IMG/VR virus record: IMGVR_UViG_3300022690_001597 | Location: 1-27,794 of that record | DNA: 27,794 bases | Strand: one strand, 5' to 3' | Origin: a virus | In this document: positions 1-27,794 of the stretch, piece by piece | How the letters are laid out: each line of letters opens with the position of its first letter | Numbering within the stretch: position 1 is the first letter of the stretch | Notes under the pieces: model-generated | Databases searched by the model: none | The model's input: only the letters and a program-made list of their open reading frames with translations | Told to the model about the DNA's origin: nothing | Translations under genes and position numbers: made by a program

Positions 1-999
1 ATCGGTTTCTTTTTTTGACATAAGCATTTCAGTGGTTGTGTCAACTATTTTTTCACCAGCGATCTTCCCTTCTTTATAGAGAGCTGTAACAGACAGGCGA
101 GTCTTTTCTTCTCGGCGTTCTGATTTGAGTTTGTCCATTTCGGAATGAGTAACTGAAAGGTCTTTAGTAAGAGCTTCAATCTTAGCATCCTGAGAAAGTT
201 TTTCTTTTGAAAGATTTTTAGAATCTTTCTCAACCTTAGAGGCTTCTTCCTTTTTAGCGGCGTCGGCTTCTTCGGCTTCTTTTTCTTTAGCCTCTTTTTC
301 AGCGGCTTCGGTCTCTTCGACCTTAGTTTCTACTGCACTTACATCTTCACTGACTTCTTCTTTTTCGTCGTCATTGAGAGCTGTAACAGCAGTATTGAGC
401 AATTCCAACTCAGCGCGAGAGACATTGTCTGCCTTTGCCAAACTAGAAAGCATGAGTTTTACTGTTTCCATATTTGTAATGGTTAAAGTATGTAAAAGTT
501 TTTTCTTAGCATGAAGCTCCACCGGTTTCATTCCCGGAATAAAAGGTTCATTGGTAAGAGCGAGTCCAACAAGGACAAAAGGAGTTTTTTCCCCTGTCTC
601 AACATTCAAGTGAGGCATATCTGGTGTATGCACTTCAACACTGAAACCGCGGAACAACTCACCCTCCACTTTCTCTTTTCCAAGAGAGGTGAAACGTATT
701 TTTGCAAAAAGAGAATTTTTTTCTTTGCTGTTTTTGTCGACCTTAAGATCAAATATCCATCCTGCTGCTTCTCCTCCTTTATGGTCTAAGTTCACCGGCA
801 ATTCAGAGAATCCGTCCTCAGTCTTCATCCCGGAATCAATTATATTACCACGAAAATGTTCGACAATTTTATCGAGATTATGTTTCTTGAATTTTACCCC
901 GCCTCTTCCTTTGGAGAAATCACCTTCTCTCAATATCTCCTGCCATTTGGCATCAGTTTGAAGTGTCTTCTTGAGTAATATTCGATCGTATGCTTCCAT
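1..999 (-). CDS. Mu I-like prohead protease with C-terminal scaffold (partial)
   Basis: Reading right to left from ATG at 999, the frame stays open to base 1, so the C-terminus lies outside the window. The first ~165 residues look like the Mu gpI protease family: GRGGVKF near residue 32, VNLDHKGGEAAGWI near 70-83, RGFSVEVH, and the closing signature GLALTNEPFIPGM. In that family the protease cuts itself off and matures the head while its C-terminal part acts as scaffold. Here the second half is highly charged and Glu/Lys/Ala rich (KEAEEADAAKKEEASKVEK) with a coiled-coil pattern, as expected for scaffold. An internal ATG at 471 opens the scaffold-like half and could start a separate scaffold product, as in Mu gpI/gpZ; this is inference. 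It follows the portal in transcription order. Confidence 0.8.
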   Translation of the reverse strand, partial: MEAYDRILLKKTLQTDAKWQEILREGDFSKGRGGVKFKKHNLDKIVEHFRGNIIDSGMKTEDGFSELPVNLDHKGGEAAGWIFDLKVDKNSKEKNSLFAKIRFTSLGKEKVEGELFRGFSVEVHTPDMPHLNVETGEKTPFVLVGLALTNEPFIPGMKPVELHAKKKLLHTLTITNMETVKLMLSSLAKADNVSRAELELLNTAVTALNDDEKEEVSEDVSAVETKVEETEAAEKEAKEKEAEEADAAKKEEASKVEKDSKNLSKEKLSQDAKIEALTKDLSVTHSEMDKLKSERREEKTRLSVTALYKEGKIAGEKIVDTTTEMLMSKKETD

Positions 1000-1003
1000 G
1001 TAA

Positions 1004-1041
1004 AACAAAAAAATCCTGAAACTTGTCAGGATTTCTTTTTT
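1004..1041. terminator. Bidirectional hairpin with T tracts between portal and protease
   Basis: AAATCCTG (1011-1018) pairs with CAGGATTT (1027-1034) around an 8-nt loop. T-rich runs follow on both strands (1036-1041 on plus, 1004-1010 on minus). On the minus strand it sits between the portal stop and the protease ATG, so it may act as an attenuator, and its T tract also serves as the T-rich leader of the protease gene. Confidence 0.55.
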
Positions 1042-1087
1042 CTCTCCCATAGAGAACACAGTGAGTATCTACATTATTTCTTACTAT

Positions 1088-3415
1088 TTATTTTTTGTCA
1101 ATAATAAAGTTTACATATTCATATATGGCCTTCTTTTGAGCATCAGGTGTGGGCTCTCTTTTCCCCGTCTTGTGAAGATTATGCAGTACTAATATTTCTG
1201 AGCACATTGCCTTTTTATCCTTGTTATTTTTACTCATTCCTATTTTATCATATTGAATACTCAAGCTATTCACCTTTTTTCTTTGCTCTTTGCTAAGAGC
1301 ATGCTGCTCTTCACTATCTTCTTCTGAGATAGGAACGTAGTAATCTTTTGAATTTTGATGAATTGGGAATATGAGAGGATTTGCATTTTCATCGTCTCTT
1401 CTCGAAGCCCAGAATGAAATTGACCCGATCATGAATACATTCTTCATTGTAAATCCTTCTGGTCGCTCTACACTGAAACGATCGATTACACCTTCCGGAA
1501 CAACCATTTTCCATTCCTCAATGTCAGGATTTTCTTCGAATATAGCTTGTTTGTATGCAGATCGTGGATAAGTCTCATAACTCAATCGGAACCTATTCTT
1601 ATTCACGGCGCTATCAACAATGTCATCCACCTGGCTAAGTGCTATCGCTGCTACTGCAAATGTACCAAAATGATCATTTACCTTCTCACTAATATTAATA
1701 GGAGCCTCTATAATTACCTTCCCCATATTGAATATGTACCCCCTCTGGCTCCACGCAGTATTTCCTTTTAACTTCTGAGTAGTTTTTAGCCCTCTTGCAT
1801 ATGCTTGATTAGTAATCTTGTCAGCATGGTCTTTGTTGTATTTTTGCCCTAGCTTTTTATATTCCTCAATCGCTTTATTCTTTATGTCAAGCATGATCTG
1901 GAAATTTCCACTTTGTTGCAATACCGTCGATCCTGCCATCTTTGTGGTCTTTGCCTTTTTGTACTGATTCCTAATAAACTTCTTCAATTTATCTTCTGTC
2001 TTTTCGAAATCAGCATTAACCTTATTGAACTGATTGGTGATTTTTATTTCATTATTCGTTATTGAATCAACAAATGCTCTCTCTTTCTGCTTTATTGTCA
2101 AATCAGATTTAAGAGATTTCTTCATCTTTTCTTCGATTTCTTCTTCTTCATCAATATGGGATGTGCCATCTTCGATTCCCTCTTCCTCCCCTCCCTCTCC
2201 TTCCTGTTCTTCAAAATCCTCGTCCTCAATAACAGGCAAATTTAATGTTTTCCTGATTATGTTTTGAGTCTCTTGATCAGTGAATCTCATTCCAGACTTA
2301 GAAAGTCTCTCTATTGCTAATGAGAACTCATTCAAATCGACTTCTCCAATTTTTGACACAATTATCTTTGGGTAATTTTCTATATTGTCGAAATTCAGAT
2401 CGACAATCTGCTTAACAAGATGCCTATTTATCCTCTCAAGTATAAAGTCAATATTTCCTTTAAGTGCATTAAAAAGAAAGTCAGTCTCATTCTTGCTCTG
2501 TCCAAATGATCCAAAGCTTCTACCTGTAGAAAGGAATTTGCTTTGTAACGCGATTGCTATTTCCTGATCATGGTGCTCTATAGGCTTATTAATATCGGGA
2601 AGAGAACCATCTACTGTAGTAAACTTGAATTCAGTACCCCAAGGAGAATCAATATATCCTTGAGAATTAGATCGTATATTTCTAAGTGTATTCTCAGTCT
2701 GTGTTTTCTCTTCCGGAGATCTTTTTCCTTGTTCTGTTCTTTGAGCTGTTGGAATTCCATTAGCATGCCTCTCCATTCCCACGGCTTGGATCTTGTAAAA
2801 ATTATTCTTCATATACCAATGCTTATATGCAGGACGCAATAAGGAAACTCCCACTAGATTGTCTCCCTCTTGTTGATATGCAATATGAAATAGCTTTTCC
2901 CAGGGGATAGAATAATTATTGTGTTGCTCATTTTTTGTGAATGGATTTTTTGTAGCTATCTGTTCAATTCCAGGTCTTCCATCATTCGTCATGAATCCAG
3001 TGATCGAAATAGGGAGCCTTGGAGCGAGTTTTTTGTAAATTATTTTATCTTCAAATACTCCAAATACTTTTTCATGATACATAAATCCCCAATCATACAT
3101 CAGAAGGAGGTGTTGCAAAAAACCTCTCCATGACATATGCGGAGAAAACGCCTCTGCATCTATCCCGAATACACGACGCACAAATAGCGCAATATCAATG
3201 TCTCTTTCGTCTTCACTCCCACGTATCACATCATAATTCGCAGAAAGTATTGGATTCTTGCATGAAGAAATACCAGCAGCAACTGTTGCATCTGACTTTC
3301 TCATTTCATTAAAGATCTCTATCGATGCAGGAAATATGAGATCAGTATTATAATCAGAAGTTATGAATCCGCCCAAAACATCTGTACCTGTACCGCCTAT
3401 CTCTGGCATATGCAT
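1088..3415 (-). CDS. Portal protein, Mu gp29-like (DUF935 type), with long C-terminal extension
   Basis: Portal subunits form the dodecameric ring through which DNA enters the head. The N-terminal ~400 residues fit the Mu gp29/DUF935 portal pattern: ASIEIFNEMRKSDATVAAGI, then SWRGFLQHLLLMYDWGF, IPWEKLFHIAYQQEGDN and LLRPAYKHWYMKNNF. The protein is 775 aa, whereas gp29-type portals are usually about 500. An acidic tract (EDEDFEEQEGEGGEEEG, then EEEEIEEKMKK) separates the portal part from ~330 residues containing AYARGLKTTQKLKG and a DYYVPI segment. The C-terminal part could be a fused minor head (gp30/MuF-like) domain, but I do not see a decisive motif. The start may be the first ATG or the one two codons later (MPEIGG). 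It lies just after the large terminase gene, the normal order. Confidence 0.8.
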   Translation of the reverse strand: MHMPEIGGTGTDVLGGFITSDYNTDLIFPASIEIFNEMRKSDATVAAGISSCKNPILSANYDVIRGSEDERDIDIALFVRRVFGIDAEAFSPHMSWRGFLQHLLLMYDWGFMYHEKVFGVFEDKIIYKKLAPRLPISITGFMTNDGRPGIEQIATKNPFTKNEQHNNYSIPWEKLFHIAYQQEGDNLVGVSLLRPAYKHWYMKNNFYKIQAVGMERHANGIPTAQRTEQGKRSPEEKTQTENTLRNIRSNSQGYIDSPWGTEFKFTTVDGSLPDINKPIEHHDQEIAIALQSKFLSTGRSFGSFGQSKNETDFLFNALKGNIDFILERINRHLVKQIVDLNFDNIENYPKIIVSKIGEVDLNEFSLAIERLSKSGMRFTDQETQNIIRKTLNLPVIEDEDFEEQEGEGGEEEGIEDGTSHIDEEEEIEEKMKKSLKSDLTIKQKERAFVDSITNNEIKITNQFNKVNADFEKTEDKLKKFIRNQYKKAKTTKMAGSTVLQQSGNFQIMLDIKNKAIEEYKKLGQKYNKDHADKITNQAYARGLKTTQKLKGNTAWSQRGYIFNMGKVIIEAPINISEKVNDHFGTFAVAAIALSQVDDIVDSAVNKNRFRLSYETYPRSAYKQAIFEENPDIEEWKMVVPEGVIDRFSVERPEGFTMKNVFMIGSISFWASRRDDENANPLIFPIHQNSKDYYVPISEEDSEEQHALSKEQRKKVNSLSIQYDKIGMSKNNKDKKAMCSEILVLHNLHKTGKREPTPDAQKKAIYEYVNFIIDKK

Positions 3416-3471
3416 ATTTAAAAGTAAGGTCAGGCATTATTATTTTCTTTTTTTATCAAGGTTTTGTCAAT

Positions 3472-4728
3472 TTAAAACACTTGCTCCATCAAGTTTGCGG
3501 TAATAAGTCCATCCGTCTGTTGGGATCGAAATTCTTCCAGTCCGTCCTTTCCAAGCTTTATCATTGCAACATATCTTGCCTGATCGATAAAATGGTTGTA
3601 TTCGTCTATAGGCATATTTAAAGACTTTCCGTTTTTGTCTTCTCGCCATTTATATTTTTTGAATTCACTAATAGCATTGATACTTTCCTTTGTGATCTTG
3701 ATATTGTATTGCTTTAGTATATTTATTCCAAACATGATCGAGTCAGTGCCTTTCATTGCTGGTTTTATGTTATAGCCTTCACGAAATATTTCCTCAATTG
3801 ATTTCGGTTCTGCTGAGTCGCCTATGATCTCTTCATATTTCGAGAGAGACATTTCTTTTAATTTTTCTATAATGTCCTGATTCGTGAGTCCGGTTTCATA
3901 AAACCCTTCTTCCAAATATAAGTCTTTGCCGTCCACATACATTGATCCGAATGCCGAAGGAGAGTTTGAATATCCAAAATCAAGCCCATGTCCAAGAAAC
4001 TCAGCACTCGCAGGTACTGCGTCAACTATTTCAAATCGTTCAAAAACAAGTCCTTTGAGTCTTGCCCTCTTACCCAGTCCATATACTTCCCACATATATT
4101 TGTCAGAAGTTCCTTGTCTCACATTATCAGGATTATTTGGGTTGTATGACTTTATTTTCTTGACAATTGACTCTTCAAGAAATGGATTATCATTAAATGT
4201 AGAATGAATCATTATAGCGTCATCTCTCTTGAGCACACGATCAAATATCCAGTGTTCGTCATCTGAAGGATTATAATCGAGCATACCAAACAATGAAGTA
4301 CGCATTTCTAATTGATCGAATACTTTTATATTGCTCTCCATTGCTTCATTGATCCAGAACACGTCTTGCTTTCTTCCTTTGAATTTCTCCGGGTAATCAA
4401 GCCCAAAGAAAGCGAACTCGCATCCGAATACTTCATACACCTGATCAGGTCTGTTTCGATTGATCTCAGGCTTCACAGGTATATTATACATGTTCAATAT
4501 TTCTTCGAAGTCCTTCAGAAGAGTAGACTTCAGCCATGTCATTTTCTCTCTCACAATTGTGTAAGTAAGTTTCTTCTTTGATTCGTAGCCCAAAACCATC
4601 AAAATTTGCATTATGGAGAATGTCTTAGTTGACCTTGAACTCCCCTCATTGACTATGATCTTGTATCCGTCTTCAATTGCTTTTAGGTTCTTGGTGTATA
4701 CGCTACTGTGCTCTATTCTTAGTTGCAT
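3472..4728 (-). CDS. terL: Terminase large subunit
   Basis: ATPase-nuclease that packages phage DNA into the prohead, of the Terminase_3/PBSX-like type. Counting from ATG at 4728: Walker A variant GSSRSTKT at 29-36, Walker B-like DVFWINEA at about 122-129, and DYNPSDDEHW at about 151-160 (ATPase coupling region). The nuclease acidic residues are in GLDFGYSNSP (D250), IIGD (D304) and HFIDQARYV (D382). At 418 aa it is near full family length. The frame continues upstream to a TTG at 4770, but the ATG gives the usual short N-terminus. It overlaps the end of the YopX gene by 26 bp. Confidence 0.93.
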   Translation of the reverse strand: MQLRIEHSSVYTKNLKAIEDGYKIIVNEGSSRSTKTFSIMQILMVLGYESKKKLTYTIVREKMTWLKSTLLKDFEEILNMYNIPVKPEINRNRPDQVYEVFGCEFAFFGLDYPEKFKGRKQDVFWINEAMESNIKVFDQLEMRTSLFGMLDYNPSDDEHWIFDRVLKRDDAIMIHSTFNDNPFLEESIVKKIKSYNPNNPDNVRQGTSDKYMWEVYGLGKRARLKGLVFERFEIVDAVPASAEFLGHGLDFGYSNSPSAFGSMYVDGKDLYLEEGFYETGLTNQDIIEKLKEMSLSKYEEIIGDSAEPKSIEEIFREGYNIKPAMKGTDSIMFGINILKQYNIKITKESINAISEFKKYKWREDKNGKSLNMPIDEYNHFIDQARYVAMIKLGKDGLEEFRSQQTDGLITANLMEQVF

Positions 4729-5188
4729 CTTGTTTTGGTAAAAGGTCAGGGGTTTCGTAGATGTTGCCAATTACTTCTTTTTGATCATTGTTCTTTAACA
4801 AACTCCAAAGACTCGAATAAACATCTTTTCCATCTTCAGGGTCTTTTCTCTTAATTCTCCATTCTCCACATTGCATAACTACCTCACTATTCACATCTTC
4901 ATGCTTTTCTCCACCTCCTAAAATGCGCATGCCATTCGGGCAATTTGAATACGTTACAGGAATAATATCCCCCTCATAAATTTCTTTTCCGTTCTTATCA
5001 TTGAGTCCTGTAAATTGTCCTACTGTCTTTGGATCAACATAGTGATCTTCATGTCCACCATGATCTTCATTGAAATGTCTAATAATAGAGATTATTTCAC
5101 CATTAGTATCCAGCCCCTTATAAAAATAGCCATACACCCATTCATCATTATCAATTCGTTTGCCTCTGAATTTTATCTCTCTGGTCAT
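4703..5188 (-). CDS. YopX-family protein
   Basis: The N-terminus REIKFRGKRIDNDEWVYGY, the middle QFTGLNDKNGKEIYEGDII and the C-terminus EVIGNIYETPDLL are the three hallmark blocks of the phage YopX family. Length (161 aa) is typical. The biochemical role of the family is not established; members are common in phage and prophage accessory regions. It overlaps the following terminase gene by 26 bp, so the last residues (PKQDATKNRAQ) lie beyond the usual family end. A shorter, divergent YopX-like gene lies at 15415 on the other strand. Confidence 0.88.
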   Translation of the reverse strand: MTREIKFRGKRIDNDEWVYGYFYKGLDTNGEIISIIRHFNEDHGGHEDHYVDPKTVGQFTGLNDKNGKEIYEGDIIPVTYSNCPNGMRILGGGEKHEDVNSEVVMQCGEWRIKRKDPEDGKDVYSSLWSLLKNNDQKEVIGNIYETPDLLPKQDATKNRAQ

Positions 5189-5192
5189 AGTG

Positions 5193-5552
5193 TTATTTGG
5201 TTAAATATCCTCTTTCTTTTTCTACTCGGAGGAGAAAGGCTTCAAAAGACTCCTTGTCGTCCTGTTCAAAGTCTACTGAAAAACTATTCATAAGCTTTCT
5301 CCATCGAATTTGTATCCCTACGTAGTTTGTCATTACGTCTAACAAAACTTTCTCATCTTTCTTTCTTGCCATCTCCACAAAGTTTTCAAATGATAAGCCT
5401 GTGAGTTTGGCTTCTTTTTGAAATTCATCCGAAGGAACATCTTGTCCATTGAATTGCAAAGAGTCACAAACTCCTAACCCCCTTACTTTCCCCAATTTAT
5501 CAGAAACACCTCGATATTCAAACACATTTCCGAATTTGTATATATCAATCAT
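5193..5552 (-). CDS. Hypothetical protein, 119 aa
   Basis: Starts ATG (MIDIYKFGNVFEYRGVSDKLG) after a T-rich leader (TATTTTTATTTACAAGACG). It ends in TAA four bases before the YopX start, so both are in one transcription unit. The C-terminal half (RWRKLMNSFSVDFEQDDKES and beyond) is charged and probably helical. No family recognised, no transmembrane segment and no metal-binding cysteine pairs. Confidence 0.7.
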   Translation of the reverse strand: MIDIYKFGNVFEYRGVSDKLGKVRGLGVCDSLQFNGQDVPSDEFQKEAKLTGLSFENFVEMARKKDEKVLLDVMTNYVGIQIRWRKLMNSFSVDFEQDDKESFEAFLLRVEKERGYLTK

Positions 5553-5571
5553 CGTCTTGTAAATAAAAATA

Positions 5572-5799
5572 CTAAATCGACTTCTTAAGCATGTCTATCT
5601 CATCCTGTGTCTGTTTTATGAATCTCTGGTCTTCCTTTTACAAAGTCTTTTTCCGTAAAAGACTTTCTTCTTCCATCATCATTATTTCTTCATACGTCAT
5701 GCCACCTTGACGCATGATGTCATACACTTTCATGTCCCATTCTGCTTTCATTACACATTCTGTCATTTTCAAGCTTATTTCTTCTAATTTCTTATTCAT
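5572..5799 (-). pseudogene. Small charged protein with in-frame TAA at codon 54
   Basis: ATG at 5799 opens a 53-codon frame (MNKKLEEISLKMTECVMK...) ending at TAA (5638-5640). The same frame then continues for 21 more codons of similar Lys/Glu-rich helical composition (KEDQRFIKQTQDEIDMLKKS) to a TAG at 5572. Either the gene really ends at the TAA and the continuation is chance, or the TAA replaces a sense codon such as GAA, CAA or AAA. No family homology is available to decide. The neighbour at 5823 also has an in-frame TAA. Confidence 0.5.
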
Positions 5800-5822
5800 A
5801 AGCTTTCAAATAAAGAACAAAA

Positions 5823-6032
5823 TTACTTGTGAAAAACAGGAATACTATATTTACCGCCCATTCTTACACTTCCTATAAAACTCAAATCTTGGTATGCACC
5901 ATTTCCCGACTTTCTCCTCGAAATCCTTGAGCCCTCTTCATTTATCACCACTACACCTTTACCAAATCCTTCGTCTACCCATTCTTAAATATTTTCGCCT
6001 GTGCTAGAAACTTTTACAACTTTTCTCTTCAT
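5823..6032 (-). pseudogene. Small protein interrupted by TAA at codon 16
   Basis: ATG at 6032 gives MKRKVVKVSSTGENI, then TAA at 5985-5987. The same frame continues for 53 codons (EWVDEGFGKGVVVINEEG, SRISRRKSGNGAYQDLSF, ending YSIPVFHK and TAA at 5823). The downstream part is well-formed protein sequence and fits the first 15 residues as one ~69-aa protein, but no ATG follows the stop closely enough to start it alone. I infer a disrupted or recoded gene. I do not recognise a named family. Confidence 0.6.
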
Positions 6033-6049
6033 AAAAACAAAATTACTTT

Positions 6050-6346
6050 TCAGGAATGCGTCCAAGGATTTGATCGAAGCAGTTTTCTTTGTGCATATTT
6101 CTCTTGTAATTCTCTCACTCTTCTCATGATCTGTTCATGGAGAGGTCGATTCTTTTTATCTCTCTTTTCTTCAAATCTTTCCCTCATCATCTTTTTATAA
6201 TTCTTTTCTATTCGCTCATTCTGTCTCTCCTCTTTACGATCCTTCAATTTCTTATTTCTCCATTCCTTTGTGTTCTGTGGCGCCCTTGGCGTTATGACAC
6301 CGCATTCACGTTTTGATTCTCCGTTGTTGTTTTTCCACTTGTCCAT
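6050..6346 (-). CDS. Very basic, helical hypothetical protein
   Basis: 98 aa with dense Lys/Arg/Glu (KKLKDRKEERQNERIEKN, MMRERFEEKRDKKNRPLHEQ). It is probably a nucleic-acid-associated helical protein, though that is inference from composition only. It starts after a T-rich leader (ACTTTTATATTTTATTCAATAAC). It ends in TGA; in another frame the same DNA reads FDQILGRIPEK then TAA, so the last ~15 residues may be affected by an indel. Low-complexity A/G-rich DNA makes the frame less certain than usual. Confidence 0.55.
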   Translation of the reverse strand: MDKWKNNNGESKRECGVITPRAPQNTKEWRNKKLKDRKEERQNERIEKNYKKMMRERFEEKRDKKNRPLHEQIMRRVRELQEKYAQRKLLRSNPWTHS

Positions 6347-6368
6347 GTTATTGAATAAAATATAAAAG

Positions 6369-6923
6369 TTATTTCTTCTTTTTCTTCTTAGGTTTTGGCA
6401 TCGGGTTGAAGTCTTTCATTTTTGAAGTTGGATTCCTACGAAAAGGATCATATGGAACTGTCAGTGGATGTATCTCTTGAGGTGGTTCGATCTCTACTGG
6501 TTTCAAAAGTATTAATTCCTTTTTAAGGTGACCAGGTGGCACTCTAGCGCCAAGGCAATCCTTGCATATCTTCCACTCTTCACCGTCTTCCCATTTGTAC
6601 CACAAATGCATTTTCTCAATATTGCAGAAATCGCATGGGGCTACGTTGTCATTTGATCCATTTATACTTATATTCTGTGAAGACTCTCCCTTCATCGTAA
6701 TTTTCGAAATTCGAGCGGCTCTTACTTCTAAGATTCCTTTATTTTCAACTTGGTCCACTATTTCGTCTGCCACCTCTTTTTTGGTCGGTTCTTTGCATTT
6801 CTCGCTCTCAATACTTCCTGCCTTCCAATATCCCACAACACCTTCAGCACCAATGACCTCACAATCTTCATCGCGATAATGCCTAAATCCCCGTTGGAAG
6901 TCTCGTTGTTTAACTGTTTTCAT
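6369..6923 (-). CDS. Hypothetical protein with zinc-knuckle-like CxxC pairs and poly-Lys tail
   Basis: 184 aa. The central segment CDFCNIEKMHLWYKWEDG then CKDC (around residues 98-124) is a four-cysteine treble-clef-like zinc site, suggesting nucleic-acid or protein binding. The C-terminus is Pro/Lys rich and ends in six lysines (PKPKKKKKK). It is preceded by, and overlaps by 14 bp, a tiny membrane-protein gene. Function unknown. Confidence 0.7.
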   Translation of the reverse strand: MKTVKQRDFQRGFRHYRDEDCEVIGAEGVVGYWKAGSIESEKCKEPTKKEVADEIVDQVENKGILEVRAARISKITMKGESSQNISINGSNDNVAPCDFCNIEKMHLWYKWEDGEEWKICKDCLGARVPPGHLKKELILLKPVEIEPPQEIHPLTVPYDPFRRNPTSKMKDFNPMPKPKKKKKK

Positions 6924-7041
6924 AGATAATAAGGACTAGAATAGGGAAAATATACCAAAAAACAGAGAATCCTATAACACCACCGATAGTAATACAAACA
7001 TAATAAGCCAATCCTTCTTCACTTTGTTTTACTTGTTTCAT
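6910..7041 (-). CDS. Tiny single-pass membrane protein, 43 aa
   Basis: ATG at 7041 overlaps the TGA of the upstream gene (ATGA). The product is MKQVKQSEEGLAYYVCIT followed by a hydrophobic stretch (GGVIGFSVFWYIFPILVLII), then YENS and TAA. One membrane span is predicted by eye. The ATGA coupling is the same junction style used throughout this phage, which supports it as a real gene. Role unknown. Confidence 0.6.
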   Translation of the reverse strand: MKQVKQSEEGLAYYVCITIGGVIGFSVFWYIFPILVLIIYENS

Positions 7042-7310
7042 AAGGCTTTCCATAAATTATATTCCTCAATTTGTTTCTCATTTGCATACTTTATACACCT
7101 TCTTATAATTCTTGCTCTTACTTTTAAAGGAGATCGAGGAGACATTCCCAATAATATATCTTTCTTCCTACTCTTATGTTTAGCCTTCAGCCTTTTGTCT
7201 CTCGCCATTCTTAATTCCTTGTTCTTTTCACGTTTCCCTTGAGAAAAGTATCTCTGATAAATACCACTCTTCTTTCTTCGTGCCGATCTTTCTAAACATT
7301 TTGAGCCCAT
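7038..7310 (-). CDS. Basic hypothetical protein, ~90 aa
   Basis: Highly basic (ARRKKSGIYQRYFSQGKREK, KRLKAKHKSRKKD). I chose ATG at 7310 (MGSKCLERSARRKK); TTG at 7346 and GTG upstream are alternatives that would add up to 12 residues. It lies between the small terminase and the tiny membrane protein, with an ATGA overlap at its end. The charge suggests nucleic-acid binding, but no known domain is visible. Confidence 0.6.
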   Translation of the reverse strand: MGSKCLERSARRKKSGIYQRYFSQGKREKNKELRMARDKRLKAKHKSRKKDILLGMSPRSPLKVRARIIRRCIKYANEKQIEEYNLWKAL

Positions 7311-7363
7311 ATCCAAAGAATAGCACACCTTGTCAGACAATAGCAAGTGGAAACTGTCAGACG

Positions 7364-7885
7364 TTATTTTTTGGGCGGCACTTCAATTGTCACTATACCG
7401 CTGATCTTCTCACCTCCACTGGTCACGTCCCTTGAGTCCTTCATGTCTGTCACGTTCTTTGCAGTGAAAATAAATGAGGCCGGAGGAGCTGATCCTGAAA
7501 GACCAATTTCGATGAGAAACTCCTTCTGCATAACCTTTGCTTGCTTATATGCCTCACAAAACTTAACGAGTTCAGGGTCAGGTTTCTTGTCATTTTCTTC
7601 GTGCATTCCCTTATCAGCCCACCTTTTTACAGTGAAGTATGCGACTTCGATATTCTTTGCAAATTTGAGTATTGTAGGAAATTTTTCAGGAATGTATTTG
7701 AACTTCTCACTTTTCCTTCTGACAGTACCGTCTTGGTAATATTCGGTCACTTGTTCCATTGTTTCCTTCTTGTACGGTTCGATGTCGAAGAAATCAATCA
7801 TAGCTTTCGTATATTCGGGTTTGAATTTTGTTGGAGCACCACCCTTATTGCCTACGGCATTTTTATTTCCTTTTGGAGCTGGCAT
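7364..7885 (-). CDS. terS: Terminase small subunit
   Basis: The N-terminus MPAPKGNKNAVGNKGGAPTK is the classic opening of phage DNA-packaging small subunits. It is followed by a helix-turn-helix-like region (FAKNIEVAYFTVKRWADKG, roughly residues 75-95) that would bind the packaging site. Next come helices for oligomerisation and the typical block SGSAPPASFIFTAKNVTDMKD. Length (173 aa) is normal. TerS recognises phage DNA and delivers it to the large subunit, here encoded ~2.6 kb downstream with seven small genes in between. Confidence 0.88.
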   Translation of the reverse strand: MPAPKGNKNAVGNKGGAPTKFKPEYTKAMIDFFDIEPYKKETMEQVTEYYQDGTVRRKSEKFKYIPEKFPTILKFAKNIEVAYFTVKRWADKGMHEENDKKPDPELVKFCEAYKQAKVMQKEFLIEIGLSGSAPPASFIFTAKNVTDMKDSRDVTSGGEKISGIVTIEVPPKK

Positions 7886-7970
7886 GAATTATTATTGAAA
7901 TTTTAAGTATGGCTATATGATACACTTTTTTGTACATTTATCAAGCGACTTTAAAATTATAAGAGCCTTC

Positions 7971-8255
7971 TTAAATGCCTTGTTCTTCTCTTATTTTTTC
8001 TAAACTATCCATGTTTTCTTTGTCTAACATCGGTTTCTTTCTGAGTCTGTCTACCGCCAATTGTTCCATTCTTAGCCTAGTAAATGCACGAGTCCAACTT
8101 GATTTCTCAAAACCGGTGATCGTAATTCTTTTATTCCGTATTCCATTTAACTGTTCTCTGTGTATCTGGGAATATATTTTATCAGAAGAAATTATTCCTT
8201 CTTTTTTTAGCTCAAGATATCTTTTATAAATATCTCTTCGAAATTGTTCAATCAT
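7971..8255 (-). CDS. Hypothetical helical protein, 94 aa
   Basis: MIEQFRRDIYKRYLELKKEG starts after a T-rich leader (TTTTTATTCTTTGATTTATATACC). The middle (ITITGFEKSSWTRAFTRLRMEQ) could form a small helix-turn-helix, and the C-terminus is charged. No family recognised. Confidence 0.65.
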   Translation of the reverse strand: MIEQFRRDIYKRYLELKKEGIISSDKIYSQIHREQLNGIRNKRITITGFEKSSWTRAFTRLRMEQLAVDRLRKKPMLDKENMDSLEKIREEQGI

Positions 8256-8284
8256 GGTATATAAATCAAAGAATAAAAATTGTT

Positions 8285-8596
8285 TTAGAGGTTAAGAGCT
8301 TTAATGCGTTCCTTGACCTTCTTTACCGTCTCTCTTCTCTTTTGCATCTGCTCTGGAGTATATCTAGTCTCTTCATACTCATAGCTCATTGGTTTCTTTT
8401 TTATTAGATCAACTGAGGACACATTGCTCCATTGCTCACCGTGCACCTCTCCTTCCATGTCTTCAAATGCAATAAACTCCTTGTTCATTACTTTTTCCAT
8501 GACTGAACCTGCTACTTCAAGGGTAACGTGAATAGGGTCTTTGTTCTTGTCTCTGAAGCGGACAATGTGCGTGGCTATTTTTTTTTGGAGTTGCAT
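8285..8596 (-). CDS. Hypothetical protein, 103 aa
   Basis: The N-terminal half is beta-rich (THIVRFRDKNKDPIHVTLEV, EFIAFEDMEGEVHGEQWSNV). The C-terminal half is a basic helix (TPEQMQKRRETVKKVKERIK). It starts ATG after a T/A-rich leader and is collinear with its minus-strand neighbours. No named family recognised; the overall look is of a small phage accessory protein. Confidence 0.65.
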   Translation of the reverse strand: MQLQKKIATHIVRFRDKNKDPIHVTLEVAGSVMEKVMNKEFIAFEDMEGEVHGEQWSNVSSVDLIKKKPMSYEYEETRYTPEQMQKRRETVKKVKERIKALNL

Positions 8597-8626
8597 AGTA
8601 AGTTATATAAAATTTAAAGTTCAATT

Positions 8627-9106
8627 CTATTTGTACTGAGAAGGAATTTCTTTTTTTCCAAAATTACTCAATATAAATTTCATGACATTCTGCATCTCGT
8701 AATTCCTCCACGCACACACTCCAAAAGAAACAGGTTTTGAATAGTGGTAATTATTAGATGCTATATGCTCTTCACAAGCCTTTGCAGTAAAGAATGTACA
8801 TGTATCACCTGCTGATAGCTTATCTTCCTTTCTCCAGTGCCAGAAGCATTCATCATCGCAATCATCGCAATCATCAGGTATATCTCCATCGTCCTCATAC
8901 TTACTTGAGCATTCTTTGCATAAATCTCCATCACTGTCCTCTATCCTTGATTTTCCGTCTGCACATTCAGAAGGTACATGATCTTTAACTGTTTCCTGTA
9001 TACAAAACATGGGATATTGAGTGGATCTGTTGTTCTGCGAATGCATCTCTTTTGCGAGTTCTTCAAGAAACTTAAAGTCTTCATCTGATATTTGAATTGT
9101 TTTCAT
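8627..9106 (-). CDS. Cysteine-rich acidic phage protein
   Basis: 159 aa. The opening MKTIQISDEDFKFLEELAKE, MHSQNNRSTQYPMFCIQE resembles a phage hypothetical family that opens this way, recalled from memory and not searched. The middle is very acidic and Cys-rich, with a short imperfect repeat DDCDDCDDECFWHW and further cysteines (CKEC, CADG). It may bind metal; this is inference. A T-rich leader precedes the ATG. Confidence 0.7.
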   Translation of the reverse strand: MKTIQISDEDFKFLEELAKEMHSQNNRSTQYPMFCIQETVKDHVPSECADGKSRIEDSDGDLCKECSSKYEDDGDIPDDCDDCDDECFWHWRKEDKLSAGDTCTFFTAKACEEHIASNNYHYSKPVSFGVCAWRNYEMQNVMKFILSNFGKKEIPSQYK

Positions 9107-9130
9107 AAAAAATAAAAAAAAGAATAAAAA

Positions 9131-9913
9131 TTATCTAACAGATTTTAAAATTTCCAACTTCTTCCTTGGCGTTGTCTCAGCTACAAACTTCTGAGCCTTC
9201 GCCTTGTTTATGTGTCCTTCTATTTTGGACTGCTTTTCTTCTAATTCCCTGTTCATCCACTGCTGAAGAGTAAGATTGTGATCTAGCTTGTCCCGAAACT
9301 TCTTCTGAGACTTTTTATCTGAAAAAGCCCATATCTTCATGTTATCCATAGTTTCATCTCTCATTTCTTCTCCATACTTCACTGCTAAATTTTCGTGTTC
9401 TTTTTCTGTTAGCCAAATACAATCTAAAAATAAATTAGTTCCTTCCCTCTTTCCAAAAACTTTTTCTTTTATAAGTTCAGGTTTAGATTCAGGTTCAAGT
9501 TCAGGTTTAGTTAAAGTTAAGGTTGTCGCAGGACGTATGCAGTCTGTACCCACCTTGTGCCCAGCCTGTATCTTATCAAGTATGTATGCGGGTATCTCAG
9601 CCTTAGCGTTTTCAATACCTTTTTTTATAGAAGGATTTTCATTTTGATACTTTGAGAAGTTTTTTATGTGTACCCACCCATCAAAAAACACAACCTTACC
9701 AGCCTGTTGCAGAGTGTATATAGCCTGTTTTAAGTCCTTCTTATTTATACCTGTCTCAAATTCAATAGTTCTCATAGAACACTCATATATGCCACAAAGG
9801 TTAGTGTGCTCATTTGTGAGTATATATATAAATAGGAGTTTCTCATGAGTTTTAAGCTCTTGTATGAATGAATCACTCCATAGCCGTGTATTTATTATTC
9901 GCTGCTTAGCCAT
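9131..9913 (-). CDS. Replisome organizer / replication-initiator-like protein
   Basis: The N-terminal ~100 residues (RIINTRLWSDSFIQELKTHE, KLLFIYILTNEHTNLCGIYE, FETGINKKDLKQAIYTLQQA) match the winged-helix opening of phage replication organizers of the DnaD/replisome-organizer type. These bind the origin and recruit host helicase. A Thr/Pro/Glu/Lys linker (TLTLTKPELEPESKPELI) follows, encoded by short direct repeats that may be iterons. The C-terminal half is charged and helical. It overlaps the end of the HNH gene by 8 bp. Helicase loading itself is not shown here. Confidence 0.75.
   Translation of the reverse strand: MAKQRIINTRLWSDSFIQELKTHEKLLFIYILTNEHTNLCGIYECSMRTIEFETGINKKDLKQAIYTLQQAGKVVFFDGWVHIKNFSKYQNENPSIKKGIENAKAEIPAYILDKIQAGHKVGTDCIRPATTLTLTKPELEPESKPELIKEKVFGKREGTNLFLDCIWLTEKEHENLAVKYGEEMRDETMDNMKIWAFSDKKSQKKFRDKLDHNLTLQQWMNRELEEKQSKIEGHINKAKAQKFVAETTPRKKLEILKSVR
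9473..9510. repeat. Iteron-like direct repeats inside the replication gene
   Basis: AAGTTCAGGTTTAG occurs exactly at 9473-9486 and 9497-9510 (24-bp period), with a partial copy ATTCAGGTTC at 9487-9496 between them. More AGTTAAAG-type degenerate units follow to about 9522. Repeats inside an initiator gene resemble the lambda O arrangement, where they form the origin. They could equally be just the coding consequence of a Pro/Glu linker. Confidence 0.45.
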
Positions 9914-10442
9914 CTTGGTCTTCTCTTAAATGCTTTAAAACACCGCACATATATGTAAATTTTTCATCATTAGGAACATAATATCTATCCCAAGCAATAT
10001 CTATAGACTTTAATATCATCTCAGCGCTATTACTTTCTAATAAACGCCTAATATCTTTTTCTCCTTTTTTTGTAATATAATTCTCTCCATCAGAGGCTTC
10101 TTCCCAAGCGTCTAGAAATATTTTTATCTCTTTTTTCTTTAATTTCTTTGACTTTTTTATATACCTATAATATGCATTCAATTGAGACTTTTTCTCCTCA
10201 AGCTGTTTCATTTCTAATTCAAACTTTTCTCCCTTTGTCTTTGATATATCAACACTGTCACCAGCCTTTCCTCTATTGCAATCAAAACAAGAAGTAATCA
10301 AATTGATTTCTTCATCGCCTCCTCCATCCTTTCTTGAAACCATGTGATCTGCTTCAAGTATCACGTCAGGTGGTTTTCTTCCACAATATTGACATGTGAA
10401 ATTATCTCTTTTAAATATCTTGAAACGAATTCTTTTTGAAAT
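9906..10442 (-). CDS. HNH endonuclease family protein with long C-terminal domain
   Basis: The sequence RFKIFKRDNFTCQYCGRKPP, ILEADHMVSRKDGGGDEEIN, LITSCFDCNRGKAGD is a full HNH/zinc domain: Cys17 and Cys20, DH at 32-33, Asn near 47, Cys52 and Cys55. The first GTG or ATG codon in this frame lies inside the domain. The family normally begins M-S-K-R-I-R-F, and ISKRIRF begins at an ATT codon (10440-10442), so I infer an ATT start; the frame is closed by TAA at 10470. The ~120 residues after the nuclease are Lys-rich and helical (YYRYIKKSKKLKKKEIKIFL) and do not belong to the HNH core. The gene precedes the replication protein. The start region overlaps one arm of the inverted repeats at 10451-10540. 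Confidence 0.75.
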   Translation of the reverse strand: MSKRIRFKIFKRDNFTCQYCGRKPPDVILEADHMVSRKDGGGDEEINLITSCFDCNRGKAGDSVDISKTKGEKFELEMKQLEEKKSQLNAYYRYIKKSKKLKKKEIKIFLDAWEEASDGENYITKKGEKDIRRLLESNSAEMILKSIDIAWDRYYVPNDEKFTYMCGVLKHLREDQDG

Positions 10443-10450
10443 TGAAATTT

Positions 10451-10540
10451 TTCGCAGGGATAAAATTATTTACTCCTATTGACTACCATACACAAAAACT
10501 ATCCCTGCGAAGAGTTAGGAAGAAGTATGGTAGCCAGTAG
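10451..10540. ncRNA. Interleaved inverted repeats forming a possible pseudoknot
   Basis: TTCGCAGGGA (10451-10460) is the exact reverse complement of TCCCTGCGAA (10502-10511). CTATTGACTACCATAC (10476-10491) pairs with GTATGGTAGCCAGTAG (10525-10540) with one mismatch and one G-U. The arms are in order A-B-A'-B', which gives an H-type pseudoknot, or two competing states. A third partial copy, TTCGCAGGA, lies at 10558-10566. It could be a 5' leader regulatory RNA for the minus-strand HNH gene, the start of a plus-strand RNA, or a protein-binding operator or origin. Confidence 0.55.
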
Positions 10541-10577
10541 TAACAAAGAATCTCATTTTCGCAGGAAGTTAATGTAT

Positions 10578-10740
10578 CCCCACCTTACACCAAACAGTGT
10601 GCGATAGTCAAGGGGTTCATCAAATAATAATACGGCATAGTTAAGCCATTATTCCAAACACAAGGAAAGATTGTGTTTGAACTCATAATAAGAAAGCCGA
10701 AGTTTCAGAGGTGGGAATACTCCACCTCTATTAATACCCG
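10578..10740 (+). ncRNA. Hairpin-dense noncoding stretch
   Basis: No credible protein gene. Short perfect hairpins follow one another: ACAC/GTGT (10587-10590/10597-10600), CCCC/GGGG (10578-10581/10612-10615), CAAACACAA/TTGTGTTTG (10655-10663/10671-10679, loop GGAAAGA), and AGAGGTGG/CCACCTCT (10707-10714/10722-10729, loop GAATACT). CCCACC at 10579-10584 can also pair with GGTGGG at 10710-10715, closing the whole segment. This looks like part of a large structured RNA; the strand is inferred from the downstream units. Confidence 0.5.
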
Positions 10741-10758
10741 CTAATTATCAAAAAACAT

Positions 10759-10787
10759 TTGACTTTCCTTTTTATTTTTGCTAAGTT
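10759..10787 (+). promoter_or_regulatory. Sigma70-like promoter before the tRNA-like RNA
   Basis: TTGACT (10759-10764), a 17-bp spacer, then TAAGTT (10782-10787). The spacer is T-rich and matches that of the promoter at 11890 (TTGACTTTCnnTTTTATTT), which supports both. It would drive the RNA cluster starting at 10876. The -10 box is weak. Confidence 0.5.
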
Positions 10788-10875
10788 GAAATCGTCAAAG
10801 AGAGAAAGCACAAGCATAGCCTTCGAGCAACGCTTCTAGTCGCTTAATCAGAGACATGAATTGATCTTTTATATA

Positions 10876-11136
10876 GCGGGGGTGGCGGAATAGGTAAACG
10901 CTAGGCAGTTTGCGCTGCCGAGAAGCAAAGGACTCTGTGATCTTAATCGAAATACTCAGAGAATGACTAGCCGCCAAATATTTTGAGAACAGAGTAGTAG
11001 AGTGCCAAGCTGCGGTGTTCCCTTGTGTGAGAGTTGATCCCGTGTGGCAACGGAGTACCCTGACAACATATACGGGCTATAAGGACTCAAAGCTGAATAT
11101 TTGGTCTCTGTAGGGTGCAAATCCCTGCCCCCCGCA
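10876..11136 (+). ncRNA. tRNA-Leu-like cloverleaf with ~190-nt insertion in the variable region
   Basis: Acceptor GCGGGGG (10876-10882) pairs with CCCCCGC (11129-11135), then A. A leucine-type D arm follows (TGGCGGAATAGGTAAACGC, 10883-10901). The next hairpin is GGCAG/CTGCC (10904-10908/10915-10919), whose loop TTTGCG has 6 nt instead of 7. The T arm is TAGGG-TGCAAAT-CCCTG (11111-11127), with G replacing the usual T55, and one extra C lies before the acceptor. Between the anticodon-like arm and the T arm are 191 nt (10920-11110). They are closed by GAGA/TCTC (10920-10923/11105-11108), CCAAATATT/AATATTTGG (10974-10982/11096-11104) and TTGAG/CTCAA (10983-10987/11086-11090). Inside are a CTCTG/CAGAG hairpin and interleaved GTTG/CAAC and CCCGT/ACGGG pairings, a possible pseudoknot. 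No CCA is encoded. Alternatives are a tRNA with an intron or part of a larger RNA. Confidence 0.7.
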
Positions 11137-11242
11137 ATCGTAGCTTAGACTGAGGTGGAATGATTCATATCTCCTCGGTCAGAAGGGTATCAAGGACGGA
11201 GCGCGCCTTTCTCTCCGATCCCGTCTCAGTCTAGGTTACGAT
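11137..11242 (+). ncRNA. Long hairpin RNA domain, copy A
   Basis: ATCGTAGCTTAGACTGAG (11137-11154) pairs along its full 18 nt with CTCAGTCTAGGTTACGAT (11225-11242), using two G-U pairs and no mismatch. The enclosed ~70 nt contain further pairings (GAGG/CCTC near 11153-11177, GGAG/CTCC near 11200-11218). It begins one base after the tRNA-like element. Its arm sequences recur in copy B at 11325, so this is a repeated RNA module. Function unknown. Confidence 0.65.
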
Positions 11243-11248
11243 CAAAAT

Positions 11249-11320
11249 GTGGGAGTTTGAGGGAATATATTGAATACCTCAAATGGAATTCCTTCTGGAG
11301 TGACTTTCAATAACTCCCAC
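11249..11320 (+). ncRNA. 72-nt structured element between the two long hairpins
   Basis: GTGGGAGTT (11249-11257) pairs with AACTCCCAC (11312-11320). Inside, TGAGG/CCTCA (11258-11262/11277-11281) and TATTGAA/TTCAATA (11268-11274/11306-11312) are interleaved, so they form a pseudoknot or alternate. The closing stem is followed by ACCA. Size and 3' ACCA recall a tRNA, but no T arm can be drawn. It is separated from its neighbours by about five bases on each side. Confidence 0.5.
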
Positions 11321-11324
11321 ACCA

Positions 11325-11404
11325 ATCGTAGCTTAGAATGAGGTAAAGGGGAACGGTTCCAGCTAGCATGGTCACTGCTCCTTTACTTCTTTCTAGGTTA
11401 CAAT
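11325..11404 (+). ncRNA. Long hairpin RNA domain, copy B
   Basis: The arm at 11325-11351, beginning ATCGTAGCTTAGAATGAGGT, pairs with 11378-11404, ending TCTAGGTTACAAT. This gives 27 nt of helix with five G-U or A-C-type transitions and one mismatch. The apex holds a GGAAC/GTTCC hairpin. The first 13 nt are identical to copy A, and the 3' arm repeats TCTAGGTTAC. Differences between the copies are mostly transitions that keep pairing, which points to selection on structure. The next gene begins 20 bases later. Confidence 0.65.
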
Positions 11405-11423
11405 TTATATTTTTATCTTCATT

Positions 11424-11654
11424 ATGAAATCAAAAATACTATGCTTGGCAGACGGACATTTGCTTGAGGGCAGAATTCCTGTAGCTGCTCTTGATATCCC
11501 CGAAGAGGTTATCAGGAAAATTCTATCCAACAAGAATTGTGTCATACTTCCCGTTATAAGAGACGGAGAACTTGAAGGTTTTTCTTTTCTTAAATATGAA
11601 GAAATTCGTTTTTGCAAAGAGGCTGACAATCTTTCTTCTGAAAAACATGAATAG
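11424..11654 (+). CDS. Hypothetical protein, 76 aa
   Basis: MKSKILCLADGHLLEGRIPV begins after the T-rich leader TTTATATTTTTATCTTCATT. There is an alternating hydrophobic pattern in KNCVILPVIRDGELEGFSFL, so a small alpha/beta fold is likely. It is the first plus-strand gene after the RNA cluster and overlaps the following membrane-protein gene by 8 bp. No family recognised. Confidence 0.65.
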   Translation: MKSKILCLADGHLLEGRIPVAALDIPEEVIRKILSNKNCVILPVIRDGELEGFSFLKYEEIRFCKEADNLSSEKHE

Positions 11655-11874
11655 AATACGAATATTTCAGAAATACATTCACAACTTCGTTTTGTCTTTG
11701 AGCATAATTGAGAAACAAGGATTGCCACAATTTAAAATTAGAAGCGTAGGAAGAGGTTGGAAGCGTATATTAAATGAAGCGATTGTTTGTATAATAATGG
11801 GCGCATTTGCAATAGTTGTTATAGCAGGATTTTGGAATGGTATTTTTTATATTTTTTCAGCTTTCTTTGATTAA
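11647..11874 (+). CDS. Small membrane protein, 75 aa
   Basis: ATG at 11647 overlaps the end of the preceding gene. The N-terminal half is basic (MNRIRIFQKYIHNF, RSVGRGWKRILNEA). The C-terminal ~28 residues form one hydrophobic span (IVCIIMGAFAIVVIAGFWNG). The positive-inside rule would place the N-terminus in the cytoplasm. Role unknown. Confidence 0.6.
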   Translation: MNRIRIFQKYIHNFVLSLSIIEKQGLPQFKIRSVGRGWKRILNEAIVCIIMGAFAIVVIAGFWNGIFYIFSAFFD

Positions 11875-11889
11875 AATAGTAAAAACTTG

Positions 11890-11918
11890 TTGACTTTCGC
11901 TTTTATTTCCGTTATTAT
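11890..11918 (+). promoter_or_regulatory. Sigma70-like promoter of the early operon
   Basis: TTGACT (11890-11895), 17-bp spacer, TATTAT (11913-11918): a near-consensus promoter. The ATG at 11944 lies 26 bp beyond the -10 box, giving a very short leader that contains the T-rich tract CTTTTATTTTCTTAAAAT. It shares its -35 and spacer pattern with the promoter at 10759. Confidence 0.65.
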
Positions 11919-11943
11919 TTCTGTACTTTTATTTTCTTAAAAT

Positions 11944-12018
11944 ATGTCAAATTCAAAAAACTTCACCGTAGAAGAAGCATACAATGATTTTATAAGATTA
12001 GTGAGTGGATGCTTATAA
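11944..12018 (+). CDS. 24-aa peptide, truncated paralogue of the gene at 12263
   Basis: MSNSKNFTVEEAYNDFIRLV plus SGCL, then TAA. Its VEEAYNDFIR matches VKEAYKEYIQ in the 59-aa protein at 12263, and both sit behind T-rich leaders. It is the first gene after the strong promoter at 11890, so it may be a leader peptide or the remnant of a duplication. Confidence 0.45.
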   Translation: MSNSKNFTVEEAYNDFIRLVSGCL

Positions 12019-12029
12019 TGTTAGGAATT

Positions 12030-12049
12030 TTAACTATTTTATTTTTATA
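12030..12049 (+). repeat. T-rich translational leader, copy 1
   Basis: TTAACTATTTTATTTTTATA lies directly before the ATG at 12050 and is identical to 12241-12260 before the ATG at 12263. Related T-rich tracts precede most plus-strand genes that are not ATGA-coupled. No Shine-Dalgarno is present. Confidence 0.6.
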
Positions 12050-12244
12050 ATGTCTACAAAAAGTAGCTCTTCTTCAGGAATAGGATTCACAGGTCTTTTG
12101 ACAATAGTATTTATAACACTAAAGCTTCTAGAGAAGATTGATTGGTCGTGGTGGTGGGTGTTAAGTCCTATATTGATTCCATTAGGAATTGTATTAGTTC
12201 TTTTATTGATAGTTGGATTATTATTGCTTTTAGAAAAGATTTAA
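12050..12244 (+). CDS. Small phage membrane protein (Fragile-X-F-associated-like)
   Basis: 64 aa: Ser-rich start MSTKSSSSSGIGFTG, then LLTIVFITLKLLEKIDWSWW, WVLSPILIPLGIVLVLLLIV. The block IGFTGLLTIVFITLKL plus WSWWWVLSP is the signature of a small two-span phage membrane protein often annotated as transmembrane Fragile-X-F-like. Role unknown. I chose ATG at 12050, which has the T-rich leader; an in-frame GTG at 12005 would extend it but lies within the preceding peptide gene. Confidence 0.75.
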   Translation: MSTKSSSSSGIGFTGLLTIVFITLKLLEKIDWSWWWVLSPILIPLGIVLVLLLIVGLLLLLEKI

Positions 12245-12260
12245 CTATTTTATTTTTATA
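12241..12260 (+). repeat. T-rich translational leader, copy 2
   Basis: Identical 20-bp copy of 12030-12049, ending 2 bp before the ATG at 12263. It overlaps the TAA of the preceding gene. Confidence 0.6.
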
Positions 12261-12262
12261 AC

Positions 12263-12442
12263 ATGAAAACATCAAATGACATTGTTAAAGAAGCTTACAA
12301 GGAATATATTCAAAAGACAGAAAGAGAAGATACTAACGAGGCAAGAATAATATTCTCTATGGGATTCACTTATGGGCAAATTGCTCAAAATAATGCTATG
12401 AAGAATGCTATAAAGAAAGACTTATCATCTAAACTCTCTTAA
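12263..12442 (+). CDS. Hypothetical helical protein, 59 aa
   Basis: MKTSNDIVKEAYKEYIQKTE, then REDTNEARIIFSMGFTYGQI, ending KDLSSKLS and TAA. It has the T-rich leader and resembles the 24-aa peptide at 11944 over its first 20 residues. Small, charged and probably all-helical. No family recognised. Confidence 0.6.
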   Translation: MKTSNDIVKEAYKEYIQKTEREDTNEARIIFSMGFTYGQIAQNNAMKNAIKKDLSSKLS

Positions 12443-12443
12443 T

Positions 12444-12545
12444 ATGGACGACACAAAAGAAAACTTCTTGAGAGAAGAAATACAAGAAGAACAAGAGCGT
12501 TTCACACAAGAAAATGAAGACATGAACAATATTTATTATTCTTAA
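12444..12545 (+). CDS. Acidic 33-aa peptide
   Basis: MDDTKENFLREEIQEEQERF plus TQENEDMNNIYYS. Starts one base after the previous TAA and ends before the next T-rich leader, so it fills the gap exactly. Glu/Gln-rich helix; function unknown. Confidence 0.5.
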   Translation: MDDTKENFLREEIQEEQERFTQENEDMNNIYYS

Positions 12546-12556
12546 CCCTATATTTT

Positions 12557-13009
12557 ATGTTGAAAGAACTAGAAAACCAACTCATTGAGTTGAATGCTGA
12601 AAAGAATGAAGCACAGCAAAAGAGAGACGCTATTATGAAGTCTCCTGAGTATTTAGAACTTCAAAAAGTTGTTACAGAAGCAACTCAAAAGCAAGTAGCT
12701 ATGCTCGACACAGTGCCAGACACAAACCCCGCATACAATAACGTGAAATCTCAAATCATGGAGGAGTTCAAAGATAAAGAATTAGAAGAATACGGATCAC
12801 TTGTTGCTAAGTTCAAAGAGAAGAAAGAAATAAACACCATAAAGCTTGCTAGGATATTAGACTATGACGAATATTTAACGATTTCTAGTGTGACTCAAAA
12901 GAATTTGAATGAGCTATGTAAGGACGAGAAGTATAAGCCTATCAAGAAGGCTATAAAAGGATGTGTAGAAGTTGTAAGTAAGGAGATGGTAGATGTTGTT
13001 TTCGGTTAA
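12557..13009 (+). CDS. Hypothetical coiled-coil protein upstream of the ERF gene
   Basis: 150 aa. The N-terminal ~35 residues are a coiled coil (LENQLIELNAEKNEAQQKRD). The middle is charged and helical, and the C-terminus reads KYKPIKKAIKGCVEVVSKEM. It sits directly before the ERF annealing protein with a T-rich leader between them. That suggests a recombination or replication accessory role, but no domain proves it. Confidence 0.65.
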   Translation: MLKELENQLIELNAEKNEAQQKRDAIMKSPEYLELQKVVTEATQKQVAMLDTVPDTNPAYNNVKSQIMEEFKDKELEEYGSLVAKFKEKKEINTIKLARILDYDEYLTISSVTQKNLNELCKDEKYKPIKKAIKGCVEVVSKEMVDVVFG

Positions 13010-13033
13010 TTTTCAACCTTTTATTTTATTGTC

Positions 13034-13630
13034 ATGGAAAAAAATAAGTTATTCGAAAAGCTTGGCAAAATAATGAAGAGTGTAGAGAGAATAGAAAAAG
13101 ATGCAAAAAACTCCCATCAGAATTATGAATACGCAAGTGAGAAAGTAATTAAAGAAGTGTTCCATAAGGAGTTTGCAGACAATGGTATTTTATTCACTCT
13201 CGATACGTCAGATCCTCAAATATTAGGAAGTGTTTTATTCATACAATGCGAATACACATTTACTGATACTGAAAGTGGTGAGTCTAAGTCCGGAAAGTTT
13301 CTAGGATCAGGGCATACAAGAGATGACAAAGGTTATTACGCTGCTGTCACTGGAGCGATTAAATACATACTCACTTCTCAGTTTTTAGTTCCTACAGGAG
13401 ATGATCCAGAAAATGATAAAAATGAGTCAAAGGTTACATATGACGCCTCAGTATCTCAAGAGACTCCACAGCAAGGGAGTGTGTCAGCCATATGCTATTC
13501 ATGCAGTAGCACTGGAACACCAGAAAAGCTGAAAGCTCCAAAGGACTTCGGACAAGGAGAAAAGAATTATGTTTTGAAGTGTTCTTGTGGAAAGAATACA
13601 TGGCTTTCTACTTCAGATGTAACCAATTGA
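13034..13630 (+). CDS. erf: ERF-family single-strand annealing protein
   Basis: 198 aa. The N-terminal ~130 residues match the ERF superfamily: a start helix, YEYASEKVIKEVFHKEFADN, and the conserved block KFLGSGHTRDDKGYYAAVTG, AIKYILTSQFLVPTGDDPEN. These proteins bind ssDNA and anneal complementary strands in phage recombination. The C-terminal extension holds a zinc ribbon (CYSCSSTG then CSCG). It lies in an operon with NinB- and NinG-like genes, a coherent recombination set. Stop is TGA. Confidence 0.9.
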   Translation: MEKNKLFEKLGKIMKSVERIEKDAKNSHQNYEYASEKVIKEVFHKEFADNGILFTLDTSDPQILGSVLFIQCEYTFTDTESGESKSGKFLGSGHTRDDKGYYAAVTGAIKYILTSQFLVPTGDDPENDKNESKVTYDASVSQETPQQGSVSAICYSCSSTGTPEKLKAPKDFGQGEKNYVLKCSCGKNTWLSTSDVTN

Positions 13631-13673
13631 AAAAAGAAATATGTTTAATTTTTAATACTTTTATTTTATAATT

Positions 13674-14528
13674 ATGAAAAAGAAAACGATCAGATCAATT
13701 TGCGAGAATAAGTTGAAAGATTGGGTGGAGTCAGTTGACGATGCTAAGGTGAAAAAAGCTATTAGACACAGCGCAATAATTACAGGTGGAAGTATTGCGT
13801 CAATGCTTCTAGGTGAAGATGTAAATGATTTTGATGTTTATTTTAAGAACAAAAAAGACCTTAAAATTGTATGTGAATACTACGCTAAAGACTTTTCAGA
13901 AGTGTTGCTACTTGATGGCGCTGATAATCATGATGAAGAAGAATTTAATGGCGAAGGATTACATCTTGCTATATCGAACCTTGATGGTGACCGTCTCAAG
14001 TTTTGGACTAATGGCGCAGGTGGTTTTGAAACTGTAAATGAGAGAGTAAATGATGGTAAATTTTTACCACTATTTTTCTCAGGAAATTCGATCACATTAC
14101 AAGATGATTTGCAAATTGTCGTGAGGTTTTGGGGTGAGGTTGATGAGGTACATAAAAACTATGATTATATACATGCAACATGCTCTTACGATTTCAGCAC
14201 CAATACGCTCAATCTTCGTAGAGAGGCGATGGAATCACTGCTTACTAAGGATTTGCTGTATACAGGTTCAAAATACCCTATCTGCTCAATCATAAGGTCT
14301 AAGAAGTTTATCAAGCGCGGTTGGAAAATATCCGCAGGACAATACTTAAAGATGGCTTTTCATGTTTCACAGCTAGATCTTACAGATATGCAAGTGCTAG
14401 AAGAGCAGCTTGAAGGAGTGGATATAGCTTACTTCTCAGCGCTGATTAAGGCACTTCACAAAGTAGATGGAAAAAAACTAAAAAATCAGTATATCTTTAA
14501 AATTATAGATAAAATTTTTAATGATTAA
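13674..14528 (+). CDS. Nucleotidyltransferase-like phage protein
   Basis: 284 aa. AIITGGSIASMLLGEDVNDF then DVYF (residues 35-57) is the GG(S)...DxD active-site motif of pol-beta-type nucleotidyltransferases such as CCA-adding enzymes, with D52 and D54 as metal ligands. The C-terminal part (DYIHATCSYDF, MESLLTKDLLYTGSKYPICS, KFIKRGWKISAGQYLKMAFH, SQLDLTDMQVLEEQL) fits a phage family I recall with this layout. Substrate is unknown. With a tRNA-like RNA encoded 2.5 kb upstream, tRNA 3'-end modification is possible but unproven. A T-rich leader precedes it. Confidence 0.75.
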   Translation: MKKKTIRSICENKLKDWVESVDDAKVKKAIRHSAIITGGSIASMLLGEDVNDFDVYFKNKKDLKIVCEYYAKDFSEVLLLDGADNHDEEEFNGEGLHLAISNLDGDRLKFWTNGAGGFETVNERVNDGKFLPLFFSGNSITLQDDLQIVVRFWGEVDEVHKNYDYIHATCSYDFSTNTLNLRREAMESLLTKDLLYTGSKYPICSIIRSKKFIKRGWKISAGQYLKMAFHVSQLDLTDMQVLEEQLEGVDIAYFSALIKALHKVDGKKLKNQYIFKIIDKIFND

Positions 14529-14549
14529 AATAATTTTACAAAAGCTGAA

Positions 14550-14966
14550 ATGAAAAATTTGTATATTCCATTTTCAATTTTATTATTAATTCTTCAGGTA
14601 GCATGTCTAATTATTTTATATTATGACGATCCAATTATAATAATAAAAGACAATCCTAATTGTGCTGTCAATATTATTGCAACCCCTTCTATTATTGAGA
14701 ATGAAAAATCAATATTTCTTGGAAAATTTGGAATGGATGAAGATGGGAATACGCTCCAAAAAAAAATGTTTATTGAAACAGGAGAAATTTATTATGGATA
14801 TTCAGATATACAGAAAAAATTAAGTATTGAGAAAATCAGAGAAACCTTGCGATGCGATGACAAGAAAATTGCTTTAATAAAAATAGCAGAAGGAGGAATT
14901 ATTGAGGCTGTATGTGAAGATAATTACTTCCATGAAATATCAAGAACTTATTTTAACAAAAAATGA
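14550..14966 (+). CDS. Membrane-anchored hypothetical protein
   Basis: 138 aa. The N-terminal hydrophobic segment (LYIPFSILLLILQVACLIIL) is a signal anchor or lipoprotein-like signal (a Cys lies at residue 19, but without a clear lipobox). The soluble remainder has a beta/alpha pattern and two cysteines. It overlaps the NinB-like gene by ATGA. Unlike its neighbours it uses mostly AT-rich codons. No family recognised. Confidence 0.6.
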   Translation: MKNLYIPFSILLLILQVACLIILYYDDPIIIIKDNPNCAVNIIATPSIIENEKSIFLGKFGMDEDGNTLQKKMFIETGEIYYGYSDIQKKLSIEKIRETLRCDDKKIALIKIAEGGIIEAVCEDNYFHEISRTYFNKK

Positions 14967-15400
14967 AGAAATTCTCAGGAGAAATAAAAAACGGCAACGC
15001 ACCATTTCTGAATGACGCTATTATTTACGCTCTTGATCAAGAAGGCATTGTAGAGGTGACAATAAAGAAAGTGAAAAACAAAAGAACACTAAGACAAAAT
15101 TCAGCATTGCATAAATATTTTGAACTATTGGCAATAGCATTGAATGAGGCGGGTTGGGACATGAGAAGAACTCTAAAGCAAGACGTATACATTCCTTGGA
15201 CACCTGAGAACGTAAAAGAACATTTATGGCGACCAATCCAAAAAGCACAATTGAATAAAGAGAGCACTACAGATCTTGATACAAAAGAAATTGACATTGT
15301 TTTTGAAACTCTCAATAGACACTTGGCAGAAGTGACAGGCGTACATGAACCTTTCCCGAGTATTCAAGAGCTCATGAATCAAGCCAGAGGTTGGAAATAA
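14963..15400 (+). CDS. ninB: NinB-like recombination protein
   Basis: 145 aa, the usual NinB length (lambda NinB/Orf is 146 aa). The block KRTLRQNSALHKYFELLAIA, then LNEAGWDMRRTLKQDVYIPW, and the end FPSIQELMNQARGW match the NinB family. These proteins bind ssDNA and assist phage recombination by loading annealing or RecA-type proteins, consistent with ERF and NinG in the same operon. The start overlaps the upstream TGA (ATGA). Confidence 0.85.
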   Translation: MKKFSGEIKNGNAPFLNDAIIYALDQEGIVEVTIKKVKNKRTLRQNSALHKYFELLAIALNEAGWDMRRTLKQDVYIPWTPENVKEHLWRPIQKAQLNKESTTDLDTKEIDIVFETLNRHLAEVTGVHEPFPSIQELMNQARGWK

Positions 15401-15414
15401 TTTTTACTTTTTAT

Positions 15415-15846
15415 ATGAATGACTTTAGATTTCGTGCTTTTGATACTAGGATTGGGAAAATGTACCCATACGTAAAACTTGTATGGAATGGAGGGATAGA
15501 AGCCAGGCTTGTAGAAACTGATCCATATACTATCAAAGATATTACAATAGAGCATCTAGCTGCTTCCCATGACGACTACTCTGAGAATTACGTCAAGGTA
15601 ATGATGTATATATGGAAAAAGGATAGAAAGGGAAAAGAGATGGCTTCTGGGGATATAATCATTCATACAAACTCAGAAGCTAATCATTCCCCTGTTCTTA
15701 TTCCTGACGTATCAATTGATACATTTGATATTATTGCTTCTATTGGAGATGGTGAATGGGAAGCAACAAAAGGTGTATACGATAATATCGAGATAATTGG
15801 AAACAAATGGGAAAATCCTGAAATAAATACAATCTCACTCAGATGA
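15415..15846 (+). CDS. Divergent YopX-like protein
   Basis: 143 aa from ATG at 15415, which follows the leader TTTTTACTTTTTAT; the frame is open upstream into the NinB gene. FRFRAFDTRIGKMYPYVKLV resembles the YopX opening (FRAWD...KMY), and KEMASGDIIIHTN occupies the place of the EIYEGDII block. The rest differs, so this is a distant or degenerate member. Compare the full YopX at 4703. It ends ATGA into a tiny membrane-peptide gene. Confidence 0.65.
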   Translation: MNDFRFRAFDTRIGKMYPYVKLVWNGGIEARLVETDPYTIKDITIEHLAASHDDYSENYVKVMMYIWKKDRKGKEMASGDIIIHTNSEANHSPVLIPDVSIDTFDIIASIGDGEWEATKGVYDNIEIIGNKWENPEINTISLR

Positions 15847-15926
15847 AACTCTACTTTTCCACTGCTATTATCGGCTCATTATCAGCAATTATAATAGGAG
15901 GTTTTATATTTATTATTTCATTATGA
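15843..15926 (+). CDS. Tiny membrane peptide, 27 aa
   Basis: MKLYFSTAIIGSLSAIIIGG plus FIFIISL, then TGA. ATGA overlaps at both ends, with the YopX-like gene before and the HD gene after. This coupling argues that it is translated. Single hydrophobic span; function unknown. Confidence 0.5.
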   Translation: MKLYFSTAIIGSLSAIIIGGFIFIISL

Positions 15927-16351
15927 AAGACTTAGAAAAGAAAGCATACCTCTTTGCTTATAAAAAACACGGAACAATGCCCGATGATTGCAATAAAAAG
16001 TATTTCAATACTCATATATTGCAAGTAGTATCAATACTCAAACAAGTGACAAACGATGAGAATATAATAGCAGCAGCATATTTACACGATACCATAGAAG
16101 ATACCCATACAACCAAGGAGGAACTCTTGAAGGAGTTTGGTGAGGACATTACAAGACTAGTAATGGAAGTAACGCATGAAGGCAAGAAGGATCACAAGGG
16201 GTATTATTTACCACGACTCAAAACCGAAAGAGGAATAATGTTGAAATATGCCGATAGACTTTCCAACCTTTCAAGAATGGAATGATGGGACAAAGAAAGA
16301 AGAAAACACTACTTGAAGAAATCTAAGTTTTGGAAAAGTTCTATTGACTAA
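15923..16351 (+). pseudogene. HD-domain (RelA/SpoT HD-like) protein with in-frame TGA
   Basis: The first 120 residues are an HD phosphohydrolase domain: FAYKKHGTMPDDCNKKYFNT, IAAAYLHDTIEDTHTTKEEL (metal-binding HD), VTHEGKKDHKGYYLPRLKTE, LKYADRLSNLSRME. TGA follows at 16283-16285. The same frame then reads WDKERRKHYLKKSKFWKSS to TAA at 16351. In this phage HD family, SRM-x-x-W...HYL+KSKFWK is the normal C-terminus, so the TGA replaces a sense codon in an otherwise intact 142-aa protein. The truncated form keeps the HD residues and may still fold. The HD part would be a nucleotide or ppGpp-type hydrolase; the substrate is unknown. Confidence 0.8.
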
Positions 16352-16396
16352 TCTCAAGAAATAAGTATCATTTAATTACATTTTTACACAATTCAC

Positions 16397-16636
16397 ATGA
16401 CTCAATCAGAAGATATTTTATACACCATTCGAGAAGTAGCAGACAAAAAACTGCTCGGATATTCTGCTCATTCAATTAGAAATTTAATTGAAAAAGGAGA
16501 GCTTGGTTTCTATGAAATGAAGAAAAGCTCTTCAAATTACAAAGGCACTGGAGAAATTAAGACAAGAAATTCAATGAGAATTGGACTGTCACACATTAAA
16601 AAGTTTCTAGACGATAGGAATCAGGCGAAAGTGTAA
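16397..16636 (+). CDS. Excisionase/MerR-like small DNA-binding protein
   Basis: 79 aa. YTIREVADKKLLGYSAHSIR, NLIEKGELGFYEM is the winged helix-turn-helix opening of excisionase-family proteins, and SHIKKFLDDRNQ closes it. It probably binds DNA as a regulator or directionality factor. No integrase is visible in the window, so an excision role cannot be claimed. A 45-bp AT-rich gap precedes it. Confidence 0.7.
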   Translation: MTQSEDILYTIREVADKKLLGYSAHSIRNLIEKGELGFYEMKKSSSNYKGTGEIKTRNSMRIGLSHIKKFLDDRNQAKV

Positions 16637-16678
16637 AAACTTCACCAGAGAGCGATAACACCCTTTAATTTTAATGTT

Positions 16679-17218
16679 ATGACCGACCTTGAGTTACAAT
16701 CAGCGGAGAAATGTTATTGTGAGAAATGTTTTGAAAAATTGAAGAAAGAAACTCCTTTGGTTATTACTAAAGAACCAACGGCAGAATATCCAAAGGTAGT
16801 CGCAGAAATTGACCTAAGTAATTCCGATCATGGTTATACGTTGCCAACGGCAAAATGGAGAGAGGGATTAGAAAAGAAATTAGGAAATATTGCCAGGAAT
16901 GCAAAACTAGGTACAGATACATATATAAAAGAATTAGAGAATTGTTCAAAGGAAGAGCGTGGACATAGGATGCAAGCATCTAGATTTCCTATTCTGCAAG
17001 ATAAAACTACAGTTGGATTTGTACCAGAGGAATTAATTGATTTATTTGAAGAAGAAATGAAGGAAGCCCTCCAAGCCCAAGAGGAGAAACACAAGAAGGA
17101 AATGGAGGAATTGAAGGGGAAGATAAGAGAGAGAAAGGACTATCCAACACATCCTAATAAGCAGTTCGATGAAGGATTCAATGCAGCGATAGACTCCTGT
17201 ATAAGTATATTTTCCTAA
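16679..17218 (+). CDS. Coiled-coil protein carrying a duplicated 24-residue cassette
   Basis: 179 aa. It opens with a cysteine pair (CYCEKC, residues 12-17). Then comes KVVAEIDLSNSDHGYTLPTA-KWRE (residues ~39-62), encoded by DNA identical to that in the gene at 19668. The rest is a long charged helix (EEKHKKEMEELKGKIRERKD) and a C-terminal FDEGFNAAIDSCISIFS. Function unknown. Starts after CCCTTTAATTTTAATGTT. Confidence 0.65.
   Translation: MTDLELQSAEKCYCEKCFEKLKKETPLVITKEPTAEYPKVVAEIDLSNSDHGYTLPTAKWREGLEKKLGNIARNAKLGTDTYIKELENCSKEERGHRMQASRFPILQDKTTVGFVPEELIDLFEEEMKEALQAQEEKHKKEMEELKGKIRERKDYPTHPNKQFDEGFNAAIDSCISIFS
16791..16864 (+). repeat. 74-bp perfect direct repeat, copy 1
   Basis: Identical to 19744-19817. 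It runs from CAAAGGTAGTCGCAG to GCAAAATGGAGAGAG and codes in the same frame for the same cassette in two genes that differ on both sides. Confidence 0.9.
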
Positions 17219-17233
17219 TTTTACCTATTAGAA

Positions 17234-17722
17234 ATGATTGGAGGAATAAAACGAGACAAGTATGACGATATATTCTCACTCTACATTAGAGCGAAAGAAA
17301 ACTTTACTTGTGTGCTTACTGGAAAGAGGTATAGACCTCCTAAGGAATTGGAGAAATTAAACAAAAAGCTTTTTGATAAATTGAACAACCCATCTTTTAC
17401 GAGTTCTCAAGGACTTCATTGTTCACACTATTTCGGAAGAGTAAACAAAAGCGTGAGATATGACGAAGATAATGCTGACTCCTTCTCAATGATGAAGCAT
17501 CAAGAGTACGAAGAAGAGAAAGGTGAATGTAAAGATTGCAATGCGCCAAGGAAGTATAAGAAATTTATGATTGAGAAATTAGGAGAAGAAGGATTTGACA
17601 ACCTTACAAGAAAGAAAAACCAAATAAAGCAATACAAGAAAGGAAAGATCAAAGGCAAGAAATGGGATCAAAGAGATGAAGTAGTTTTAGAATATTATAA
17701 GGAGAAAATTAGAAGTTTATAA
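17234..17722 (+). CDS. ninG: NinG-like (Rap-type) recombination nuclease
   Basis: 162 aa. The block FTCVLTGKRYRPPKELEKLN, LHCSHYFGRVNKSVRYDEDN, ADSF (residues ~25-85) matches NinG: a Cys, then the CSHY-x-GR and R-x-D-x-x-N signature. ECKDCNAPRKYKKFMIEKLG and a Lys-rich C-terminus follow. In lambda, NinG/Rap resolves recombination junctions. It pairs with ERF and NinB in this operon. Starts after TTTTACCTATTAGAA. Confidence 0.82.
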   Translation: MIGGIKRDKYDDIFSLYIRAKENFTCVLTGKRYRPPKELEKLNKKLFDKLNNPSFTSSQGLHCSHYFGRVNKSVRYDEDNADSFSMMKHQEYEEEKGECKDCNAPRKYKKFMIEKLGEEGFDNLTRKKNQIKQYKKGKIKGKKWDQRDEVVLEYYKEKIRSL

Positions 17723-17738
17723 TTTTATTTATTTCATT

Positions 17739-18245
17739 ATGAAAAAACTACAAATCAAAACAATTTTTGGTGACTTACTTTTTGAATCAAAAGCAGATTC
17801 AATATTAGACTTGCTGCAACAGGCTACAAAAAAAGGAGCAGACCTCAGAGGAGCATACCTCGAAGGAGCAAAAAACATACCCGACTCATATATAAATCAA
17901 TGTAGCAGGGATATGTTATTTATTTTTCAAAACCTAAAAAAGGAACTTAAAGGATTAAGAAAAGCTATAATTGAAGGAAGAATAGACGGGACACAATACG
18001 AAGGAAAATGTGCTTGCTTAATAGGAACACTAGCAAATGTAGACGGAGGAATGGAGAAAGTTTGTTCAGGAATACCATTTTATGAAAAAGGGTTACATAA
18101 CTATTCAGAGCAATGGTTTTGGCAAATAAAAGAAGGTGACACGCCGGAGAATAATTTCTTTGCTGAGCACGCTTTGAAGTTGATTGATATGGTTTTGAAG
18201 CCGAAGAAAGTTGTTAAAAATAAATTTAACCCCAAAACCTCATGA
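17739..18245 (+). CDS. Pentapeptide-repeat-containing phage protein
   Basis: 168 aa. The N-terminal KKLQIKTIFGDLLFESKADS and KKGADLRGAYLEGAKNIPDS (about three ADLRG/AYLEG repeats) form a short pentapeptide solenoid. The remainder (CSRDMLFIFQNLKKELKGLR, EGRIDGTQYEGKCACLIGTL, SEQWFWQIKEGDTPENNFFA, EHALKLID) resembles a phage family I recall without a known role. T-rich leader. ATGA overlap with the following zinc-protein gene. Confidence 0.7.
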   Translation: MKKLQIKTIFGDLLFESKADSILDLLQQATKKGADLRGAYLEGAKNIPDSYINQCSRDMLFIFQNLKKELKGLRKAIIEGRIDGTQYEGKCACLIGTLANVDGGMEKVCSGIPFYEKGLHNYSEQWFWQIKEGDTPENNFFAEHALKLIDMVLKPKKVVKNKFNPKTS

Positions 18246-18730
18246 CAGAAGTGAAAGAAAAAGTTTGTACCTTTTGTAAGATAGTTAAAGACCTCAATAT
18301 GTTTAGGCATATGAGTGGGAAAAGGAGTCACTTACTGCAAACTCTTTGTAGGGATTGTGAGAACAAGAATGCAAGAGAACATTATCGTAAAAACAGAGAG
18401 AATTTTAGGGCATATAAACAGAAATATTATCAAGATAATCGTGGGGAATGTTTACAAAGAAGGCGAAGATATTATGAGAATAATCAAGAAGAAATAATAA
18501 AAAAGAGATTACGTTATTATAAAGAGAATCCAAAAATGTCAAAAGCACAATATTTAGTAAAACGGCAGATAAAAAAAGGGGAAATAAAAAGACCTAATAC
18601 TTGTGAATATTGTGAAAAGGAAGGGAAAGTTCACGCTCATCATTGTGATTATAATAAGCCACTTGAAGTAATATGGCTATGTCCAAAATGTCATAAAAAT
18701 TGGCATGTGAAACTTACACCTATTTATTAA
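18242..18730 (+). CDS. Zinc-binding protein, HNH/treble-clef-like
   Basis: 162 aa with two metal sites. The N-terminal CTFCKIVKDLNMFRHMSGKR...CRDC and the C-terminal CEYCEKEGKVHAHHCDYNKP...CPKCHKNWH are joined by a Tyr/Arg/Lys-rich helix with repeating RRYYENN/RLRYYKENP-like units. The HAHHCDYNKPLEVIWLCPKC block is typical of phage HNH-like domains. The catalytic state is uncertain. Starts in an ATGA overlap. Confidence 0.75.
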   Translation: MTEVKEKVCTFCKIVKDLNMFRHMSGKRSHLLQTLCRDCENKNAREHYRKNRENFRAYKQKYYQDNRGECLQRRRRYYENNQEEIIKKRLRYYKENPKMSKAQYLVKRQIKKGEIKRPNTCEYCEKEGKVHAHHCDYNKPLEVIWLCPKCHKNWHVKLTPIY

Positions 18731-18736
18731 ATATTT

Positions 18737-19261
18737 ATGAAGAACAACAAAACACCTTCGGCAGAAGAGCTAGTGAAGAAGCAAGGAGAATCAATGGGTA
18801 TTGTTTTTATAGAATTTAGTGAATCCATAATTGAGTTTTGGGATAGGTATACGAACAAAGCAAGTGCTTCAATATTTACTCGACTCAATGGACACACTAA
18901 GGAGAATTTTTTCAATTCTGTAATGAGGTCAAGAGCCTGGCAGGAATATTATGTAGAATCTCCTAAAGTAATAAAAACATCATTGGCAGAAGAAAGGCTT
19001 TTGGAGGACATTAGAAATTATGTAAGGTATATAGAAGGTGTATTATTTGTAGATTTGGAGAGAATCATCAGAAAAAATCTTCCATTTTACCGAAAAGAGG
19101 TGATTGATGCTGCTCGCAAGGAAATTATAAAGAGAAAAAAATATCACACTGAGAGAATGCATTCCTTTTCAAAACATGACGAAGAGGTAGAGGCATTAGT
19201 TTCAAATCAAAGGAGGCTAGAGTGTTCCGATGTTTTAGAACTTTTATCATCCCTAAAATGA
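18737..19261 (+). CDS. Hypothetical protein, 174 aa
   Basis: MKNNKTPSAEELVKKQGESM, then an alpha-rich middle with WQEYYVESPKVIKTSLAEER and a basic C-terminal helix (AARKEIIKRKKYHTERM). No cysteine motif, no membrane segment and no recognised family. It ends in TGA within ATGA of the next gene. It begins the run of closely packed small genes from 18.7 to 21.8 kb. Confidence 0.65.
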   Translation: MKNNKTPSAEELVKKQGESMGIVFIEFSESIIEFWDRYTNKASASIFTRLNGHTKENFFNSVMRSRAWQEYYVESPKVIKTSLAEERLLEDIRNYVRYIEGVLFVDLERIIRKNLPFYRKEVIDAARKEIIKRKKYHTERMHSFSKHDEEVEALVSNQRRLECSDVLELLSSLK

Positions 19262-19671
19262 AAACACGAGAAAAATTCAAAAAAGCAGTCATTGAAGCAA
19301 TGCATGGGCTTCCTTATGAACAGGCTATTAAGAAAGAATTTTATGCTAACAAACAAAAGTGTTTAATCAAGAAGAATAAGATTGTTTCAACGAAAGATGG
19401 GATAATTACAGAAGGAAAAGAAAATTTACTCGGCTTTCCTATCACCATAGGAAGAGTTATGCAGGCGTTGACTAATATACTTAATGAGCAGATATTGTAC
19501 GACACCATTGCAAGATGTGTGGTAATTCCTTATAAAACATATGATCATGGTGGCGTAGAGAGAACCAATCTCCTAATCAAATGGAAACTCACCAAAGAAA
19601 ACGGTCAAGAATGTGCGGATGACGATCAAAGCGATGAAACAATTGATAAACTTTTAAACTTATTAAAATGA
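19258..19671 (+). CDS. Hypothetical protein, 137 aa
   Basis: I chose ATG at 19258 (MKTREKFKKAVIEAMHGLPY) because it overlaps the upstream TGA as ATGA; the frame is open a little further upstream. The block LGFPITIGRVMQALTNILNE resembles a phage family I recall from other genomes, and the C-terminus is acidic (ADDDQSDETIDKLLNLL). Function unknown. Confidence 0.68.
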   Translation: MKTREKFKKAVIEAMHGLPYEQAIKKEFYANKQKCLIKKNKIVSTKDGIITEGKENLLGFPITIGRVMQALTNILNEQILYDTIARCVVIPYKTYDHGGVERTNLLIKWKLTKENGQECADDDQSDETIDKLLNLLK

Positions 19672-20150
19672 AAACACCTACACCACCACAGGCTGAAGAT
19701 TGCACCGACGAAGAGAAGGATAAAATGCTTGAAAATGGAAAAGCAAAGGTAGTCGCAGAAATTGACCTAAGTAATTCCGATCATGGTTATACGTTGCCAA
19801 CGGCAAAATGGAGAGAGAAAATAGAAGAATTCGTGAATCAATGTTCTGTTGACATGGTAGCAATGAAAGAGATGATTGAAGATTTAGTAGAAAAAGCCCT
19901 CTCCCAGCAAAAGAAAGAACTCGAAGAACAAGATGTAACCTCAGATGCTTATAAGATTGGATTCACTTCTGGTTTTCAGAAAGGTTATAAAAAAGCGAAG
20001 AAAGAACTAGAGGATAAGCACCAGAAGGAGATGGAGGAGGAAAGAGAAAGTATTATCGAGGAATTATCGCAATTTGCACATAAAAAGAATCCTCCTGATA
20101 AAGTACAATATTTATTTTATCTTGATGAATTATTAGAAGATTTTTCTTAA
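19668..20150 (+). CDS. Second coiled-coil protein with the duplicated cassette
   Basis: 160 aa, starting in an ATGA overlap. KVVAEIDLSNSDHGYTLPTA-KWRE at residues ~26-49 is identical to the protein at 16679, at DNA level too. The rest is a long Lys/Glu coiled coil (KKELEDKHQKEMEEERESII) ending YLFYLDELLEDFS. The two proteins share architecture (cassette plus coiled coil) but not flanking sequence. Confidence 0.65.
   Translation: MKTPTPPQAEDCTDEEKDKMLENGKAKVVAEIDLSNSDHGYTLPTAKWREKIEEFVNQCSVDMVAMKEMIEDLVEKALSQQKKELEEQDVTSDAYKIGFTSGFQKGYKKAKKELEDKHQKEMEEERESIIEELSQFAHKKNPPDKVQYLFYLDELLEDFS
19744..19817 (+). repeat. 74-bp perfect direct repeat, copy 2
   Basis: Identical to 16791-16864, 2.95 kb upstream and in the same orientation. 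Recombination between them would delete about six genes. Confidence 0.9.
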
Positions 20151-20165
20151 TGTAACCCCCTAACA

Positions 20166-20597
20166 ATGCCACTTCTAAATTACACCACAAAGATTTCTGC
20201 TGATAAAACGGTGGGATAAATTCAGAAAATGTTGGCATGTCATGGAGCTAGTTCTATTCTTTGTGATTATGATGATACAGGATTGATTGAAGCATTAAGT
20301 TTTAAAATACCTCTTGAAAAAAATGATGTAAGTTTTCGACTTCCTTGTGATTGGCGACCTGTTCTGAATGTTTTAGAGGAAGATATAAAAGTCCCTAGAG
20401 GATTAAAAAATAAGGATCAAGCATTGAAAGTGGCATGGAGAATTGTAAAAGATTGGGTCGAGGCACAATTAGCAATTGTCGAAACTCAGATGGTAAAAAC
20501 TCAACAAGTATTCCTTCCTTATGCAGTAGATGCTAATGGAAAAACGTTCTATGAGCACTTTGAAGAAAACCCTAAATTTTTACTTTTATCTTCCTAA
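20166..20597 (+). pseudogene. Conserved phage protein (MPLLNYTTK family) with in-frame TAA at codon 18
   Basis: ATG at 20166 gives MPLLNYTTKISADKTVG, then TAA (20217-20219), then IQKMLACHGASSILCDYDDT in the same frame. It continues to VAWRIVKDWVEAQLAIVETQ and VFLPYAVDANGKTFYEHFEE. A common phage family begins MPLLNYTTKI(S).xKT..EIQK.LA.hGA, so the family runs straight across the stop and normally has Glu there (GAA versus TAA). An ATG at 20229 could restart translation, but would lose the conserved N-terminus. Function of the family is unknown. It is followed 2 bp later by the next gene. Confidence 0.82.
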
Positions 20598-20599
20598 CA

Positions 20600-20899
20600 A
20601 TGCCACAAGAAGAAAACAATTCAGAGATAATAAATAAGTTCAAAAGAATTTATAAGGTCTCTCAGCACGGAAAGGAATACATTGCAGTTTCAGATGATAA
20701 GAATACTGTGATGGATGTTGTTCCATGGGCACCATTTGAAGTGCTATTGAAAGAGTCTCTTCAAAAGACTGAAAAACAAGCAGTAGAGAGGTTTATTATT
20801 GAATTACTTAAAAAATATGAGTTTAGTTGGATACAACACGAATCTTTGCGAATGGATATTAAGAATGTTTTTTTAAAACTTTATCCCACCGACCAATGA
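20600..20899 (+). CDS. Hypothetical protein, 99 aa
   Basis: MPQEENNSEIINKFKRIYKV, then a beta-like ISQHGKEYIAVSDDKNTVMD-type region and a C-terminal helix, ending YPTDQ. Its start region repeats CCTAACAATGCCAC from the gene at 20166. Its end repeats TCCCACCGACCAATGA, also found at the end of the next gene. No family recognised. Confidence 0.6.
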   Translation: MPQEENNSEIINKFKRIYKVSQHGKEYIAVSDDKNTVMDVVPWAPFEVLLKESLQKTEKQAVERFIIELLKKYEFSWIQHESLRMDIKNVFLKLYPTDQ

Positions 20900-21066
20900 G
20901 TAAATACACTATTGCATCTAAAGAATTCAAATACAAAACCTCACCTCTTGAAACAGAAGATTGTCCTAATTGTCATAAAACCAGAGTGATAAATGGAACT
21001 CTAATAACTGATCTTCCTGTATGTGATTGTTGCCATAAATGCCATCCTTTTCCCACCGACCAATGA
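20896..21066 (+). CDS. Small zinc-finger-like protein, 56 aa
   Basis: MSKYTIASKEFKYKTSPLET, then CPNCHKTR and CDCCHKCHPFPTDQ: CxxC plus CxCCxxC, a probable zinc knuckle. ATGA overlaps at both ends. It shares its final 16 bp with the end of the preceding gene. Probably binds nucleic acid or protein; unproven. Confidence 0.6.
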   Translation: MSKYTIASKEFKYKTSPLETEDCPNCHKTRVINGTLITDLPVCDCCHKCHPFPTDQ

Positions 21067-21563
21067 AAAAACCTATCAAAGACCGAATGCTCAAAGCCAA
21101 AGCTAGATTGAAAGAAATGACCAATGAAATCATAGAGAAGATTGCAGATAAGGATCTGAAGGAAGGGTGTGAAATAAAATATAAGAAACAGAAAAAGGAT
21201 CGAATTGTCTACATTGAAGAATATGATGGCTGTGACGAATCGGAGAGAATGTATTATTTTGGGAGAGATTCATGCGAATATATAATGGAGGATTGTGAAA
21301 CAAAAGGATGGAAAATTCTTGGCACACCTCCCGGCCTCACAAGAGTTTTGTGGTGGATGGAGAAGGAGAATTTTGATTGGCATTTGGAGTCATGTGGAGT
21401 AATGGGAAAAGGAATTTCTGCCACATTGAAGATAAGAAAAACACTTCTTTACGAGGCAGAGAAAGGAAAACAGGAGGTAGATATAGACTTGTCAAAACCT
21501 CTCGTAAAAGATCAAAGTCTCCCAACAATACAATTTTTATACGATTTAATTCTTAACAAATGA
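21063..21563 (+). CDS. Hypothetical protein, 166 aa
   Basis: MKKPIKDRMLKAKARLKEMT starts in an ATGA overlap. Features: a charged N-terminal helix, DGCDESERMYYFGRDSCEYI, and a Trp-rich VLWWMEKENFDWHLESCGVM. No membrane span. No family recognised. Confidence 0.65.
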   Translation: MKKPIKDRMLKAKARLKEMTNEIIEKIADKDLKEGCEIKYKKQKKDRIVYIEEYDGCDESERMYYFGRDSCEYIMEDCETKGWKILGTPPGLTRVLWWMEKENFDWHLESCGVMGKGISATLKIRKTLLYEAEKGKQEVDIDLSKPLVKDQSLPTIQFLYDLILNK

Positions 21564-21772
21564 AAAAACAATCCACATGGCTTAAATGTAAGTTTTGCAA
21601 AAATAAATATGCTGTTGGTGCTATCGTTGCACCTTGTGGTGGTGGATTGAATCCATATTTTCCTGCTTGTAAGAATTGTATGGAAGAAAAAGATTCTCCA
21701 ATTTTTCCTGTAATGTCTCTTATTGAGTATTGTAGGGATCATAGAATGAAAATAGTACAGGTTGGAAAATAA
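21560..21772 (+). CDS. Small zinc-ribbon-like protein, 70 aa
   Basis: MKKQSTWLKCKFCKNKYAVG, then ACKNCMEEKD: a CxxC...CxxC zinc ribbon with GAIVAPCGGGLNPYFP between. Starts in an ATGA overlap. Function unknown. Confidence 0.62.
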   Translation: MKKQSTWLKCKFCKNKYAVGAIVAPCGGGLNPYFPACKNCMEEKDSPIFPVMSLIEYCRDHRMKIVQVGK

Positions 21773-21787
21773 CTCCTCCCCCTAACT

Positions 21788-21835
21788 TTTAATAGTGATC
21801 TTCGCTATTAAACTTTCAGCCATTAAACTTTAATA
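21788..21835 (+). promoter_or_regulatory. AT-rich hairpins in an intergenic leader
   Basis: TTTAATAG (21788-21795) pairs with CTATTAAA (21805-21812). ATTAAA-C-TTTAAT at about 21822-21834 forms a second small palindrome just before the ATG at 21839. It could be a translational operator or processing site; there is no T tract, so it is not a clear terminator. Confidence 0.35.
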
Positions 21836-21838
21836 ACC

Positions 21839-22118
21839 ATGAAAATTACTGCTTTCTATGAAAAGACACCAGAAGAGAGAATTTTGAAGGATTTCGAAAG
21901 GAATTGTATAAATTCATACCCCGGAGATTCTGGAATTGGAGGAGGTGTTCCGCAGGAACCTGTTTATGAATGGGCATGCGAAGCACAAGACGGAATGAAA
22001 TATCTTGAAAAAACATGTTTTACCCACTTACCGCAAAGAAGTCACTGAGGAGATAAGATCAAAAGCTACGAGTGAATGTGATAATTCTTTAAATATTCCT
22101 ACTAAAGTATTTGAATAA
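21839..22118 (+). pseudogene. Small protein frameshifted at an A6 run
   Basis: MKITAFYEKTPEERILKDFE ... EWACEAQDGMKYLEK leads into A6 at 22008-22013. In the annotated frame it then ends quickly (THLPQRSH, stop at 22046). Omitting one A gives HVLPTYRKEVTEEIRSKATS then NSLNIPTKVFE and TAA at 22118, well-formed protein that fills the gap to the next leader. I infer a one-base insertion, or slippage on the run, in a ~92-aa protein. No family recognised. Confidence 0.6.
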
Positions 22119-22142
22119 CTTTTACAATTTTATTTTTTAGAT

Positions 22143-22340
22143 ATGAAGAAATACAAATTAGATATTTATTTCGCACAATGGATTGAAAGACGAGTTGAAG
22201 CAAATAGTCGCGAAGAAGCAGAGCAAATGGGATATAAGATAGCGCAAGATGCTGTAGAGGCAAAATTATTGAATCCCGATTGCATTGCAAATGAAATACC
22301 CTTCGCCTTAGATCCAAACATGGGAAAAGACCATGTTTAG
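22143..22340 (+). CDS. Small phage protein, 65 aa
   Basis: MKKYKLDIYFAQWIERRVEA, NSREEAEQMGYKIAQDAVEA, ... EIPFALDPN. It resembles a frequent short phage family (FAQWEGVRVEA..EEEAEE-like) without known role. Starts after ACAATTTTATTTTTTAGAT. Confidence 0.65.
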   Translation: MKKYKLDIYFAQWIERRVEANSREEAEQMGYKIAQDAVEAKLLNPDCIANEIPFALDPNMGKDHV

Positions 22341-22375
22341 AAAAACGCCTTCATTTACCCTTTTATTTTTACGAT

Positions 22376-22570
22376 ATGAAGTATAAACAATCCAAGAAAT
22401 TCGTCTCCCTTCAAGAAGATCCGAGACAATGGGCTATAAATCTAATCTTAAAGCATTCTGTTGACCCTCACTCAGTTCCCAAAACCGTGATAGGTCAAAA
22501 ATACATCAATCAGGATAATGCTATTTACGTTATAATAAAACTTATTGAGAACCTAGAGACTTCACATTAA
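22376..22570 (+). CDS. Hypothetical protein, 64 aa
   Basis: MKYKQSKKFVSLQEDPRQWA, INLILKHSVDPHSVPKTVIG, ending KLIENLETSH. Starts after the leader ACCCTTTTATTTTTACGAT. It is the last gene before a strong hairpin. No family recognised. Confidence 0.58.
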   Translation: MKYKQSKKFVSLQEDPRQWAINLILKHSVDPHSVPKTVIGQKYINQDNAIYVIIKLIENLETSH

Positions 22571-22573
22571 AGG

Positions 22574-22636
22574 CTTCAAGAGGGAGTGCCCAATAGCGAA
22601 ATCTCGGGAATTCCCCGCCTCCCTCTTCAAGTTTTT
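22574..22636 (+). terminator. Long hairpin with T tract
   Basis: CTTCAAGAGGGAG (22574-22586) pairs with CTCCCTCTTCAAG (22619-22631), 12 of 13 positions, followed by TTTTT. The loop holds its own palindrome, GGGAATTCCC (22606-22615). It probably ends most early transcripts; the small gene at 22659 lies beyond it. The large structured loop is unusual for a simple terminator. Confidence 0.65.
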
Positions 22637-22658
22637 AATCACTTATTTATTCACATAT

Positions 22659-22823
22659 ATGGACAATTTAGACCTTGAAATAAGAAGAAATGGATTACAG
22701 CTAAACAGCTTAATAATTACTCAAAAAATGATAGATGAAATGCAACATATTCCTGAAGCAAAAGAACTCCTTGAGGAATTAAAAAGTAGGAGAGATGAAA
22801 TGTTGGACTTATTTACGAACTGA
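22659..22823 (+). CDS. Helical 54-aa protein
   Basis: MDNLDLEIRRNGLQLNSLII, ... HIPEAKELLEELKSRRDEML, ending DLFTN and TGA. Starts after ACTTATTTATTCACATAT. It converges with the endolysin gene (21 bp apart). Helical, charged; function unknown. Confidence 0.55.
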   Translation: MDNLDLEIRRNGLQLNSLIITQKMIDEMQHIPEAKELLEELKSRRDEMLDLFTN

Positions 22824-22843
22824 TATTTTTATTAGAGAATTTC

Positions 22844-23512
22844 TTAGTCTAGTAACCCTGCCCGATCAGCAGCAACAATGACCTGCTCTTTCGTTACTCC
22901 TGTTTTAGAAACTTTGGAAATCAATCCAAGGTTTTTCAAAATATACCCAAGAGTTTTGCTGCCAACTATTTCTTGAGGATTTTCCCACTTTGTAGCTATT
23001 CCACGAGCAATAGCTTTTTCCACTGACTCTTCTGCCCATTCAGAAATTTCTTTTTCTTCAAAAATGAAGTCGAATATTTCTTTTTTATTCAAATTATTTC
23101 CCGGACATTGAGTGGCTTTTACGTCTTTATGAAATATCCAGTCTTCTCTTTTGAGTGCATGGCGGGCAGAAACAGCCGAAACTAGACGCTTTAATTCGTT
23201 CGATTGATCTTTTCCAAGGTTTTGGATTGAGAAGTTACCAGCAAGAGCAATCGAAATACTCTTATCATTCAAAAACCATTTTCCTGAATGGTATCCGATC
23301 TCTTCTTCAGGTCGTGTGTTTTTTGAATTTCCTTCTAAATCCACAATGTAATGGTAAGCTATATGATAGCCTTTTCCATTCTTGCCAGTCCTGCCCCATC
23401 TTCCAGTATGGAGTCGTGCCTTATGATTTTCATTGATTCCTTTTAATACTTTTTTGAGTGGCAGCATTGCCCCTGCCGTGTGGTGAATTACACCTTTTGT
23501 TATTTTTCGCAT
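22844..23512 (-). CDS. N-acetylmuramoyl-L-alanine amidase (endolysin)
   Basis: 222 aa. Amidase_2/PGRP fold: VIHHTAG (His10/His11), YHIAYHYIVDLEGN, IGYHSG, SISIALAGNF and HKDVKATQCPG (His128, Cys136), giving the zinc ligands His, His and Cys. It would cleave the amide between muramic acid and the stem peptide to release progeny. The C-terminal ~60 residues (SEWAEESVEKAIARGIATKW, ENPQEIVGSKTLGYILKNLG) resemble an SLH-like cell-wall-binding motif. It is the last gene of the lysis group and starts 3 bp after the frameshifted membrane/excalibur gene. Confidence 0.92.
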   Translation of the reverse strand: MRKITKGVIHHTAGAMLPLKKVLKGINENHKARLHTGRWGRTGKNGKGYHIAYHYIVDLEGNSKNTRPEEEIGYHSGKWFLNDKSISIALAGNFSIQNLGKDQSNELKRLVSAVSARHALKREDWIFHKDVKATQCPGNNLNKKEIFDFIFEEKEISEWAEESVEKAIARGIATKWENPQEIVGSKTLGYILKNLGLISKVSKTGVTKEQVIVAADRAGLLD

Positions 23513-23515
23513 AAA

Positions 23516-24090
23516 TTATTTACATAAATTTTCACAAGGCACTCCATCCCCATCACCATCTAACCTTTTATCTCCACACTCTTCAAAGAAAAACATAGCC
23601 TCTTCGCAGGTATTCATCTCCCCGCAAGAGTAGGTATCTCCACAGAAGAGGATAATTTGGAGTTTTTTTTTTCAACTTCCGGGACGGAATACCTAAGATC
23701 CGGAGGGATAACCCATCCCAATATTTGTTGAATCCTCACATCCATTTCGGATTGATTATCAGCAACAGTTCTAACCTCAGAATAAGTAGTTTGTAATATC
23801 CAAAATATCAAAAAGAAAGAAACCCCTAATACGCTACCTGTTACACCAATTATCGCACCAAAAGCCTTCCATCCCACAAAACGATCCTCTTTTGTTTCAT
23901 TCTTATTTTCCAAAGAATTAAGCCGTTTTTTTGTTTCTGGAGAAGGATTCATGTGCTCCTCCATTCTCTCCTTCCAGCCATCAATAGACTCCCATATCTT
24001 CTCTTCTATCTTCTCACAAAGATCCTTGAATTGCGCAGCGCTCAAAACATTGTTATTCGCCTTTGATGAGATTTTCTTAGGTTTTTTCAT
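23516..24090 (-). CDS. Membrane protein fused to excalibur domain by -1 frameshift at A10
   Basis: ATG at 24090 overlaps the holin TGA (ATGA). Frame 0 gives 158 aa: a charged coiled-coil N-terminus (FKDLCEKIEEKIWESIDGWK), one membrane span (AIIGVTGSVLGVSFFLIFWI), a short tail, then ...KLSSSVEIPTLAGR. At GAA AAA AAA AAC (23673-23662) a canonical A AAA AAC slip gives instead LQIILFCGDTYSCGEMNTCE, EAMFFFEECGDKRLDGDGDG, VPCENLCK. This is a typical excalibur calcium-binding motif (DxDxDG, three Cys pairs). It ends at 23516, just before the endolysin ATG. Total ~191 aa. No start exists for the excalibur frame alone (TGA precedes the A run). Programmed frameshift, transcript slippage and an assembly indel are all possible. 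Confidence 0.75.
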
Positions 24091-24320
24091 AATGAGATTG
24101 TTTCTTTTGCGCGAATTCTTCCAATAATAGCTCCAACAGAAGTAATAAGAGTCACAAGAGGAACACCAATTGCAACAATGCTCTCAGTAATAGTACGAAC
24201 CTCTTCAGTAGGGATACCATATCCCAACAAGGAAAGAATGAGAGCAAATGTACTCACGATAGCACCGACAGAAGAACGATTGATAGTGCCTGATTGCCAA
24301 GGTTTTTTAGAGTTTTCCAT
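24087..24320 (-). CDS. Holin
   Basis: 77 aa with two hydrophobic segments (SVGAIVSTFALILSLLGYGI; ITESIVAIGVPLVTLITSVG) and the closing block AIIGRIRAKETISL. The opening W-x-S-x-T-I-like start (KPWQSGTINRSSVGAIVSTF) and the (I/Y)GR+KA end are typical of a phage holin family. It would form lesions that let the amidase reach the wall. It overlaps the next gene by ATGA. T-rich leader upstream. Confidence 0.8.
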   Translation of the reverse strand: MENSKKPWQSGTINRSSVGAIVSTFALILSLLGYGIPTEEVRTITESIVAIGVPLVTLITSVGAIIGRIRAKETISL

Positions 24321-24343
24321 AAAAAAAGAATAAAGAATGAAAA

Positions 24344-24715
24344 TTATCGATTATATTCAGCATCAAGAACTGCATCTACTAAGTCCTGACCAGTTCCAGA
24401 AAAATCATTCAAAACTATCTCTCCTTTTTCAAAAGCTCGTGAAGCTGAAATATAATACAATTCTTCAAGTTCTCCTCCTCCAATTGTTAGATGCTCCCCT
24501 GCTTTAACCTTTGAAATCAATTCTCTATATTTTTCTATCATGTCTTCTTTTGTTTCATATCTATATTCCCTTACTACCTCTACAATCTCAGGAGGCAATG
24601 TTTCAATTATTGTTACTATCTCGGGATCATCAAGATAAAGAGGGACACCTGGAGCAATCCCTATAACAATTCCAGAGGCAAGAAGAGCCGCATTTGATTT
24701 CCAATCTTTTTGCAT
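24344..24715 (-). CDS. Hypothetical protein with N-terminal membrane segment
   Basis: 123 aa. NAALLASGIVIGIAPGVPLY near the start is a single hydrophobic segment. A charged helical region follows (EIVEVVREYRYETKEDMIEK, YRELISKVKAG), then an acidic C-terminus. It lies between fibre and holin genes, so a lysis or spanin-like role is conceivable, but no lipobox or spanin pattern is seen. Confidence 0.6.
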   Translation of the reverse strand: MQKDWKSNAALLASGIVIGIAPGVPLYLDDPEIVTIIETLPPEIVEVVREYRYETKEDMIEKYRELISKVKAGEHLTIGGGELEELYYISASRAFEKGEIVLNDFSGTGQDLVDAVLDAEYNR

Positions 24716-24737
24716 TGGGATTATTAAAAAACTTGTC

Positions 24738-26099
24738 TTAACTTCCGACCTGTGTTATTCCAAGCATTATACTTGGAATATTTGGACCACCATAACTTGA
24801 CGTAATATTGTCAAGCATTGAATTTACAGAATTAGATGCCCAAACTATTTCCAATGTATCAGTAGCAGAAAAACTGCCTTTCCATCTTAATATCGGCAAT
24901 GATTCGCTATTTGCTGATATAGTCTCTTGTACATTACTATTAGCTATATCTACGCTATTTTTTCTCAACCAAAACTCGACCGTTGCTGAACCCGATCCTT
25001 GTGCAAGTTGTGGTGCAACTATTATATTATAGACTCCATTTGTATTAATTGTAAAAATAGCTGTACCTGTTGTATGCGATACATCATCAATTAACGAATT
25101 TGTGCTGAATGTTACAGTTTGAGGAGTACTTGCCTCAGCAATACTTTGATCCGTTGTGTCAATAAAGTTTCCTCCAATATGGATGACTTCATTTGGGCCA
25201 GAAATTAAATTTCCAACAGCATCCGTTCCTAAAATATTGATTGGAGTTCCATCATCTCTTGTATTTGGATAAGCAGCCAATTTAAGATCGCCATTATCTC
25301 GTATCTTTATCCTCTCTGTATTATTCGTATAAAAATCCAAATCTGCATTTTGTCTATTGATGAATGCAATATTATCATTTGAAGATGAAGTTGAACCTAA
25401 ATACCATAGTTGCTTATTGCCTCCAAATGAACTGTGTCCTGTAATAACAGAGTTCGCATTTACATCTGCTGATGGACTTGTTACATGAAATTGCCCACTC
25501 GCAAAACCTCCAACAGAAGAACCTGGAGTGCCAGTGACATCTAATGTGGCATTGGGTGATTCTGTACCAACACCAACTGTATCAGTAGAAGTAGTCAATC
25601 TCACAGTAACACCATCATCTGTCCAACCACCTTCAACAACAGATTTGGCTTCTGTAATCCATTTAGAACCGTCCCACAAAAAAGAATGATATTTTCCTGG
25701 TGGGACAATGATTCCCTCCACCGTCGCGTCAAACACTGAAGTATTTGAATTCATCACAGTAAAAGTTCGCCCCTGCTTCGTATTCGTAGGTGTTTCAAGA
25801 GTTAAAGGATCTGGTTCAGAATTCAATAATACTGTTGTGCACCCATTGAAAGAATCAGACAGAGGAGGACTGTTAATTTTCAATTTTGCAAAAGCGGTAA
25901 TATCAGTGAGAACTACATAATTACTAAGAAATGAACCGTTCATTTCCAAATTTCCAGGAATAATTTCATCCCCATCAATTCCTGTTTGAACTGCAAAAAC
26001 GATGTTGAAAATATTATTTTGATAGAGGGTAAACATCCCAATAAAAATTCCAATAATTGCTATGGAGAAACCAATAACTTTTTGTTTAAAATTGCTCAT
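24738..26099 (-). CDS. Fibre/adhesin-like protein with N-terminal membrane segment and C1q-like tip
   Basis: 453 aa. Residues ~8-35 are hydrophobic (VIGFSIAIIGIFIGMFTLYQ), which looks like a signal anchor. A beta-rich shaft follows with VGVGTESPNATLDVTG, a unit common in phage fibres and bacterial surface proteins. The C-terminal ~140 residues (VTFSTNSLIDDVSHTTGTAI, GVYNIIVAPQLAQGSGSATV, EFWLRKNSVDIANSNVQETI) form a C1q/TNF-like jelly roll, probably the receptor-binding tip. A membrane or secretion signal is unusual for a tail fibre, so a membrane-inserted virion protein or a surface-exposed host-modifying protein are alternatives. Confidence 0.7.
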   Translation of the reverse strand: MSNFKQKVIGFSIAIIGIFIGMFTLYQNNIFNIVFAVQTGIDGDEIIPGNLEMNGSFLSNYVVLTDITAFAKLKINSPPLSDSFNGCTTVLLNSEPDPLTLETPTNTKQGRTFTVMNSNTSVFDATVEGIIVPPGKYHSFLWDGSKWITEAKSVVEGGWTDDGVTVRLTTSTDTVGVGTESPNATLDVTGTPGSSVGGFASGQFHVTSPSADVNANSVITGHSSFGGNKQLWYLGSTSSSNDNIAFINRQNADLDFYTNNTERIKIRDNGDLKLAAYPNTRDDGTPINILGTDAVGNLISGPNEVIHIGGNFIDTTDQSIAEASTPQTVTFSTNSLIDDVSHTTGTAIFTINTNGVYNIIVAPQLAQGSGSATVEFWLRKNSVDIANSNVQETISANSESLPILRWKGSFSATDTLEIVWASNSVNSMLDNITSSYGGPNIPSIMLGITQVGS

Positions 26100-26132
26100 A
26101 GATATAAAATAAATATTAAAATATTATAATTA

Positions 26133-27656
26133 TTAGACATTATCAGAACGAGAAATTTCATACCATAAATCATCTCCTCCATCATATATTAATTGTAGTG
26201 TACTTCCTTTTTCTAATGTAAAATTTATATTTCCTGATAGCTCTAATCCTGAATTTGCTAAATTTGCTTGATCTTGAAGCTCTAGTGTATTTGTAGAATT
26301 GTCACCTTGAATTATCACAATTTGTCCATCAAAACCATCAACAATATTTGGCGTTGCCGTCACTGTTATTGGCGCAGCATTGCCTTGTACTCGCATAATT
26401 CCATTTGTTACCGTGATTCCTCCCGCTGCTGTGATATTCTGAGTTGCTGAAGGTGTATAGGAAACTGTTCCATTCACTTCAAGTGTTGTACTTGGAGTCT
26501 CAGTTCCTATGCCTGTATTACCATCACTTTTTATAGTCATCCTGATAGTTGGTGCTTGTGCTCCATCTGCTGTTGTTTTGAATATTAATTTCCCAGGCAT
26601 ATCTCCGACGCCTGGCGTCCCGTCAATCATTACTTCTATTTCTGCGGCAGTCGATTGATAATCAACTCCATCATCACCTGAGAAAATTATAGTTCCTATT
26701 TGATCCCCATCCTGTACGATTGTAAAACTTCCAATAGCGGAATTTCTACTCTTTGTGAATATAGATTTTGCACCACCTGAACTCGCTGTAGTTCTAAAGA
26801 TACCCATAGAACTATCTGGCGCACCAGTTCCTAATATTTGAAACTCTGGTATCTGAGAGCCTCCAAAACCATTACTTAAAGTGATAAAATTAGGATGCCC
26901 TAAAATAAACCCATTGTTATTCACAATATCCATGTCACCTCCTACAGTTAATCTATTATTTGGGGATCCTGTACCCATTATAATATTCTGACTTGCATCA
27001 ATGTTTATAGCTTGTATTCCTCCAGTAATCAAAGAAACTTCTCCAGATATCCCACCCATTCCAGATGTTATGTCATCTCTGTTTGGTATTACAGTTGGAT
27101 TTGTTGCTGTACTTGCCTCATTCCCCAATAGAGTAAATGACTCCGCAGTAACACCTCTAACCTGAAGACCTGCAACATAATCTGCCGTTACAGTAGTTAA
27201 TGTACTTACTGATCCCCCTCCTTGATCGCGGTATATGAGACTTGCAGCACCTCCATCAGTAATCTTAAATATATCAACTCCAGTTGTAATATCAGTATCA
27301 AGATGCAATATTGCTGTTGGTGTTGATTCACCTATTCCTATACTATCTGTGGAAGCATCTACAAAGAATAAATTAGTATCTGTGTCTCCTTTTACTCGAA
27401 AATCTATATCTCCTGCATCATCATTAAAAAGTATTTCTCCAGCCTTAAATCTAGCCAATAAAGCTCCATTAAATCTACTTCCTAGTGATCCAGCAGCTTT
27501 TATTGACACTCCCGCACTTGTTGCCCCCCACAACGCCATATCACCACTATCCATACCAATTCCATAATTTCCATCAAAAAAAGTAATTCCTTGGGCTGCT
27601 GGCAACTCTAACGAAAGAATTTCCAAAATGCGTGGCGTCAAAAAAATCCAGCTCAC
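26133..27656 (-). CDS. Fibre-like repeat protein (start uncertain)
   Basis: ~507 aa from GTG at 27656. Repeated fibre units: FFVDASTDSIGIGESTPTAI, VTGGDMDIVNN-type stretches, GNTGIGTETPSTTLEVNG. Rich in Gly/Thr/Asn/Asp with beta alternation, as in trimeric phage fibre shafts. The C-terminus (LELSGNINFTLEKGSTLQLI, YDGGDDLWYEISRSDNV) looks like a typical end. The first ~25 residues (SWIFLTPRILEILSLELPAA) are unlike the rest. The frame is open further upstream without ATG, and the same DNA carries a plausible plus-strand frame (27628-27711), so the true N-terminus is not established. Confidence 0.7.
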   Translation of the reverse strand: MSWIFLTPRILEILSLELPAAQGITFFDGNYGIGMDSGDMALWGATSAGVSIKAAGSLGSRFNGALLARFKAGEILFNDDAGDIDFRVKGDTDTNLFFVDASTDSIGIGESTPTAILHLDTDITTGVDIFKITDGGAASLIYRDQGGGSVSTLTTVTADYVAGLQVRGVTAESFTLLGNEASTATNPTVIPNRDDITSGMGGISGEVSLITGGIQAINIDASQNIIMGTGSPNNRLTVGGDMDIVNNNGFILGHPNFITLSNGFGGSQIPEFQILGTGAPDSSMGIFRTTASSGGAKSIFTKSRNSAIGSFTIVQDGDQIGTIIFSGDDGVDYQSTAAEIEVMIDGTPGVGDMPGKLIFKTTADGAQAPTIRMTIKSDGNTGIGTETPSTTLEVNGTVSYTPSATQNITAAGGITVTNGIMRVQGNAAPITVTATPNIVDGFDGQIVIIQGDNSTNTLELQDQANLANSGLELSGNINFTLEKGSTLQLIYDGGDDLWYEISRSDNV

Positions 27657-27711
27657 TCGTACAGGGGTTGCTGATGGCTCTGTTACCTTTATTATTTCTG
27701 CTTCAAGATGA
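27628..27711 (+). CDS. Short plus-strand frame, possibly the 3' end of a gene
   Basis: MRGVKKIQLTRTGVADGSVT plus FIISASR, then TGA inside an ATGA overlap with the next gene. It looks like the C-terminal beta strands of a surface protein and uses the junction style of this phage, but it lies antisense to the start of the fibre gene. The open frame extends upstream to a TAA near 27560. Confidence 0.3.
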   Translation: MRGVKKIQLTRTGVADGSVTFIISASR

Positions 27712-27794
27712 AAAAATTTATATCGTTAATCACCGGATTTGCATTATGTTTCTCTCTTACGGCTAACACGTATGCTTTCACAGATTCTGATGAT
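27708..27794 (+). CDS. Secreted protein with signal peptide (partial, 5' end)
   Basis: MKKFISLITGFALCFSLTAN plus TYA, with likely cleavage before FTDSDD: a Lys-rich n-region, a hydrophobic h-region and an AxA-like site (TYA). The frame is open to the window end. FTDSDD would suit the start of an SLH-type module (FTDV...), but too little is visible. It is divergent from the fibre gene and could be a phage surface protein or a host gene at a prophage border. Confidence 0.6.
   Translation, partial: MKKFISLITGFALCFSLTANTYAFTDSDD

Follow-up and report, generated by a model that had tools for sequence, protein, structure and literature searches.

Mimicry of tRNA by noncoding RNA is already known. 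YrlA, a bacterial Y RNA (RF02553) that occurs in phages too, is a noncoding RNA with a tRNA-mimicking domain. Species 1 RNA of phage T4 (rnaC), a stable RNA of 139 nt, is encoded in a tRNA cluster and carries a tRNA T-arm at its 3′ end. GOLLD and ROOL are RNAs of phages and prophages with unknown function that are often found near tRNA islands, and the linkers of GOLLD sometimes contain tRNAs (PMC12286853). In staphylococcal phages, the structured cabRNA is produced in the terminase region from within the terS/terL coding sequence; it has no sequence in common among phages, it is sensed by CBASS, and no tRNA-like shell has been reported for it (PMC10686824). Here we describe a family of phage tRNA-like RNAs that is widespread and apparently without a name, and that is recognised neither by Rfam 15 nor by ARAGORN; no description of such a family was found in the open-access literature.

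A structured noncoding block between two gene arms

The window, that is the whole stretch of DNA analysed, is an IMG/VR virus record of 27,794 bases. Its leftward genes (portal, terminase, DnaD-like initiator and HNH endonuclease) end at around 10.4 kb, and its rightward genes (Erf, NinB, NinG and others) begin at 11.4 kb. The terminase and the replication proteins match best to proteins of Bacteroidota phages and of one Bacteroidota genome. The block between the two gene arms had been predicted to be densely structured, poor in T and free of any credible reading frame, and these three points are borne out. Its folding energy is −297.5 kcal/mol against −252.0 ± 7.2 kcal/mol for dinucleotide shuffles (z −6.3), with none of 20 shuffles as stable, and its T content is 27.7% as compared to 41% and 34% in the flanks. 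No ORF of at least 60 aa fits the block, the one exception being a minus-strand frame of 60 aa that starts with TTG, and no protein gene accounts for the region. Folded piece by piece, most modules are more stable than their shuffles (Table 1), whereas positions 10566-10630 (z −0.5) and the interior of the insert of the tRNA-like RNA, 10960-11105 (z −0.2), are no better than chance.

The eight inverted repeats of the original prediction are all present, displaced by a few bases at most. They had been described as independent and in part interleaved. The interleaving is real, but the first two repeats are not independent hairpins: their stem coordinates interleave and they form one H-type pseudoknot. 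The G-U pairs favour the + strand for this motif, which could be a leader or an RNA in its own right; relatives of the pseudoknot block were looked for and none was found. At 10364-10475 (minus strand), the HNH domain of the neighbouring leftward gene begins upstream of the listed GTG start. Since its frame is open to around 10475 without ATG, GTG or TTG, a rare start codon may lie inside the pseudoknot block.

The upstream half of the candidate promoter, TTGACTTTCNNTTTTATTT, has exactly two exact copies in the window, at 10759 and 11890 (+). The second copy precedes the next operon, and the two sites are near-identical.

Downstream of the tRNA-like RNA, the hairpin modules 1 and 2 share their 5′ and 3′ ends and differ in their interiors (a 29-nt repeat is 86% identical and a 13-nt repeat 92%). 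Both retain two G-U pairs, which the opposite strand would render as A-C mismatches; this indicates that the RNA is the + strand. The closed stem between the two modules is not a tRNA and is not matched by the covariance model of the family (R1, see below). A pattern search of IMG/VR for the GTAGCTTAGA hairpins yielded three matches, about the number expected by chance; two of them fall in one coding region shared by two related contigs, and the third has no convincing hairpin. The pattern with a longer gap gave no match in IMG/VR.

When the block was searched with every family of Rfam 15, no match was obtained, and E values up to 5 brought only four matches of chance level. Neither the GOLLD, ROOL, tmRNA nor group I models matched, the permissive threshold included, so that the suggested membership of GOLLD or ROOL has to be given up. 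Likewise, blastn of the whole region against phages and plasmids gave no match at ordinary thresholds. Among the close relatives of the phage, as traced by the DnaD-like, terminase and phrog_4400 proteins, none was shown to have the block region.

Table 1. Features of the block (positions in the window) and stability of the folded modules relative to shuffles
Feature	Position	Strand	Details	Fold z (interval folded)
H-type pseudoknot	10446..10545	+	stem 1 10446-10462/10500-10516 (17 nt), stem 2 10479-10491/10525-10540	−2.6 (10446-10545, folded without pseudoknot)
Two plain hairpins	10640..10728	+	CAAACACAA/TTGTGTTTG at ~10655-10679; AGAGGTGG/CCACCTCT at ~10706-10728	−3.5 (10636-10735)
Candidate promoter	10759..10787	+	TTGACTTTCCTTTTTATTTTTGCTAAGTT; putative, by consensus match only	
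tRNA-like RNA of phage family	10876..11136	+	match of model R1 and family covariation	
Acceptor stem, 7 bp	10876..10882/11129-11135	+	GCGGGGG/CCCCCGC	
U8 and D-arm	10883..10901	+	TGGCGGAATAGGTAAACGC; stem 10885-10887/10899-10901; G18 and G19 kept	
Insert of 208 nt replacing anticodon and variable arms	10902..11109	+	11-bp closing helix 10973-10983/11095-11105	
T-arm, 6 bp	11110..11128	+	loop TGCAAAT (UGCAAAU in RNA) 11116-11122	
Hairpin module 1	11137..11243	+	22-bp terminal helix ATCGTAGCTTAGACTGAG.../...CTCAGTCTAGGTTACGAT	−4.6 (11134-11245)
Closed stem, then CC(A)	11248..11323	+	TGTGGGAGTT/AACTCCCACA	−3.3 (11247-11324)
Hairpin module 2	11324..11405	+	paralogue of module 1, then T-rich tail	−6.6 (11322-11407)

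The tRNA-like core and its family

The acceptor stem of a tRNA-like RNA accounts for the inverted repeat 10876/11129; this core can be read as a tRNA without an anticodon arm and with a D-arm, GGCGGAATAGGTAAACGC, of the tRNA-Leu type. The discriminator is A11136, and CCA is not encoded. The closing helix of the insert ends 4 nt ahead of the T-stem. The window copy displays all the features that define the family: the T-loop TGCAAAT, the 6-bp T-stem, the 7-bp acceptor stem and the D-arm GGCGGAATAGGTARACGC. Model R1, built from 40 members with the window left out, was searched against the window with filters off; it matched positions 10876-11136 with 66.1 bits (E 2.1e-15), the next best match reaching 8.3 bits. 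Bacteroidia tRNA-Leu genes, which have the D-arm in common, gave only 34.7-43.6 bits with the same model. The window copy is almost certainly a member of the phage family. It lies between the gene arms, behind the candidate promoter at 10759. The best complementarity of its insert with its own genome is 13 nt, as compared to 10-12 nt in shuffles, which is little beyond chance. At 13674-14528 (+), the window encodes a phrog_4400 protein without a Pfam match; relatives of this protein are labelled tRNA nucleotidyltransferase in some Vibrio and Shewanella phages, which is suggestive beside a tRNA-like RNA that lacks CCA.

Access to the family was given solely by a short D-arm query in blastn at E up to 10. 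This permissive search with the D-arm half matched unannotated places in dozens of phages. All the matches read, except that of Pseudomonas phage vsMR, which is not a family member, have the same T-arm about 50-160 nt downstream and a complementary acceptor stem, though the sequence of the latter differs among phages. A pattern scan of IMG/VR for the D-arm motif found at least 120 stretches; most of the matches listed combine the TGCAAAT T-loop with a complementary acceptor stem, and among the remainder true tRNAs with TTCRA loops prevail. After removal of near-duplicates, 82 members among the matches listed were retained for analysis.

Covariation among these homologues is strong. In an alignment of 46 of the members with 16 pairs (A2), 99.3% of the pair cells are formed and 215 double changes were counted, against 55.7 ± 7.7 in shuffles. 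Covariation was seen in seven of seven acceptor pairs and in five of six T-arm pairs, and sliding the register reduced pairing to 35-41%. Because the D-arm had been the search key, an independent scan was made with the T-arm alone. A D-arm and a complementary acceptor stem were found upstream in 111 of the 128 matches, and changes in the D-stem were compensated (GGTGG...ACAC, GACGG...ACGT). The family is thus no product of having searched with the D-arm.

Named carriers include SPP1 (X89721, 3423-3532, between genes 9 and 11), phi3T, Weissella phages WC29P3 and PWc, Lactiplantibacillus phage Gut-P1 (two copies), Latilactobacillus phage TMW 1.1365 P3, Lactobacillus phage JNU_P10, Brochothrix phage BtpYZU01, Bacillus phage KLEB27-1 and Enterococcus phage EA1; Enterococcus herelleviruses and Lactobacillus phages are among the carrier groups. 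A phage can have several copies, and one virus of 148 kb gave seven matches. In Bacteroidia chromosomes the D-arm motif is present in 13 of 395 genomes; it belongs to true tRNA-Leu at the places read, and no family members were found there.

The family keeps the acceptor stem, the D-arm, the T-arm and the tRNA elbow sequences, while an insert replaces the anticodon and variable arms. Constancy is greatest among the residues of the elbow: U8, A14, A15 with U48, G18, G19 with C56, and U54 with A58 are conserved, with roles assigned from their positions in the established structure of tRNA. All 82 members have G at position 55, where a tRNA has pseudouridine. With the 6-bp T-stem, the acceptor and T stack counts 13 bp instead of 12. 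The CCA is encoded in one of the 82 members; of 20 true tRNAs on these contigs, 10 encode it.

The inserts measure 8 to 208 nt, that of the window being the longest among the 82. When compared with each other they have almost no sequence in common, one weak pair apart. A helix of at least 6 bp whose end lies 2 nt ahead of the T-stem is enriched (44 of 80 inserts against 12.7 expected). Additional domains are inserted at 14 loci in the D-loop, between G18 and G19, and at seven loci in the T-loop, between positions 55 and 56. Contigs L145 (555-680), L160 (3742-3840) and L177 (4492-4590) share a D-loop domain, TCCTGCGG..AGTAGATAAGG.CGTG...GCGCAGGTCACGG, for which Rfam gave no match. In contig L109 (4903-5104, minus strand), a complete tRNA-Lys(UUU) is nested inside the insert; other inserts contain pieces resembling a tRNA T-arm.

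Genomic setting and relation to known RNAs

Of 68 family members, 65 run in the same direction as the ORF upstream and 54 in that of the ORF downstream. A tRNA or tmRNA of the same strand lies within 300 nt of 14 of the 82 members, where about four would be expected. The original prediction had invoked RNAs of the GOLLD/ROOL kind, found beside tRNAs; the class was wrong, but the proximity to tRNAs holds for the family of the core. In Enterococcus phage EA1 the RNA begins 3 nt past a tmRNA, which suits tRNA-type processing. The phage transcriptional activator phrog_248 is the commonest family upstream (14 of 89 proteins) and terminase small subunits are the commonest downstream, so that many copies seem to head the late operon; the window copy does not.

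Strong flanking hairpins are present beside three members with a T-loop insertion (L041, L070 and L098). Around each of these the DNA is noncoding and structured over several hundred bases up to about 1 kb, and in L070 a 26-bp hairpin lies 11 nt past the tRNA-like RNA. As a companion of the whole family, strong hairpins are not convincing (present in 10 of 79 flanks downstream of members and in 13 of 178 controls).

Unlike GOLLD and ROOL, to which it has no Rfam match, the core in the window is a tRNA-shaped RNA of 261 nt. The block, of which this core is the recognisable part, is no giant RNA of a known class; the alternative that had been offered, an array of separate small RNAs, fits it better than a single giant RNA. 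The cabRNA resembles the family in being a structured phage RNA of the terminase region. Species 1 RNA of T4 (L246, 2409-2547, minus strand) differs in its T-loop, TTCGAAT, and by the lack of a matching D-arm; its best score with R1 is 6 bits, confined to the T-arm, and it is possibly an independent analogue rather than a member. The YrlA model RF02553 has no match in the window or in most members, and none over the cut-off in 11 records. In EA1 (PQ571287.1), two matches to RF02553 at 109138-109231 and 109310-109423 (+) are sub-threshold, the best with 45.9 bits for a cut-off of 69, and could stem from a Y RNA or a tRNA. The core is not a tmRNA, for which there is no Rfam match and no ARAGORN call.

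A tRNA shell around a variable insert

RNase P, the tRNA 3′ nucleases and the elbow-binding proteins all recognise the tRNA shell, and the tRNA scaffold of biotechnology is a constant tRNA shell around a freely varying insert. Because the family has the same design, a natural scaffold with a phage-specific payload is the simplest reading, to which, its function being what we infer, we give even odds. The RNA would be transcribed together with the phage operon; owing to its likeness to tRNA, its 5′ end would be cut by the host RNase P and its 3′ end trimmed. The shell would then shield an exchangeable RNA payload that works during infection, in many cases at a late stage, whether as decoy, as antisense RNA or as ligand. 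The pseudoknot and the long hairpins nearby could be RNAs in their own right or could serve the same transcript as processing sites or as terminators. For the block of the window as a whole, we estimate a probability of about 0.6 for the joint reading, in which a small array of noncoding RNAs separates the two gene arms of a tailed phage, leftward and rightward, and its core is a family member with scaffold and payload. That the family constitutes an RNA class which uses host tRNA processing, and whose shell protects a payload at the anticodon side, the D-loop tip and the T-loop tip, is a more tentative proposal.

The payload idea argues from anatomy alone because the inserts share almost no sequence and that of the window has no striking complementarity. 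Several observations count against the scaffold reading: the insert of the window is no more stable than its shuffles, this copy is without the common context of late activator and terminase small subunit, and long flanking hairpins like its own are not general in the family. Furthermore, a shell without CCA and with a 13-bp acceptor/T stack may perhaps not be handled like a tRNA.

The same anatomy can be read in other ways. The tRNA-like RNA might be mere punctuation, marking the sites in a long phage transcript at which host tRNA enzymes release neighbouring RNAs or messages, with an insert that has no role of its own. The co-directional neighbour genes, the adjoining tRNAs and tmRNA and the unrelated insert sequences among phages all agree with this; however, long inserts with a positioned closing helix, and domains common to several phages such as that in the D-loop of L145, L160 and L177, exceed what punctuation needs, and we consider it unlikely. 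It is likewise improbable that the RNA is chiefly a decoy or ligand whose D- and T-loops bind an elbow reader of the host or phage (an RNA chaperone, a modification enzyme or a defence nuclease being candidates), the insert only blocking use in translation. The constancy of the elbow residues would be accounted for, G55 and the 6-bp T-stem would make a poor elongator tRNA, and the additional insertions sit exactly at the tips of both loops. These same insertions, on the other hand, would disturb an elbow reader, and the gene of TROVE/Ro60 (Rsr), the partner of YrlA, PF05731, is absent from the 16 phage records tested, although it could be encoded by the host.

Descent from tRNA-Leu (RF00005) is a separate matter. 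The D-arm is identical to that of Bacteroidia tRNA-Leu, from which the family probably arose, and U8, A14, A15, G18, G19 and the layout of acceptor stem and T-arm are held in common. The family differs from tRNA-Leu by the missing anticodon arm, the 6-bp T-stem, the loop UGCAAAU in place of UUCRANN and an insert of up to 208 nt. For the core to be a tRNA-Leu gene split by an intron, one would look for a split anticodon stem, and there is none; ARAGORN finds no tRNA with or without introns, the Rfam tRNA model does not match, and group I models have no match at E up to 5. A decayed pseudogene, for its part, would not resemble 82 members that keep the same non-tRNA T-loop with full covariation. 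Hardly any credence is left for either version.

If the scaffold-and-payload reading is true, a natural tRNA-scaffold platform exists across many phages, classical laboratory phages included. Tailed phages of very different hosts, among them SPP1 and phi3T, appear to have an RNA that is nameless in annotation tools and in Rfam. The covariance model could annotate it in many phage genomes, and the family would offer a natural model for the tRNA scaffolds of biotechnology. A constant shell with a variable payload raises a testable question: of what use to a phage is a tRNA that is unable to read codons?

Follow-up and report, generated by a model that had tools for sequence, protein, structure and literature searches.

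Our study has uncovered a large family of phage RNAs that had hitherto escaped annotation, in which a constant frame composed of the acceptor stem, the D arm and the T arm of a leucine tRNA flanks an insert that, as displayed in the comparison of sequences, replaces the anticodon and variable arms. One of its members is located at positions 10876 to 11136 (+ strand) of the window, the entire stretch of 27,794 nucleotides analysed here, which constitutes a 27.8-kb IMG/VR virus record with genes for portal, terminase, HNH, DnaD-like and Erf-like proteins. We regard this element as a tRNA-framed cassette RNA encoded by the phage; its tRNA-like ends would recruit processing enzymes of the host and its insert would act on a host-specific target, a reading to which we assign a probability of about 0.45. 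The element is not covered by any family of Rfam 15, none of the long noncoding RNAs of phage K known from RNA-seq is a member, and our search of the open-access literature has found no prior description of the family, which is weak evidence of absence.

The features of the frame are well defined in the window. A first-pass annotation of this DNA had proposed a 7-bp acceptor, a leucine-type D arm and a T arm in the order found in tRNAs, all of which are present on the + strand. The element encompasses 261 nucleotides including the discriminator A11136 and it matches the descriptor of the family in 7/7 acceptor pairs, 21/21 positions of the D-arm consensus and 6/6 pairs of the T stem. Its acceptor stem is formed by GCGGGGG (10876–10882) and CCCCCGC (11129–11135), the latter followed by the discriminator with no encoded CCA (11129–11136). 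T8, G9 and the leucine-type D arm GCGGAATAGGTAAACGC (10883–10901, with the arm at 10885–10901), which contains a 3-bp stem, A14 and G18G19, are near-invariant in the family. The T arm GTAGGG-TGCAAAT-CCCTGC (11110–11128) carries a G at position 55, and its stem comprises 6 bp rather than 5, a property that has emerged as a signature of the family. Imposing this frame on the element is energetically inexpensive, with −81.5 compared to −81.9 kcal/mol for the minimum-free-energy fold and thus a cost of only 0.4 kcal/mol.

The region between both arms is less well determined. The D arm is followed by a hairpin resembling an anticodon arm (GGCAG-TTTGCG-CTGCC, 10904–10919), whose previously described 6-nt loop exists in the window but which is private to this member and not a feature of the family. 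The hypervariable insert, the putative cargo, extends from 10920 to 11109, and other members match the element only in its frame. The nested helices assigned to the insert in the annotation are found in its sequence, where a 9-bp helix between CCAAATATT (10974–10982) and AATATTTGG (11096–11104) forms an exact inverted repeat for which no covariation is available, and where TTGAG (10983–10987) is complementary to CTCAA (11086–11090) and GAGA at 10920 to TCTC at 11105. The same holds for a possible pseudoknot between TAGCC (10968–10972) and GGCTA (11075–11079). Since the 261 nucleotides fold no better than shuffled sequences (z −0.97) and no second phage with the same insert was detected among the family members found, these helices are not individually supported. 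Protein searches for relatives of the virus itself returned only distant phages, all of which are devoid of the element.

The extent of the family became apparent from the conservation of the D arm. In the window, 22 nucleotides of this region are identical in 17 Enterococcus phages, and the match in phage EFDG1 led to an unannotated stretch of 204 nucleotides with the same anatomy. This copy shares the D arm, carries a different acceptor (GTCACTG/CAGTGAC) and the T arm GTAAGG-TGCAAAT-CCTTAC, and starts 2 nucleotides past the 3' end of a genuine tmRNA. For a systematic search, IMG/VR was scanned with a pattern for the D arm and, in independent runs, with two patterns for the T arm. The former retrieved 64 stretches. 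In the searches based on the T arm alone, a D-arm match together with a complementary acceptor was found within 700 nucleotides for 136 of the 177 TGCAAAT arms among the matches listed, a count that takes in loci of the D-arm pattern, and both features also accompany 64 of the 80 paired T arms among the matches listed in the second set. Together, the family comprises at least 189 unique members, of which at least 158 are left after removal of those with related inserts. The frame descriptor yields 146 matches in the 1.88 Mb of fetched loci compared to none in the reversed sequences, which places the frame far beyond chance. When about 85,000 species genomes of bacteria and archaea were scanned for exact matches to 21 nucleotides of the D arm, only three contigs were identified, and the element thus appears to be mainly phage-borne. 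Members in named phages include those of SPP1, phiFL2A, Lacticaseibacillus R24.2, Paenibacillus Pd_22F, Lactobacillus Lpa804, Bacillus Grass, and Listeria PSA and B054.

The frame common to these sequences consists of a 7-bp acceptor, the D arm TGGCGGAATAGGTRRACGC and a 6-bp T stem with a TGCAAAT loop, and it lacks an encoded CCA, which is found in only one of 119 members. Within a first set of 124 unique members, T8, A14 and A17 are invariant, G18 and G19 are found in 122 and 116 cases, the T loop reads TGCAAAT in 123, and 93 contain AT before the T stem. In contrast to this strong conservation, the same set contains 80 different acceptor 7-mers. Among the 158 representatives, acceptor pairs 1–6 are paired in a fraction of 0.87–1.0, compared to 0.40–0.57 after dealing the letters of the 3' strand anew, and T-stem pairs 2–4 in 0.98–1.0, compared to 0.62–0.77. 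As pairing in both stems was itself a criterion of the search (at least 6/7 acceptor and 5/6 T pairs), the number of pair types, which ranges from three to six for each acceptor and T-stem pair, provides the fairer measure. The search for homologues with covariation that had been proposed in the annotation has thus provided at least 158 representatives whose acceptor and T-stem pairs covary. Beyond the seven acceptor pairs, complementarity persists in only about half of the members. A relation between distant parts of the molecule is reflected in position 17 of the D loop, where an A always coincides with a 6-bp T stem and a TGC loop (34/34) and a T with a canonical 5-bp stem and a TTC loop (18/18), a coupling that argues for a folded elbow.

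Sequences with a T at this position form a second class (L011, L014, L016, L052 and others), which carries a canonical 5-bp TTCGA T arm, is 70–371 nucleotides long and likewise lacks an anticodon arm; two of them (L010 and L028) encode ACCA. Five members (L084, L121, L129, L145 and L186) have a D arm that reads TGGCGGAATAGAC, after which an additional insert seems to break up the remainder of the D loop.

The family RNAs range from 51 to 260 nucleotides, with the copy in the window being the longest among the members listed and those in L092 and phiFL2A, which contain almost no insert, the shortest. Within the insert, a single feature recurs regularly, namely a helix of variable length that ends just before a 2-nt linker, usually AT, leading to the T stem. 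This helix has a mean length of 6.0 bp compared to 4.6 bp in shuffled sequences. A hairpin directly following the D stem is not conserved, as it is found in 51% of members and in 52% of shuffles, and the claim that the anticodon-like arm is retained and a domain grafted onto the variable arm alone is thus not supported. Instead, the enrichment of a single helix before the linker and the missing conservation of a hairpin after the D stem suggest that the insert stands in for both the anticodon and the variable arms. In 17 of 107 members (p≤0.05), which is in excess of expectation, the linker shows complementarity to the loop of the pre-T helix, and compensatory changes in this pairing are found in L199, L278 and L300 (CGGGTG/CACCCG, CGAGTG/CACTCG). 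We consider this pairing in some members, as deduced from their sequences, to be a pseudoknot like the one suspected by the earlier reader, which in the window itself is defined by complementarity. No convincing motif is common to the inserts, they fold only slightly better than shuffled sequences (mean z −0.74), and there is no excess of antisense matches to the contigs of their own phages.

A further property of the inserts concerns their distribution, which by sequence comparison shows that they are unrelated between most phages, swapped at single loci and common to unrelated phages of one host genus. At a single locus of Schiekvirus, the frame parts of EFDG1, 113 and EFP01 are 89–100% identical and their inserts only 39–45%. 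In phage iF6, the element is absent exactly from acceptor to acceptor plus ATA, with the sequence CCATA-GACTGCC corresponding to CCATA-[element]-ATA-GACTGCC in EFP01. A similar exchange is observed in Listeria phages including PSA (loci L113, L118, L172 and L331), with 88–99% identity of the upstream DNA, 77–100% of the frame and 30–51% of the inserts. The opposite relationship is found for L113 and L166, with 96% identity in the insert and 50% upstream, and for L118 and L131, with 99% and 48%. Used as query, the insert of SPP1 identifies only Bacillus phages, which belong to two unrelated groups (SPP1 and the SPO1-like phages Grass, SPG24 and BSP38), and a Listeria insert only Listeria phages, including temperate siphophages and unrelated P70-like phages of 65–67 kb. 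The same insert is thereby kept at 89–97% identity in phages that are unrelated but infect the same host genus, which implies that inserts move between phages within that genus. This movement fits selection by the host, although co-infection alone would give the same pattern, and the exchange among phages of the same host may thus be plain transfer without selection.

With respect to known systems, the family resembles tRNA-Leu in its D arm (TGGCGGAATNGGTRRACGC, with A14 and G18G19), its 7-bp acceptor and its tRNA-type T loop, but it is distinguished by the absent anticodon arm, G55, the 13-bp stack of acceptor and T stem, the variable discriminator and the lack of a CCA, and tRNA finders fail to detect it. 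Whereas the anticodon arm of a tRNA contains a 5-bp stem and a 7-nt loop, the hairpin in the window has a loop of six nucleotides and no such arm is conserved in the family. For the window element, neither ARAGORN, including the proposed long-intron search extended to introns of 3 kb, nor Rfam at gathering and relaxed thresholds returned anything relevant, and ARAGORN in its default setting does not detect a tRNA after excision of the insert by hand. Its A73 would be compatible with leucine charging, but a discriminator A is found in only 88 of the 158 members, and charging by LeuRS is thus unlikely for many of them.

A related architecture is found in tmRNA (RF00023), where acceptor, D loop and T arm are kept and the anticodon arm has given way to a long insert with a closing helix between the D and T regions. 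The initial description had used this property to set the element apart, a contrast that does not hold, since the insert of the family likewise replaces the anticodon arm together with the variable arm and the closing helix before the T arm is longer than in shuffles. Members are also often found beside tRNAs, and the copy in EFDG1 immediately follows a genuine tmRNA. The family differs from tmRNA by a proper 3-bp D stem of the leucine type, the 6-bp T stem with its TGCAAAT loop and the non-conserved insert. Neither the tmRNA covariance model nor the tmRNA search of ARAGORN, which does detect the genuine tmRNA next to the element of EFDG1, matches the window element, whose identity as tmRNA was rejected on this basis. 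ARAGORN does not find a tag reading frame in the window, and the inserts of about 25–40 nucleotides in short members leave no room for a tag module. The group I intron core and the ROOL and GOLLD models of Rfam are equally unmatched at the window element. The claim of an RNA that resembles tRNA-Leu and contains a foreign domain between D and T arms, rather than a spliced tRNA or a tmRNA, is thus borne out, with no match to intron or tmRNA models and with members of 51 nucleotides that lack the middle part.

The CI RNA of phage P4 is, like C4 of phages P1 and P7, a small phage RNA, which is a property they share with the family, although the latter does not match any Rfam family. To our knowledge, the combination of a tRNA-Leu D arm with a swappable insert has no counterpart in either of them. 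The precursor of the C4 antisense RNA is, according to the work of Hartmann (1995) as cited in PMC4919922, cut by host RNase P, and the substrates of this enzyme also include tmRNA, MALAT1-type tRNA mimics, phage antisense RNAs and some mRNAs (PMC4919922). ROOL and GOLLD, which are noncoding RNAs of phages, occur close to tRNA islands and in some cases have tRNAs linked to them (PMC12286853), and although the family resembles them in being noncoding and sometimes near tRNAs, it is smaller and framed by tRNA parts. A ROOL RNA (L138:667–1248) is located 14 nucleotides upstream of a member at 1262–1384. Its occurrence in only 2 of 57 records carrying the element led us to reject a general link between the family and ROOL.

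The genomic setting of the family is that of intergenic gaps with a median length of 489 nucleotides, where the elements are mostly oriented as the upstream gene. In a recurrent arrangement, a late activator (ArpU/Alt-like) or sigma factor is followed by the RNA, HNH and terminase, and many members are located at the head of the late operon. The 51-nt member of phiFL2A precedes the terminase genes, the 109-nt member of SPP1 is found between head genes 9 and 11, and those of EFDG1, Lpa804 and Grass are embedded in tRNA clusters. Additional TTCRA T arms are found within 500 nucleotides upstream in 26 and downstream in 23 of 124 members, compared to a background of 4%. Odd tRNA-like units with such T arms reside beside the element in R24.2, SPP1 and phiFL2A (L198:2876–2936 and 3251–3306, L196:2717–2763, L197:3151–3223). 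In SPP1, a second structure with T arm and acceptor is found just downstream of the element at the site of the published terminator (6780–6824; PMC6316719). The same annotation includes a gp10, whose number would place it in the region of the element.

We infer the processing, stability and target of the cassette RNA as follows. The frame would probably fold as acceptor and elbow of a tRNA and be excised from a longer phage transcript, by RNase P of the host at the 5' end of the frame and by an enzyme for tRNA 3' ends, such as RNase Z, at its 3' end. Features that count for such processing are the drop of pairing past seven acceptor pairs and the exact absence of the element in iF6. In EFDG1, the spacing of two nucleotides from the tmRNA, as in tRNA operons, is suggestive of a 5' end made by RNase P. 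The missing conserved anticodon arm and the 13-bp stack of acceptor and T stem make decoding unlikely, and we would expect with good confidence that the RNA is unable to decode. The frame would thus release and protect a domain otherwise buried in a longer transcript. We tentatively propose that the released RNA with its protected ends presents the insert, often a stem-loop and sometimes containing a pseudoknot, to a host-specific target, and that inserts are replaced in response to changes in hosts or defences. A more speculative extension considers the family as a new class of phage RNA effectors, where a tRNA-mimicking frame hijacks processing to mature and protect interchangeable, genus-matched cargo, possibly blocking a defence or enzyme of the host. 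The family belongs among tRNA-like RNAs, and there is a fair chance that it merits a separate class.

The weak folding of the inserts, the lack of antisense matches and the two members with hardly any insert all count against a cassette. In another scenario, only the frame would be functional, as decoy of the tRNA elbow that binds RNase P, RNase Z, the CCA enzyme, LeuRS or a tRNA-sensing defence of the host, with the insert serving as free spacer. The near-invariance of the frame, inserts that share no motif, the 51-nt members, and the G55 and 6-bp T stem that set the family apart from real tRNAs would agree with this scenario. We still consider it unlikely, as a free spacer should drift and not be conserved in unrelated phages of one genus or replaced as a whole next to near-identical upstream DNA. 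Alternatively, the element could be a structural module within a larger ornate noncoding transcript of 500–1000 nucleotides of the GOLLD or ROOL kind. The long intergenic gaps, the strong folding of the neighbouring regions between 10446 and 11405 of the window (z down to −7.9), the loci of phiFL2A and R24.2, which fold well over 580–700 nucleotides, the frequent T arms nearby and the member following a ROOL RNA all point in this direction. Yet ROOL is rare in records carrying the element, GOLLD is unmatched in the loci scanned with Rfam and the flanks are not conserved between members, which renders this proposal quite doubtful.

The recurrent position ahead of HNH and terminase genes could also be explained by a processing or regulatory site in the leader of the late operon, in keeping with the cleavage of phage antisense RNAs and some mRNAs by RNase P referred to above, where a cut by RNase P at the mimic parts the leader from the mRNA of the structural genes and the small RNA is a by-product. 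This explanation appears improbable in light of the copies located between head genes of SPP1 and in the tRNA clusters of EFDG1 and Grass, and it leaves the exchange of inserts unexplained. The precise presence and absence at the CCATA site of Schiekvirus, where ATA flanks the element on either side when the site is filled, is reminiscent of a selfish mobile cassette whose terminal inverted repeat would be the acceptor stem. We find, however, that the D and T arms and not the ends are conserved, that the highly diverse acceptors pair as RNA stems of exactly the length found in tRNAs and that no enzyme recurs nearby, so that this origin is very improbable. Finally, although GGCAGT/GCTGCC in the window might be read as P1 of an intron with a U.G pair, an ordinary tRNA-Leu containing an intron is contradicted by the absence of any match to intron families and of a 3' partner for the anticodon stem upon inspection, and by at least 158 relatives with 6-bp T stems and no anticodon arm, and is thus hardly tenable.

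If correct, the cassette reading would define an overlooked RNA module in phages of Bacillus, Listeria, Enterococcus, lactic acid bacteria and many uncultured hosts, with SPP1, a textbook phage, and the SBSphiJ phages employed in defence screens among its carriers, and it would explain part of the long 'empty' gap before the terminase genes. By combining tRNA mimicry with a modular exchange of RNA domains, the module may be the RNA counterpart of exchangeable anti-defence and exclusion genes. Even if only the frame matters, it represents a version of the tRNA elbow that is abundant in nature and whose 6-bp T stem is unexplained. In SPP1, the family is open to direct testing in a laboratory phage.

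Several observations concern the surroundings of the elements. In the window, three strong hairpins are found at 11137–11405 on the + strand. The first (11137–11242, z −5.6), directly 3' of the element, and the third (11324–11405, z −7.9) have the closing stem ATCGTAGCTTAGA/TCTAGGTTACGAT in common. The middle hairpin (11248–11324, z −5.1) contains an acceptor-like 7-bp stem GTGGGAG/CTCCCAC and terminates in CTCCCAC-A-CCA without a T arm. On the other side, the region between the element and a divergent HNH gene (10446–10760) is noncoding, strongly folded (overall z −4.5) and contains TTTTCGCAGG repeats. The HNH frame (9906–10440, − strand) seems to run on upstream of its first ATG, GTG or TTG (RKISISKRIRFKIFKRDNFTCQYCGRKPPDV...), and the gene may thus start at a rare codon or be altered. 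In Enterococcus phage 113 (L327), an annotated group I intron endonuclease is located just upstream of a tmRNA 3'-end sequence, which is directly followed by the element.

Follow-up and report, generated by a model that had tools for sequence, protein, structure and literature searches.

In the lysis cluster of an uncultured phage, the virus record IMGVR_UViG_3300022690_001597, a calcium-binding Excalibur domain is encoded in the −1 frame relative to the end of a membrane-protein gene, and the two frames meet at ten consecutive A's. The question that this locus raises is whether the two parts are made as one protein and, if so, how the frame is changed. The stretch of DNA analysed, referred to here as the window, is the whole record of 27,794 bases; it is AT-rich, has 41 listed open reading frames (ORFs) and carries its lysis cluster on the minus strand in the order holin-like protein, single-pass membrane protein, Excalibur stretch (−1 frame) and Amidase_2 endolysin. 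The features of the cluster are as follows.

24087..24320, minus strand: small membrane protein, holin-like (77 aa, with hydrophobic segments)
23614..24090, minus strand: zero-frame membrane-protein ORF (158 aa, one transmembrane (TM) segment)
23663..23672, minus strand: A10 run, meeting point of both frames (from the sequence; T10 on the plus strand)
23662..23668, minus strand: A AAA AAC heptamer in zero-frame phase (from the sequence)
23516..23662, minus strand: −1-frame Excalibur stretch, 48 aa plus TAA (Pfam, PHROG and genome search)
23614..23617, minus strand: ATGA, the zero-frame TGA overlapping an Excalibur-frame ATG (from the sequence; potential 33-aa peptide)
22844..23512, minus strand: Amidase_2 endolysin, 222 aa (PF01510, E 4.6e-16; without a Shine-Dalgarno sequence)

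The stop codon of the 77-aa protein and the start codon of the 158-aa ORF overlap as ATGA, and several other neighbouring gene pairs in the window also overlap by 4 nt. From its position and composition the 77-aa protein may be the holin; it had no Pfam match and its best PHROG was phrog_30920 (unknown function) at E 0.031. At the other end of the cluster only 3 nt separate the Excalibur stop codon (TAA, 23518-23516) from the endolysin ATG (23512), which bears out the description of the Excalibur frame, in a first-pass annotation of this DNA, as ending directly ahead of the endolysin.

Two reading frames meet at the longest homopolymer of the record

Near the end of the ORF at 24090-23614 the sequence reads GTT GAA AAA AAA AAC TCC, the ten A's occupying 23672-23663; the record of 27,794 bases has no other homopolymer as long. 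A_AAA_AAC is in the phase of the zero frame, as is A_AAA_AAA one codon earlier; both the sequence and the coordinates (on the minus strand) agree with the first-pass annotation, which had pointed to GAA AAA AAA AAC as holding a −1 heptamer in phase. In the −1 frame the last stop before the Excalibur stretch is a TGA (23674-23672) whose A is also the first of the run, and the frame is open from there to the TAA at 23518-23516. The frame must therefore change within an interval of about 55 nt, which begins at the run; by our arithmetic the longest homopolymer would fall within that interval by chance with a probability of about 55/27,794, or about 0.2%. It is clear that the feature is real and was correctly seen, with the two frames meeting exactly at the A10. 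One extra A at the run gives a joined protein of 191 aa, and one A fewer gives a short unrelated tail.

Programmed transcriptional slippage calls for a run of at least nine A's or T's at the frame boundary, and here there are ten A's. Programmed −1 frameshifting calls for an X_XXY_YYZ heptamer in phase; A_AAA_AAC is such a site, but the 41 listed ORFs hold 56 in-phase heptamers of this type, six of them A_AAA_AAC, and the slippery site alone is not unusual against chance. When the genes were shuffled by synonymous codons, runs of at least ten A's or T's arose at a mean of 1.18 per gene set, with one or more in 77% of shuffles, and two other genes of the window carry runs of nine, at 8578-8586 and 14758-14766; selection need therefore not be invoked for the run. 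How far the −1 frame stays open was considered as evidence and rejected, as four of the 56 heptamers have longer −1 ORFs downstream.

The −1 frame encodes a complete Excalibur domain

The 48 residues of the −1 frame match PF05901 at E 8.9e-10, covering the full model (positions 2-36 of 36) with 39.2 bits against a curated cut-off of 22; they also match phrog_5854 (E 3.6e-15) and had a match at E 6.5e-11 in a genome search. The hallmarks of Excalibur domains are a DxDxDGxxCE loop and two invariant cysteines (PMC5137146), and both are present, within DGDGDGVPCE and NTCEEA. The match is unambiguous, and the complete motif (DGDGDGVPC) previously noted in this frame is confirmed by it.

The domain had also been said to have no start of its own. 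This does not hold, as an ATG at 23617-23615 is in frame and overlaps the TGA of the short frame as ATGA; the position of this ATG is within the extended domain, upstream of both invariant cysteines and of the DxDxDGxxCE loop. Twelve residues of the −1 frame between the run and this ATG (ILFCGDTYSCGE) include C, G, C, G and E at family-conserved positions. These 12 residues were scored with a family profile made from 123 distinct Excalibur copies in the fetched loci, and only 6 of 30,314 stop-free 12-residue readings of the window scored as high. Since family-conserved residues score so well there, the Excalibur frame probably codes for protein ahead of its only ATG as well, from a few codons past the run onwards. 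Furthermore, an in-frame start lies upstream in the same ORF for all except one of the 152 pattern-matched Excalibur copies from the fetched viral and genome loci, the partner being a nuclease, another domain or a secretion signal. Taken together, the conserved residues and the in-frame starts of the other copies favour a single membrane-Excalibur gene over a mini-gene opened at the ATGA. The earlier proposal that slipping joins the membrane protein to the Excalibur domain is thus upheld at the level of the frames, by the run at their exact boundary and the conserved −1 residues ahead of the internal ATG. The sole exception among the 152 copies (L099:2500-3400) is an Excalibur fragment without a start in a Pasteurellaceae contig, apparently a decayed host remnant.

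The Excalibur domain would be extracytoplasmic only if joined to the TM protein, which has a single TM segment with its basic N-terminal side predicted inside. Such a placement fits because the cysteines and the calcium loop make sense outside the membrane, where members of the family act; the Excalibur domain of CbpL is unfolded without Ca2+ and folds upon binding it (PMC5137146).

The membrane protein and its counterparts in related phages

The 158-aa ORF has a lysine-rich N-terminal part, one TM segment at about residues 76-98 (AFGAIIGVTGSVLGVSFFLIFWI) and a C-terminal tail, predicted to be outside, of about 55 residues. Searches of Pfam and PHROG gave it no significant family match; the phrog_937 hemolysin was reached at only E 0.21, and the profile for XhlA-like lysis proteins was not matched.

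Relatives found through the terminase comprised 70 loci with identities of up to 55%. None of the 31 terminase-relative records (besides the window) has the Excalibur domain or the membrane protein, and Amidase_2 is present in three of them. The amidase relatives (8 loci) likewise have no Excalibur domain, and in several an XhlA-like protein is encoded upstream. In L246 and L247 (terminase relatives with Amidase_2) and in L251 and L253 an XhlA-like protein, with a coiled N-terminal part and a C-terminal TM segment, precedes the endolysin. The 158-aa ORF occupies the same position in its own cluster; pairwise comparison with these proteins gave E values of 0.035-0.11, none of them significant, and the membrane protein of the window is not demonstrably homologous to them. 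Between the XhlA-like protein and the amidase, two of these loci encode a single-TM protein of about 155 aa with a conserved ectodomain (L247:2761-3234 and L251:3482-3943).

In IMG/VR there was no close relative of the membrane protein or the endolysin, and there were two distant ones for the portal; the phage collection, queried with the membrane protein and its DNA, returned no relative. A degenerate pattern across the run, allowing 7-13 A's, found neither a second copy nor a near-identical contig with another run length in IMG/VR. Matches to the Excalibur profile were sorted by their similarity to the joined protein, which would have brought true relatives to the top; those from IMG/VR, and those among the matches listed from 84,980 genomes, were confined to the Excalibur part. 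Among the sequences reachable here, the Excalibur extension appears to be private to this record. The comparison of homologues with and without the frame break, suggested by the first-pass annotation, found no homologue with the split arrangement in the viral and phage collections, among the matches listed from the genomes or among the terminase and amidase relatives.

Explanations of the frame break

The reading preferred here, held tentatively at a probability of about 0.43, is that of one membrane-Excalibur gene of the lysis cluster, broken at the A10, whose joined protein arises through slippage of RNA polymerase. On runs of at least nine A's bacterial RNA polymerase adds or skips A's, and the dnaX gene of T. 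thermophilus slips on A9 (PMC1088944); slippage at the A11 of C. rodentium tssM1 restores the frame in 20-25% of products (PMC4256274), and it is predicted for Chlorobi dnaX, which has an A10 (PMC3711429). If the ten A's are real, slippage of this kind is the likeliest source of a joined protein. The run would then be A10 in the virus itself, interrupting the frame of a single gene for a single-pass membrane protein with an extracytoplasmic, calcium-binding Excalibur end. The polymerase would add or skip A's at the run to give a mixed population of mRNA, in which the unslipped message would encode the 158-aa membrane protein, with a putative separate role, and the message with one more A the 191-aa membrane-Excalibur protein; the Excalibur domain would fold once it meets calcium on the outer side of the membrane. 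Ribosomes on the slipped message would stop 3 nt before the endolysin start and may thereby aid endolysin translation.

Alternatively, the run may carry a one-base change of length without function in a gene that is normally in a single frame, the true product being the 191-aa protein; the change would have come about through an error of assembly or sequencing, or through a recent slipped-strand indel in the sampled phage. This is almost as likely; in its favour, the break sits exactly in the longest homopolymer, the zero-frame tail beyond the run is just 16 codons, which is about the length that an unselected frame would give, and the other Excalibur copies are in frame with their partners. 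Comparative support for a conserved break is absent from the collections searched, and the authors of GeneTack explain singletons of this type for the most part by gene overlaps, indels and sequencing errors (PMC3711429). Against it, the terminase, portal and endolysin genes are intact ORFs, both ORFs that contain runs of nine look unbroken, and IMG/VR gave no near-identical contig in which the run differs in length. Short-read sequencing, if that was the method used here, usually resolves a stretch of ten A's correctly. Slippage is ranked slightly above an indel for this reason, and because a real A10 would be expected to slip whether or not it is selected. That the run is a selected site, setting the ratio of plain to calcium-binding form and coupling endolysin output to slippage, since ribosomes would reach the endolysin start on slipped messages only, is judged very unlikely. 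Functional slippage is recognised by homologues that share the broken arrangement (PMC1088944, PMC3711429), of which none came to light in the collections searched, and nothing was found in favour of a deliberate use of the break as a switch by the phage, which is not supported.

Two further explanations do without slippage of the polymerase. A restart at the ATGA, with two overlapping genes, would yield a 33-aa mini-Excalibur followed by the endolysin, and the run would be irrelevant. The overlap does lie in the Excalibur frame and resembles that between the holin-like and membrane-protein genes and those of several other neighbours; both invariant cysteines and the DxDxDGxxCE loop are downstream of the internal ATG, and the short distance to the endolysin ATG would also suit such a gene. 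It is nevertheless very unlikely, as family-conserved residues of the −1 frame lie upstream of the ATG, where the extended form of the homologues starts, while a 33-aa peptide without signal or membrane segment would stay inside the cell, away from calcium and oxidising conditions, and the longest homopolymer would be at the frame boundary by coincidence. Programmed −1 ribosomal frameshifting at A_AAA_AAC, giving a fixed ratio of short to long form, was the switch first proposed to tune lysis, and this too fails to find support; it is judged very unlikely. The heptamer is in phase, less than 50 nt ahead of the zero-frame stop, and a perfect 7-bp stem (CCUCUUC/GAAGAGG) is possible 10 nt downstream, but slippery heptamers are common in these ORFs, the fold downstream is little better than that of shuffled sequence (z −1.38, with 22 of 200 shuffles as good; z between −0.7 and −1.4 when the folded stretch begins beyond the heptamer) and no homologue with the site was found. 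Upstream there is only a weak GGAAG; nearly no gene in this phage uses a Shine-Dalgarno sequence, and so a stimulator of the dnaX type is not expected. In E. coli, moreover, frameshifting is reported to occur less readily at A_AAA_AAC than at A_AAA_AAG (PMC5009743). For the A10, transcriptional slippage or a one-base indel is more economical than a programmed −1 shift.

An alternative genetic code was considered and rejected, as the 41 listed ORFs end in TAA (23), TGA (14) and TAG (4), and TGA is therefore a stop codon.

Possible coupling to the endolysin

Ribosomes that read the zero frame stop 101 nt before the endolysin ATG, as against 3 nt for those in the Excalibur frame. Translational coupling of the Excalibur frame to the endolysin is possible, since the endolysin has no Shine-Dalgarno sequence and its upstream leader scores below the median for this phage. 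Same-strand gaps of 85-139 nt, however, are present elsewhere in the window too.

Relation to known systems

In genes decoded by poly-A slippage (C. rodentium tssM1 with A11, T. thermophilus dnaX with A9, Shigella mxiE) a long A run in the coding region stands between the short product and a C-terminal domain read in a different frame, as in the window; tssM1 yields an inner-membrane protein in both forms. Those genes have been tested and some are conserved, whereas the case described here is known from sequence alone, and no relative with the break was found for it. Frameshifts of the dnaX type and in phage tail chaperones (lambda G/GT; SPP1 17.5, UUUUUUC) likewise have an in-phase X_XXY_YYZ before an open −1 frame; unlike these, the window has no stimulator that could be found, no conservation, a different class of gene and A_AAA_AAC in place of A_AAA_AAG. 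With the Excalibur proteins (PF05901, phrog_5854; CbpL, YokF, nuclease-Excalibur proteins and small secreted phage proteins) the window shares the complete domain, which in the joined protein would also be outside the membrane. The known partners, however, are a nuclease or a secretion signal, while here the partner is a single-pass membrane protein of a lysis cluster and is out of frame. The cassette of PBSX and SPP1 has the order XhlA-XhlB-endolysin; in the relatives a protein with a coiled N-terminal part and one TM segment comes before the amidase, and the membrane protein of the window is in the same place; it differs from the XhlA-like proteins of the relatives in the residues that follow its TM segment, in the Excalibur stretch and in the lack of a significant match.

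If the joined protein is made, the lysis cassette of a phage would include a membrane protein with a calcium-binding domain on the outside, which none of the relatives examined has, and the list of bacterial genes read through poly-A slippage would gain one from a lysis cluster. Should the break be an indel, it would illustrate that slippery heptamers, common in AT-rich phage contigs, are weak evidence of programmed frameshifting without conservation or reads.

Other features of the window

A Shine-Dalgarno sequence precedes nearly none of the 41 listed ORFs; most starts have a T/A-rich leader at about −16 to −8, which hints at the type of host. The block VVAEIDLSNSDHGYTLPTAKWRE is present in both of the ORFs 16679-17218 and 19668-20150 and represents a duplicated domain of unknown function. 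On the minus strand at 9906-10450 there is an HNH endonuclease-like ORF with a CQYCG motif in frame upstream of its listed GTG start; there is no ATG, GTG or TTG before the motif, which would imply a non-standard start or another frame break. The region 10870-11420 is free of ORFs and strongly structured (fold z −4.3), and nothing was identified in it by ARAGORN (introns also allowed) or Rfam. It contains a 29-nt direct repeat (11128-11156 and 11316-11344), each copy of which opens a long hairpin, and its first part resembles, by eye, two halves of a tRNA.
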